Source of the DNA: Pseudocercospora fijiensis CIRAD86
Lineage: Eukaryota > Ascomycota > Dothideomycetes > Mycosphaerellales > Mycosphaerellaceae
Assembly: GCF_000340215.1 (NCBI RefSeq)
Contig: NW_006921536.1
Span: forward strand, 570,886 to 634,885
Length of the DNA: 64,000 bases
Direction: 5' to 3'
Made by a program: the position numbers and the translations under genes. This document shows positions 1-64,000 of the stretch, piece by piece. The notes under the pieces are model-generated. The model searched no databases. It was given only the letters and a program-made list of their open reading frames with translations, and was not told the DNA's origin. Numbering within the stretch: position 1 is the first letter of the stretch; each line of letters opens with the position of its first letter.

Positions 1-977
1 AAAATATACGCTACCTTTACGGGCTTGATCTTATTAGCTACCCTCGTATATAGGGTATATATACCAACCGCTCGTAATACTCGAGCCCTCTCTCTTAAAC
101 GTTAGGCCCGGAGATTAGCGCAATAGAACAGCGCGTAAACTTTATTAGAAGTCTCCTTAAGTCGGTAGGTATATAGCTAGTGATCCTAATTTATAATTCC
201 GGCGAAAACGTTAGATTCCTAATAATACCCCCGGGGTAGCATTAGCTCGGCGCTCTAATTAGTTAGTTCGGATTCGGGCTCGGGTAGATCCGCTTCCGGC
301 GGCGATGCCTACGATAGCATTATTACCGAGATTCATATACTAGGTTGTCGTTACCGGGTTATTATACTCGCTATCGCTTCGAGCATTCGCCTCCTTAGTA
401 TAGAGCCTAGAAACTAGCCTTGTCGTACGGAGCGGCGCACCTCTAGATATAACCTATTTAAGCTATATTAACTTATAGCGCAGATTGCCGGTCTTACAAC
501 CGCGCTATAGCGTTTCCCGAAGAGCGCTTAGAAGCAGTAAGGATATCCTCGTAGGACTTGTAGCTAGTGTTTCCGACATAACTAGTAAATACGACTCGGT
601 TGCCCTTCTAGTTAGCGATAGTTCCTTCCTAGGAGCTATCGTCGTAGTTGCGCTAGATACCCCGGGTTATACGAGACTATAGTCGACCTAGAATAATTAG
701 CGTGTTCGGGTTAGCGGCAATCTAGAAGGTAAAGGAAAAGCATATACCGAAAGCGTCTACTATAACATTATAGTAGGTACCTACTAGCGCAACCTCCCTA
801 TTTACTCCCTATATACTAAGGGAAATATCTCTGTTTATTAGCAGTCGGAGCTGTTTAGCCTAGCGCTTACTTATAATAAGTAACTCTAAACTATTATTAA
901 GTATTGCTAGCAACTGCTAGCTATAGCTTCCGATAGTAACTTAAATATAGATAGCGGGAACGACAGTAAAGGAACGG
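1..977. repeat. RIP-mutated repeat DNA, unresolved
   Basis: No usable reading frame is present. The stretch is rich in TA and poor in CA and TG while CG stays common, which is the pattern left by RIP. A palindromic CCCCCGGGG motif at 221-244 recurs four more times in this repeat block. The short open frame at 485-682 has no recognisable domain and is taken as chance. The sequence is probably part of an older element cut by the window edge. Confidence 0.6.
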
Positions 978-2986
978 GTAACTGCGGAAAGGTCTACATT
1001 ATTAGGGATAGAGTAAAGTTCCTTAGGTCGAGGAGGTCCTACTCGACCGATTTGTTAGCTAGTAAATCGGACAGCCTTAATAGAAACTAAAACCGAAGCA
1101 GAGTTAGCATTATTATTATCCCCTCGGCCTATCTCCTTAATCCCCTCTTCGTTAGCATTATCGATAGTCTCCTAGCTCTCGTAGGTTACTAATTCGCCTT
1201 CTACTAACTCCTAGGCCCCTAAAAATTTAGGAAGGAACTATAGGGAAGAGACGTCGATATAGTCCTCTCGCCCCTATTTACGTCGGAGGGCTACAAGGTC
1301 TTTTATAAAGGTAGCATCGTTAGGAATCCGGCTCTAGAACAGGTTAGTAGGCAAACCGTATACTAGAAGCTCCCCTATAAACACGTTAGACTTAAGGTCT
1401 AGGAACTATAAAGCCTAGAAGAGAGCATTTGCCTTTGTGTCGTAAGAGTTAGTAGGCCCGGCGCTATACTTCTTTATATACCTATTAAAGCGAAAGCTCT
1501 TTAGGTCGGCTAACTTTCGTTTATAGGCCGGCGGGTTAGCTAGGCCTAGGGTACTACTAAGGTCGGTAGTAGTATCCTCTATATCGATATCTAGAGTTTC
1601 TAGTACCTCCGGAGTAGCTATACTAGCTCGGGTTGTACGGTCTTTAGCTGTCTAGAGTGTCTTAGTCTTAGCGACTAATTCTCGCTATTTCTTAGCCTTG
1701 TTAGCTGCCTGCTTCTTAAGTATCCTAGTAGGGGCTGCCGTACTAGGGCGGGTAGGGTTCTGCGGGCTCTTACCCTTGCCCTAGGACTAGGTTTAGGACG
1801 ACTAAGTTTAGGACCTTGTAGTAGCGTAGACATCTATACTATTCTTAGTAACCGCGTAAATATTAGTAACTGCGTCCGGGTCCTAAGACACAAAGTTGAC
1901 TTTAATAGGCTTAGTAGTACTATTACTGCTCCGCTCCTTAACCTGTTTTACCCTAACCTTCTAAGTTTCTCGTTTAGTAATAGCGGCGAGGGTACTGTTC
2001 CTAGTGTCCTTAAACTCGATCTTGCTACTATACTTCTTCTCTAGAAGACTCCTAAGTTAAGGCAGCTTCGGAGCTCTGCGATCCTACTCGAAGTTAATCT
2101 TATCGCCGGTATCGGTATAGTAGAACCGACTATTTACTTATATAACGAGCTTCCTCTTAAGAAGCTCCTTCTAGATAGGGCAGTCTAATTGAATATATTT
2201 AAAACCGCCGCACATCTAGCACTTGCTATCTAAGTCAGAATAGATCTTCCGTATAGCGTAGACGTTAACTAAAGGGGCCTTAGGGTAGTTAGGATCGGAG
2301 ACCTAGTAGACTAGTAGTATATCCTTTAGTATACTAGCATTAAGGACCTCCCTAACTCGCTATAGTGCTTTCGCATTAAGGTTGAGCTAGGCTAGGGATT
2401 TAGCTAAGTCCGCAACGTCCTAAGAATGCTTAGTAATAGTAGGAGTTACGGTACTAGGACTACTTTGCGATTTAGGAAGAAACTTAGGCCCTCTAGTTCC
2501 CGAGGCATCGTTCCTTACCTAGGCTAGGTTATTCCGGTCCTCGCCGTAAATGAACTTCTTTGCGTTAGCGGAGCTATTAATATCGTCCTTAATAGCCTCT
2601 AGGACCTCTTTATACTTCCTAAAGGTCTCGGGATTAGCTTCGCTAAGCTTATAGCGACGGAAGACACGCTTAGCCGTAGACTACGGCAACCCTTTAAGGA
2701 GTAGCCTCGTTCTCTAAGAATTCTCGAGGTCCTACTAGTCGATGCCGTCTGCTAACTTAACAAACTCGCGGACGTACTCCTTTAGGTCGTTATCTTCGGT
2801 ACGCCTCTCTATATAGAGGTTCTTAAGCTACGTACGACTACCTTTAATACGACGGCTATCGCGATCCCGATACTCCCTTATAAAGGCCTACTTAAAGACC
2901 TCCTAGTCGGCATTAGACTTGTCGTCCTTTTCTAGGTAGCTAACTAGGGTTCTAAGGGTTCGGTAAAGCTTAGTAATAGTAGTCCT

Positions 2987-3696
2987 TATAAGGGTTAGTA
3001 GCTAAGCAGTAAGAATGTATACGAAACTTCGAACTAAACTAAAGGGAGCACTAAATTAATATAGCTGCTATCTATATAAGACGAACTACGAAGAAAGGAA
3101 GAAGGGTGCCTTAGAGGGAGAGCCCCTTCCTTAGTATTCCGCCCTACGGCTGTCTAGCGCGTCCGACGCGTAAGCGTAAGTACGTATGTCCGCTATCTCG
3201 CAGCGCCGTTGTCTCCTAGCTAACTTACGTAGCGCGCGTATACGAACTCGTTTAACCGCTCTTAAGCAAATATGTTTCTCCTAGCTCTTCCCTACCTTCC
3301 GGTTCCTTCCTACTACTTGGATCTATCCTACGACTCTATATGTCTCGCTTGCTATCGTCCGTATATACGTACGCGTAGTTTAGTATAGTCCCGTCGTTCG
3401 TATATTAATATATAATGTATTATTCTACTATATACGGCCTCCGCGGGAGTCCCTAAGATATTACGTTATACGGCTAACTAGGCGACCTAGGCGTACTAGG
3501 CGTACTAGGCGTACTAGGCGTACTAGGCGTACTAGGCGTATTAGGCGTACTAGGCGTACCGGGCGTACTAGGCTAACTAGGCGACCTGCTTCGCTAGGGG
3601 CCCCTACTACTAAGGCAACTCAAATCCGATATTACTTTATAGTATAGCGGCTAGCTTATAGGACTTGTCGGTGCTTTCTAGGCAGCTACTATAATA
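2987..3696 (-). repeat. LTR (3' LTR of the minus-strand element)
   Basis: This is a 710-bp copy matching 9005-9714, with visible differences mostly C/T or G/A. It holds a 9-bp minisatellite (unit CTAGGCGTA, about nine copies, 3484-3585). The LTR boundary is set by the match to the other LTR, the TG...CA-type ends and the GTCCT target duplication. Confidence 0.93.
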
Positions 3697-3879
3697 GTAG
3701 CCCCCCCCTCGTTTTGCGCGGAGTTCCTACGACGCTAAAGGAGGTCCGTATACAATAGGTACTAGTATTCTTATCCTAGTTCGGGTCGGAGACCTTAATC
3801 TAAATTCTATTCGTACGCTTCTCGGAGAAAATGTTCCGGGATAGCTCCTTCTATTGTCGTATAGTCGGTATAGTCTCGT

Positions 3880-6800
3880 AGGAATTCCTCGATTACTTCG
3901 CGGGCGAAGATAATATAGCGTAGAGGTTCCTAGGTCGTATCCTCGTCCGAGTACCCCTTCTATTGTATCTCTCCCTACGGCCCGGGAGGATTGAGATTTC
4001 CGAAATTTGTATTACTAAAGCTCTATCCGATAATCGCCCGTACTGTACCTAAGGCAGATTCCGGCTCGTCTTCGGTCTAATCGGTAGCCTCGGTAGCTTC
4101 TAGTATCGGCGGGATGTCTTCGGGGTCCGCGATTTCTCCGGCGGTTCTTAGATTAATAACGTATTTAACCGGGTAAATGTTGAGATTTTCTAGGAGATCT
4201 AGTTCGTATACGTGTATACCGACTTTCTTTACAATCCGGAAGGGTCCTAGATTTTTCTAGTCGAGCTTTTTCGAAGGTCGGTTAGTTCTAATATATCGTA
4301 AGTCGAGGTAGACGTAATCTCCGACCTAGTAATCTAGCGCGGCGCGTCTACGCTAATTAGTATAGTGCTCGTATACTTCTTAGGTATACCTTATCTCGTC
4401 CTAGAGCTCTTAGTAGGTCTAGGCTATTTAAAGAGCGAAGGTATCGGCGTCTCTTTCCGGATCGTTTACCGGGGGCTCTAGTTCGATCTCTATTAGTTCT
4501 ATACCGGTTCGGGGGTAAAATCTAGTAGAGGCGTAGAACGGCGTAGTCTAAGTTATAGCCGACTCCTAATTATTGATAGTAAATTTAATAGAAGGCGTCA
4601 ATCTTAGCTAGTCGTTTTAGTAGTAATTGTAGAAGCACCTAATAATTTGCTCGATCTACGCGTTAGCCCGTTCGGTTTGCCCGTCGGTCTACGGGTAGTA
4701 AGCCGTTAAAAGGCGCGCTTAAATTTTCAATCGTTCGTAGAGGCGCTTCTAGAAACGGGTAACGAAATTCGGGCCGCGATTAGATACAATTGATTTAGGT
4801 AGGCCTATATCTTTCTATACGTCCCGGTAGAAGACCTAAGCCGTATTCTTTGCGGTTAGGCTGCGGGCATTTAATACCTTCTTACGTTTCGTAAGGCGGC
4901 AAACTACGACTAGCATGTTTTAAAACTAGAGGCCGTTAAAATCGGATCCTTTCGGTAGGCCTATAATGAAATCTATTAAAATGTATTGCTATAGTCGTAG
5001 AGGGACTTTAAGAGGTTTTAGTAGCCCTTACGGCTTACGCGTATCTACTTTCGCCCTACGGCATACTACGCAGTTCTTAACGAATCGGTCGATATCTCGG
5101 TATAGATTAGGCTAGTAGTACTACTTCCGGAGCTAAGACAATATCTTAGCTCGATCGGGATATACTATTCCGAGAGGATTGTAAGCGGAACGTATAATCT
5201 AGTCGCGTAAATCTTCGAAGTCCGGGACGTAGAGGGTATTTCTAAATATTGTACGGGGTACTCGCGGTAGAGTTCTACGGAGCTCGTACTCCGAGAGAGA
5301 AACGTTCTCGTATAACCGCTCCTCGTTCTATAAAGCTTAAATTAGACCTTTAGTAAAAGCGTCTTCGGCGTATACTATCGTAAGCTGCTATTCGAGCTAG
5401 GTAGGTTCGAGGAGGTCCTATGCTTCCTCTTCGCTTTCCTAGTCGCTATCTAAGCTTTCTAAACTCGTATCTTCGTCGTCCGAGCTATCGTCGTCTCTAA
5501 GAAAGGCGGGAGCGGCTATTAGTATAAAGGATACTACGAGAGGCTCTAGGCCGGTAAAGTCGTCTCCGAGGAGCTCGTATAGTTCCTAGCTAAGGTTATA
5601 CTCCTTAAGGATAGACTGTTCTTTACGCTACGGACCTCGATCTAAAGGCGAGTCTCCGTTACGCCTCGTAAGTACGTCGGCCTATAAGTTTGCTTTACCG
5701 GGCGTATACTAAATAACGAAGTTAAACCGGGAAAGAAACTTACTCTAGCGTACCTGCCTACGGCTAAGGATTTTGCTCTTAAGAAAATAGATAAGGTTCT
5801 TATAATCCGAGCTAACCTAGATCGGTAACTTAGAACCTTCGAGTTCCGGACGCTATTCTTCGAAAGCCTTAACGATTGCGAGGAGCTCCTTATCGTAGAT
5901 ATCGTAATTGTATTCCGTAGAGGACATTTTCTTAGAGAGGTAGGCTACGGGCAGCTACGCATCTTCTAGGGTCGTTCGTTAAAGGAGAACGGCGCTAGTT
6001 ATACCGTCGGAAGCATCGGTTTCTAGGCGCGTTTCTTTATCGAAGTCGAAGTACTATAGGATCGGTACGGTCGTAAAACTTTACCGTAACTAGTCGAAGG
6101 CTTCTTAATAGGCCGGTAACTATTTAAATTTGACGTCTTTCCGCGTAAGTGCCGTAAGTAAACGGGCGATTCCGCTAAAATTCCGTATAAATCTCCGGTA
6201 GAAGTTAGTAAAACCGAGGAAGCCCTAGACTTCTTTTACGTTTCGTAGCACTCCCTAGTTTAGAACGGCTTCGATCTTACCGGGATCTATTCGAATACCT
6301 TCTAAAGAGACAATAAGGCCGAGGAATTTCACCTCTTGCTTATAGAATTCGTACTTGTCGATATCGATATATAGTCCGGCTTCTACGAGTTTCTTAAGTA
6401 CCTTTTCGATATATTCGTAGTATTCCGCTTTCGTTTTGCTATAAATTAGGATATTGTCTATATACGCCGAGACGAAGGCGTCTAGGAATTCTTTAAGCGT
6501 ATCGTTAATATATAATTAGAACGTACTAGGTCCGTTACAGAGCCCGAACGGCAAGACTAGGTATTTAAAAAGGCCGTAACGGGTTCGGAAGGCTATTAAC
6601 TATTCGTCTCCCTCGGCAATACGGATCGCGTTAAAGGCGGCGATTACGTCGAGCTTAGTAAACTAGCGAGCCTTCGAAAGGCGTTCGAGCGTTTCGTTTA
6701 CGAGAGGGATTAGGTAGCGGTTCTTTTTCGTTAACGCGTTAAGGCCCCGGTAGTCTATATAGAAACGGAGACCTCCGCCGGGTTTCCGGATAAATATAAC

Positions 6801-8900
6801 TAGTACGGCTGCTTCGGAGGAACTAAGGCGGATAAAGCCCTTTTATAGGTTGTCTTCGAGGTATTTCTTTAGTACGAGGAGCTTATCTCGAGATATCGAG
6901 TAGAGAGGGCCGTACGGCGGCGGCTTACCGTCGATTAGCTCGATTTTATAGTCGACACCTAGCCGGTACGGTAGTAGAATATCGGCGTTCTTCTTCGAAA
7001 ACTAGTAGAGTCGGTGCTAATACTCTTTCGGTAGTTTCGTTCTTAGATCCGTTAGTTCTTCGTCGAACTTTCGGATAGCCTTCTCGATATCCTATATTAT
7101 TATAGCGAAGATCTAAGTACGTTTATCGCGGGCAAGACGCGAGAAGGCAGCCGCGCTAATAGCGAATACGGTACGATCTCGGGGAGTATCGGAGGTAGAA
7201 CTAGATTCGTTAAAGTAGTACTTAGCGTAATGCTTACTCGTAAAGGATAGAGATTCGGAGGCCTAGTCGATAACCGGGTTGTACTTTTTAAGCTAAGGAA
7301 GACTAAGAATAACGGGGTAAGTCTTCGGGAGTTTCGTAAGGAAAAACATAATATATTCGGTATACGGGCCGATAGTAATAGATAAGTAGTAGATCTAGGT
7401 TACCTTACCGGCGGCCGCGGTCGTACCGTTAAACATTTCTAACTCCCGAGCGTACGTAAGGTCTTAGAACGTTAAGCCGAGCTCTCTCGTATAGTCGTAA
7501 TCTATAAACGAGTAGCCGGTTACGCCGTTGTTAATAAGAGCTACAGTTTTTAATAATTTCTTTTGATTTCCTATTAACGTTTCTACTACGAAAGGCTAGT
7601 AGACTAACTCTTTCTCTATAGCCGAGCTAGAGAAAGGGAAGGTAGTAGTAGATACTCTTAGTTTTAGAACGAATGAACCTTATAAGCGACTATATATAAG
7701 GTTTAAGCTTTTCCCTAGCCGCTCGGAGTAGCGCTAGCCGATAAAGGCGTATCTAGAGTCGTAACATTCGCGGCGGCGACTCGCTATATCGTTAGCGTAT
7801 TTAGCCGGCCGACGAGAGACAGGCAGAGGCGAGCAATATATCCTTTTACTCTATAGTAGATATATTCTCCTACCGTACGGCGACGCTACTTCTCTTCTTC
7901 CGAAAGCTTACTATTTACTAGGGGCGCGCGTAGACGGGCGCCGAGCGAGGCAGCGCTTAAATCTATCGGATCGGCGGCAGGCTAGGCGCCTAGCGGTATT
8001 AGGGCTATAGCCGGAGCTAGTGCTAAGGCCGGCGTCTAAGCTGTCTATAACTTCGACGGTAGCGTAGCGAACGGCGACGTAAAGCGACCGGCATTCGTAC
8101 GGGCGCCTCCGCGGTTAGCGATAATTTTCGCGAAGTTTCGAGTCGTATTATCGATACGCGTAAGCAAGGCGTACAGTTCGGTAATGTTTAGATTCTCCGT
8201 ATCCTTATCGCGGACTTATAGCATTATTTCTTCGCTAAGGCCGCGTACTAAGATCTACTTAGCGACGTCCGGGGGGTATTCGGCGTACCTAATCTCGTAT
8301 TAGAAGGCGGTATAGTACTCTTAGTAGGTCTTATTCGCTTGCTTAAGTTTGTCTAAGTTTAGGCGCGTAGTTTGCTTACGGTCGGGGTCGCCGAAACTAG
8401 CGTCGAGGGCCTTCTAGATAGTAGCCGTTATAGTTGTTTCTATATTTTCTAAGAGGCTGCGGTAGGAATCGAGGGCGGAGCTACCGAGTAGAGAAAACAT
8501 AAATCCGGTCTTTAAAGCTTTAGTCGGATAGTAGTCGGCGTTAGCGAGAAAGCGGATCTTAACCTATATCTTAAACTCTTCGTATACTTTACGCTTACCG
8601 GTAAAGCGTTCGGGGTCGCTTAGCTTCTTACTCTTATTCGAAGTAGGTATAAATAGGTAAGAAGCGGGTACCGCGGCGCCTAGGCGAGTAGAGGCGAGCT
8701 ACGACTAGAGGCGGCCTACCTCGTCTTCTTTTTCCGCGATAGAAGCATTCGCGTTGCTAAGAGCCGTACTAAGGCTAGTACGGGAGACCGAGAGGAAACG
8801 AGTAGCATCTTTATAAGCCTTAAGCAGGTTAACGAGCAGTTCCGGGTCGGTAGCGTAGGCGTAATCTAGCTGTTCGCGCGTAGCGGGGATTTTATTCTAT
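3880..8900 (-). pseudogene. Decayed gag-pol of the chromovirus
   Basis: Reading the minus strand through RIP stops shows several domains. A retropepsin-like segment (ALINNGVTGYSFID, near 7500-7550) is followed by reverse transcriptase with [11 protein letters not shown] (about 6740-6775) and YIDNILIYS (about 6440-6465), where the second catalytic Asp of the YxDD box has become Asn. An RNase H segment lies near 5850-6050. The integrase core includes TDGQTERANA (about 4660-4690). A C-terminal chromodomain has KGYSDEDTT between two former Trp codons (about 3881-3973). Gag probably covers 8000-8900. Each domain is interrupted by TAG/TAA at former Trp/Gln codons, so the copy cannot make protein. 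Confidence 0.88.
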
Positions 8901-9004
8901 ACTAAGCTTAAAAAATCGGGTACGTCGTTAGGTCTTGTGTTTTAAATCTATTCGTCGGGCGTATCTATCTTAATAGAGGCGTTTTTTTTTAAGGCAGTTC
9001 GTAA

Positions 9005-9714
9005 TATAAGGGTTAGTAGCTAAGTAGTAAGAATATATACGAAACTTCGAACTAAACTAAAGGGAGCACTAAATTAATATAGCTACTATCTATATAAGAC
9101 GAACTACGAAGAAAGGAAGAAGGGTGCCTTAGAGGGAGAGCCCCTTCCTTAGTATTCCACCCTACGGCCGTCTAGCGCGTCCGACGCGTAAGCGTAAGTA
9201 CGTATGTCCGCTGTCTCGTAGCGCCGTTGTCTCCTAGCTAACTTGCGTAGCGCGCGTATGCGAACTCGTTTAACCGCTCTTAAGCAAATATGTTTCTCCT
9301 AGCTCTTCCCTACCTTCCGGTTCTTTCCTACTACTCGGATCTGTCCTACGACTCTGTATATCTCGCTTGCTATCGTCCGTATATACGTACGCGTAGTTTA
9401 GTATAGTCCCGTCGTTTGTATATTAATGTATAACATATTGTTCTACTGTATGCGGCCTCCGCGGGAGTCCCTAAGATGTTACGTTATACGGCTAACTAGG
9501 CGACCTAGGCGTACTAGGCGTACTAGGCGTACTAGGCGTACTAGGCGTACTAGGCGTATTAGGCGTACTAGGCGTACCGGGCGTACTAGGCTAACTAGGC
9601 GACCTGCTTCGCTAGGGGCCCCTACTACTAAGGCAACTCAAATCCGACATTACTTTATAGTATAGCGGCTAGCTTATAGGACTTGTCGGTGCTTTCTAGG
9701 CAGCTACTATAACA
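9005..9714 (-). repeat. LTR (5' LTR of the minus-strand element)
   Basis: This 710-bp partner of the repeat at 2987-3696 ends in ...ATAACA and is followed directly by the target duplication GTCCT. It carries the same 9-bp minisatellite at about 9503-9604. An open frame at 9426-9665 that reads as an Arg-Arg-Thr repeat is a by-product of this minisatellite and not a gene. Confidence 0.93.
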
Positions 9715-11172
9715 GTCCTCGTAAGGGACCGGACCTTATACTAGTCCGACTCCTCTTCGAGCCTATACTCGGCTAAGTTGTCCTTAAAGCGTTCTACGTA
9801 CGCCGTAGCGTTCCACCCTTCGAACAAAGGGTTCCTACTGCTTCCCGGCTCTAGCGGGCGACGCCTATTCTAACGGAGAAGGTTAGTTTGCCCTTAAATT
9901 ATCTTTATAACGATATTATAGAGGGCCTCGGGCGTAGAAGGCTCGACAGCCCCTAGTTCGATAGCGCTTATAACAACTAGTCGTCGCCTGATTTCTTCGT
10001 TAATAGGGTCCGGTAGGTTATTAGATTCCGAAGATTCCGCTAATTCGTAATACTCGCTTTCGCTAGAGCTTATTCGATTGTTATAAAGTAGTTAAAATAA
10101 AATACTATAGGAAAGTGTTTTTAGTATATATTGTAGGTTTGGTTTGTTTCGATGTTGCTATACGAGAAAATAGTATGCTAGGCTGTTTTCTTCTAATATT
10201 ACCCCTAGGATAGCATTAGAGTTTAGCCTCCTAGGGGTCGCCTAGATACCCCTAGGAGCTTTAATTTAGTAAATTTAGACAAAAGCCGCTCGGAGGAAGG
10301 AACTGCAATCTCTATTCACACCTAGATCCTAGAAACTAGCCACTTTACTAACTATCGTTATCTCCTTTAGCTAGGCGGGGGGGCGGGGACCTTCTTTTTT
10401 TTTAGTAGAAGGCTAAACACTATCCGAACGAGGCAGCGAATCCCGAAATAGTCTACCCGGTTAATAGGGGAACTACCTAGGCATCCGACCTGTAATCTAG
10501 AAATTGCTATCGTATAGATAGTCTTAGCAAACTAAGCAAGGCCGATAGGTAATTAATCTATTTCCTCCTTAGGCGGGCGGTAGCTTATCTCGAGTAAGCG
10601 GTACTAAATAGGTCTTCGACCCGGAGCCGAGTCCTTAGAAGCTAGCTATAGTTATAGACTAGGCCCTAAGCTATAACAGTCCTAAGGGTTTGTAGCTTTT
10701 CGGGGTTAAAGCGATGCCCTCGTTAAGAGGTTTCTCTGCTTGTCGTAACGGCCCCTTAAGATACTTTAGTATCGTCCGTATCGTAGGCTCTTATCGTGCC
10801 CTCGCTTCGGTTATAGCTATTCGTACCTAGAGACTACCTTTAATATACCCGAACCTGTTAGATATAAAGAGATAGCCCTACCTTCGGCTCTAATAAAGGA
10901 CGGAAACTAACACTACTACTACTACTTGTAGCAATAGTATAGGCTACCGAGGGTAATATAACTTATAGCAATATAGGCAGCTATATTTAGCAAGATAGGA
11001 TAACGAGACTGTCGCTTAGGCTAATAACTAGAGCCCTATAACATAGGCATTATAGAAGTGTAATATAAACAATATACTATACGAGGTTAATAATCTGTCT
11101 ACTCTATAGAAGGAGGCCTCTTATATAGGCTTAAAACTAGCCTATAGGTATAGGGCCGGTTACTAGCTAATA

Positions 11173-14100
11173 GTAACTACGGAAAGGTCTATATTATTAG
11201 GGATAGAATAAAGTTCCTTAGGTCGAGGAGGTCCTACTCGACCGATTTGTTAGCTAGTAAACCGGATAGCCTTAATAGAGACTGAAACTAGAGTAGGGTC
11301 GGGATTATTACTATCCCCTCGGCCTATCTCCTTAACTCCCTCTTCGTTAGTATTATCGATAGTATCTTAGTTCTCGTAGGTTACCGATTCGCCTTCTACT
11401 AACTCTTAGGTACCTAAAAATTTAGGAAGGAACTATAAGGAAGAGACGTCGATATAGTCTTCTCGTCCCTATTTCCTTCGGAGGGCAGCGAGGTCTTTTA
11501 TAAAAGTAGCATCGTTAGGGATTCGGCTCTAGAACAGGTTAGTAGGCAAACCGTATACTAGCAGCTCTCCTATAGACATATTAGACTTAAGGTCTAGGAA
11601 CTATAAAGCCTAGAAGAGAGCGTTTGCCTTTGTATCTAAGGAGTTAGCTAGGCTAGTACTATACTTTTTTATATACCTATTAAAGCGAAAGCTCTTTAGG
11701 TCGGATAACTTCCGTTTATAGGCAGGTAGGTTAGCTAGGCCTAGGGTACTACTAATATCGGTAGTAACATCCTCTATATCGACCTCTAGAGTCTCTAGGA
11801 CGACTAGGCTCTCTATAGGTAGGGTACTAGGTACGGTACTAGATCGGGTAGCACGGTCTATAGCTGTCTAGAGAGTCTTAGTTTTAGCGGTTAACTCTCG
11901 CTATTGCTTAGCCTTATCGGCCGCCTTGTTCTTTAGTACCCTAGTAGGGGCTGCCGCACTAGGGCGAGTAGGGTTCTAAGGGCTCTTGCCCTTGCTTTAG
12001 GACTAGGTCTAAGACCGTATAGCAGCGTAGACATCTATACTGTTCTTAGTAACCGCGTAAACATTAGTAACTACGTCCGGGTCCTAAGAAACAAAGTTAA
12101 CCTTAATAGGCTTAGTAGTACTATTACTACTCCGCTCCTTAACCTGCTTTGCCCTAACCTTCTAAGTTTTACGTTTAGTAATAGCGGCGAGGGTACTGTT
12201 CCTAGTGTCCTTAAACTCGATCTTGCCGCTATACTTCTTTTCTAGAAGGGTCTTTAGCTAGGGCAGCTTCGGGGCTCTCCGATCCTATTCGAAATCAATC
12301 TTATTACCGGTATCTATATAGTAGAATCGGCTATTTACTTATATAATAAGCTTCCTTTTAAGAAGCTCTTTCTAGATAGGGTAGGACAATTAGATATATT
12401 TGAACCCGCTATACATCTAGCACTTGCTATCTAAGTTAGAATAGATCTTCCGTATAGCGTAGACATCTACTAAAGAGGCTTTAGGGTAGTTAGGATCTAA
12501 AACCTAGTAGACTAGTAGTATATCGCCTAGTATAGTAGTATTAATAACCTCCCTAACTCGCTATAATGCTTTCGCATTTAGGTTTAGCTAGGCTAGGGAT
12601 TTAGCTAAGTCCGCGACGTCTTAAGAGTGCTTAGTAATAGTAGGAGTTACGGTCTTAGGACTACTTTGCGATTTAGGAAGGAACTTAGGTCCCTTGTTTC
12701 CTAAGGCTTCTTTCCTAACCTGCGCTAGGTTATTCCGGTCTTCGCTATAGATAAACTTCCTCGCATCGACTATACTATTAATATCGGCCTTAACACATAC
12801 TAGGACCTCTTTATATTTCCTAAAACTCTTAGGATCGGACTCGCTAAGCTTATAGCGACGGAAGATACGCTAAGCTATAGGCTACGGCAATCCCTAGAGG
12901 AGTAGCCTCGTTCTCTAAGAGTTTTCGAGGTTACTCTGTTCGATGCCGTCCGCTAACTCGACAAACTCGCGGACATACCCCTTTAGGTCGTTATCCTTAG
13001 TACGCCTTACTAAGTAGAGGGACTCGAGCTACGTACGACTACCTTTAATGCGACGGCTATCGCGCTCCCGATATTCCCTTATAAAGGCTACCTTAAAGGT
13101 CTCCTAGTTAGTATTAGACTTGTCGTCCTTTTCTAGGTAGCTAACTAGGGTTTTAAGAGTTCGGTAAAGCTTAGAGGAGGTAGTCCTCGTAAAGGACCGA
13201 ATCTTATACTAGTCGGATTCTCTATCGAGCTCGTAATTAACTAAGCCTTCCTTAAAGCGCTTAATATGTGCTATAGCGTTCCACCCTTTAAATAAGGGGT
13301 TTATAGTACTCCCTAGTTCTAGCGGGCGACGCTTGTTTTAACGGAGAAGTTTAGTTTACTTCTCTATTATCTTTATAATAACATTATAGAGCGCCTCTAG
13401 CGTAGAAGGCGTAGGAGGCTTACTTATATTAACTAGTCGCCGCCTAATTTCTTCGTTAATAGGATTAGGGGCGTTTTCGGATTCCGAAGATTCTACTAAT
13501 TCGTAATGTTCGCTTCCGTTAGAGCTTATTCGATTGTTATAAAATAATTGAAATAAAACGCTATAGGAAAGTCGCAATGAAATGCTATATAAACGTGTTT
13601 TTAGTATCTTTAGTTTGTTTAGTTTGTTATAATATTGCTATACGAGAGAATAGTATATTAGGCTGTTTCTCCTAGTATTACCCCCGGGGTAGTATTAGGA
13701 TTTAGCCTCCTAGGGGTCGCCTAACTACCTCTAGGAGCTAAGTTTAGTATTAGACGAAAGCTGCTCGGAGGGAGAGACTGCAATCTCTATTTACACCTAG
13801 ATCCTAGAAACTAGCTCGTATCTCCTTTAGCTAGGCGGGGGGGGCGGTAGCCTTCTTTTTCTAGTAGAAGGCTAAGCACTGTCTAAGCGAGGCTACGAAT
13901 CTAGGAACGCCCTACCTAATTAATAGGGGACTCCCCGGCTATCCGACCTATAAGCCGTATTTGCTATCAATTTAATAGTCTTAGCAAACTAAGCAAGGCC
14001 GATAGGTAATTAGTCTATCTCCTCCTTAGGCGGGGCTTATCTCGAGCAAGCGGTACTAAATAGGTCTTCGACCTAGAGCCGAGTCCTTAGAAGCTAGCTA

Positions 14101-14626
14101 TAGCTATAGACTAGGCCCTAAGCTGTAATAGTCCTAAGGGTTTGCAGCTTTTCGGGGTTAAAGCGATGCCCTTATTAAGAGGTTTCTCTACTTGTCGTAA
14201 TAGCCCCTTAAGATACTTCGGTATCGTCCGTATCGTAGGCTCTTATCGTGCCCTTGCTTCGGTTATAGCTATTCGTACCTAGAGACTACCTTTAATATAC
14301 CCGAACCTATTAGATATAAAGAGATAGCCCTACCTTCGGCTCTAATAAAGGACGGAAACTAATACTACCACTACTACTAGCAGTAATAGTATAGGCTACC
14401 GAGGGTAATATAACCTATAGTAATATAGGCAGCTATGTTTAGCATAATAGGATAATAAGACGGTTGCTTAGGCTAATAACTAGAGCCCTGCAATATAGGC
14501 ATTATAGAAGTGTAATATAAACAATATGCTATACGAGGTTAGTGCTCTATCTACAATGTAGAAGGAGGCCTCTTATATAGGCTTAAAACTTAGCCTAGGT
14601 GTATAGGGCCGGTTACTAGCTAATAC
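11173..14626 (-). repeat. Tandem 3.45-kb unit B (dead gag element, uninterrupted copy)
   Basis: This direct repeat of unit A lies immediately next to it in the same orientation. It supplies the unbroken version of the site where the chromovirus inserted in unit A (near 13,180). Minus-strand gag occupies roughly 11,250-13,577 and non-coding sequence 13,580-14,626. No flanking LTR pair could be delimited, so whether this is a tandem duplication or two recombined elements is open. Confidence 0.65.
11250..13577 (-). pseudogene. Decayed Gag-like polyprotein in unit B
   Basis: The frame opens with an ATG at 13577 and stays open for 73 codons, then continues in the same frame with TAG/TAA at former Gln/Trp codons. 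The first part resembles a retrotransposon Gag: charged, with a run like KGYVREFVELADGIE near 12,950-13,000. The later zinc knuckle (about 12,390-12,440) has lost its second Cys, its His and its last Cys to Tyr. The unit A copy keeps three of these four ligands, which confirms the family. No reverse transcriptase follows. The assignment as Gag rests on the knuckle and general layout. Confidence 0.6.
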
Positions 14627-14714
14627 TATATTACCTACGCGAGGGGGATAAAGCCCCTACTAAACACGAAGACATACTAGCGGATAGTAAAGAGCTATAG
14701 TCTGTAGAACGTAT
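14627..14714. repeat. RIP-mutated junction sequence
   Basis: This is a short junction between unit B and the chromodomain-bearing unit C. No gene is seen. Confidence 0.4.
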
Positions 14715-16253
14715 CCTAGATTATCGGACTAGGCGAGGCAAGAAAGAGTACCTCCTAAGATAGCAAGGCTATTTACCTAAATAGGACTCGTAGGAGGCCG
14801 AAGACTCGTTTAAGGATATAACTAAGTTGTTAGATAAGTATTAGACTAGTATAAAGAACAGGAAGAAGGCTAAGGGCCTATAATGTCGCCTAGGAATAAT
14901 ACTACCCCTAGGGTACTATTAGCTAACTAATTAGAGGCCGGCAAACTAGGACAATAAGACTATACTAGGCGCGCTACGATGCGTCTATTAGTTAATCGTA
15001 TGCTCTTTTAAGGACTCTACCTCTTTACTAACGCGCCCTATAGGTCCCCCTCTTGTTCCCTTATTCTATCGGGGCCTCGAGGCCTAGGCAATCGGCGAAG
15101 ACGGCGCGGCCGGCGCGGCTATATTAGTAACGGTATTACGGAGTGTATTATTAGTTAAAAAAGGAGATTAGAAGCGAGGTAAAGTTAGCGCTAAGACGAC
15201 TAGCGCCGCTATTGTTAACATTACTTGCTATTGTTACTATATCTGCTAAGACAACCTTACCTATACTACGAGCCTAAGGCACCTTTAATTAAAACTTTAA
15301 TTAAAACTTTAAGCCGCCTAAAAGATTAAGCCTATTAAGGGGTTAATCAAACTTTAAGGCTAAGTTAAAGCTTTAAGCCGCTTAAAAGATTAAGTAGACT
15401 AATAGACTAACTAACTAAGGGCAAAAACTATAGAGCTAAGCTAGCCGAGGTCGATCTTACGGATAATAGGTTACTCTTCGATCTATCTAACCCTTTAAGC
15501 GAGGCGAACCTCTACTACTGCACATATAATAGCCTTTACCTATAGAAACTAGACGAGCTATGTTTTTTTGAAAAGATAAGATAAGATTGACACTTAAAGG
15601 CTACTAAACCTAGCTAATTAGGGCTAGCGAAACTACGAATAATAAGAACAATAACCCTCGGAAACGGATAAACCCTCGGAAGCGGACATTGCTAGGTCTT
15701 TTAAGAGTAGACGCAAAGAACTCGATACAACATTACTTAGAACGGAGGCAGTGCTATAATACCTCGTATGTCTACCTATTATAGTAGGGAAGACGCGCTC
15801 GTATTATAATTAGTCGAAGGCCTTTAATTCTTGTAAACACACATCACTTTATAGTTTATTATATATAGAGATAGCGTAGTTAGAGTTGTATATTGTGTTA
15901 TTGGAGGTAAGGTTTAATATAGTTATATAATTAGGTAGTTAAGTGTTCAATTTAGCGCGGGCTAAGTAGCTTATTAGACCTGCTAAGTTAGTAGTAGTAG
16001 AGGTTAAGACTAGGATAAAGACCGGCTACGAGGGCGCGGCCTTTAGAAGGGAAGCGTATATTAGGGCCAAAGAGGCTATACGTAATTGGTATGTAACTAG
16101 GCCGAGTGAAGCTAGGGTCTTAATGCCTTAGGTAGGGCTTGGCGCTTAGCGTTAGGCTAACTCTCCTACCTTCCTCCCTCTCCTCCTAGCTCCTTATCGA
16201 ATACTGCTTATACCTACTACTGCCCTATCTACCTGCTAACATACCCTTCTTAC
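14715..16253 (+). repeat. Chromovirus 3'-end unit C (chromodomain plus probable LTR), RIP-mutated
   Basis: The plus strand at 14715-14883 reads as a chromodomain: VERILDYRTRRGKKEYLLR, then a former Trp (TAG), QGYLPK and further former-Trp stops, ending at TAA. This is the C-terminal end of a second chromovirus family in the opposite orientation to the one at 2987-9714. About 1.35 kb of non-coding sequence follows and is repeated in the next unit. It starts with a palindromic CCCCTAGGGG motif at 14890-14922. Confidence 0.65.
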
Positions 16254-16256
16254 AAG

Positions 16257-17880
16257 CACCTCCTAAGATAGCAAGGCTATCTACCTAAATAGGACTTGTA
16301 GGAAGCTAAAGGCTCCTTTAAGGACATAACAGAGTTATTAGATAAGTATTAGACTAGCGTAAAGAACAAGAAGAAGGCTAAAAGCTTATAATTTTACTAT
16401 TAAGGCCTAGGATAATACTACCCCCGGGGTGCTATTAGCTAACTAATTAGAGGCCGGCAAACTAGGACAATAAGACTATACTACTATAGTAAACGCGCAC
16501 CGAGTGTTAATAAGCGCGCTATAACGCGTTAACTATTCGCTGCTCTTTTAGGAAACTATCTCTCTACTAACGCGCCCTATAAGGCCCTTCTCCTAGTATT
16601 TAGGTCCCTCTCTTATTCCTTTATTCTATCGAGGCCTCGAGGCCTAGGCAATCGGCGAGGGCGGCGTCGCGCTTATAACGGCGCGGCCGGCGCGGCTATA
16701 TTAGTAACAGTGTTGCAGAGTGTATTACTACTTAAGAAAGGAAGGATATAGCTATATTAGTAATAGTATTACCGAGTTGTTATTAGTTAAAGAAGGAAAT
16801 TAGAAGAAGATAAAGTTAGCGCTAAGACGACTAGCGCCGCTATTATTAATATTACCTGCTATTGCCGCTATACTTACGAAGACAACCTTACCTATACTAC
16901 GACCTAAGGCTAGAAGCGCACTATACTAATTAAGTTAAAAGAATAGCTATATTAAAGGTTTAATCAAAACTTTAAGGCTAAGTTAAAACTTTAAGCCGCT
17001 TAAAAGATTAAGCGATTAATAGACTAACTAAGGGCAAAAACTATAGAGCTAAGCTAGCCGGGGTCGATCTTGCGGATAATAGGTTACTCCTCGATCTTTC
17101 CGACCCTTTAAGCGAGGCGAACCTTAACTATTGCACTTATAATAGCCTTTACCTATAGAAACTAGAAGAACTGAGTTTTTTTAAAAAGATATAATTAGTT
17201 AACACTTAAAGGCTGCTAAACCTAACTAATTTAGGCTAGTAAAACTACGATAGTAAATAATAGCCCTCGTAATAATAAGAATAATCCCTCGGAACGGACA
17301 ACCCTCGGAAGTAGACATTGCTAGGTCTTTTAAGAGTAGACGCAAAGAACTCGGTACGATATTACTTAGAACGGAGGCAGGGCTATAATACCTCGTACGT
17401 CTACCTATTATAGTAGGGAAGACGCGCTCGTATTATAATTAGTCGAAGGTCCTTAATTCTCGTAGTTATATATTACTTTATTATATACAAGGATAGCGCA
17501 GTTAGAGTTAGACATTGTATTGTATTAGAGGTAAGGTTTAATATAGTTATATAATCGGTAGTTGTGCGTTTAATTTAGCGCGGACTAAACGGCTTATTAG
17601 ACCTACTAAGTTAGTAGTAATATAGGTTAAGACTAGAACAAAGACCGGCTACGAGGGCGCGGCCTTTAGAAGGGAAGCGTATATTAGGACTAAAGAGGTT
17701 ATACGTAATTAGTATGTAACCGGGCTCGAGTAAAGCTAGGGTCTCGATACCTTAGGTAGGGCTTAGCGCTTAGCAGTAGGCTAACTAGCCTACCTTCCTC
17801 CTTCTCCTCCTAGTTCTCTATTAAATACTACCTATACCTACTACTACCCTATCTACCTGCTAATATAACCCTTCTTATAT
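16257..17880 (+). repeat. Chromovirus 3'-end unit D, direct repeat of unit C
   Basis: This unit starts inside the chromodomain frame (CTCCTAAGATAGCAAGGCTA at 16259) and repeats unit C through its non-coding tail. It carries small insertions, including a repeated segment with GGCGCGGCC near 16680. The arrangement of chromodomain tail plus LTR-like tail, twice in direct order, fits unequal recombination between LTR elements. All frames are closed by RIP-type stops. Confidence 0.6.
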
Positions 17881-20280
17881 ATTCTCGCTCGAAAATTTAT
17901 AAAAGCAATACTCTATACCCTACCCGCTTAACCTAAGCCCCTCGTAGGTACCTCCGATACCTTTCGAAAATCCCTTAGCGGACTTTATAGCTAAGGAAGA
18001 TTAGACGCTAAAACTTCGTACTAAGATACTCCTTGCTAATCGCCTTAAAGTACTACTACTCTATCTCCCTATCGATAGTTATATTCTAACCCTCGGCGGT
18101 TAGATCGACTAAGCGTCCCTTCGAGAAAGCCTCCTAAGCCGCCTAATAGTTAGCCTTTAGCTAGTTATTGTAATTCGACTAATCCTAGCTAGAGGGTTCG
18201 CAGTTAAGGAGATTGTCGTTCTTTAGACGAAGGCGGATACGGTTATAGCCTACCTATATCTTATCGGCGTAGTTGCGCTAATCCGCCTTACGGCGAAGGG
18301 TATCTTAATAAAGAGCGCTATAGTTATTAATACTTACCTTAGCGCGGCGACGGAGGTACTCGAGAAAATTAGCTATACGCTATATTATAGGAGGGATCTA
18401 TATAGCGGATTAGCGGGTGCCTCTAGGGCGCCTCGTAGGTAACACTTATAGGCTTATAACCCTAACCCTATATAGGTCTATATCGGCTATACTTTATATC
18501 TTCCTTAAATTCGTAGCTATCTAGTATAGAGAGCTACTTACCGATAGTTATTTTATTCGTACCGATATTCTAGCTCCTACGGACGTACTCGAGGTAGATA
18601 GCGCAGCTAGTACGAAGCTCTAGGCGAGGTTCGAGAACCGGACTTACTCTATAGAAGTTAAATAGGACGTCCTTAGAAGGGGTATTAGCCTCGCTATCGA
18701 TATAGAGGCAGCTATCGTTATAGTGCTCTAAGGGGCTACCGCGACCTAAGGTCTTCTAAGCGTATATAAACGAGTTGTCCGAAGTACTACGCGGTATACC
18801 GCTACCGCCTTAATTAATAGGAGTAAAGTTATAGCCGCTACTACTACCGGAACCTAAAGCTATAATAAAAGAGTCAGCGAGAGTTAGCTCTTATAACAAT
18901 AGCGGTAATAGTAGTACTTAAGAGGTATTAGCCTTAGTGTTTAAGGGACTAGAGGAAGTATATCGGAGCGGAGTAGTATCGAGCGGGCGATCTAATACTA
19001 GTTAGTATTAATAAAAAGAAGAAGAAGGTTGTTTAACGAAACGCGCGCTTTTAACTCTAGCGACCTATACTTACTTCGCGTATAGACGCTTCTAGTACCT
19101 TATAGGCACCTCGGCGGTAACTCTAATAGGTCGCGAGTAAAGCGTATATAACGCAAGTAACGCAAAGGGTCGGCGTAACAAATATACCCTTATTAATCGT
19201 TATCCCTAGTAAAAACTAAGCGTACCGACCTCGACTACTTCTACGCTTTAGCGTATAAGCACTCTTTATGTTTCCTAGGGAAACTATAGTGTTTAGTAGA
19301 TATCGAGGGCGAAATTAGGAGAAGGAGAAAGTAGAAGAAAAATACGCGATTATCTAATTCCTAGTAGTAAACAAACCCCGTATATAAAAGTTCCCTAAGT
19401 AAAGGAGCAAGTACCGCAAAGGCACCGTAACCCTACCTTAAAGGTAATAGGAATAAATAGTACGTTCTAAGGCTAAGCCTAATAAGCGTAACCGCCGAGC
19501 GGATACCTATATATACGGCAACGACTACGCCTTAGCGAATAACTCTTTAGTCGTTTAGCGCTTGCCGTCGATGCTAGAGGTTTCTACTAGAAGTAGGGTA
19601 AAGGTCTATATAGGACTACTCCCTAGCGCCCTACTTTTCTTAGGCGTAAGCCCTATATAGAGGCACCTTAGAGGTACCTCTATCCTACTATCGACGTTCT
19701 ATAGCAATATTTCTACTACTAGACCGCGTATCGCTATACTAACCTAGTAGCGGCGCGGGAAAGCGCAAGTAGTAGAGGAGGTAGCGACGCGGGAAAAACA
19801 TATAACCTAAGGATAGGCTATCGAGGGGGGGGGATACTATAAGGGAATACCCTTCTATACCGCCGAGACCCTTACTAGGTACCTATAAGGTACCCTAGAG
19901 GTACCTCGCCGGTAACCCCGAGTTACCTAACTCTTAGTACTATAGGATAAGGCGCCTATTCCTACCTCGAGAATCGCTCGTTCCTTAGGCGATATCGTTA
20001 AATACTAAGACTACTATTTACTCGTATTAATACTCCCTATATACTACTTCCTTATAGGAGTATATAAATTTCTAGAAACGGTCGAAATTTAAGCCTAGTA
20101 ACTAGTATTATAACTAATCGTATCGAAAGCAGTACTAACTATACTAAAGAATTCGCCTTCTAACTAAGTTCCTTACTAATTATAGAACTAAAGATTACTC
20201 CGAGGGCTGTATATAATATACCCGATTTAATACTCCTCTATTAAGTCTAATACTTCGGTTACGCGAATATCTACGTACTA
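17881..20280. repeat. RIP-mutated repeat DNA, unresolved
   Basis: The stretch has strong CA/TG depletion and many TAG/TAA codons in every frame. Long stretches on both strands contain only TAG/TAA stops, so the coding strand cannot be chosen by eye. No catalytic motif of reverse transcriptase, integrase or a DDE transposase was found. Confidence 0.5.
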
Positions 20281-21430
20281 GCGGCTATTAATTTCTAATG
20301 TCTAACGCTTCTAATACCTACGAGACAGTTCTATCGCTATCGTAGCCGTCGTTACTGTCTCCTATCGGCGTAAGAACGTTAGTAACGAGGTTATCGTCTA
20401 AATCTAAGCTAAAGTCGGTAACTTGCGACAACTGCGAAGGAACGAGAGGTACGTATCTAATACGGCTAATAAAAAGCGCTCTTAGCTCGTTAAATTAACG
20501 TACCGTAGACGCGTATATTAGCTTTATACGCTTCTTAGAGCGGTTATCGATATCGTCTATTCGGCGGATTAAATAGTAGTTATTCGTTAGCTTAGAATAG
20601 GCAGTTCTTAGCTAGTTTGCTAGTATAGTAATCGCCTCTCGAAATGGCTCTAATACTCGACTTAACGACCTCTCCTTATTTAGCTGCTTCTTACTATTAA
20701 TATATAGCCGACGGCGCGTCGAATACTATATTATAGTAGGAGGTATATTAGCAGCATTAGAAGGAGCCGGATTTAGTAATAAAGTCGAAGGTAATAGGGC
20801 TATAATAACTAGGCGCGGTAACGATAGACTTATAATAGCTACTAGATCCTAAAGCCGCTACGATATAATACGGAGTATATTATCTTAGACCTACTAAGCC
20901 GGAGTCTCGTAAGCACGTAACTCCTTAGTAGTAAGTAGCTTATTACAGAGCTTCTTATTGTTATATAATGTAGTGTCCTTAAAGCGATTAAGTATCTGTT
21001 TAAACTTAGAGTCGTTAATAACAATACTAGAGGTAGTAAGAAGGACTCTATACTTAAGAATACGCTTTGTAATCTACCTACGAATAAGGCTGTCTATGCC
21101 TCGGATAGTACGTTATCTAGCAGGTCGATTGTCGTTATACTACTTCTAATAGCGCTTTATTATATCTCTTATTCGTCCTTTTGTATAATAGCTAGAGTTA
21201 GCCTCGAAGTGCTTAATAATTAGTAAGGCGAAGTCGTTAGAAATCTTACTATCGCTATTAACTCGATTATAGTCGTATTCTATACTTTCTTCTATACCTT
21301 TAGTAGAAGACTAAGAGTCGCTTAAATCTAGTATAGGTTGTTAGACTATAACCTATTATTGTCGCTCCGAATGCCGCTAAAGGTAAGCCGTTAAGGAGGT
21401 GTCTATACCTCTAATAACGACTAGCCTAGG
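20281..21430 (-). pseudogene. Long decayed reading frame of unknown transposon protein
   Basis: One minus-strand frame can be followed for over 350 codons, broken only by TAG/TAA at places where Gln or Trp would fit, which is the RIP pattern. The product is hydrophilic, Gln/Ser/Lys-rich and probably helical in part (for example a segment LTTKELRAYETPA near 20,900). It resembles no family I recognise: no zinc knuckle, chromodomain, reverse transcriptase or DDE motif is visible. It may be an accessory protein of a fungal transposon. Ends are approximate. Confidence 0.4.
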
Positions 21431-22225
21431 TAGAGTTGAATTTAGTATCTAATTAGTAGCAATACTACTATCGCTGTCGCTATAGTTTAAATTAGTTAAC
21501 AAGCTCGCTATAGACATAGAGCGGCTATATAGTAGCTACTTAGCTAACTAGATTGTAGGTAATAGACTTCCGATTAAATACCGTAGCGCTAGTAAGAATA
21601 AGGAGACATCTATATAAAAAGGGTTACCTTAAAGAGCTACGTAGATAGGTATAGGCAGTGCCTACGGTAGATAGACTAGTATAGTAAATGCTAGTATTAA
21701 AGAGCCGGAGCTAAGGTCGATAATACGAGAGGGATAAGAGGGGGTATCTATAGTAGCTATAATCGAGAATAATAGTAGTTATACTAATAAACTAAGACTT
21801 ATACTACTTCCGTAGATACCTCTTATTCTATAGACGATATACTATAATTAATCCTTAATTAATCCTCGAATTTAGGTTCTATTTACTAGCCCCTATTACT
21901 AATTATACTAACGGCTATATACCTAGACCTTTATATATATAAGCTAGTACCCTCTCGTACTATCTCGAAGACCTAATAGCTACTTTCTACCTTACTATCG
22001 CCGGTTATAGTATATAGCTTATTCGGTAGTGCTAAGAAGCTAATTTAATAAGCTAAGCCGGATAGGGTTTAAGCCCCCTTCTACCTCCTTCTACTTCTAG
22101 TTAAGGTAGGATTACTACCTATACGAGTTGTAAATATAGCGTATTATATACTTTTAAACGACTCCGTTTAAAAGCACGGTCTAGGCCTACGAGTTAATAA
22201 CTCGTAGGGGTAGAAAACTAGCCTT
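21431..22225. repeat. RIP-mutated repeat DNA up to a sharp boundary
   Basis: TA-rich, CA/TG-poor sequence continues to about 22,225 and then changes abruptly to normal composition. No gene is seen. The change marks the edge of the repeat block. Confidence 0.5.
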
Positions 22226-22358
22226 CGAAGGATGCGGCAGTAACCCTCGTATCCACCTTGTTCGCCGACCTCGAGAGACCCCTGCAAATTGGTGGCTTCT
22301 GAAGGTCCCTAGTGTAGAGTGCTGCCGGATAAGATTCCGATCCAGCTACACGGGGTCG

Positions 22359-22430
22359 CGGGTAAAGCCGAACTGACACCTAAGGCCACACACGAGTGTT
22401 CGGGTAAAGCCGGACTGACACCTGAGGCCA
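22359..22430. repeat. Pair of 30-bp direct repeats upstream of MSW1
   Basis: CGGGTAAAGCCG(A/G)ACTG... occurs at 22359-22388 and 22401-22430 with two A/G differences, 12 bp apart. It lies in the 5' region of the tRNA synthetase gene. The function is unknown. Confidence 0.75.
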
Positions 22431-22496
22431 GCACAGCTCGCTTCCATTCCAGCTCACCACATCCATCACTCTTCATGCACACCACCATCAGACTGA

Positions 22497-23621
22497 ATGC
22501 TGCCTCGCGTCCGCCATCCAGGACGCGGTAGCAGCATACCAAAATGCTTCAAAACCAAACATGAAGACTCCAGCAAGCGCTTTCTCAGCACCAAAAAAGA
22601 ACCTCAAAAAGTCATCTTCTCGGGAATCCAACCGACCGGAGTCCCTCACTTAGGAAACTACCTAGGTGCACTGCACCAATGGGTCCAACTCCAAAATACT
22701 TCCCCTCCATTCACAAAACTAATATACTCCCTCGTCGATCTCCACGCCATAACAATCCGTCAAAACCCCTCCCAACTTCGAAAATGGAGAAAAGAATCCC
22801 TCGCAATCCTGCTCGCCATAGGTCTCGACCCATCCCGAAGCATAATTTTCCATCAATCCGACGTTTCCGCGCACGCAGAATTGATGTGGATTCTATCCTG
22901 CCAGGCTTCGACGGGGTATTTAGGGAGGATGACGCAATGGAAAGAGAAAATTTCCAACGATAAAGACGGAAATGAGAGATTGAAATTGGGATTATTCTCC
23001 TACCCGGTTTTGCAAGCTGCAGATGTGTTGGTTCATCAAACGACACATGTACCTGTCGGACATGATCAGGCGCAGCATTTGGAATTTGCGAGAGAGGTGG
23101 CGAGTGGGTTTAATCATGTGTATGGAGCTGGGATTTTGACACCGCCGGAGACGATTATCAGTCCGGCGAGGAGAGTCATGTCGTTGGCGAAAGCTACGTC
23201 TAAGATGTCCAAGTCGGATCAGAATTCGAAGTCGAGGATTTTGCTGACGGATTCTGGGGAGACGATTCGAGCGAAGGTTAAATCTGCGGTGACGGATTCT
23301 GTGGAGGGAATTTCGTATGATCCCGAGAACAGACCTGGGGTTGCGAATTTGATTGATATCATGTTCTATTCGATGGGAAGTGAGGCTGGTGGTTCGCCGC
23401 AGGATCTTGCGAGAGAGATGGAAGGAATGCATTTGAAGGTCTTGAAGGAACGTACTGCTGATGCTGTAGATAAGCTGGTCGCGCCTGTGAGGGAGAGATA
23501 TGCTGTGATCATCGAAGATGAAAAGCTGCTTGAGGAGGTTGCTCAGAACGGCGCAGAGAAGGCTCGCGCTAGTGCATTGCAGACTATGGAAAAGGTGCGA
23601 AGGGCAATCGGACTCGCATGA
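22497..23621 (+). CDS. MSW1: Mitochondrial tryptophanyl-tRNA synthetase
   Basis: Class I aminoacyl-tRNA synthetase of 374 residues that charges mitochondrial tRNA-Trp. The N-terminal about 36 residues are basic and Ser-rich without acidic clusters, as in a mitochondrial targeting peptide. The core then begins with VIFSGIQPTGVPHLGNY, whose PHLGNY is the HIGH motif. QAADVLVHQTTHVPVGHDQAQHL and the KMSKS loop (SKMSKSDQNS) follow, all in the order of bacterial-type TrpRS. Length matches the bacterial/mitochondrial family and no intron is needed. The start is the first ATG in frame and gives a sensible presequence. The gene is convergent with the methyltransferase at 23662, with only 40 bp between the stop codons. 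Confidence 0.96.
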   Translation: MLPRVRHPGRGSSIPKCFKTKHEDSSKRFLSTKKEPQKVIFSGIQPTGVPHLGNYLGALHQWVQLQNTSPPFTKLIYSLVDLHAITIRQNPSQLRKWRKESLAILLAIGLDPSRSIIFHQSDVSAHAELMWILSCQASTGYLGRMTQWKEKISNDKDGNERLKLGLFSYPVLQAADVLVHQTTHVPVGHDQAQHLEFAREVASGFNHVYGAGILTPPETIISPARRVMSLAKATSKMSKSDQNSKSRILLTDSGETIRAKVKSAVTDSVEGISYDPENRPGVANLIDIMFYSMGSEAGGSPQDLAREMEGMHLKVLKERTADAVDKLVAPVRERYAVIIEDEKLLEEVAQNGAEKARASALQTMEKVRRAIGLA

Positions 23622-23661
23622 GCCTGATGCACATTCTGTCTGACGCTGTCATCGCGCTTCT

Positions 23662-25112
23662 TCAGCCGGTGTTGTCCATTTCCATCGCATCTGCTCTACC
23701 CTCGTCTGCTTCAAATGGCTTCTGCGCCCACACAAAGTCCCTGTGAATTATGTCAGCATTATGTCGCAGACTCTGGTTGCAATCGACTGACATTGGCAGA
23801 TAGACATGCATCTTGCCCTCCTTCAGCTCCCCTTTGATATCATCAATGAGCTTGAAGACATCCTCCGATTTCCAGCCCAGCAGCTTCGTGAACATTCTCA
23901 TACTGACGCCTTCCAGCGCATCAATCATATCCTGCTGGAATAACGTGCTGCAGGATCACACGTTAGCACAAGCAGTATAATACGTAGGTACTGCTCACCC
24001 TATCTTCTTCTTCTTCTTTCCCTTCACCCAATTGCCTACTGGCCACTTACTACCCAGATACTGCACGTCCACGAATCCCATGTCTTTCATCAAATCCGGC
24101 GCTCTCAGAATCGCATCAAGCTTTGTACCCGCCTTCTCGCTCGCCGCCGTGATGCCATCATTCCAGAGCTTGAAGTTGGGACCGAACTTTTCGATCGTCC
24201 CATCGTCGGATTTGAATGGCCAGTGGTATTCCTGAAACTCGACCCAACCTCCAGGCTCAAGATGATTCCAGACTTCCGTCAGGAGTTTGTTCCAGTCTTT
24301 GATTCCGACTTGAAGGCTGCGAGAGTGGATGTAGTCAAACTTGGTTGGGTAAAGCCAGTCTGATGTCACATCATCGATGAGGAATTCGACGTTGGGTGGT
24401 ACGAGAGTCTGTACAACAAATTAGATTTTGCAGAGATATAAAAATTCACATTCAAGACTCGCCGGCTGAATGGGTGAAAGGTCAGTGCCGATTACATGGC
24501 ATTCTGGATGCGACTCCGCGAAATCTATGGCCCAGGCGCCCGTACCACAGCCAATGTCTAACGCGTTGCGGGCATCTACACTACTGATCGGTGCAAGACC
24601 TGCTCTGTCGCTGAGGAAGATCCTCCAAATCTTGTGCTGGAGCTCGAGTCGTTTAATCTCATCGTCGTCGTTTGGGAGAGGATATCTGTCTTCGGAGAAA
24701 GCATTGTATCGACGTCCGTATTCGTACTTGTAATCGGTGACGGTGGAGTTGATCGACGTTGTGACTCTGAATGAATCGTCAGTAGGTTGCAATTGCGAAG
24801 AAGTTGATTGCTCTCACGATTCCAGCTCGTCGCCAAGCGTAGAGTCCGTGTCGTCCTGTTTATGATAGAACTGGCTCAGCTTCGACATTTCAACACTAGC
24901 CGATCTGACTTCTGCTCAATGTGAGCTTTGGATGGAGTAAACGTTGCATCTACCTCTAGATGTTCAAAGCTCCGAATATCCACCGCCGTAGCCTGAGAAA
25001 AAGAAGGCTCTCGTCTATGCCCGGCATTACCTGCAAATGCCGCATCGGTACCTGCATCAGCTCCACTGCCGCCTTGTGTACCAGAAGCTGACGGAGGATT
25101 GGAGGATGACAT
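23662..25112 (-). CDS. LaeA-like SAM-dependent methyltransferase (5 exons)
   Basis: Exons on the minus strand: 25112-24943, 24895-24818, 24766-24463, 24408-23999 and 23947-23662, giving 415 residues. The SAM-binding motif I is DIGCGTGAWAIDFA and motif II is GTDLSPIQP, followed after an intron by LVPPNVEFLIDD, as in LaeA/Methyltransf_23 proteins. YEYGRRYNAF and a WV(E/Q)FQE-type motif (EPGGWVEFQEY) also match. The N-terminus is low complexity (Gly/Ser/Ala). Family members include the global regulator of secondary metabolism LaeA, but most paralogues have no known substrate. The third intron appears to be GC-AG. An alternative shorter start is the ATG at 24888. Confidence 0.85.
24409..24462 (-). 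other. GC-AG intron in the LaeA-like methyltransferase
   Basis: The reading frame joins without loss only if the donor is CCG|GCGAGT and the acceptor TACAG|ACT, a 54-bp intron. The product then reads SPIQP-TLVPPN, the expected family sequence. The nearby GT donors (GTCTTG, GTGAAT) both put the next exon out of frame. Confidence 0.65.
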
Positions 25113-25403
25113 AACGGCAGTATGAAGAAGCTGATTTTAGATATACGATGTTACACATATGAAGAACAGGGGTTAAGGACAAGGAGATGAGGCTGGCAGA
25201 TGTGTCGCGTTTGGAAGGATGAGCTTGGAGCTGCACGCTGGGGTGTTTTCTGTGCCGCATGCAGTGCTTGCATCGGCGTGTCCTGAGCGGGCGGGTGTGC
25301 ATCTTGGTGTTCAGATTGGGCAGAACTGCGTGGGCTGCTAGAAAGTCGTATTTCTATGGTCCATGACAGTCCATAAGACTTTCCCGTGCCCAGGCAAAAG
25401 CTG
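25113..25403. other. Intergenic, 5' flank of the methyltransferase
   Basis: This is ordinary-composition DNA between the methyltransferase start and the transposon target duplication. It probably contains the methyltransferase promoter. No gene or clear motif is seen. Confidence 0.4.
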
Positions 25404-25412
25404 ATGCAAGAC

Positions 25413-25441
25413 GGAGCTCCATACATACCAGAGGCTCAATG
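25413..25441 (+). repeat. Left terminal inverted repeat
   Basis: The sequence matches the reverse complement of 29387-29415 at 27 of 29 positions. The 8-bp target-duplication candidate ATGCAAGA ends 1 bp outside it. Confidence 0.8.
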
Positions 25442-25567
25442 GCTTCACTTGAGCCTATTGTCGCTTCCTATTCTTCTTACACCTTCCTCACCAACCTCAC
25501 TATACCTATTATCGCGACAAACCTCACTCAGACTCGCTACACTTCCGCGCCTTGCCTCGCAATGTTC

Positions 25568-25738
25568 TTCTTCTATCGACACCGACACCGACACCGACAC
25601 CGACAGCGACAGCGACAGCAGCAGCCGCTATGACTGGTATTCCGCGCGACCTCATTCTTAGCGCAGCTTCAGCAGCATTAGCTTCAGCATTAGCTTTAGC
25701 TTTAGCTTTAGCTTTAGCTTCAGCTTCAGCAGCGCACT
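25568..25738. repeat. Hexameric simple repeats in the transposon end
   Basis: Runs of CGACAC/CGACAG hexamers (about 25576-25618) are followed by CAGCAG and then TTAGCT/TTCAGC hexamers (about 25670-25730). They open artificial frames on both strands (Val-Gly and Ala-Lys repeats), which are not annotated as genes. Confidence 0.8.
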
Positions 25739-25889
25739 CACTAGTAGGAGGAGGAGAATATTCATCGTAAGTCGCGAGGCGCATCGCTATAGACTCGCTA
25801 CTAACTCGCTCTAGACTTCGACGCCCTACGACTACAAACACCTACGATTTCTAGTACTGCAGCGCGCAGACATAGTAAGAGCTACTCGA

Positions 25890-26260
25890 TTAGACAGCGA
25901 TACCGGATAAGAAGAAGGCGGCATTAAACAGACTGCGGAAATATAAGGCTACTAGAATTATTATAGAAACGGACTCTAGCAAGCTTGCACTAGCGCTATG
26001 CTACTACTGTATACGCTCTAATAACTTTAAGTGTCGTATACTTAATGCTAAGGGCGAGCGTGTCTACGCTTATTGTAAGTGTAAGGGCAAGTCTAGCTGT
26101 ACGGCTAGTATAGAAGAGGTTGAAGAAGACGATAGAAACAGCGAGCTAGCCGCGATGCAGGCGCGAGTCGAGGCCGCAGAGGCAAAGAATACTAAACTAG
26201 AGGCAAAGATTAAGGCATTAGAAGCTAGGTTCGATAAGTTAGAAGGATATTGCCTCTCGT
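25890..26260 (+). pseudogene. Cys-rich, coiled-coil protein frame inside the DNA transposon
   Basis: An uninterrupted stretch of more than 110 codons ends at TAG (26260). It has a cysteine pattern C-x2-C-x7-C...C-x-C-x5-C (from CYYCIRSNNFKC to CKCKGKSSC), then a charged helical segment with heptad-like Ala/Leu/Lys/Glu spacing (ELAAMQARVEAAEAK onward). A zinc-binding head with a coiled-coil tail is common in fungal transposon accessory proteins. No start codon could be fixed: upstream codons include a RIP-type TAG. The role is unknown; DNA or RNA binding is a guess. Confidence 0.45.
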
Positions 26261-26466
26261 AGTTCAAATAGCTTAAGAATGAGGCTATTATTAAGTCTAA
26301 GGATGTGTATACGATATAGAAGGAGCTATAGCTAAATAGCGATCGCGAGCCACTAGTAGATAATGTTTAAGGAGCGAGTCTACAGCGAGTCTACTACGAG
26401 TCTGCTATTCTATCTCTTCTTCTTTAGTCGTTAACTGCGCTTTATCTTCTTAGCCTCTCCGCCGCT

Positions 26467-26580
26467 ATTAGCCTCTTCGCCGCTATTAGCCTGTCTACCG
26501 CTATTAGCCTGTCTACCGCTATTAGCCTGTCTACCGCTATTAGCCTGTCTACCGCCATTAGCCTGTCTACCGCCATTAGC
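26467..26580. repeat. 18-bp minisatellite
   Basis: About six copies of ATTAGCCTGTCTACCGCT lie head to tail, with C/T and G/T variants. The minus strand reads them as a six-residue DRLIAV repeat, the reason for an open frame at 26442-26666 that is unlikely to be a separate gene. Confidence 0.85.
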
Positions 26581-27162
26581 AGCCTGTCTATTAGTAGGTT
26601 GCTAATCCTTCGATTCGCGCGACCCTTTCGGAGTAGGCGTGCCTCGCGGTGCACTCGCGGTAGCATCGCCGCTTAAGTCAATTATCTTAGGCGGCTAATT
26701 CGTATCGATAACCTTCTTAGTCTATAGCTTTTCTTTCTTAATCTTAATGCTGTTAACTACCTTTTGCTAACTCGCTATATTACTCGCACTAGTACTCGTA
26801 GTAACAGTACTTAACCGATGTTTCCGCTTTTGTTATTGCTGCTTCTCCTACTTAGTCTAGATATAGAGCTTAATCTCGTAGACTAATAATAACTTTGTTG
26901 CTAGTTTATAGACTATTAAAGCCTATCTGAGTGATCGAAGCGCCTTACTTGCTAGCTTCTCTAGTTGATTAGTTGCTTTATTGAAGTCTATATAGAGGAA
27001 GTAGTTATAATAGTCCTAGGTCCGATCGATACTACTATCTAGTAGCTCGCAGGCGTCAATCCGGTCGACAATCTAGTCTGTAAACGTTATCTCGGCTTCG
27101 AGGAATTCTTAGTTAGACTAGGCATCCGTAATAGTAGTATATAGGTTAGGTTCACTATAGAA

Positions 27163-27585
27163 CTATATCTCAGTTGTACTCGTAAGCTTAACTTCTATAT
27201 GCTGAGTATAGATCAAATAGCGGCAATGGTATGCCTGTGCTTTAAGGTCTAATAAAGCTAAAGCTGAAGCTAAAGCAGGTGTTAGTAGACGTTGCGAGAG
27301 GCTCCGAGATCCAGCATTTAGTATTCGAGTTATTAGCTTATGAAACTGACTAGCAGCATTGCGTGCAGCATTAGCCGCCTCAGGTATAGAGGGGAACGTA
27401 TTGAAGCCTCGTACCGTACTCGCGGAGCTACTCGCAGCGGCGGCCACTAATTGCTCGCGAACAAATTGCTCGCTTAGTGGATCGGGATTAAGAAGGCCGC
27501 ATTGTAAACAGTATCGGTATTTACTATACATCTTTGCATAGTCGACGCCTGATTTAGTGCAATAGGTGCCCCAATTAGTAGGCAT
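27163..27585 (-). CDS. Hypothetical protein inside the DNA transposon
   Basis: A 140-residue open frame starts MPTNWGTYCTKSGVDYAK and contains a possible CLQCG cysteine pair followed by Ala/Ser-rich sequence. It escaped RIP stops, unlike the transposase next to it. It lies downstream of the transposase on the same strand and may be a second transposon protein or its 3' part. No family was recognised. Confidence 0.35.
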   Translation of the reverse strand: MPTNWGTYCTKSGVDYAKMYSKYRYCLQCGLLNPDPLSEQFVREQLVAAAASSSASTVRGFNTFPSIPEAANAARNAASQFHKLITRILNAGSRSLSQRLLTPALASALALLDLKAQAYHCRYLIYTQHIEVKLTSTTEI

Positions 27586-28019
27586 TATTAGATAAATAGA
27601 GGTAGAAATAGCAGAGGTTTGAGAAGGTTATAGATAAAATCGAACTAGAAAAAGCGACTCGCTATATACTCGCGGCCGGCTCGTAGATCGGAGATTAGTA
27701 TACATTATTTGCAAACTCAATTAACCTAGCTTCCTAATTCCGAGCCGCCGCTGACTAACTACGTACTGCTAATAGCTTATCCAACTCTATTAGTTCCGGC
27801 TCTAACCCTATAGCTATATACTCCCTAGCTAGCCCTCGAAGAAGCAAGTAGGCAGAGCGGTAAAGGCGCTCTACATTATCGCTATTCTCGCTACTACTTA
27901 CTGGATACGAGAAGCTATGAATCCATAATACTATCTTACACTAAGAAAGCGTAGCCTCGGGCAGGTAGGCTTCAAGATCTAGGAATTAGCGAGTCTATTA
28001 GCGAGTCTGTAGCGAGTCT

Positions 28020-29294
28020 GTACTATAGAATCTAATATATACCGAATCCTTGAAGGTCTTGCTCTATATCATTAAGTGCGCCGTTAGGTATAGGAATACC
28101 TTGATAAGAATGCCCGCTAAGCTCTAGATAATAGTGTAGAATATGCGGAATACCTAGCACAACGTGTAGTCGATTAGCCTGCTTCCGGATACGATGGCTA
28201 TTCTAGAGGTAAACAAATTCGAGGACTTTATAACGCATAATTGGTATATAGATTGTAAGGAAGGCAATCCGATCCGCTAGCAGTTTAGCATCGTGTAGTG
28301 ACTCGCGTAGTAACTCGTAGAAATAGCCCCTCTAGCTATTTAGTGCAGGTGCTTGCTAACGCTACTATGCCTTAATCCGCTAGTTTATCTTACTCGTACC
28401 GTATTTGAAGCAGTCCTCGAAGGCTAGCGGTTGTTCCGGGTCACTACGAGTCGCAAGGCGAGTCTTATAGTAAGCATCCGCGGCTAGAATCGTCTCTGCC
28501 CTACGGTCTAATCGAATAATCTGTAGCATTACACTACTATTCCGGATCGTTGTAAGGTATTAAGCTAGTATAGAGACAGCTGTCCGGCTAGTGATGCCTA
28601 TATAGATCTAGACAATGTAACGCGAGTGAATATCAATCGCTGCGTAGATCTATATCCCCCAATGCTCGAATTTATAGTAAGCATCTATTAATATTGCGTA
28701 ACTAGGGCCGGGTGTAATAATCGCTCTATAGTGCTCTCGCGCCCGCTCGCGGCGGACTCGCAACCCTTTAGGATTTAGTAAGGAAGCTATACGATATAGC
28801 CGATCTCTACTAATAATGTTGTATTTGGACCTGATATAGGTATATAGGTGCCGTTAGCTAAAGGACTCTACTATAGACTTCTCGAGCTCTTCCTATAAGA
28901 CCTCTGCTATCTATTCTTCCGCTTCTGTCTATCTATCTATTAATAATGCCTTCTTTAATCTAAGCTCTTAACGTATCCGTTAATACCTCCGCTGGCTAAT
29001 CTCAAACCTATCCGCCTATAGTACTCGAACCGCCTCTTTATTAGTCAACCGTAGAACGTAGAAGGTGTATACGACCCGGATCTTTAGTGCCTTAATATCG
29101 TTGACTCGGTAATAGTAAGTAGAGTGGCTATAATCAATGTTCTACTCTTTAAGCCTTCGTTTAAGTGTATTGAGAGATATCTAATAACCGGTCTCTTATA
29201 TAAGGTGCTGTACGATTGCTTCTCGTGTAGTGCCGCCGTAGACTTGAGATATTATCTAAGCCTTCTATAGCGATAAATCGATACGTAGAGGCAT
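28020..29294 (-). pseudogene. Integrase-core (DDE-type) transposase, RIP-inactivated
   Basis: From the ATG at 29294 the minus strand reads about 420 codons with several TAG/TAA stops at Trp/Gln sites. An N-terminal helix-turn-helix region (TTREAIVQHLI, then YQ-ISLNTLKRRL-type text) precedes an integrase core. That core has IDAYYKFEHWGIQIYAAID (first Asp), a second motif IRLDRRAETI and YGTSKINQRIKAWW, where the expected catalytic Glu reads Lys. This matches fungal integrase-core-domain transposases, which share the rve fold with retroviral integrases. The stops and the Glu change make this copy inactive. The C-terminal end is approximate. Confidence 0.7.
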
Positions 29295-29386
29295 TCTGCG
29301 AGTCGATAGCGAGTATAGTGCGAGTCGTAGAAGGTCAAACACGAAGAATTAGGTAGGAATGGCGGTGAGAAGTATGAGAAACCCCG

Positions 29387-29415
29387 CATTGAGCCTCTGG
29401 TATGTATGGGCCTCC
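29387..29415 (-). repeat. Right terminal inverted repeat
   Basis: This is the inverted partner of 25413-25441. The second ATGCAAGA copy starts 3 bp outside it. Confidence 0.8.
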
Positions 29416-29426
29416 CTAATGCAAGA

Positions 29427-29786
29427 AGTTACTCATCACACGAGTACTGCCGAGAAGGAGCTTGTGGTATGGAATCCTCTTCACCTTTGGCCAGATGCTC
29501 TCGTGCGATGGGCGGTAGGTAGATGTAGGTGGTATACAGGAGTCGCTCATTATGAGTGTACGACTAGCTGCGAGATTCTGATGCTATTGCCGTCTGTAGA
29601 AGGAAGTGCGATGGTGGCAATTTTCGGTTGGAGTTTGCCTCGGAAAGAAAAGCGGCTTCCTGGCAGCTTTCAGCATGCCCTCCGCGTCGCTTCCAATCTT
29701 TTGGCATGCAAGAGCTGGTCTCCAATGCATCCTATACGAGGTGCAGTGCTCCCCGCCGTCTTTCTTGCCTCATGAAATCGTAAGCT
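29427..29786. other. Intergenic, 5' flank of the thioesterase
   Basis: This is normal-composition DNA between the transposon target duplication and the thioesterase start. A 138-codon open frame covering most of it shows no domain and unlikely codon choice, and is not called. It probably holds the promoter of the thioesterase gene. Confidence 0.4.
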
Positions 29787-30500
29787 ATGGGGCTGCCATA
29801 CAAATACACCAACCCTTACTCCCCTCGCATGCCGTTTGGCTCTGCGGAAACCGATCCCACCGCCGCGAACGACGACATGGCTCCTGCAGACACGAAAGCA
29901 ACCTTCATGCGAATACCTTGGATCGCTCGTAAGATCAATCAACCTGGCATCGTGTGTCGGGTATCGAATGGGCGAATGCCGAAACCGGATGGAGAAGATT
30001 CATTATGGGCAGAGATCCTCAAGACTCCGAGAACTATACGAAGCACGATAAGCTTCTATAAGAAGCCGGAGAACGATGATGATCCTGTACCAGAAGTCAC
30101 AACTGTTTTGACTGTTGGAAATGGCATGAATGGGCATACGGACATGATACACGGCGGTATCACAGCAACGATATTGGACGAATGCATGGGGATATGCCAG
30201 TCTATCAACATTGAAAGAACACACATAGCCGCTGTAAAGCGTGGAAAAGCATTTGGAGAGTTACCGCCGCATGATGTTACCGCCTTCACGAGAGAGCTGA
30301 AAATCACCTATCTTCTTCCAGTCCGCACACCTGGAGCCATCATGGTGACAACAAGACGGGTGAAGAAAGAGGGTAGGAAAGAATGGCTTGCTGGCGAGCT
30401 TAAGCAATGTACTGGCAATGGTGAAGACGACGATGGTGAAATTGTTGTGTGTGCGACTGGCGAAGCGCTCTTCCTCGAACCAAGGCCGAGCAAGATTTGA
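29787..30500 (+). CDS. Hotdog-fold thioesterase (4HBT / PaaI-like)
   Basis: 237-residue single-exon protein. The centre carries the hotdog signature GHTDMIHGGITATILDECMG (around residues 112-131), where HGG is the usual active-site neighbourhood of PaaI/THEM4-like acyl-CoA thioesterases. ELKITYLLPVRTPGAIMV is the following core strand region. Family members hydrolyse acyl-CoA or related thioesters; the substrate here cannot be told. The about 35 residues before the domain could be a targeting region but have no clear amphipathic presequence. The gene is convergent with the permease at 30907. Confidence 0.85.
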   Translation: MGLPYKYTNPYSPRMPFGSAETDPTAANDDMAPADTKATFMRIPWIARKINQPGIVCRVSNGRMPKPDGEDSLWAEILKTPRTIRSTISFYKKPENDDDPVPEVTTVLTVGNGMNGHTDMIHGGITATILDECMGICQSINIERTHIAAVKRGKAFGELPPHDVTAFTRELKITYLLPVRTPGAIMVTTRRVKKEGRKEWLAGELKQCTGNGEDDDGEIVVCATGEALFLEPRPSKI

Positions 30501-30906
30501 AGTACGATATCATCTTCCAAACAGTGACTACTCAAGAGCAAGGCACATGCTGCGGAGAGGAGTGAGAGTATTCTACTTTGCTTGCTTTGCACTCGCATAC
30601 ACCACACAGCAGTCACAACATTGTCTTTAGAAACATCACAACGCATGTTTCCCGGCCATACTCCGAGCACCAAGAGGTGTTCCTAGAAGCACTGCGCAAG
30701 CATGAATCTGTAACAAGTCTTCATCCGGTGTATCCTGCTGGAAACTCAGGAACGAATGAGATGGCCTTACCTCATATCTACAGCAACGAGTGGGACGAAC
30801 TCACCAGATGTCTTCCTGACCAGGTGAGCTTCAGGTGAAGGGTCGATTCATGCAAGGGCACGACCCAGGGGTTCATGGAAACTTTAATCGCATTTGTAAG
30901 TGAAAG
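30501..30906. other. Convergent intergenic region
   Basis: These 406 bp lie between the stop codons of the thioesterase and permease genes. Only short, overlapping chance frames are seen. It probably contains both 3' ends. Confidence 0.4.
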
Positions 30907-32799
30907 CTATTTTATAGGCTTCGTCGGTACTGCCACTGGGACTTCAGGCCCGTCACCTTCGAGCCTCCTTGCGAGCTCTATTCTCATTGCCGAGTCGTCT
31001 GTCTTCAAATATGTGCCCTTTCCGGTTATAAACCAAAATCCAAGAGCGATGACCAGCATGACTCCGAAGACAGCAATAGCGAAGTTCATGTCACTAGGTG
31101 TTGGGTTTGGTGTGCCCGGGAAGAAGAAGAACACCGTGGTGACGCTGCAGTAGACGACGGAAATCCAGTTGCACAAAGGACCATACTTGCCGAGACTGAA
31201 CTGGCCACCTGGAGGCAGCTTGTCGCGACCGACAATTAGCAGACACCCAATGGGCATCCCGTAAGAAATCGTCAGAGCAATCGTGCTCACGCTCAAGACG
31301 GCCTCTAGGACAGTGTTGGCGAAGAGGTAGAGAACACCGATCAATGCGATGATAAATCCTTGCAGCCACAGCGCTCTCGCCGGAACCTTCCATGTAGGAT
31401 TGACTGCTGCAAAGTACTGGCTCCAAGGAATGCCGCCGTCTCTCGCAAAACCCCAGGTCAATCTACTTCCAGTAGTTGCGATGCTGACGCCCTGGCCGAG
31501 CCCATTGAAAATGAATAGGGCAATGAGAGTAGCGCCACCCTCCAAGCCAACAGTTTGTTGCACCAACTCAATGAATGGCAATCCCGTGGGCCCGTCTTCG
31601 ACTGTCGCCAGATCCTGAATGCAGAAGAGGCAGACGACCATGAAGATGAATCCAGTGATTGCTCCCAAAAGGACTGCAAGCCAGATGACCCTAGGGGCAT
31701 TCTTCCTCGGAGCTGGAATCTCCTCTACCAAGTGAATCACCGAATCGAAAGCCGTAAGCCCATACGCAGATTGCAAGAGTCCCAGGAACCAGACCACACC
31801 ATTACTCCACCCTGTCTGATTTATCCAGTCTCCGAACACGAACCCCGCAGACTGATACGCCATGTTCCTCTTGATCCCGACGGATATCAGCAGCGCAAGT
31901 GCGAAGACGAAGAACAAGCCCACAAACCCAACACCCACAGCATTATTGAACATCGGCAAGAACTTATCTCTTCGACACGCGATCAAATTTACCACGGTGA
32001 AAAGAGCTGTGATTCCCACGATACCAGAAACTGCACCCAANNNNNNNNNNNNNNNNNNNNNNNNNNNNNNNNNNNNNNNNNNNNNNNNNNNNNNNNNNNN
32101 NNNNNNNNNNNNNNNNNNNNNNNNNNNNNNNNNNNNNNNNGTGTTGATCCACGCAGTCCTAAGCAAACGAAGAAGCGTCAGCGATGCCCTAGACGATACT
32201 TGACTCCAAGGCATAGCTAGATCATCAATCACCACCTCCACCCCATCATCATTAAAAACACCCCGACATTGAATAAAATAAAATAAAAAATCTACTCACA
32301 AATAACTAACCCCCCTCCCCCACCCATTATCAACAAGTCTATGCACCCAATACCCCTGTCCCAGCGCCGTCGGCATACAACTCGTCAACTCCCCCAGACT
32401 GACCGCCACACACATATTACAAAAAAACACAAGTCCCAAACCCCAAAGGATCGCCACCGGACCCCCGTTTTTCAGCCCCGAGGAGAGGCCTTGAGCAAAT
32501 GTTGACCATGTTCCTAAGACGCAGAAGGCGAGGGATAACATGGACCGTGTGTCGAATTTTCGGGTTAGGGCTTCTTCAATGTGGCCTAATTCGGCGACGG
32601 AGTTGGCGGAGTGGAGGGATTGGAGGGAGGGTTTGTGGGGTGGGGAGGTGAGGGGGGAGGGGGAGGCTTCGAGGTCTTGGGGGGTGTGGTGCATGGTTGC
32701 GGTTCGGATCGATTTTGATCGTTCGCGAATTGTTGTTCGAGGTAAGGTATGCAATCTTCCTTCATACGATTGAATCGTGTGTTCTTGCGTTGTACGCAA
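30907..32799 (-). CDS. APC-family amino acid/choline/GABA permease, interrupted by an assembly gap
   Basis: Exon 1 is 32799-32300. A 141-bp intron (GTGAGT...TTAG, 32159-32299) joins SYL to TAWINT, and exon 2 is 32158-30907 with 100 N inside. The protein is a multi-pass membrane transporter: a cytosolic N-tail, then hydrophobic segments including LGLVFFCNMCVAVSLGEL, and the motif VSIATTGSRLTWGFARDGG typical of fungal Uga4/Hnm1-like carriers. It probably imports GABA, choline or an amino acid across the plasma or vacuolar membrane; the substrate is undecided. About one membrane segment is lost in the gap. The start could also be the internal Met at MHHTPQDLE. Confidence 0.85.
32041..32140. other. 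Assembly gap (100 N)
   Basis: Exactly 100 N lie inside the permease coding exon. A round 100 usually means unknown true length. Any reading frame across it is unreliable. Confidence 0.99.
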
Positions 32800-33984
32800 T
32801 CCTTCTACGGTTATCGATTCCGAGAGAATGATTTGTTCTTTTGTAGTTGTACGTCATTCGCGAGATAGTCCTGCTTGGCTGTTACGTGTAGGCAAGGCGT
32901 GATGGAGTGTGATGAACAGGACGAATGTCAAGAAGGTGATGGAAGATGGCATTCTATACATGATTTACTTGTTGGAGGATCTAGTCCTGTGAGATCTTTC
33001 GGTTGGTCTGCCCTCCCTCGTCACTGGCCGATGGGATATCGGTACGGGCATCTCTCCACGCCCTATGGAAGCTGAAGGATGCTTAGTGTCGGATGCACAT
33101 TCCCAAAGTGGATGCTATCTTGTATCTTACAGATCTGCATGCAAACGTAAAGGTATTGTTATGTGCTCTGCTGGGCCTGCTCAAACGATGCCCCGACTTC
33201 ATGCTAGAGTGGGCAGTCATAGCCTCCTCAATTACCTGTTTGGGCAAAAATAAACAGGCCACCCGGAGACAGAAGGCGGATGACGGCTCCAGTAGGCTTT
33301 CTAGCCCAGCGTTGTCAAAAGAAGGATCACTGCGCGAGATAGCGAAGTCTCGGATCTCTCGCCGCCCTGCGGATTCTATTGTGAAAGTCTCTAGCATGTC
33401 ACTACGCACTTGTGATAGTGATCGATGCAGATAATGTTGAGCGAGAGCCGCTCAGTATCGTCAAAAAAAGAGGAGCAGAACTCGTTGTTCCAATGTATAG
33501 CCTCGAGAGCCGTTAGGTGCAAAGAAGCAGATTCTGCCAACATCCGTATGCATCCACGTTGAGCCCGATATTGAAGAGTCGCATGTGCGATTCCGACGTA
33601 CAGGCCACAGAGTCTCGAGATCAAACGAAGCAGAGTCTGCGGATTTCCATATGTGTAGACAGCTGAGATAGATCGAAATGCTAGTACCGGAGGTGTTCGA
33701 GCGTAGGACGCAAATTAACGTCAGAACCCGGTTGCCAGAGGAGTCCTGTGATTTGAGAAAGCACGTCTGCTTCGAGAATCCAGTCCTGCCATTGACTAGC
33801 TTTCACTTAGACGTACGATTAAGCTTGCGATGGAACACGTGGCTCGTGCCTTCCCATGAATCGCTCCTTGCACCTGAAGCTTGGCTGTATGACCTCACCT
33901 TTCGCAGCTCGCTGTCGTGGTCTGACATGTTTTCTGGCATCATTCGTAACATCGTGTTATTTACTGTATGTGCATTGTAGCCAT
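32800..33984. other. Intergenic region between permease and Derlin
   Basis: This is 1.2 kb of ordinary composition. Several open frames of 60-113 codons overlap on both strands but none shows a domain or consistent codon use. It probably carries the permease promoter and the Derlin 3' end. Confidence 0.35.
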
Positions 33985-34842
33985 TTACCTCATGTCTGGT
34001 ACTGCTGGTGCCGCAATGTCTCTATTAAGCGCTGCAGGGTGCACCTCGCTGTCAGGTGCTGGGTTCGCGTCTCGCTCAAATAGCCTGATCCAGAACTGGG
34101 GTGGGTCCAAAGGCCGCGAGCCGTTGTGCGCTGTTGGGTAAATGTCGTTGAAGAAGTACCACACTACCTTCCGTTAGTGATGACCAAAGCACTGCGAGGC
34201 ATTGTGTCCTTACCGTGTCCAACAGCAATTCCACATAGCTCGTCCTTAGGCCAGTGTCCGTGAAGTACCACATTGAACGCAACAAGCACCCATGGTAGCC
34301 ATGGAGCCTTGAATGTGAGCAGTCCAAGAAAGCTTAGCCTCGTGTCTGGGTTTCTCCTCGACCAGATGTACACCAATGTGCTGCTGAGGGTCGTGCCCAG
34401 GAAGGCTTGGCTGAAGAGTGGGGCAATGGCCAGCAGTGTGACTGAGGTGTATGCGAGTAGCCAGCTGAAATGTGCGACTGAGGCGGCTGACTCTTCAAGC
34501 ATGCGCGCATAGCGCTGGATGAAGAATATGTGGAAGAGGAGGTTGAGGGAGAGCGGACCGAAATAGATAAATGTCGTCGCTAATCGCCAGAACTGTGCAA
34601 GCTGTTAGCAAGCGTTCGTGCTGAATCTCCCGGCCTGATGCGCATACCTGTTGCTTGTGGAAGACTGCGCGGAAGCTGTAGAAGAGCTGGAAAGGTGTCA
34701 AAACCTGACACTGTACCAAGATTCCTGTTATGACTGTCGCTGATGTCCACAATCTTGTGCAAATGGGCATCTCGAAGAACCACTGCTCCAAAGGTAGTCC
34801 TCCAAGCGCGCCATCGCCTCCACCGTTCACCACTGCCGCCAT
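33985..34842 (-). CDS. DER1: Derlin (ER-associated degradation membrane protein)
   Basis: Exons 34842-34648, 34592-34214 and 34163-33985 give 250 residues. Introns are 55 and 50 bp. Derlins are rhomboid-like pseudoproteases of the ER membrane that help pull misfolded proteins out for degradation. Visible family marks are the N-terminal PLEQWFFEMPICTRLWTSA, then FWRLATTFIYFGPLSLNLLF after the first intron, SRRNPDTRLSFLGLLTFKAPWLPWVL (shortened WR motif region) and VWYFFNDIYPTAHNG near the end. The catalytic Ser/His of active rhomboids are absent, as expected. An in-frame ATG 135 bp upstream is probably in the leader, since the family starts near the chosen Met. The gene is divergent from the CENP-A gene. 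Confidence 0.93.
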
Positions 34843-35411
34843 GTCGTTGGATCGTATGTCGTTGGATCGTATGTCGTGGTGCCGATGAAGGATGAGGTGT
34901 ATGGAGATCAACTTATGTGGGGGAGGTTGAGAGTTGTGTTTGTGTGGTAAGCGCAGGTCGATCTTTTCCTTTGACACTTGTTAACACATGCCGGAAGTGA
35001 GAGCCAACAAGCCAACAAGCCGATGTCGCCCCCACATCTCGGTCGCATGCGGCTCTGTAGCTAAGTTCACTAGCGTGCATTCCATGAGCCAGGGTCGTGT
35101 GGCTGGGAAGCTGGCTGGGAAGCTGGGCAAAACAACAAGACTTTCGGACCAGACGAAGACTGCGCGCCCCAAAGCGTACACATCTTTCACGACCTCGAAA
35201 TCGATTTTCAACGAGTACGCGCGGACAAGCAGCTGCGTCTTCCTTGTCACACCGCGTTTCACCAAAGTGCATCGCAAAAAGCGGATGCGACACGCGACGC
35301 GACTGAAGCCTCAGCACCGGCATTGAGTAGGAGGGAGCGGAGCATCGGAGCGGAACGACACTGCAACAGCGAAAGTGTGGCATTGGGACACGCATATTCA
35401 GATCTTAGAAC
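34843..35411. promoter_or_regulatory. Shared intergenic promoter region of Derlin and CENP-A
   Basis: 569 bp separate two divergent starts. The Derlin-proximal end has a short tandem copy (GTTGGATCGTATGTC twice, about 34844-34872), and two copies of GGGAAGCTGGCT-like sequence lie near 35105-35125. No TATA box is convincing. Two open frames here of up to 112 codons are not supported. Confidence 0.4.
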
Positions 35412-35934
<523 letters not shown>

Positions 35935-36452
35935 TAGCATGCGCATCGTGCTGAATTAGAGCTGTTGGTGTGCATGTCGGAATCATTGTGCTAAGCGAGG
36001 CGTCTGGCGAACATTGTTTGGGCTTGGAATGTTGCAATACCCGATGAGAGGACAAGAGAGAGTAGCACAGCACGATAGCGTGAGGAACGGGAAACTCGAT
36101 TCTGGATTCACTGTCCAAATTGCACCCGTCTCGGTATCGTACTCGTTTCGTGATCGCGATTACTTGCTCCCCAAAACAATTGAAGTAAACAACATCTGAT
36201 CGCAAGCGGAATCGCGTCGCGCGTGAACAGCTCTCGAGCTCTGTCGGGCTTGGCTTGAATGACGTCGGGCTTGCAGCCGGTGAACATCTTCTCGCATTTG
36301 CACGCCCATCTCTGCCTACACTGCTCGGACTATTGCCTGCTGTATTTGGGAACGCCCGACGACCGTTTGCAAGATGAGATAGACCTCCGGTGACAACACG
36401 CAGCTCCTACCACCTCAGCAAACGGCCAAGTGGCACCACTCCGGAAGACAGT
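35935..36452. other. Intergenic region between CENP-A and ALE1
   Basis: These 518 bp lie between tandem genes. They contain the CENP-A 3' end and the presumed ALE1 promoter. No supported frame or clear motif was found. Confidence 0.35.
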
Positions 36453-38350
36453 ATGCTGCCATATCTCAACTACCGTAGGGGAGAAGCCTTGTCACGCAAG
36501 CAAGCAGCAGCTTATTGACATTTTCGCAGCATTTGAATATGTCGCAGGAAAGATAGGCGCCTCGACAGACGAGTGTCGGTCTCTCAAAACAGCCTGGAGC
36601 ATGCCATGAACATTCACTGATGCGGCACAGTCAAACTCATATGCTCCTTCCTGATATCATACCCACTCGCGGCAGTGCTCAAACGACTGCCAGATGACAA
36701 GCCATACATACGGAATCTCTTCAACATCTCGTCAGTTCTCCTCCCCACGATAGGATCGTAGTGCTAACTTCCTTCAGCGTCGCGCTTTTTTACCTAGTTG
36801 GGCTCTTTGACCTTTGGGGTGGACTTGTAGTTGTCCTCTTCGATGCCATCGGTACATACCTGATCGCTGCCTATATCGAAGGCCCATATATGCCATGGCT
36901 TGGCTTTGTGTTCCTTATGGGCCACATGTCCGTTAGCCACATCTACCGCATGATCGCAGACAGCCCGAGCTCCGTGGACATCACTGGAGCCCAGATGGTC
37001 ATGGTCATGAAGTTATCTGCCTTCTGCTGGAATGTCTGGGATGGCAAGCAAAAAGACTCCGACCTTAACGATGTCCAAAAGGAGCGCGCCATCAAGAAAC
37101 TACCAGATCCGCTGAGCTATGCCGGCTTTGTCGCTTTCTTCCCATCACTCTTTGCCGGTCCTGCTTTCGACTATGTCGACTACGAGCGATGGGTCACGAC
37201 AACTATGTTCGATCTACCGCCCGGAATGGATCCTGCAAAAGCACCCCCGACACGCAAGAAGCGCAAGATTCCACGCAGTGCGACACCGGCCATGTTCAAG
37301 CTCGTGACTGGAGTCATCTGGATTGTAGCCTTCCTCCAGTTCTGGGGCTCATTTGGACCAGAAGTGCTGCTGGACGACCACTTCAAAGACAGGAACTTCT
37401 TCATGCGTGTCTTCTACCTATACATGATGAACTTCGTCCAGCGCATGAAATATTATGGAGTCTGGACCCTGACTGAAGGCGCTTGTATTCTGGCTGGCAT
37501 CGGTTTTAAGGGAATCGATCCAAAGACAGGCAAGGCTGATTGGGGCAGGCTCACCAATATCAAGCCACTGGGTGTTGAGTTGGCACAGAACACTCATGCT
37601 TATCTTGGCAATTGGAACATCAATACCAACCACTGGTTGAGGAACTACATCTACCTCCGAGTCACTCCCAAAGGCAAGAAGCCAGGCTTCCGAGCAAGTA
37701 TGGCCACGTTTGTCACTAGCGCCTTTTGGCATGGCTTCGCACCTGGATACTACCTGACATTCGTCCTGGCAAGCTTTGTGCAGAATGTTGCGAAGAGTGA
37801 GTTTCCTTCTAGACCTACTACTTCATACGCTAACGCATCTTCAGACGCTCGTCGCCTACTACGTCCGTTCTTCATGACACCAGATGGCTCGAAACCGACC
37901 AAGTACAAGCCCTACTACGACTTCTTCACCTGGGTAGTAACACAGCTCGCATTCTCCTTCGTCACCACACCCTTCATACTTCTCACCATACACGACAGCT
38001 TGCTAGCCTGGGGCCGCGTTTACTTTTACTGCGTCATCGGCGTTGCTCTTTGCAGCGGATTCTTGGTCACGCCAGGTAAGACGTGGCTTGCAAGAAAGGT
38101 CAAGGCCAGAAGCACACGGCCTGAACTCAAGAAAACCGATAGTATGGAAAGCTTGCAAGGAGCGACGTTGGGCGTGCCATCAGAGCCTGGCAAAGAATTT
38201 GATGAAATGGTTGATGAGATTGTGGAAGAGGTCAAGAAGCGGAAGGGAAGCCAGTCACTGCCGGATGCTGCTGAGCTGAGGCAAAGAGTGGCCGCGGCCT
38301 TGGAGAGGAAGACGGAAGATGTCAAAGAAGGTGCAAAGAAAGAGTTGTGA
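36453..38350 (+). CDS. ALE1: Lysophospholipid acyltransferase, MBOAT family (Ale1-like)
   Basis: Exons 36453-36474, 36530-36574, 36631-36730, 36778-37796 and 37845-38350 give 563 residues. The enzyme re-acylates lysophospholipids with acyl-CoA in the ER membrane (Lands cycle). The first exons are tiny: MLPYLNY, then PFEYVAGKIGASTDE, then the first membrane segment FKLICSFLISYPLAAVLKR, matching Ale1/LPCAT N-termini. MBOAT marks include the conserved Asn in NHWLRNYIYLR and the catalytic His in SAFWHGFAPGYYLTF. The C-terminal tail is Lys/Glu-rich and cytosolic. Intron 2 uses a weak GTCGGT donor, and intron 4 (48 bp) has no stop in frame. A longer reading from an internal ATG at 36761 would start inside an intron. 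Confidence 0.93.
37797..37844 (+). other. 48-bp in-frame intron in the acyltransferase gene
   Basis: GTGAGT donor, GCTAAC branch-like site and TCAG acceptor. Removal gives QNVAKNARRLLRPFF, as in relatives. Because it is 48 bp long with no stop, retention would add 16 residues without breaking the frame. Confidence 0.8.
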
Positions 38351-38604
38351 TGTACAATGCGTGTTTGCGAACCGCCCGCCCACTCACTCTCGTAGAGATC
38401 GAGAACAACAATTCGAGAAGCTATATGAGCGGTACAGATAGACATCTCCAGCCACTCCGAAGCATTATTGAAACCGTAGTCAGCGCCTTGCTAACAGCAC
38501 ATTTGAGCACCATAGCAGAGCGCCAAAGTAGGCACCACGACCAATAGTGGACACCAAAGGTGACACAAATGACATTGAAGAAGAAGAGCTACCGACAAGA
38601 AAGA
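38351..38604. other. Convergent intergenic region
   Basis: These 254 bp lie between the stop codons of the acyltransferase and a methyltransferase. No gene is seen. Confidence 0.4.
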
Positions 38605-39477
38605 CTACACCTGATCGTCCAGAGGCTTTCGCGCCGTCACACAATGCATCGTCCACCAAGTATAAGCACCATCATGAATCTCCTGGACAGCCTTCTCATA
38701 AATTTCATCAACAGCAGCCTGCTCCTCTTCCCCCATCCCCCGTTGTCTTAAGAACCGCTGAATAATCTGATAAACAGCCTGCACAGAGACTAAATTCGTC
38801 TCCTTCCGATTCTCCGCCACCCGATCCGAGGCAAAAACATCTTCTTGCACATCGATAAACCCACTTTCCTGCACGGTGTTCTTCAGTCCTGGAGAGATAC
38901 AATTTGCCAGAAGTTTACCTTCCGAAGCCTCGAAATCTAGCATCATCTGGAATAGCTTTTTGAGATGGCACGTCGAGTTGCCAGGTGCGCTCTGCAGGTA
39001 TTCGAAATGTCCGAATCTGGACTCCAGCCATTGGACGTGCCCCCCGGGTTTTAGAAGACGGAGGAGATTTTGCGCTACGATTTGCCATTCGTGGGATTTT
39101 AGAGCGGCGATTAGGTAGCGGATGTGGACGACGTCGAAGGCTTGGAGGAATTTTTCTGGGATGGGTTCGAGGATGTTCAAGATTTCGAAGTTGCAGTGTG
39201 ATTGCTGGTCTGGTGGTGGGAATTGGGCGTTGGAAAGGTCTAGGCCGGTGAAGGACCAGGTCTCGGGGGCTTTTGCAGAGAGGTCTCGCATCCAGATTCC
39301 GGTTCCTGTGGCGACATCTGCGATGCGTGCGTTTTCTGGTGAGGCTTGTTCGATGCGAGGGTGGAGGATGAATCCTAGGTTCTGGATGATTAATCTATGC
39401 TGCTGTTCTAGACGCGCGCTTTCGATCTCGTTGCGCGGTAAGGAGTATTTGTCTATGAAATCGCTTGGCTTCGTCAT
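38605..39477 (-). CDS. Class I SAM-dependent methyltransferase
   Basis: Single-exon 290-residue protein. Motif I is ADVATGTGIWMRDL, motif II FTGLDLSNAQFPP, then NILEPIPEKFLQAFDVVHIRYL (motif IV region) and LKPGGHVQWLE. These features are shared by the fungal UMTA/Methyltransf_25-like group often found in secondary-metabolite or stress clusters. The N-terminal NEIESARLEQQHRLI helix is also typical. The substrate is unknown. It is only distantly similar to the LaeA-like protein at 23662-25112, so the two are not recent duplicates. It is divergent from RPL4. Confidence 0.85.
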   Translation of the reverse strand: MTKPSDFIDKYSLPRNEIESARLEQQHRLIIQNLGFILHPRIEQASPENARIADVATGTGIWMRDLSAKAPETWSFTGLDLSNAQFPPPDQQSHCNFEILNILEPIPEKFLQAFDVVHIRYLIAALKSHEWQIVAQNLLRLLKPGGHVQWLESRFGHFEYLQSAPGNSTCHLKKLFQMMLDFEASEGKLLANCISPGLKNTVQESGFIDVQEDVFASDRVAENRKETNLVSVQAVYQIIQRFLRQRGMGEEEQAAVDEIYEKAVQEIHDGAYTWWTMHCVTARKPLDDQV

Positions 39478-40149
39478 GTTGGTGGAGTGTGATCGTGAAA
39501 TGTCGCAGGTGGAGTTGCTTCGACGGGCTCATATAAATGCGTCTGGCAGATAACGGGCATTGGGGAAGCTCAAAGTCAATTCGGATCTTGCAAGTCATGG
39601 TCAAGGGTGTGATTTGCTGAAACGGCAGTGACGGCAGTGAGTGAACAACAGCCGGCCGCGTGCGGATGGTATAGAAAGCGGTATTAGTAAGACTCCGGCC
39701 TGACGGAAGAGATGAGAGTTCAGTGGCTTCGGCAAGGTGCCCTACGATCAGATGCACTCGCCTTGTGATGAGCAGGTAGGCTGGAAGTATCTTTAGGACA
39801 GCGCCAACGTTTAGGACAGCGAGCGCGGAATGTAGGACAGCGCCAACGAAACTGTGCTACGAAAACGGTTCGCTGAGCCTGTCAGTGTCAGTTGGAGGGC
39901 GTCCACTGTACATGTACTCAAGTCAAGACTGCAAATTGAGAACACTTCGTCACACTCATGCCGTGAGAGAAGTCCGACCGTCCTCGGCTGCCAGATTGAG
40001 TTCTCGCTTGTCGGCAAATCCTTTCGCCGACCACTGTCTTGGCACGCTGCAAATTGTCAAGTGCGATTCGTCTCCGACGTCGAATTCGAACTCCAGCAGT
40101 TGGCGACGAGCAACACTCCACGACGCTGCATACTAACACCACAGCAAAA
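39478..40149. promoter_or_regulatory. Divergent promoter region, methyltransferase / RPL4
   Basis: This region is 672 bp. Three copies of TAGGACAGCG lie at 39794, 39812 and 39833, the first and third extended to TAGGACAGCGCCAACG. They may be regulatory elements of the ribosomal protein gene or chance. The RPL4 leader runs to the ATG at 40150. Confidence 0.4.
39794..39848. repeat. Three copies of TAGGACAGCG in a promoter region
   Basis: Copies at 39794-39809 and 39833-39848 are identical over 16 bp. The middle copy (39812-39821) shares the first 10 bp. Confidence 0.8.
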
Positions 40150-41414
40150 ATGTCGTCTCGCCCAACCGTCACGATCATCGGTGCCGATGGTGCTCCATCC
40201 AAGGACACCCACCCGCTCCCAAATGTCTTCAAGGCGCCAATCCGCCCAGACATTGTCCAGTACGAATTACACCTCCGCGAGCATGAAGGAATTGAGGGCA
40301 AGGACTAATGGAACAACAGGCAGGTGCACACCGGCATGGCCAAGAACAAGCGCCAGCCATACGCCGTGAGCGAGAAGGCCGGTCACCAGACCTCTGCTGA
40401 GTCTTGGGGAACTGGTACGTACAGAGATGGAGAAAAGAGATGAAACATGGCATTGGAACATGGAGAATCTTACACCAACATACATACTAACAGCGCTTCC
40501 CAGGTCGCGCTGTTGCCCGTATCCCCCGCGTCTCTGGTGGTGGTACTCACCGCGCTGGTCAAGCTGCCTTTGGTAACATGTGCCGTTCTGGTCGCATGTT
40601 CGCACCAACCAAGGTCTGGCGCAAGTGGCACCAGAAGATCAACCTTGGCCAGAAGCGATTCGCAACTGCTTCCGCCATCGCCGCATCCTCCAGCGCTGCC
40701 CTCCTCCTCGCCCGTGGCCACAAGATCAACGAGGTTCCAGAGGTTCCACTCGTCATCTCCTCGACCGCTTTCTCCAACGCCGCCGTGAAGAAGACCTCCG
40801 CTGCTCTCGCTCTCCTCAAGGCTGCTGGTGCCGGTCCAGATCTTGAGAAGGTCAAGGCCTCCCGCAAGCTCCGCGCAGGAAAGGGCAAGCTGAGGAACCG
40901 CCGCCACACTCAGCGCCGTGGGCCTCTCGTTATCTACGAGCCAGAGAAGGATGGCCGTGAGCTTGTCACCGCTTTCCGCAACATCCCAGGTGTTGAGACC
41001 TGCCCAGTCTACGCTCTGAACCTCCTCCAGCTCGCACCAGGTGGTCACCTCGGCCGTTTCGTCATCTGGACCTCCTCCGCTTTCGCCGCCCTCGACACCG
41101 TCTACGGCAGCACGACCGAGCCATCCGGCCTCAAGCGCGACTTCCTTCTCCCATCCAACGTGGTCGCTCAGCCAGATATTGCCAAGCTCATCAACAGCAG
41201 CGAAGTCCAGAGCGTGCTCCGCCCAGTCAAGGGCTCTGCCATCACCAAGCGCACCGTTGTGCAGAAGAAGAACCCACTCCACAACAAGCAAGTCTTGCTC
41301 CGCCTCAACCCATACGCCAAGGCATATGCATCGCAGGGTCTTGGTCACGTCAAATCGACCGACAAGCCGATTGCCAAGGACAAGGCGTACGAGGCTACTC
41401 TCCACGAGAACTAA
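40150..41414 (+). CDS. RPL4: 60S ribosomal protein L4 (uL4)
   Basis: Exons 40150-40259, 40320-40414 and 40504-41414 give 371 residues. uL4 lines the peptide exit tunnel of the large subunit. The first exon encodes [14 protein letters not shown] to APIRPDIVQ. The second begins [21 protein letters not shown], and the third has [52 protein letters not shown] and the conserved NNKQ-type ending [18 protein letters not shown]. Introns are 60 bp (GTACGA...ACAG with a GACTAAT branch site) and 89 bp (GTACGT...CCAG with ACTAAC). Codon use is strongly biased towards C-ending codons, as expected for a highly expressed gene. Confidence 0.97.
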
Positions 41415-42858
41415 GCGTTTGTTTGTTGTATGAAAGGTTTTCTGGGAGCGGGAACACAGCTGAAGCATCCATGAGAGCTGTACGGCGTTCATATCATCGA
41501 ATCAAAGATGATTTACATTGCCTATATGATTCATGACACTCGTAATATCCTGTTCATCATTTCGGACTTCTCGCTTGACTTTCATGACTGTTATCATCTC
41601 GAATTCAGTGCTCTGCCTGCCTCCAAATGCTCTTGTTCCGCAACATCGTATCTTCCGAATTTGACCACATCAATGATCAGCTAACCGCTTTTTTTCAGAG
41701 CCTCTTCACTGAAACACGAGTCGTTTGACGATAGAGCAAAAATACCGTCAAGACGAACTCCAGCTTCAAAAAGTTTTGAAAATTTTCTTAATCCAAGGGT
41801 ATCCTTATGCTGTGGTCTTTGCATCTCTGGTATCGTCTTCCTCGGGCAGAATCTTATGAATATCGATCAAGCGTGCGTGGGCACATACCAATGGATTAAG
41901 CCTTTCTTCCCTCGCCTCGCTATATGCATTCCAAGAGATCTCCAAAATTCGGGATTTTCTATTAGCGACGAACGCGATTCAAATCAGCCGTGTGTTTACC
42001 TTATGGTTTTTGCGGGTGGGTATGATGATGATGATGATGATGAGAGGGAGATGGGTTTTTTTTCGTATAGAATTCTAGGAGGAAAGAGTTGGTGGTTCTT
42101 TTATAATCGCGTACATTATATGCTTTGGTATTAGTTACAGATTTCGCTGCTGCTACGTGGGATTTTTTTTGAACGATTCGGGAGATGTTATATTAACATG
42201 TTGGAAGGTAGGAAGGAAGGATGAAAGATGATTCCATTGGGAAGGTTTTTGATGGAAGATGATAGTCGTCGCCGGGCTTTTGGTTTGGCAGTGCGGACTC
42301 CGTTCTAGAAAGTCTGTACGGAGGGGAGAGGTGGGGAGTTTGATAAGATGTCAATCGGTATGGTAGTGGTGGCATAGTGATACTGATCTCCACATATAGG
42401 GTGTCGGATCGTGCCAACCAATGCCTCCCGATAATCATTTCACAGTGTTGGAGATGACTGCAGTTAATCTTCCTTCAACGAGTATGCGAGAAAGAAGCAC
42501 CTTCTCGAATGCACGAGACACTCTATAATCAAGGAAGGACAAAGACTAAAGTCGGCACAGAACGACGGCATTCACGCCTCAGGCCACAGATTACCAAGAC
42601 ATTCAACGACCTCCTGCAGTTTCGGGAAGTGATCGACTTCAACCACGCCCCGGACATGAGCCCGTGCCAATCATGATCTGGAATTTCGTATAGCAGACAC
42701 AATGCACAATTTTCCTATTTGGGACAAGTACTGTAGCATTGGGAGGACTTCTGGGAGAAAGGATATATATATGTCGTCGTTGTCATGTCTAGAAGAATCA
42801 GAAAAGAACAACATCAACCAAACACCACAACCACAATCAACATCCAAACCACCCACCA
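41415..42858. other. Intergenic region between RPL4 and the NmrA-like gene
   Basis: These 1.44 kb contain a (GAT)7-like microsatellite at about 42021-42043 and T-rich 3'-end type sequence after RPL4. Open frames of 60-90 codons here have no domain. The last 150 bp before the next start are A/C-rich, as in fungal leaders. Confidence 0.4.
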
Positions 42859-43884
42859 ATGTCTTCACCATCCACCCAACCCTCCACCCCAACCCCCTTC
42901 CTCCTCACAGGAATAACAGGCGGCCTCGGGCACAAAATCCTCACCTCAATGCTCCACACCCACCACATCCCTCCCACCTCCATAATCGCCACATCCCGAC
43001 ACAACGACACCCTCACCACCCAAACCTTCGAATCCCAAAACCTTCTCTTCCGCCACGCAGATTACACCTCCCCCTCAACTCTCACATCCGCATTCCAAAA
43101 CGTGCAAAATCTACTTTTCGTATCGTCGTCAGAACGAGATTCCACGAAAAGGATTGCCGAACATAGAAATGTGATCGACGCAGCGAAGAAAGCAGACGTG
43201 AAGAGGGTGTGGTATGTGAGTTTGGGGTTTGGGGGGTGGGGGGATGGGAGTAAGATAAAATTTCAACACGCGCATTATGAGACGGAGAAGATGTTGCGGA
43301 ATTCGGGGTTGGAGTTTGTGAGTTTGAGGGCGGGGGTGTATGCTGATGCGTTTCCGTTGTTTTTGAACTGGTATCCGGAGAGTGAGGAGGTTTTGATGCC
43401 GAACATTCAACCTGCGGTTGAGGAGGGGAGGATTGCGTTTACGTCGCGAGAGGAGTTGGGGGAGGTGATTGCGAAGGTTCTTGTGGAGGGGTTGGGGGGG
43501 ATTCAACCGAGGGGGGAGAGGAGGATTGTTTTGTTGACGGCGATGAGGACGTATAGTCTTTTGGAGATTGTGGAGGTGATTGGTGAGGTGAGAGGGAGGA
43601 GGGTGAAGGTTAGGTATTTGGAGCCGGAAGAGTGGATTCGGGAGTCGGCGAAGGGGGATATTGGAGGGAAGTCAGAAGCCTGGTTTCAGGCGAGGTTGGT
43701 TTTCTTTCAGGGGATTTGTAATGGTGATGCTGAGGTTACGGATTCTGCTATGATGACTTTGTTGGGGAGGGAGCCGGAGACTGGCGTGCAGACTGTGAAG
43801 AGGTTGTTGAAGCAGAATCCGGAGTACAGATGGCACCAGAACCATGTTGGGGCCAGCTATGAGAAGTATTTCGCTGGCAAGTAG
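42859..43884 (+). CDS. NmrA-like NAD(P)-binding oxidoreductase
   Basis: Single exon, 341 residues. The Rossmann entry FLLTGITGGLGHKILTSM (GxxGxxG) is at residues 14-31. The family's second strand (IIATSRHND), an ADYTSPSTL segment like the NmrA/QorB D-Y motif, NLLFVSSSERD and the helix-4 region VWYVSLGFGGWG then follow. It belongs to the atypical short-chain dehydrogenases that reduce quinones or act as redox-sensing regulators. The substrate is unknown. An odd feature is the change of base use within the gene: the first third is C-rich at third positions, the rest strongly G-rich. Confidence 0.83.
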   Translation: MSSPSTQPSTPTPFLLTGITGGLGHKILTSMLHTHHIPPTSIIATSRHNDTLTTQTFESQNLLFRHADYTSPSTLTSAFQNVQNLLFVSSSERDSTKRIAEHRNVIDAAKKADVKRVWYVSLGFGGWGDGSKIKFQHAHYETEKMLRNSGLEFVSLRAGVYADAFPLFLNWYPESEEVLMPNIQPAVEEGRIAFTSREELGEVIAKVLVEGLGGIQPRGERRIVLLTAMRTYSLLEIVEVIGEVRGRRVKVRYLEPEEWIRESAKGDIGGKSEAWFQARLVFFQGICNGDAEVTDSAMMTLLGREPETGVQTVKRLLKQNPEYRWHQNHVGASYEKYFAGK

Positions 43885-43964
43885 TGTTTCGGGTAGATAT
43901 GCGATGATTTGATTTCTATTCGCCTGCAACTTCAATAATTCCGAATCCGCTTATTCGCAATCTT

Positions 43965-44912
43965 TCAAGTCCAATTTCTGTGCCTCAAGACTGGAAGTGA
44001 CTTCAGCAGAGCTCTGGTCCACCAGCCAGCGCCCACCCTTGACCACTCAATAGCGCGAGGCGCGCCACTGATCAGTGCAGCTTCCCTTCGTCGTGCATTG
44101 ATAACCCCTCTTGTGAAGTCATCGACATGAGCTCTCACTCTTGCGCTCCATACAGAACCGGGATCGTAACACCACCCTTCAGCTCCTCGAGCCTGGCCTC
44201 CCAAACGTTGCTCGTGTTGATGACTTCGTCAAAGAAAATTGGCGTATTCTGCTTCCAGCAAAGCTCTCAAAGTTCAGGATCGCAAGTGCCTTCAGAAATC
44301 ACCATGAGTGAAATCTTGTCTACCTTGAGGAATGGACTGATATGGACTTTCGACTTGTGGCCATATGGAAAGTCGTTTGGGTCGTAGACATTCGTTGCGA
44401 ACTTTCCTCGATCTTCAACGACGGCCTCCCTCGGTTCAGTGCCGTAACCTGCGAAGACGACACCTGCCCATGCGTGACCCCGCTCAGAATTATGGGGTCT
44501 GCTGTGCAACCCAACAGCAATGTACACTCATCGAATGCGATGTGGTGAAAAGAGCACTGCAATGCCAAAATGCCCCCAAATTTTAGGCAGAATCTACTCG
44601 AGATAGCACCAGCATTCTTCAATGTCGATTGCAAGAGTTTTGGACGAGACATGCCACAGGTGGAATGCCGAGGAGATGGCAAAAAGTTGATGCTGTGTAG
44701 TCTGGATGAATTATGTCCCAGCTCTGTGCTGAAGTGGTAGCACCATGAATGCCAACTGGAAGAGGTCTGTTTGATGCTTTTGATGGAGAAAGTGCCGGTG
44801 TCGGTATGTATGCAATGCCAGTAAGAGTGGTCCAGTTCTTGAGTTTGACAGCGAAAGGCGACATTTCCGGCTTTTCGTTCGTCGCGAAAGCAACACATGG
44901 GTCCGACATCAC
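43965..44912 (-). pseudogene. Frameshifted alpha/beta hydrolase remnant
   Basis: Three minus-strand frames, in order, give pieces of one fungal alpha/beta hydrolase. The first, from ATG 44912, has IAYIPTPA and VGIHGATTSAQSWD (oxyanion-loop region) to LLGIPPVA. The second, from about 44660, has SRPKLLQSTLKNAG. The third is AWAGVVFAGYGTEP to about 44267. The C-terminal part at 44204-43965 has HVDDFTRGVINARR and GAPRAIEWSRVGAGW, the catalytic-His end of the family. At least two frame changes cannot be explained by splice sites I can see. Sequencing errors are possible but decay is more likely. Confidence 0.55.
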
Positions 44913-44934
44913 GTTGTACTATACGTGAATGCAA

Positions 44935-45222
44935 GGTTAAGATGCTGGAGTCGGAACACGCTTTATGGACTTGGACTCCCGATTTGGGCCAGGTCGTTGC
45001 AACACTTTGGTATGCGCTGTGATTTGTCCGCTTGGGCCGCTACTCTTCTTGAAGGAGCCGGTCTCGAACAGGAAGGACCATGCTCGGAGTCAGCCATCGA
45101 TGCCGAGCTACTGCATATGTTGTGAAGCTCGCGCAGCAGCAGATCCATATTGAGACCACACAAAGCGGCAAGGGACAAGGATAATCGCAAGTGCACTTGC
45201 AGCGTGTAGCTCAAGTAGCATC
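44935..45222. other. Short intergenic stretch
   Basis: 288 bp between the hydrolase remnant and the stop of the next gene. No supported gene is seen. Confidence 0.35.
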
Positions 45223-46970
45223 TCAGCCATACATCAAGATGTCCTCGGCGGCGTTGTTGGCCTGAAGTCGAGCCACAACATCGGCAGTCTTCACTGGCCA
45301 GGAGGCGCGAGATAGGCCAAAGTCCACGCGAATGCCAGGAAATAGCGTGAAAGCGACCTCTTGCGATCCGCGGCCAGGGAGTTTGTGAGCCAGCTTCATG
45401 ACAGTAGTGTCTACCGGCGAGCCAGCGGTTGGCCAAAAGAAGCCGTACTTGTAGTTGGAGTCGATCAGGCGACATTTGAGGTCTATTGCAGCGCTGAAGA
45501 CGGTTGCCATGCTGCTTGTGAATTCGCTGCACCATCCATGAGCTTCGCCTTGAAACTTCTGTAGAACTGTGGCAAGGTTGACTAGGCTTTGAATATGTGG
45601 CTGCAAGATGTTCGTGAGGCGACTGGCAGCTGCGTGCGCGTGCGCGTCGAACATGCTCTGAGGAGATTGGTCCTCCTGCACTGCGGTCTCCAGAGGCTGC
45701 GGGTATAGATTGGCTGCCGGGCCCACGGCTGCAAGTCGATCTGGTTCGTTGTCAATGGCCAGCGCAAAGAAGAGTCGTTCGGCTTCGGCATCTGGTCGGA
45801 GTTAGCAAGAGAAGACTTCGGATGTCATCATGAGCAACTCTGTTTACCTGCAAGCAAGGCCGAATTCAAGTTGCTGCAGAATTCATCTTGGCTCGTTGAT
45901 GCATCGTTGAAGATGAAGCAATGCACGTAGCAGGCTGTCAAAGCTCGGAGCACATTCGATGCAGATAGACCGTCATGGGGCTCCATCTGCTGCTCAATGT
46001 TGGACCACTCAGGACCCCAGCACGTTTCGTACAGTCGCTTCAGGTCTTCGCTTGGTTGACGAACACAAGGGCTATCGACGAGTCGTTTTTGCTGCAAGCC
46101 CAGAAATACCAGGACTGATTCAGTAGTTTCCAGGATATCGTGCGACATTCTCGCTAGGGCATCATTGATTTCGTTTGCGTTGAGCTTTTGCTTGACCTTT
46201 CCTCCTTCCTCGCCACATAGGGGGTCGAGTTGCGTATCCGTACCACCGTTGGCAGTGTTGCGGCCGTCTGAGTCAAGCTTTCGGGTGCTTGGGCCTCGCT
46301 GAGAAGATTTGACAGCGAGAGGTGCAGGTGTTGAAGAATCAGGCGAGCCTTGATCAGTCTCGGAAATTTCCGAGGCAGGACAAATAATGGCGGACCGCGA
46401 GTGTGCGACTCCAGGATCTTCAGGCGTGCGGCCACGTTTAGACGGCGGAGAGGGGATATCGTCAGACGCTTTACGCTTGAATCTAAGGTGGTTCATAATG
46501 CGAGTAATTTTGCCGGTAACGCCAAGCTGAGAAGAAGGCGGCTGAGCTTGCTGCGTGGATGATGCGGGATACGTGATCTCTCCAGCATGGCCAGCTGACA
46601 ATTCCGCGGACTGCAGAGACATAGGCACAGGCATCGGTATAGCCATAGGCAGATGCATAGGCAGAGATTCGGTCACGGCCGGGTTCTGGCTGCTTTGCTC
46701 GATGTGCTCGAGGTAGTGCGGCTGGATCTCATCGGTGCCGGTGCGCGTTGCAATGATGCCTGCAAAGCCACTTCCGCGCCGAATGCGTGTCGCTTCGATG
46801 GGCGCCGGCGAGGAAAAGGCAGGCAGTTCGCAGTCGTGTCCATAGGCATAGATGGGCATTCGCGATTGCATGTTCGATGTAATTAACAGAGTTCCCGGCT
46901 CTGGGGCTTTCACGGAGCGGTCCGGTCCGGTCCGGTCCGATCTGTTGTCGGAGTCGCGATGACCGATCAA
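45223..46970 (-). CDS. Uncharacterised protein, paralogue 1 (partner of 50816-53052)
   Basis: Exons 46970-45848 and 45791-45223 (56-bp intron, GTAAAC...CCAG) give 563 residues. The first half is low complexity with a basic stretch FKRKASDDIPSPPSKRGRTP that looks like a nuclear localisation signal. The second half is a globular, mostly helical domain ending with a segment YKYGFFWPTAGSPVDTT...EVAFTLFPGIRVD. This matches the C-terminal part of the gene at 50816 (HCFFWPTPGEHF...IVAFTVMPGLRLI). The intron falls at the same place in both genes, phase 1 before Asp-Ala. No known domain was recognised. The start could be the Met at 46871 (MQSRMPIYAYGHD), because a GGACC-type repeat lies in the longer N-terminus. 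Confidence 0.75.
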
Positions 46971-47456
46971 CTAACTGCATCTGGGAAGCTGCATTGCAAA
47001 CCACCATGCGGCGTTTGAATCGCTACTTTAGCTCGGGTGGCATGTGAAAGGCTGAAAGCTGAAAGGTGTCTGCGTCTCGACTGCCAAGAAGCAGTTCGTG
47101 GTTGGTTGAACTTGTTGGAGTGGCTGGGGCTGGGGCTGGGGCTGGGATAACCGCACTAGCGGGTCTTGGCGAGTGGAGGGGTTCATGCAGTGGCTGAGTG
47201 ACTGTTCGGCGTTCGCCATTGCCTCGTGTTATCGTGAAGTGCATGCCGACGGTCGTACTTGCTGTGACTACCATTGCGGGCGGCGGGAATTGCTGGACGA
47301 GCGATGCAGCAGTGCCTGCAGGTACATGTACGCATGACGGTCAATCTGCGTGATCGCCGCGAGACCCCGAGCAAATCCACCTGCATGCTTACTACAGCCA
47401 CAACTTTGTTTTCCTCTTGAGCGCGGGCGAAAAGACTGCACTGCCGTCGCGTCGTC
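46971..47456. promoter_or_regulatory. Divergent promoter region with a G-quadruplex motif
   Basis: 486 bp lie between the divergent starts of paralogue 1 and the Hsp70-like gene. At 47126-47146 the plus strand has three GGGGCT units and a final GGG, which meets the usual four-tract G-quadruplex pattern. Short ORFs here are overlapping chance frames. Confidence 0.5.
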
Positions 47457-50431
47457 GTGGCCCTTTCTGCCACCATGACCGGCACTTCTGCCATCGACCG
47501 GTCTCGCTCCTTCGTGAGAACGTTGATCGACTATGGCAGCGGGCGACTCAAGATCGCCGTGCAATTCGTCCGCCCGGGCGAATCCGTACACGATGTCGAA
47601 TCCGTCAACGTCGAATTTGAAGGCTCCAGAAATGAGATGGAGCAAGTCATGGTGATGGACGATGCCCGAGGTCTCATCACCGGCAAGATCGAGACGCAGC
47701 AGTGGATCGAGGAACAGCAATGCGCCGAAGCTGCCATCTTCTTGTGGAAGCTCTGCCTGTCTCCAGAGCATCAGAACAGTGCGCTGGTGACACGAGTGTA
47801 CAGAGCAATCGGCGCGGAATTCGGCGACATCGCTGCCATCGAAGAGCTCATCTGCGACCATCTGAAGGTCATCCGCCAACAAATCCTCTCCTTCCTGAGA
47901 AGTGAAGCGACTGGCTATCACTGCGGCGCGCAAACTCACGCCAGGGGATGCAAGTGTCATATCCCAGATGATATCCAGATTGAATCAACCATCACCATAC
48001 CAGTAGCCTGGAACAGTGCTGCCCGTGGCATCATGATTGACGCCGCCATCGCCGCTGGCTTCTCCAACATTCGATTGCAATATGAGCCGATTTGCGCCGC
48101 TGCAAGCGATCTACCGAAGTACGTGTGCCCGTGCCACTCGTCACATCTTCATGCTGCCCCTGCTAATCCATTCCACTTTTGCCCATTAGGATGCGACAAC
48201 AGAACGTTATCAAGGTGAGATGCTCTGCTCTGCTTGTGGGCTTCGACGACGATGAACACGCATTGACGCGCTAATCAGGACGATGATCTGGTCTGCTGTG
48301 CGGATGGAGGACATGGCACCATGGCACGTATCACTCTATCTGTCATCTCTCAATTACACAAAGCTGACATGCCTCAAGGACGTCGTCACTATCCACACGA
48401 GGCGCTGTGCTTACAGCGCAAGTCGCTTTGCCATCAATGTTGTGGGCACGCCGACCGGTGAGTGTTGAGAGGCCCTGGTCACGCACGCTTGCGCGCAGAA
48501 TGAGAACTGACGAGTTTCCAAAGGTGGTCTTGCGGGAGCTCACAATGTTGAATTGCAAGCTCTGAACTATGTTGTGAGATGCCCTGAAATCCGAAAGTAC
48601 GGTGACCTCTCAAATGCTTGCGCTGTGCTCGGCGACCTATCGGTGAACGACTTCCAACGGCAATTGTACGACCAGATCGGGTATCTGAAGGAGCAGGACC
48701 CTATACCCGCCAGAAACACCGTCGTCATCAGCGGAACCGCAGGCTCTGCTGCAGCTGGCTGCATCAGCGAGCTTTCCATCTCTCTTGACAGGTATGGACA
48801 TGGCTTTGCGTACTGACAGTAACGCTGACGTGGTTGACATCTCGCTAGAGAACGAATGATCTCATTCATAATCGAGTGGGCAAAGCTTGCTTATGCCGTC
48901 ATCGCAGAGCACCTTGGACAGCCGGCGAACAGAAATGTCGGTAGCGTCCGTTGGAACCTCCTTCCACCGCGAGAGCTGACCGAGAATACAGTGTCGCGCA
49001 GTGCTACTTTCAGGAGGCATCTCCAAGTGTCGTCTCGTGATCAACTATCTGAAAGAGAAATTGCTGAAGAACTTCTCCATCGAAGACGTGTGGTGTTCAA
49101 AATCCATCAACCCGGTTGCGAAAGGCGGCCTCATACAGTATCCCCACAACGAGCCTGATCGACTTCCGACCGGCTCCATCTTCTTGGTGCGCCATGAGGA
49201 ATGGGATCCCGAAGTCCACAAGCTGGGCACCGTCTGGGTCAAAGTCTGGGCTCATGAGCAAGAGAGCAAGATCTACGCAGGCAATGAGCTGAATAAGCAA
49301 CGCTTTCCCAAAGCCGCCCTGGATTTTGCTGAATGGAAAGATGTTGCTGGTACCAAGTTTTCTGGACGCAAGGCGTCTGCAAGAAACCCAAAGGCGTTGT
49401 CGTACACTGGTAGCGACCCTCTGCCTGATCCGACATGGGTGTCACGGAGCGAACACGATCCAACGGAGCTTCTCGCCACGGAGAGGCTTGTACCTATCAT
49501 GAGGGTTGAAGACTCGATGACAGCGTCGGAGCCAATCCCATGGATTGCCTTGGTTGATGCCTCGATCCCTGCCCGCCTTGGAGGCTTACGTTTCGACATG
49601 TACTACAGCAAGCCGGGCCAAGCAGTCACGAAGCATAGTCCTCTTCGAGACGCCCAGGGCCGGATTCGGAAGCAGCTCGAGCTTTTTCCACCAAAATATA
49701 TCAAGCTTCCTGATCTTGCGAAGAAGGGGTTCGGAGTGAAACAGCTTGGAGGAACACCATTCTACGAGTGCAAGTGCATTGTTAGCACCGACGTCGCAGA
49801 AGGCAGTCTCAAGCTGCGCGTGAAGGTGCTGGCGCCGGACGAAGATTACATCTACGTTGGAAGCTCTGGAGATGGTGAGTGTACTGCCATGTCACACCTG
49901 GTATCAAACTGCTGACAGACTGAAGTGGACGTGCATCACGACTATCGACTCGCATTTCCTCCACTGATTAAAGACATTTGGGGCACTTACTCCTCACATG
50001 TGGTTGATGATAAGCCCGAACATGATGAGAAGCCGCCGAGGAAAAAGCAGAAACAGAAGCAGAAACGAGCAGCAGTAGCCACCGTGCAGGCCGCTGCTCC
50101 TAAGATGACTCGATCGCGTGCGAAGCACACGCCTGCCGCTGCCGCTGCCGCTGCCGCTGCCGCTGCCGCTGCTCCTGCTCCTGCTCCATCTGACAGCGCT
50201 TCTGCGTCAGCCGCGTCAGCTGCCGTTCTCACAACCTCGATCTCCTCCAGCACCGAAGAATCCTCAACGCCTACAACCATCCATCAATCACCGCACAGCT
50301 CGCATACATCTATCAGCGCTCAGCAACGAAGCTCGCAGACGAGGAACTCGTCGCGCACAGGTTCCATGAACAGCGAAGACCTTCGTACCTCGGCCGCCGC
50401 GTTGGCGCTTCAGATGTTGGCCACAAAATAG
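47457..50431 (+). CDS. Hsp70-like ATPase-domain protein with basic and poly-Ala tail (8 exons)
   Basis: Exons 47457-48118, 48190-48214, 48279-48323, 48379-48457, 48524-48791, 48849-48940, 49002-49874 and 49926-50431 give 849 residues. It belongs to the fungal actin/Hsp70-like group related to HSPA12, not to canonical Hsp70. Marks are IDYGSGRLKIAVQ (phosphate 1, with the usual DFG(T/S)-type start altered), IPVAWNSAARGIMIDAA, YEPICAAA, CCADGGHGTMDVV (phosphate 2) and VVLLSGGISKCRL (adenosine motif). No classical substrate-binding domain follows. The tail has KPPRKKQKQKQKR, 13 alanines in a row and Ser/Thr-rich sequence, suggesting a nuclear protein. Intron 3 appears to be GC-AG. A second possible start is the Met at 47475. 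Confidence 0.85.
48324..48378 (+). other. GC-AG intron in the Hsp70-like gene
   Basis: The phosphate-2 motif is restored (GGHGTM-DVVTIHT) only by joining ATG at 48323 to GAC at 48379. The 55-bp intron starts GCACGT, has a GCTGAC branch-like site and ends TCAAG. A GTATCA donor 4 bp further on leaves the frame wrong. Confidence 0.65.
50122..50183 (+). repeat. GCT/GCC trinucleotide run coding poly-Ala
   Basis: Alternating GCC and GCT codons encode a long alanine run, then Ala-Pro repeats, in the tail of the Hsp70-like protein. Codon mixing suggests selection on protein or old age and not recent slippage. Confidence 0.8.
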
Positions 50432-50815
50432 ATAGGTGGGAAAGTGAAGAATTTTGCATGTCGGCATCTGAATCATGTGGCGGTTTTGTCTTGCTGTGTT
50501 TCAGCAGAAGAAGAAGAAGAAGTGGAATTTGGAATGGAGCATGCATGGAGCCGACGCAACCGCCTGAAATGTTGGGTACTAGGTAGCTACTGTACTAGCC
50601 GCGCGCGCTGCAAGGGCAAGCGTAGAAACATTGTTTAACATGTCTACTATGAAATGAGAACTTCGTAATATATAGGTATCTATAAGTGCTGATATTTAAG
50701 CTTTGCGCTAAAGCACGGCCCACCGCATTTCAGCTTAGCTTCCTAGGCATTCTACAAACTTGCCGCCCGCGTTGGACGATGGAGGAAGGAGCAGAGCGCA
50801 TCGTCCACACTTCCA
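50432..50815. other. Intergenic region between the Hsp70-like gene and paralogue 2
   Basis: 384 bp with a GAAGAA run near 50507-50521 and a TA-rich stretch near 50665-50690. It presumably holds the promoter of the next gene. No supported gene is seen. Confidence 0.35.
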
Positions 50816-53052
50816 TTGCCCGTCGCTGCTTTCTTCCAATTATACCGACCTTTCTTGGCATCAGACCTGATCATGGAGCGGCAGCACCGCCGGGACGCTG
50901 TGCAAGGCTTGCTCCATATGATTGACAGCAGTACACAGCCAGCCGCATTAAGCACGTCGCAGCAGCTCGCACTCATACGGAAACACCTTCGCGAGCATGC
51001 TTACTACAAGCGATCCTCGCATAAGAATGGACGTGCAGTACTTCGAACGGAGCGTGATTGCCAGCAGCTACTTACAGAGCTGGCATCAGAAAGCAACCTC
51101 GGCAAATTGAAGAAAGCCGGCGAGACCTTGGTCGATGTCATGTTCCGGGTGGGGAGCAGCAAGCTGGCAGAGACTGTGCTCGAAAGATACCACTACAAAC
51201 GTGCCACCTTCGATCCTGCTTCTCTGCCGGGTCCTCCTCCGAATACCAACCACTTGCCCCGTCCTCGTCATCCAACTCGCTATCCAAAAAGGGATAATGC
51301 CATCTCGCGTCGCTTGCGTCAACGTCATGCACCATCCGACGACGATGATGACGCTCTGGACGATGGCGAAGATGAAGACTTTGCGAACTCAACAACCACT
51401 TCTGACGAGATCGATGTTCTCCTGTCATTGCCGTCGGCGACTGCGAAGCAGTATGCACTCTATATTGTGCTGCAAGATATTGACGCGACCAAGCAGCAAG
51501 CTCGTCATCCGGAATGGAAATATGGCGACAACACCAAACAAAATGCTGCTCTAGCTCTCTTGATCAACCAATTTTCTTTGGGATACCCTAAGAATCATCA
51601 AATTTGCTCGTACACTCCCGACTCTCTCAACAAATTTCTCATACAACGATCCACGCGCCATCAGAATCCCAGACTGAAAAGCGGCCTCAAGTCTGAACCA
51701 GTGTACAAGCTCGGTAGCGAAGCTTTCAAGCCAGCCTACGTGAATCAATTGCGGAAGAGCTACGAAGATGCCGTTCAGCGCGCTGACAGATTACCCTACG
51801 GTACCCTACCAACAATCTCTACGAGTGCCGAAGTCTTCGCAGCGCTTGAAGGCGAGGAGGGAGGATTGGTCCAGCTTCCGGCTAGTGACCAGGACAACGA
51901 ACATGAGCCATCCGGCCACGAGATCGGCGAGATCTCCCAGAGCTCATCTCTGACCGAGACGTCTTCGCACGACACGGAGGTCACAAGTCACGATGGCCAA
52001 CCTTCTCGCTTGATCGTCAAGCTACGGCATGCGGCCATTGCAGAGAAATGGGAACCTGTGACTGTAAAGTCCGTCCGCGCACGGCCGCGCCGTCCAACTC
52101 CAACTCCACCCACAACTGCAATCGCTCACGTTCCTGCCGCCTCATTTCCAGACCTGGCCAAATGGGAAACTGCCTTCAGTGACCTGGCAAAGCAGATTAG
52201 AGCGACGGTGGTCAGCCTGTTCGCCGCGGTCGGTCTGCCTGCCAGCCAAGTCAGTCCATATGTACCGAGCTCATCGCCATGCTTGCAAAGTGTCCTCATA
52301 TCTTGCTTTGGCGGCAACTTCAAATCTAATTGCGGCAGTCTCAGAGATAGCGGCAGCTTCACAGCGCTCACTGTCACTCAATCTCTGATCTCAGCACTGG
52401 TATATCAGTTCTTGTTGCGGGAAAAGCTGGATTGGCAAAGAGGACTGTGCGTCCAACTCGGTTGGTCGAAGATTGAAGGTGAGACACTACACAATGTTTG
52501 ATTGTTGCGCTGAGCTGACTTCTCTTTGCAGATGCACCAAAACTGTTCGCAATGCTACGAGATCCGCTGCAGAATGCCATTGCTCGTGAAAGGCATCTAC
52601 CTCGCCGTTTCGCTGAAGCAATTCTCAAGTCCGCAGATGATGATCAAACCCGAGGAGTGCTGCCTCGTTTCATGCAGCAGTTCGCCGGTCGGCTCACCGA
52701 TGATCTCACTCCGTACATCGAAACACTCCTCGGCATAGCGGCTTTGCTGAACCAGAATGAGACGCACAAAGACAAGACTTGGCGTGCGAACTTTGAGAAG
52801 AATGTCGTCGCTATTGCCACGAGCGCGGCAGAACTCAAGCTCAAGCTCACCAGTTCTGAAATCCAGCATTGCTTCTTCTGGCCGACTCCTGGTGAGCATT
52901 TCAATGGAGAAAACCACAAGGCAGTCAATGAACCTCGAGACATCGTGGCATTCACAGTAATGCCAGGACTACGTTTGATCAAAGGAGAAGCTACGATGGT
53001 CCTACCAGCACGTGTAGTTTGCTGTTCCGGTGAAGAACGGGAGAAGATATGA
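50816..53052 (+). CDS. Uncharacterised protein, paralogue 2 (partner of 45223-46970)
   Basis: Exons 50816-52478 and 52532-53052 (53-bp intron, GTGAGA...GCAG) give 727 residues. The N-terminal third (residues about 20-150) is charged and helical and has no counterpart in paralogue 1. An acidic run (SDDDDDALDDGEDEDF) and a low-complexity middle follow. The C-terminal 250 residues share layout and motifs with paralogue 1: a helical region, the same intron position before Asp-Ala (KIE|DAPKLF), then HCFFWPTPGEHF and IVAFTVMPGLRLI. No known domain was recognised. The alternative start is the Met at 50873 (MERQHRRDAVQ). It lies downstream of the Hsp70-like gene in the same direction. Confidence 0.78.
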
Positions 53053-54555
53053 AGTACGGAAGGAAAAGAAATAATCTTGCTCCTCCTCCCAACCAACATT
53101 ATCGGCAGAGCGCAGGGCAGAACCCAACATTTTACTTCTCCTCAACCTCACGTAAACTCACTACTACCAGTATCAACCACCATAATCGCCGCATACGCAG
53201 CCGTAGCCCCAAACCACATGTCCCTCGCATTCCTACCTACTCAAAGCCCATCCATCCCTATCGCAAACACCCATCGTCACAACACTCACAATCACTGTAG
53301 GGCTTTCTTGATCTTGTTGTTCCATGTTTGCCATGCTGGTGTCGTGGATTCTGAGGAGGACGTCAAGACGTATGTGTATATAGTCCGGCGAAGAATGAGT
53401 GAGGTTGATTGAGCAGAAATTTTCGACACGAGATGAGACTTGTTGCTTCTCTAGTGAGTGAGATTACATCTCTAAACTCAGTTCTGGCTATACTGATTCG
53501 CACTGTCCAAGCTGTTTCTGCTGGCAGGGTAGGGCATTGCACTTCTACATGCTGTAGGCTATGCTTTTTCTGAGTCATGTATGTCCTAACAAGACCTTTT
53601 CCGTGTCACACGATGCCATTTCCGGATACGATACGATGTCAAACACGCATCGGACTCTTGGTATGACATATGTTGTTCCACGAATGCAGTCTGAAGTACA
53701 GTATCTCGAACATTCTCTCCGCTTCGATGCCGTCGTCTCTCCCGCGAACAGCTAGGCTCGTCTAGACGGAGCCTTCGACGATGCCAAACCCAAGAACAGC
53801 GGGTCATACGATTGGATCACGGAAAAAAGCCCAAGCAGTCCTCTAGAATACTCGAAATATCGCGGCTCCGCCCCCCACCAGGCACATGCACAATCGTAAC
53901 CGCTCGACCACGACGACAAGCCTATCGAAAAAAAAAAAATCCTTGGGACACGAGCTACATGTACCTTGTTCTCTGCCCAACAATGCAAATTCCTTGGGAC
54001 GTGCGTTGGGATCCGAGAGCTTGTTTATGAGTGTATTTGGGCGGGCTATGCTTTGTGCTGTGGACGGACGGCCATATCGAAAACTCCGATAACAGGGTGG
54101 CGCTCGCTGAGCAGGCGATAAAAATCTGTTCTGATGACCCCGCTTGCTACGGGTTGTGGGATGGTGAGCTCCACGCGTTGGGCGGAGCAGACTGTCATCG
54201 CTATGAAGTACTTCGTTGAAGCGGTCGAGAAGCCGGAGGTGTGGAGGCGTATGACTTGGGAGGACGTGTTCCGGAAAGAGGTCGAGCTCAATGCAACTTG
54301 GGAGACTGGTTGTGAGTTAGTGACTGTTGTGGAAGTGCTTGGTTCATGATCTGGGTGAGATTGTCTTGACACTATGGAGGTCATGAGGTGATGTCTCAGG
54401 GAAGCTCTGGAGCGCGCTGCCCTTGAGAAAACTCGCCCAACACTGTACCGCGCAGGCGGGGAAAAAAATCGCATATGAGGTCGAAGTATGGATCATGAAC
54501 GACGTGTGGTATCAATTTTGATTATGCCTCCTAAACTATTGCACCAAATTTGTCC
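53053..54555. other. 1.5-kb region without a supported gene
   Basis: Short frames lie on both strands; the most gene-like are 54031-54219 and 54134-54349 on the plus strand, in different frames and without a domain. TCCTTGGGAC occurs twice (about 53939 and 53991). A decayed gene is possible but I cannot name it. Confidence 0.3.
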
Positions 54556-54945
54556 CTATGGTCTGCTTCCTAATGCTAGAAGAGCCTCGTGATCATCCCA
54601 AAGTCTTCGCAGGGTGCGAGAACTCTTGCTTCCGCGGTCTAATCGCTCACGAAGTTTGAGGACTTCCTTCTGCAGCGTACCTTCCAGCTTCAGCCGCTCA
54701 TCGAGACCAAGCTTCACCTTCCCTTTTCTCGGGGGTTTGCTCCAGTCGAGTGTGTATCGCTTCCGGCGGAGCTTTTCTGTGAGCGGGGAGGTCATATTGG
54801 CTGGTAGGAATGTGGTAGAAGACCACGCAACCTGCGAGTTGTCTGCTTGATACTTTGTGACGATGTCTCCAATGCCCATGATGCTGTCGCGTCTTGCCGC
54901 TGCGTCGGGGTGACCAATTTGATTGATGATAGTGTTTGCTTTCAT
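54556..54945 (-). CDS. Small hypothetical protein directly downstream of CTR9
   Basis: 129-codon frame starting about 15 bp after the CTR9 stop on the same strand. The product is basic, with TLDWSKPPRKGKVKLG in the middle and a helical, possibly coiled-coil end (LQKEVLKLRERLDRGSKS). No family was recognised. The close spacing leaves little room for its own promoter, so it may be a separate small gene transcribed from within CTR9, part of the CTR9 3' untranslated region, or a downstream cistron. Confidence 0.4.
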   Translation of the reverse strand: MKANTIINQIGHPDAAARRDSIMGIGDIVTKYQADNSQVAWSSTTFLPANMTSPLTEKLRRKRYTLDWSKPPRKGKVKLGLDERLKLEGTLQKEVLKLRERLDRGSKSSRTLRRLWDDHEALLALGSRP

Positions 54946-54960
54946 ATTCTCTCGAGGTAA

Positions 54961-57900
54961 CTAGTCTCCACCATGGTCACTATCCCCTGCGGTTTCGACA
55001 CTGTCATCCACCATCGATGTATCACCACCATTAGTGGCTGGAGGCACATCACCGTCCTCGTCCTCATCGTCGTCGAGGACACGAGCTGGTTTCCGCCGCT
55101 GTTGAGATCGTGCTGTGGGCTCATCGTCTTCATCGCCTCCATCTGCCATGGTGTCGTCACCCGGTCTAGGCGTTTCAGGGGCTGGTGTCTCTGCAGCATC
55201 GGACTGAGGTGCGGCAGAGGAAGTGGGAGCAGCAAGACCAGCATCATCCTCTGAATCCGATTCGACAACCAGATCAGCAGACTTATATTTGCTGGACTTG
55301 ACGGCTTGACCCTTGCGCTCCAGTCGTCTCTTCTTCTTTTTGCGCGGCGCATCCAGATCACTGCCGGTGGTACTGGCAGCTCGGGAGCGATGTCGACTGC
55401 GCCTACCCTCATCGCCTGTAGCCTCAGTGTCGGACTCTTCTCCCTTCTTCTTTCGCTTCTGTCTCTTCTCCTTTGGCTTCTTCTCGCGCTTCTTGCGATT
55501 ACCCTCTTCGTCTGTGGTGTACTCTGCAGCTTCACGCTCTCTTTCCTCCTGCATCCGCTTCTCGAGAAGTTGACGGTCCTCTTCCATGAGCTTCTCACGT
55601 TCTTCACGAATTTTGCGCTTCTCTTCCTCCGCAGCTTCCAAAGCCTTTCGGCGCTCCTCTTCTCGCTTGCGGACTTCTTCTTCGCGACGCTTGCGTGCCT
55701 CCTCAAGACGAGTTGCGTGCTTCTTCTCATATTCGGCTTGCTTCTCGATGGCTGTCGCTAGCTGTCTCTTCATCGTGTTCCGACCCATGTTGGCACGTTG
55801 CTCAATATCGTGACGTGGGAATGGTGTGTTGGGGCTCTTGGCAATCTCGCCAAACGACTCGATAGCGGCGTCGAGGCCTTTGCTCGCAATCTCGACGTCG
55901 GCCAAGGTCTTGTTTGCTTCAGGTTGCATGATCATCTGCTGCGCAATCTGTATCTGGACAAAGGCGACGTTGAATTTGAAATTGATGTTGTCCGGGGCCT
56001 TCTCCAATGCTTGTTGGGAGATGTACAGACTGGTCTTTAAGGCATCGAGAGATTTCTCTGCTCTGCCACGCATCAACCAGGCACGACCAAGACACGCCAT
56101 GATCTGTGGATCCTTGTCTCGTGACTTTGCAAGTGCAAGCTCGTAGTTCTCGATGGAACGACTGAATTGCTTCAGCTCGCAGTAGACGTGGCCAAGGTTT
56201 ATGTGGACTGAAGCGTCCTTGACACTCTCGCGCACTTTTGAGAATACTGAAATGCCCGCGCTCGTGTCCTTCTTCTCCTCGACCATTGCAATGCCGAGAC
56301 CCTGCGCAGCAAATGCGTTTTTAGGATCGAGGGTAAGAACTTTGTCGAAGAACTCAACCGCGCGAGCGTAGGTCTTGCTTCGCCGCTCTTTGTGCACATC
56401 GGTGTCTCGAGGCATTTCTCTAGCCACGGTGAGGTGCAGGTTGCCCATCCCGGTAAGTGAGTATATGTCGTGCTTGTCGTAGGTCATGAGCGTGTGTTTG
56501 TAGTGCTTCTGCTCTTGGTCCTCATTCAAGGCAAGAGTTCGCTTCTTGTGCTTGTTGATGTACCAGCCGTAGAGAGCTCGTACTTCCAGATTGGCAGGAT
56601 CTGCTTCCATCAATTCTTTGATGGCTTCAGCTCCCTTGGCTGGGTCGTTGCGCAGTGCGAGGTAAGCCATACGCGAATTGGCATCGATATAGTCTGGATG
56701 CCGCTCCAACAGTTTCTTGTAGATGTTCTCCGCCTCATCTTCCACGCCCTCGGCTTCGTAAGTGCGAGCAAGGTTGTAACTGATAGTTGTGACCAACGCA
56801 TCCGTGTCGACAGACTCGTCCTTGGCGTTGATTGAGACGCTAGACCGCAGGGCATACTGGAAGTATTCTCGAGCTTGCGATAGACGATCTGCGTGGAAGT
56901 AGAACGAGCCGATGTTGTTGAGGAGCTGAGGACTCAGCATCTCCTGCTTGGCGGCTCTTACAGCGCTCTCGTCGGTCTCGTCAATGTCCTCAGGCAAATC
57001 CTCGTCCGAGATCTCGGCAAGCTCCAGCTGCTCGACATGCAGAAGACACGACAATGCCTTATCTGGTGCGTCTTGTTCGTAGAGACGGGCCAGGTTCAGC
57101 AAGACGGCAGAATCTGGCGTAATCTTCTTCTTCGAATCCTTCCAAGCGACACGAACCTGCTCGAGACGGACTATTGCCTTCTTCTTCGATTCGCTCTTGT
57201 CCTCTTTTGAACCGGCTGCTTGTGCAGCAAAGACTTCTTCCGCGTAAAGTACGCCCAGAAGCGTTGTTGCCTCCACATTTTTGTTTGTGAGCAGCATCTT
57301 CTCGAGGCGGAACTTGGCACCATCGATATCCTGCATGAGGGTCTTCAGCTGCACTGCACCGAACTTGGCAGGCAGGTATCCTCGATCATCACCGCCTCTT
57401 GCTTGGTCGGCCTTAGTGTAGTGGTCTTGAGCCTTGGCAAGATCGCCTTCGTAATGGTCTTTCCTGGCAAGCAGATACCAGCCGTCACTGGCAATGGCAT
57501 TGACATCGGTGTGCTCAATGGCCCTGCGCGCCAGACGCTCCACGTTTGGCCAAGTCTTGCGAAGCAGGAAGTACCCACCAAATGTCGAGCACGTGAGAGC
57601 ATGCATATCGTTCAGCTTGAAAGCCGTTTGCGTGTACTCGGTCATGGCTTTTCGATAAATCGGCGCGAAGGCTTTGTCGGTTGTGTTGTACTGGCCGCTC
57701 TGATCGAGGTAGTACAATCCAAGCAGGATGTTGGCGATCGTCGAGGTCTCATTCAGTTCAAGGGCGCGCTCCCAAGCCTCTTTCGCATTCTCCTTGTGGC
57801 CCAGCTGCCACAAACAGCAGCCAATGCCAATGCGTGGATCAGGATCTGTGAGGTCTGTCGCGCGCTCAAGAGCCTGCTGGTAGAGAATATATGCCTCTGG

Positions 57901-58593
57901 ATACTTGGCTAACGAGAACTGTGTGCGAGCCTTACCCATGATAGCCAAAACATTCTTGTTGCCTGAAACTCGATATGCATCGTCGAAATTCTTTGATGCC
58001 TGTCTCAGCGTCTCTATTCGCTCCGAATGCTCTTGGCCTCCGGGGCCAAACTTGGTCGGCTGCAAAGACGCCTTCAAAAGCAGTAGGGTGCCTCGCGCAA
58101 GGAAGAGCGGAGGGTAGGAAGGACTAATGCGCGAAGCATCATTCAGCGCAATGTTGGCAGCGCCCAGCCAGTGCTCCTTCGTTCGCTCATCTTCGGTCGC
58201 CTGGGTCGGCTTAACTCTGGGCGCCTTCCGACACTTCCAGAGATAAATCCAGACCAAACACGCAAGCAGACTGAGCTTGTCATCTGACCGCGCAGACGGG
58301 ATCGCTTCCAAGCCTCTCTTGACAATGTCGACTGCCAGATCAGCCTTATTCTGCTTGATGTAGGCAAGCGCGATTGTAATCCAATAGCTCTTGGCCACAT
58401 TCTCGCTCTCCAGCAGCCCGCAAAGCTCGTCAATGTCGTCAAGAGGATTACTCAAGTCGAGGGTGACTTCTTCGCCGTCTTCTCCGCTGACAGGAATGTC
58501 GATGACCAGCGGAACTTCGGCAAAGCGCTGGAACACGACACGTTCGCCATGACCGTTGACGCCGTTCGTATGGCCATTCGCAACGGCGGCCAT
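54961..58593 (-). CDS. CTR9: Ctr9, TPR subunit of the Paf1 transcription elongation complex
   Basis: Single-exon protein of 1210 residues, the usual length for fungal Ctr9. It is the TPR scaffold of Paf1C, which travels with RNA polymerase II and supports histone H2B ubiquitination and H3 methylation. The N-terminus has VPLVIDIPVSG, EVTLDLSNPLDDIDELCGLL, typical for Ctr9. TPR repeats run from about residue 55 to 890, for example YPEAYILYQQALERATDLTDPDPRIGIG region and MGNLHLTVAREMPRD. From about 930 the chain is highly charged: Glu/Arg/Lys helix, then KKREKKPKEKRQKRKKK and an acidic Ser/Asp tail ending SDHGGD. No intron is needed. Confidence 0.96.
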   Translation of the reverse strand: MAAVANGHTNGVNGHGERVVFQRFAEVPLVIDIPVSGEDGEEVTLDLSNPLDDIDELCGLLESENVAKSYWITIALAYIKQNKADLAVDIVKRGLEAIPSARSDDKLSLLACLVWIYLWKCRKAPRVKPTQATEDERTKEHWLGAANIALNDASRISPSYPPLFLARGTLLLLKASLQPTKFGPGGQEHSERIETLRQASKNFDDAYRVSGNKNVLAIMGKARTQFSLAKYPEAYILYQQALERATDLTDPDPRIGIGCCLWQLGHKENAKEAWERALELNETSTIANILLGLYYLDQSGQYNTTDKAFAPIYRKAMTEYTQTAFKLNDMHALTCSTFGGYFLLRKTWPNVERLARRAIEHTDVNAIASDGWYLLARKDHYEGDLAKAQDHYTKADQARGGDDRGYLPAKFGAVQLKTLMQDIDGAKFRLEKMLLTNKNVEATTLLGVLYAEEVFAAQAAGSKEDKSESKKKAIVRLEQVRVAWKDSKKKITPDSAVLLNLARLYEQDAPDKALSCLLHVEQLELAEISDEDLPEDIDETDESAVRAAKQEMLSPQLLNNIGSFYFHADRLSQAREYFQYALRSSVSINAKDESVDTDALVTTISYNLARTYEAEGVEDEAENIYKKLLERHPDYIDANSRMAYLALRNDPAKGAEAIKELMEADPANLEVRALYGWYINKHKKRTLALNEDQEQKHYKHTLMTYDKHDIYSLTGMGNLHLTVAREMPRDTDVHKERRSKTYARAVEFFDKVLTLDPKNAFAAQGLGIAMVEEKKDTSAGISVFSKVRESVKDASVHINLGHVYCELKQFSRSIENYELALAKSRDKDPQIMACLGRAWLMRGRAEKSLDALKTSLYISQQALEKAPDNINFKFNVAFVQIQIAQQMIMQPEANKTLADVEIASKGLDAAIESFGEIAKSPNTPFPRHDIEQRANMGRNTMKRQLATAIEKQAEYEKKHATRLEEARKRREEEVRKREEERRKALEAAEEEKRKIREEREKLMEEDRQLLEKRMQEEREREAAEYTTDEEGNRKKREKKPKEKRQKRKKKGEESDTEATGDEGRRSRHRSRAASTTGSDLDAPRKKKKRRLERKGQAVKSSKYKSADLVVESDSEDDAGLAAPTSSAAPQSDAAETPAPETPRPGDDTMADGGDEDDEPTARSQQRRKPARVLDDDEDEDGDVPPATNGGDTSMVDDSVETAGDSDHGGD

Positions 58594-59111
58594 GATGGTA
58601 GAAGGAGGAGCGCTGGTGGCGGATGGGAGGAGAGCCCAGCTCTCTGTTTGATGTCGCGCCGCGCCCTTTTCGGCCTAGAATATCATTGCTGAGAATTACA
58701 GATGTTAGCAATACGACTTCAATGTCGCAATGCTGTTGGCGAGCTCGTGGTGGTATGCGATGCGATAGTGCAGCCGAGTCGAGATGAAAGTGTTGATCGA
58801 CGCGGAAGTTCGACTTCACTTCGCGACAAAGATCCACAAGGTGACAGGGATTGGCGTTCCGAGCCGGCGATTGCCGCAGAGCCTCACTTTCACATGCGAT
58901 GAGATACACGCTGCACCCCGCTGGCGGCGGATGCTGAGTAAGTGAAATCACCATTCATCGCCGTGGACACCACTTTTCTTACCATTGGAGCTTCAAGATC
59001 CCCGGCGCATCGCCGCTTACTTGTCTGTGTATTCGTATCGCGACAGAACATGCTGTACAGATAGCACACGCTTCCCAGGCCATTCAAGCTACGCCTACGC
59101 CTACGCCTAGC
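58594..59111. promoter_or_regulatory. Divergent promoter region of CTR9 and SEC8
   Basis: 518 bp lie between divergent starts. Near the SEC8 start three CTACGC units (about 59090-59108) form a short repeat. No clear TATA box is seen. Long chance frames on the minus strand are not supported. Confidence 0.4.
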
Positions 59112-62100
59112 ATGTCTTGGATGCGCCAGCAACAGAATGACAGCTCCAACTACCTGAACGGCAGTAACGCCAACCGACACCGCTTCGACTTCGACGACAG
59201 TAGCCCAGGCACAAGCGACGCCGAACGGAGCAGATCGCGCGACCCGCAAGGTTATGGCGGGTATGGAGCACCGACAGGCTTTAGGACGGGCGTAGCGAGG
59301 CTGGACAGGGGATATGCACAAAGAAAGAGTCGAGACTTCGATGCCAGCCAGAGTAGAAGCAGAAGCCGGAGCAGAAACAGAGCAGGAGCACGATATGGGA
59401 CACAAGGAGGCCAAATTGAAGGTCAGTAGCGGTTGTTGTTGTTGCTTATTATACTTCCCCCTTGCTCGTTCGCAACTGCCTGGGGTTGCGACATGGGACC
59501 TGATAGAAGTCGCAAACCTCAATCCATTGTGTGCATTCGCTACACAATCGTAATGCTGTGCACACGAATGCACCATGACGATCTCCTCGCGACGCAAGAA
59601 GCGCATAAACCCGTGGGTCAAGGCGACTGACCTATGCGCAGACATACTTCGATTCATCGAGCAGCGTTGGTCGTTCATGGCCGATGATAAATGCATACCA
59701 GTCAAAGTCGCCCTTCAGTTGATGGACAATTCGTCTCTCGGACTTGCACATCAGTATAGCCAATTCCAGGAAGCCCACAAGCAACTCCAGAATGCGCTGA
59801 AGGTCATTGTCAATGAGCATCACCAAGGCTTCAACAGCAGTATCGGTACCTTCCACAAGATACAAGCCTCGATACATGCCTCGCAACAGAGACTACGAAC
59901 GCTCAGATCGGGTCTGGTGCAAGCAAAGGGTAGCTTGGCAAGCGCGCGACCAGAGCTGAAAGCATTTGCCCAGAGTAGTCAGCAATATGACCAGATGCTG
60001 CTGGTGTTGGGCACCATCGAGCAACTACAGCAGGTGCCGGAAAAGCTGGAAGCACAAATATCTGAAAAGCGCTTTCTCGGCGCTGTGGACACACTGCAGG
60101 AAGCATTAAAGCTTATAAGGAAACCAGACATGGAGGAGATCGGTGCGCTGAGCGACTTGCGAGTATATCTGAGCAATCAAGAGCACTCGTTGACGGACAT
60201 TCTCGTGGAAGAGTTGCACAATCATCTCTATCTCAAAAGCCCGTACTGCGAAGAGAGGTGGAAAGCACACACGCGACGAGATGCCGCAACTGTTGACCAC
60301 GATGAGAGCGAACGATCCATGTTCAGTTTCCTGGAGACATTTGATGCCTCGAAGCCAATGTTGGAAGATACCACCAGGAATCCGGAGGCTGACACGTTCT
60401 ACTACATTCAGCTTTTGCTGGAATCGCTCAACAAAATGAACCGCTTAGAGACCGCAGTGGACGAGATAGAACAACGCTTGCCTGTTGAGCTCTTTACAGT
60501 GGTAGAGAGGTCACATATGGAGGTCGAGCAACGGCATCCATCCCTCTTGCGAGCTGCGGCCAGAAGCCAGAAGAAAATGGGAGCTGGCGTGAACGCAGGC
60601 GCAGATGGCGAGAAGAAGGAAACGCTCGAAGATCTGCTCGTTACTCTCTTTGCGAAGTATGAAGCTATCGCTGAGGGGCATCGCGTCCTCCATGATGTGA
60701 TAGCAGCAATCATCAAACGTGACGGCCATGAAGACGCTTCGACGCTAAATCGCAGTTTTCGGGAACTGTGGAAACTCCTCCAGAGTGAGATTCGATCGTT
60801 ACTGCACGATCATCTGGCCACGAGTAACGATCTTGGTCAACGATCGAGACAAGAAAACGATCCAAGTGCCAACATTTTCAGGCCGCAACCACGAGACCGA
60901 TCACAAAAGCTCTTCAAAATGTCAGAAACTGATCAAAAGTCGACCGACTTGGCGACAGAGCGCGAGGACCTCGAGTCGATATTGAAGCAATCAGTGCCTG
61001 GTCTGGTCGGCAGCAATGCTCAAAATTCGAAACAGGACCAGAACACAATCACCGACATATCTGCGACCGGACACAAACTTTTGGTTGAGCCCAGTGTTTT
61101 CAACATGGGAATTCTTCTCAAGCCCTCGCTCGACTTCTTGACACGATTACGAGAAGTCGTGCCTGTGAACTCTGGCGTCGTCCCAGGCACGCTGACATCG
61201 TTCCTTGACGACTTCCTCGTCAATGTCTTCTATCCACAACTTGACGAGACCTTACTCGAACTTTGCAGCCGGAGTATGACGGAAATGGACGCCTTCCAAG
61301 CAGATCCCAAGTGGCAACTGCATGCCCAAAGACCGATATTCAAAGGCACAACCCGCTTTTACGAGCTCATCGAGGCTTTCTGCGTCATGCTCGACAGCCT
61401 GCCTCATGATCAAAGTTTCAGTCAACTCATCGTGACGCAGATGCGGACATACTACGACAAGTGCTATCAGTGGTCTAAGAGTCTGCTGCAACGCGCTCAA
61501 CTAGAATCCGAAGGAGCTGCCAAATTGCGCCTGGCTGCGCAGTTCGCAACAAGCGGCGCGATCAACGAGACTGTCATCAAGCTGCTCAAAGCAGATGCGA
61601 AGGACACTGCGGTCCTTGCCGAAAAAGAGACTGCCTTGCTGTTGAACGAAATCAAGAAGCGTAGGCTAGAAGAAGCCGATCTCATCAATGATCGCAAAGC
61701 ACTTGCAGCACTGTGCACTCTTCAAGTAAGCATGAAATGGCTTACTTCGAGATGCCAGCAGTTGCGATACATCAGTCCAAGGGCTGTCGATACAAGCAGC
61801 ATGCAGTCGCATGACCGAAGAAGGTGGACCCAAAACTTCAACCTTGACAATGCACCAAGCGGGCCATATCTGCCACTGGACAAAGAGACCGCAGCTGGCT
61901 TCGATGCTGTGCTCGCATCCTTCACAGAACTGTCGTCTCTCATTCTTCGAACTTTACACGTTGATCTGCGGTTGCATCTGCTTCACGGAGTCTACACTGC
62001 TATGGACACAACATATGCCCTGGGTCAGCCATACAACGATCCAGACCCAGCAATCCTCAACTTGGCAGCATCTCTCGGTACCTACGACACCGCTATCTCC

Positions 62101-62457
62101 ACCAATCTGCTTCATCCACAATACACCTTCTTAACAACTAAACTCGACGTCCTCGCAAACAACGCCCTAGTATCTCTCGTCGGCTGCATCCAAGCTCTCG
62201 ACCACCACGGCCTAGAACGCATGGGCCTCAACATCCTCGTCCTCCAACAATCGCTCAAAACCAGCATGCAACAAGACGCAAGTCTAGAATTCGCCGCGAG
62301 ATTCTACACACTCGGTGACGCCAGCACGATTGCGAAATCTGGGCCCGAGTACGGTTATGCTAAGGAGGATCTGAAGTGTCTGACTCGACTTACGTGGGAT
62401 CAAGATCGGGATAGTAAGGGAGGCACCCTGGATGAGGTTATCGCTAGCATTGGATGA
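59112..62457 (+). CDS. SEC8: Exocyst complex component Sec8
   Basis: Exons 59112-59421 and 59642-62457 with a 220-bp intron (GTCAGT...GCAG) give 1041 residues, normal for fungal Sec8. The exocyst tethers secretory vesicles to the plasma membrane at growth sites. Exon 1 is a disordered Arg/Ser/Gly-rich N-tail (SRSRSRSRNRAGARYG). The junction QIE|DILRFIEQRWSFM leads into the conserved start of the Sec8 domain: DDKCIPVKVALQLMDNSSLG, then coiled-coil helices (FHKIQASIHASQQRLRTL; LVLGTIEQLQQVPEKLEAQI). The rest is the helical exocyst rod. An ATG at 59575 that gives a longer open frame lies within the intron. Confidence 0.94.
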
Positions 62458-63056
62458 GTAGTCCATGTTGAGGGATATCGATCGCAGGATTGTTTTGTAG
62501 GAAGGTCTTTGGCTGAGAGGTGTGGTGTTGGGACGACTGTGTAGCGTTACTGTAATGGCTGTTGCATGTAGGAGATAGTGGCATACAGAAATACCGCAAT
62601 GGGTTTCCAGTGCAATTTGGTCATTTCTACACCAAGTTCAATGGACTATGAGGTGGACACAAAATTTTCAAGATCCTATCATGTTGACTCAACAGCGCTG
62701 GACCAACAACTTCTCACTCACAACACCCACGAATACTATTTTAGTTCACACTACAGATTCATACACATCCTTTCCCTACACACCCCTTGGCAAGAAGCAG
62801 CCTCCACCCCCATCATCTGCAGCCTCTAAAATTCCTTGGCGGCTCCCCACTGTGCAAAATTTCCAAAATCATTCACTCACCACGACACAAAGATAACAAT
62901 TCTCGTTCGTGTCAAGAGTCTTCGATCGAATTTTTCACACGTCTTTGTCGTACACGCCCAGCTCTGACTTTCTGGTTGTTTTTGCAGCGGTTATATACAA
63001 AATGAGATTCACCATCGGCATCCAATCAGAGTTAGAACTTGGACTATCAACAGTAC
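62458..63056. other. Intergenic region between SEC8 and the tRNA gene
   Basis: About 600 bp. Only short frames are present. No gene or strong motif is seen. Confidence 0.35.
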
Positions 63057-63063
63057 GCCCTCT

Positions 63064-63074
63064 TAGCTCAGGGG
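63064..63074 (+). promoter_or_regulatory. tRNA internal promoter A box
   Basis: TAGCTCAGGGG fits TRGYNNARNNG exactly. Confidence 0.85.
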
Positions 63075-63129
63075 TAGAGCGCGTCACTAGTACCTCTTGC
63101 ATACACTGCAATCATATGACGAGGCCATT

Positions 63130-63140
63130 GGTTCGATTCC
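63130..63140 (+). promoter_or_regulatory. tRNA internal promoter B box
   Basis: GGTTCGATTCC fits GGTTCGANNCC exactly and lies wholly upstream of the 49-bp insert, so RNA polymerase III recruitment should not be affected. Confidence 0.85.
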
Positions 63141-63215
63141 AGTATGTCTATTCCATGACGAGGCGTTTGCAGTTACTAACACATGTACAGGTAGAGGGCA
63201 CGGTTCAACTTTGAC

Positions 63216-63222
63216 TTTTTTT
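63216..63222 (+). terminator. RNA polymerase III terminator of the tRNA gene
   Basis: A run of seven T lies 16 nt after the discriminator base. No run of four or more T occurs inside the gene or its inserts, so the primary transcript should reach this point. Confidence 0.8.
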
Positions 63223-63567
63223 GTTCTGGTAACTCCGAAGAGATAATGTTTTTGTAGAGTGAGAAACGTAAGAAATTTTTGCAAAATGACCGATGGTCAA
63301 AAGCTGAAGCAGTCAACGGTCTTGCTGGATTATTTGCGTACAAAGCTTGACACAACCCTCGCCCTGTGCATTCGGCTATTATTACATCTGAAGAATACAC
63401 CCTGTACAGGAAAGTGGTTCATTCATTGCTCGATGTCGTCCTGAAAAGCCTCGTCAATTCCTACGGCGCTGATCCACGAGACGAATAGCAGATGTGCTGC
63501 AATTCAACCTTGAGCGTGTCTTCCAGAGATTCGACGTGCTTTTGAGATACAGAGGGTGTTTCTCGGA

Positions 63568-64000
63568 TTAGAGGGCGGCTATAGCCACCGCAGCAGCAGC
63601 AACGATCGCGCCGTACTCCAGGACATTGTTCAAGCTCGCCGCACCGGTCGAAGCCTTGGGGGTGGTGGTGGCAGAAGCTGTTGGCTTAGTCGTTGCCGTA
63701 CCAGTCATGGAGCTACTGTGCATCATTGAGGACATCGAAGTCATACCGGCTGCCGCGGAGGAAGAAGCGCTCGACATTGCTGCGCTCGCGGCTAGCTACA
63801 AGATTAGCGTTCATGTTATATTAAACATAAGTTCGTGGGGTGACATTACTCATAACGCTCGAGCTTCCAGAGCTCATGCTGCCACCGGCGGCAGCCTTGA
63901 AATCATCGACTGTCTTTTGCAGCTTGTCTAAGGAGGGCTGTACGATTTTCATGGCGGTGGACTTCAGCTCCGCGGGGACTTTGCTGAACAAAGCTGTAGA
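63568..64000 (-). CDS. GPI-anchored Ser/Ala-rich surface protein, C-terminal part (runs off the window)
   Basis: Exons 64000-63850 (5' part outside the window) and 63791-63568, joined over a 58-bp intron (GTAATG...CTAG). The visible start AELKSTAMKIVQPSLDKLQKTVDDF is an amphipathic helical stretch like those in fungal hydrophobic-surface-binding (HsbA-like) proteins, an uncertain likeness. A Ser/Met/Thr-rich linker follows, then a C-terminal hydrophobic tail (LEYGAIVAAAAVAIAAL) preceded by small residues (STGAASLNN), which is a GPI-anchor signal. The protein is likely secreted and attached to the cell wall or membrane. Confidence 0.65.

Follow-up and report, generated by a model that had tools for sequence, protein, structure and literature searches.

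Inserts with spliceosomal intron signals in nuclear tRNA genes of Pseudocercospora fijiensis

Nuclear tRNA genes carry at most one intron, which is located at positions 37/38 and is cut out by a protein endonuclease. The 'highly-disrupted' tRNA genes of a red alga are reportedly the subject of a separate study. According to excerpts of the sources cited here, a limit of one intron applies to the tRNA genes of eukaryotes whereas archaeal genes have up to three (PMC8450103), permuted tRNA genes occur in a red alga (PMC4033280), and the U6 snRNA of fission yeast is a Pol III transcript that is spliced by the spliceosome (PMC10484740). Introner-like elements are linked to intron gain in Dothideomycetes, in an excerpted study in which DNA of the fungus examined here, Pseudocercospora fijiensis, served as a negative control in PCR (PMC4457414). 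Searches of titles and abstract starts in the open-licence literature returned nothing on nuclear tRNA genes that harbour spliceosomal introns. For Pol III RNA genes, introns of this type are already known from U6; a tRNA intron class such as we describe is new to the literature searched.

The inserts reported here share features with each of these systems. Like the U6 introns of fission yeast and other fungi, they have the form of U2-type introns inside a Pol III small RNA gene; unlike U6, which as a spliceosomal RNA comes into contact with the spliceosome in any case, the hosts are ten kinds of tRNA, and some of the interrupted genes also carry a canonical tRNA intron. Like canonical introns, they interrupt nuclear tRNA genes and would have to be removed before the tRNA can function, but canonical introns are confined to 37/38 whereas the inserts occupy 11 other positions and show a GT...CTRAY...AG pattern. 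As with archaeal and red algal ectopic introns, there can be several per tRNA gene, at non-canonical positions that include the arms.

The window, a stretch of 64,000 nucleotides (C5:570886-634885 of the searched genome of 73.94 Mb in 30 contigs), contains at 63057-63200 a tRNA-Thr(AGT) gene with a 23-nt intron in the anticodon loop and a 49-nt insert in the T-stem (Table 1). The insert reads GTATGT...TTACTAACACATGTACAG. Elsewhere in the window, the encoded exocyst protein Sec8 has Pseudocercospora eumusae as its best named hit, at 95% identity, which points to a Pseudocercospora as the probable source. With the insert in place ARAGORN called no gene; on its removal a tRNA-Thr(agt) with a 23-nt intron was called, the acceptor stem showing 7/7 Watson-Crick pairs and the T-stem 5/5 pairs, one of them G-U. 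The Rfam match in this gene covers only 63063-63144, with 32.4 bits. When 5,049 excisions of 35-85 nt were tried regardless of splice signals, the best product was that of the GT...AG register 63142-63190; with random downstream DNA, some ARAGORN call followed a signal-bearing excision in 15 of 1,000 replicates, and the real score was matched in none. The preliminary description of this locus, in which a T-arm insert with U2-type signals was said to split a tRNA-Thr gene and its removal to restore the cloverleaf, is borne out by these results, as is its account of an intact A box, B box and T7 terminator, the B box being uninterrupted. TACTAAC, on the other hand, had been placed 18-24 nt before the end of the insert and in fact lies 10-16 nt before its last base. 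Judged by its sequence, the insert, with its U2-type intron signals, would very probably be excised by the spliceosome from a Pol III transcript, with the tRNA endonuclease removing the 23-nt intron. The suggestion of a tRNA that needs two splicing machineries agrees with the presence of both elements in one gene: since inserts with spliceosomal grammar sometimes stand beside a canonical intron, a single transcript would be handled by two splicing machineries that are unrelated to each other.

Table 1. Features of the Thr-AGT gene in the window (window coordinates) and insert positions in the 13 interrupted tRNA genes.
Feature	Location	Strand	Basis
TATATA element upstream of the Thr-AGT gene	62992..62997	+	sequence; promoter role inferred
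CCAATCAG, upstream element of the Thr-AGT gene	63022..63029	+	sequence; role inferred
tRNA-Thr(AGT) exon 1, positions 1-37	63057..63092	+	parse and ARAGORN
A box region (presumed)	63064..63074	+	sequence; assigned from general knowledge
Canonical 37/38 intron, 23 nt, predicted tRNA-endonuclease substrate	63093..63115	+	ARAGORN places a 23-nt intron here
Thr-AGT exon 2, positions 38-63	63116..63141	+	parse and ARAGORN
B box (presumed), GGTTCGATTCC, uninterrupted	63130..63140	+	assigned from general knowledge
49-nt insert between positions 63 and 64, predicted U2-type spliceosomal intron	63142..63190	+	ARAGORN, blind scan, random-DNA control, stem check
5' splice site GTATGT of the insert	63142..63147	+	sequence script
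Branch site TACTAAC of the insert, predicted branch A at 63179	63174..63180	+	sequence script
3' splice site CAG of the insert	63188..63190	+	sequence script
Thr-AGT exon 3, positions 64-73, discriminator A	63191..63200	+	parse and stem check
T7 run, predicted Pol III terminator	63216..63222	+	sequence
Thr-AGT, window gene	insert at 63/64		
Thr-AGT, L010	insert at 63/64		
Thr-TGT, L115	insert at 62/63		
His-GTG, L064	insert at 61/62		
Val-CAC, L127	insert at 61/62		
Gln-CTG, L126	insert at 61/62		
Arg-TCT, L129	inserts at 47/48 and 59/60		
Gly-GCC on C3, L124	insert at 52/53		
Gly-GCC on C8, L130	insert at 18/19		
Leu-CAG, L123	insert at 69/70		
Ser-TGA, L125	insert at 9/10		
Ser-GCT, L061	insert at 10/11		
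Asp-GTC, L058	insert at 4/5		

Thirteen of the 32 nuclear tRNA genes recognised in the genome, counting the window gene, L010 and L130, are interrupted, by 14 inserts at 11 positions (the numbering is our own), and none of the 14 lies at the canonical 37/38 site. The insert of the window gene had been pictured as a single landing event; the insert is there, but its host is one of 13 such genes. Eleven further interrupted genes were spotted from weak Rfam matches and pattern hits and then verified by script, the inserts having first been parsed manually in the expectation of GT-AG; the anticodons of Arg-TCT and Leu-CAG are also read by hand, those given by ARAGORN (SeC and CAA, respectively) being off. 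All 14 inserts start with GT, end with AG and measure 49-65 nt. Their 5' sites are GTATGT (five), GTGAGT (three), GTACGT (two) and GTAATC, GTAAGA, GTGCGT and GTTAGT (one each), with 11/14 fitting GTRNGT (the exceptions are GTAATC, GTAAGA and GTTAGT), and their 3' ends are CAG (eight), TAG (four) and AAG (two). A CTRAY branch motif is present in every insert (CTAAC in seven, CTAAT in three, CTGAC and CTGAT in two each), its branch A lying 10-14 nt from the insert end in 13 of them and 19 nt from it in Gly-GCC on C8; as a background, CTRAY at 10-19 nt occurs in 324 of 9,170 GT...AG stretches of 49-65 nt in the window (3.5%). A ribosomal protein L4-like gene in the window (40100-41414; RPL4 by our own reading) served as a yardstick, and its two introns, 60 and 89 nt long, have the same grammar (GTACGA...GGACTAATGGAACAACAG and GTACGT...ATACTAACAGCGCTTCCCAG). 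The inserts thus have the features of U2-type introns, that is, a GT-type 5' site, and CTRAY near the 3' end with a terminal AG. As the inserts show messenger-intron signals at their start, branch and end, the tRNA-splicing enzyme alone would probably not suffice to make functional tRNAs, and the spliceosome would be required as well.

Unspliced, two of the 13 genes were called by ARAGORN (His, score 104.1; Leu, 108.4); after excision all 13 were called, with scores of 104.5-123.9, and the cloverleaf structure was restored in every one, 90 of 91 acceptor pairs being standard and 65 of 65 T-stem pairs formed. The discriminator bases (Thr A, His A, Val A, Gln T, Arg G, Gly A, Leu A, Ser G and Asp G) are in 13/13 genes what we take to be usual for the eukaryotic isotype, and the A of Leu emerges only once the insert is excised. 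In a blind scan comprising 3,978-6,018 excisions of 35-85 nt per gene, only 4-18 of them bearing the signals (for Arg-TCT, the other insert was removed beforehand), the proposed excision came top in 12 of 14 cases. It was the sole top in nine (both Thr-AGT, Thr-TGT, His, Val, Gln, insert 2 of Arg, Gly-GCC on C3 and Asp) and tied in Leu-CAG, Ser-GCT and Gly-GCC on C8. Insert 1 of Arg-TCT, which lies in the variable loop and is unconstrained by pairing, ranked 181 of 3,708, and the insert of Ser-TGA ranked 9 of 4,094, a one-base alternative scoring higher; these two misses and the three ties count against the reading that we prefer. A random-DNA control on 6 of the 13 genes (6,000 replicates) never reached the real score but yielded some call after a signal-bearing excision in 90 replicates, so that an ARAGORN call alone is weak proof.

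The host genes have features of Pol III transcription units. The boxes are in the sequence of the window gene, a T run of 4-9, the predicted terminator, lies within 53 nt past the predicted 3' end of 13/13 interrupted genes, and the longest T run inside the inserts is at most four (13/13 measured). Within 60 nt upstream, CCAATCAG with at most one mismatch was found in 7/13 interrupted genes (34 nt only were covered for Thr-TGT) and in 8/20 other tRNA loci (the 19 uninterrupted genes and L060), compared with 0.96% of random 60-mers; a TATA-like element at -80 to -20 was found in 7/13 and 9/20, respectively, compared with 9% of random stretches. The recurrence of CCAATCAG makes it a possible Pol III promoter element of the tRNA genes of this genome. 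In Asp and Ser-GCT, in which the insert is near the 5' end of the gene, it stands 10 nt before the predicted exon 1, as in Gln-CTG; this placement, beyond the insert, supports the exon 1 assignments of both genes. The inserts at 4/5 (Asp) and at 9-19 (Ser-TGA, Ser-GCT and Gly-GCC on C8) move or split the A box, which counts against spliceosomal removal from a Pol III transcript. Judged by sequence alone, transcription by Pol II is conceivable.

Inserts of the same kind are found in a U6 gene. Three places in the genome match U6 in Rfam, two of which, L131 (C5:4775885-4776344) and L132 (C9:2204867-2205326), are uninterrupted and form identical 460-bp stretches, an identity on two contigs hinting at recent duplication. 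The third, L133 (C5:2598860-2599329; Rfam match at C5:2599010, 25.6 bits, below the cut-off), reads as a U6 gene interrupted three times. Its inserts measure 52, 51 and 57 nt and have CTAAC, CTAAC and CTGAC located 10, 11 and 11 nt before their ends, respectively; ACAGAGA has an insert on either side, and without the inserts L133 aligns gap-free to L131 across all three junctions. The genome thus has a Pol III snRNA gene interrupted likewise. As L131 and L132 exist, however, L133 need not be functional, and the two uninterrupted genes count against the spliceosomal interpretation. The view that Pol III transcripts are not normally spliced by the spliceosome, on which the preliminary description drew, has to be qualified in the light of the fission yeast precedent (PMC10484740, excerpt) and of L133. 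A Fungi_SRP search of the genome found nothing.

A similarity search of the whole genome with window positions 63040-63230 returned two places on C12 besides the gene itself, and no uninterrupted Thr-AGT gene. L010 (C12:699235-699402), the only other full Thr(AGT) gene found, has a 21-nt canonical intron and, at the same nucleotide as in the window gene, a 52-nt insert (GTAATC...TTGCTAACAAATGTACAG) whose signals are of the same kind and whose interior has diverged. The exons of the two genes show five differences in 72 columns: positions 52 and 62 change together from G-C to A-T, a compensatory pair at 52:62; the change at position 50 turns T-G into C-G; and the remaining ones are a T-loop change and one at position 68, which breaks an acceptor pair. 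A third copy, L011 (C12:707748-707855), is 5'-truncated and keeps the insert signals (GTAAGT...GTGCTAACGAATCTCCAG); an inverted repeat has taken the place of its 5' side, and the surroundings are AT-rich. Nor was an uninterrupted Thr-AGT gene found with an anticodon-arm pattern (up to 3 mismatches) among the matches listed (the first 100 of 388), in which the window gene and L010 have no mismatch, none has one and the next have two; with two D-stem plus anticodon patterns (79/79 and 2/2 matches); or among 40 Rfam tRNA matches, from a genome search that scored 63 of 3,083 candidates and whose list lacks the window's own gene. A looser Thr pattern (219 matches) is left outside this count, and the searches are not exhaustive. 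Of the 79 Thr-pattern places 18 were examined, only L115 being a tRNA, and the rest were discounted as repeats on account of their recurring letters; Rfam at its cut-off reported no tRNA in 20 loci that included L115, which it missed because L115 is interrupted. L053, called tRNA-Thr(agt) by ARAGORN and considered as an uninterrupted candidate, was rejected: we read it as a Ser gene, given its long variable arm and its anticodon, AGA. A viral-contig scan yielded two contigs, one with its own intronless Thr-AGT, which have no bearing on the fungal gene.

Some of these loci could suggest decay: L010 has the acceptor mismatch, L011 has lost its 5' part, and Gln-CTG has an uninterrupted relative (L045, also Gln-CTG). 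That the Thr-AGT gene is a pseudogene hit by an intron-like sequence, as had been considered for the window gene, and the other interrupted genes are likewise decayed copies, is nevertheless very unlikely, given the T-stem and acceptor pairs that are intact after excision, the insert at the same position in L010 and the lack of an uninterrupted Thr-AGT gene in the searches above. When ten interrupted genes were queried for counterparts, eight had no uninterrupted match; Gln was matched by a Gln-TTG gene (74%) and Gly-GCC by the second, interrupted Gly-GCC. As this query missed the known L045, absence is no proof and single-copy status is unproven. The mismatch of L010 together with its weak 5' site GTAATC, and the uninterrupted L045, also count against spliceosomal excision.

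A further alternative concerns origin and is compatible with spliceosomal removal: the inserts could be recent copies of an introner-like element multiplied across the genome, as implied by the label 'introner-like' given to the window insert. Such elements are described in related fungi (PMC4457414, excerpt) and are multicopy, whereas 13 of the 14 inserts, joined as a query, matched only their own places; there is therefore no multicopy introner at the sensitivity of that search, which was not deep, since it failed to report the related L011 insert. The inserts of Asp and Gln begin with 12 bases in common (GTGAGTACCACC), but the insert sequences differ widely, and this origin has very little chance of being the right one. 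Removal of the inserts by the tRNA splicing endonuclease, via a bulge-helix-bulge or similar as in archaeal and some red algal ectopic introns, which the preliminary description kept in view as the ends of the window insert can pair (GTATGT with ACATGTAC), is very unlikely: archaeal genes are known with several endonuclease-cut introns (PMC8450103, excerpt), but the 4-bp central helix between the insert start and the downstream exon is complete in 0/14 inserts in the one register tested (three of four pairs in 5/14, without an outer-helix score), the end pairing seen in the window gene is lost in L010 because its insert begins GTAATC, and the GT, CTRAY and AG of 14/14 inserts would be left unaccounted for.

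Under spliceosomal removal, the reading that we favour, Pol III would transcribe the precursor tRNA and the spliceosome would remove the GT-AG insert in the nucleus by lariat splicing. This step would have to come before those of RNase P and RNase Z, as the acceptor stem cannot close in the unspliced RNA; the acceptor and T arms would form only after excision, for RNase P, RNase Z and export (in this presumed order), and the tRNA endonuclease would take out the 37/38 intron. The inserts may have arisen by repeated intron gain in Pol III genes, plausibly by reverse splicing, followed by divergence. From the sequence evidence, they probably represent a third class of nuclear tRNA intron, which would make the spliceosome obligatory for many isoacceptors (13/32 genes) and translation directly dependent on splicing, and would cause standard tRNA finders to lose much of the set. 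If true, the spliceosome would serve Pol III transcripts broadly, beyond U6, and codon supply would be tied to splicing; whether non-coding genes gain introns by reverse splicing could then be tested on a natural example, and it would be clear why the tRNA annotation of such genomes should look incomplete.

As read by us, the 40 Rfam tRNA matches comprise 10 interrupted and 19 uninterrupted nuclear genes, 3 organelle-like, 6 repeat-like or degenerate and 2 unclear ones (L060 and L128), and a canonical intron is present in many of the 19. L128 (C10:1124703-1125074) is a compound tRNA-like locus in which a signal-bearing excision gives an ARAGORN Leu call (109.0); like L060, it was left out of the interrupted count. 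At L059, a signal-bearing excision lifts the ARAGORN score from 106.5 to 110.4. L056, L057, L065, L062 and L063, which are tRNA-like, 115-167 bp long and near-identical in pairs or related, are probably tRNA-derived repeats. L006/L007 (C1:2531984-2536233), on an 11.9-Mb contig, with five tRNA calls in 600 bp including one with a TCA anticodon, is probably inserted mitochondrial DNA.
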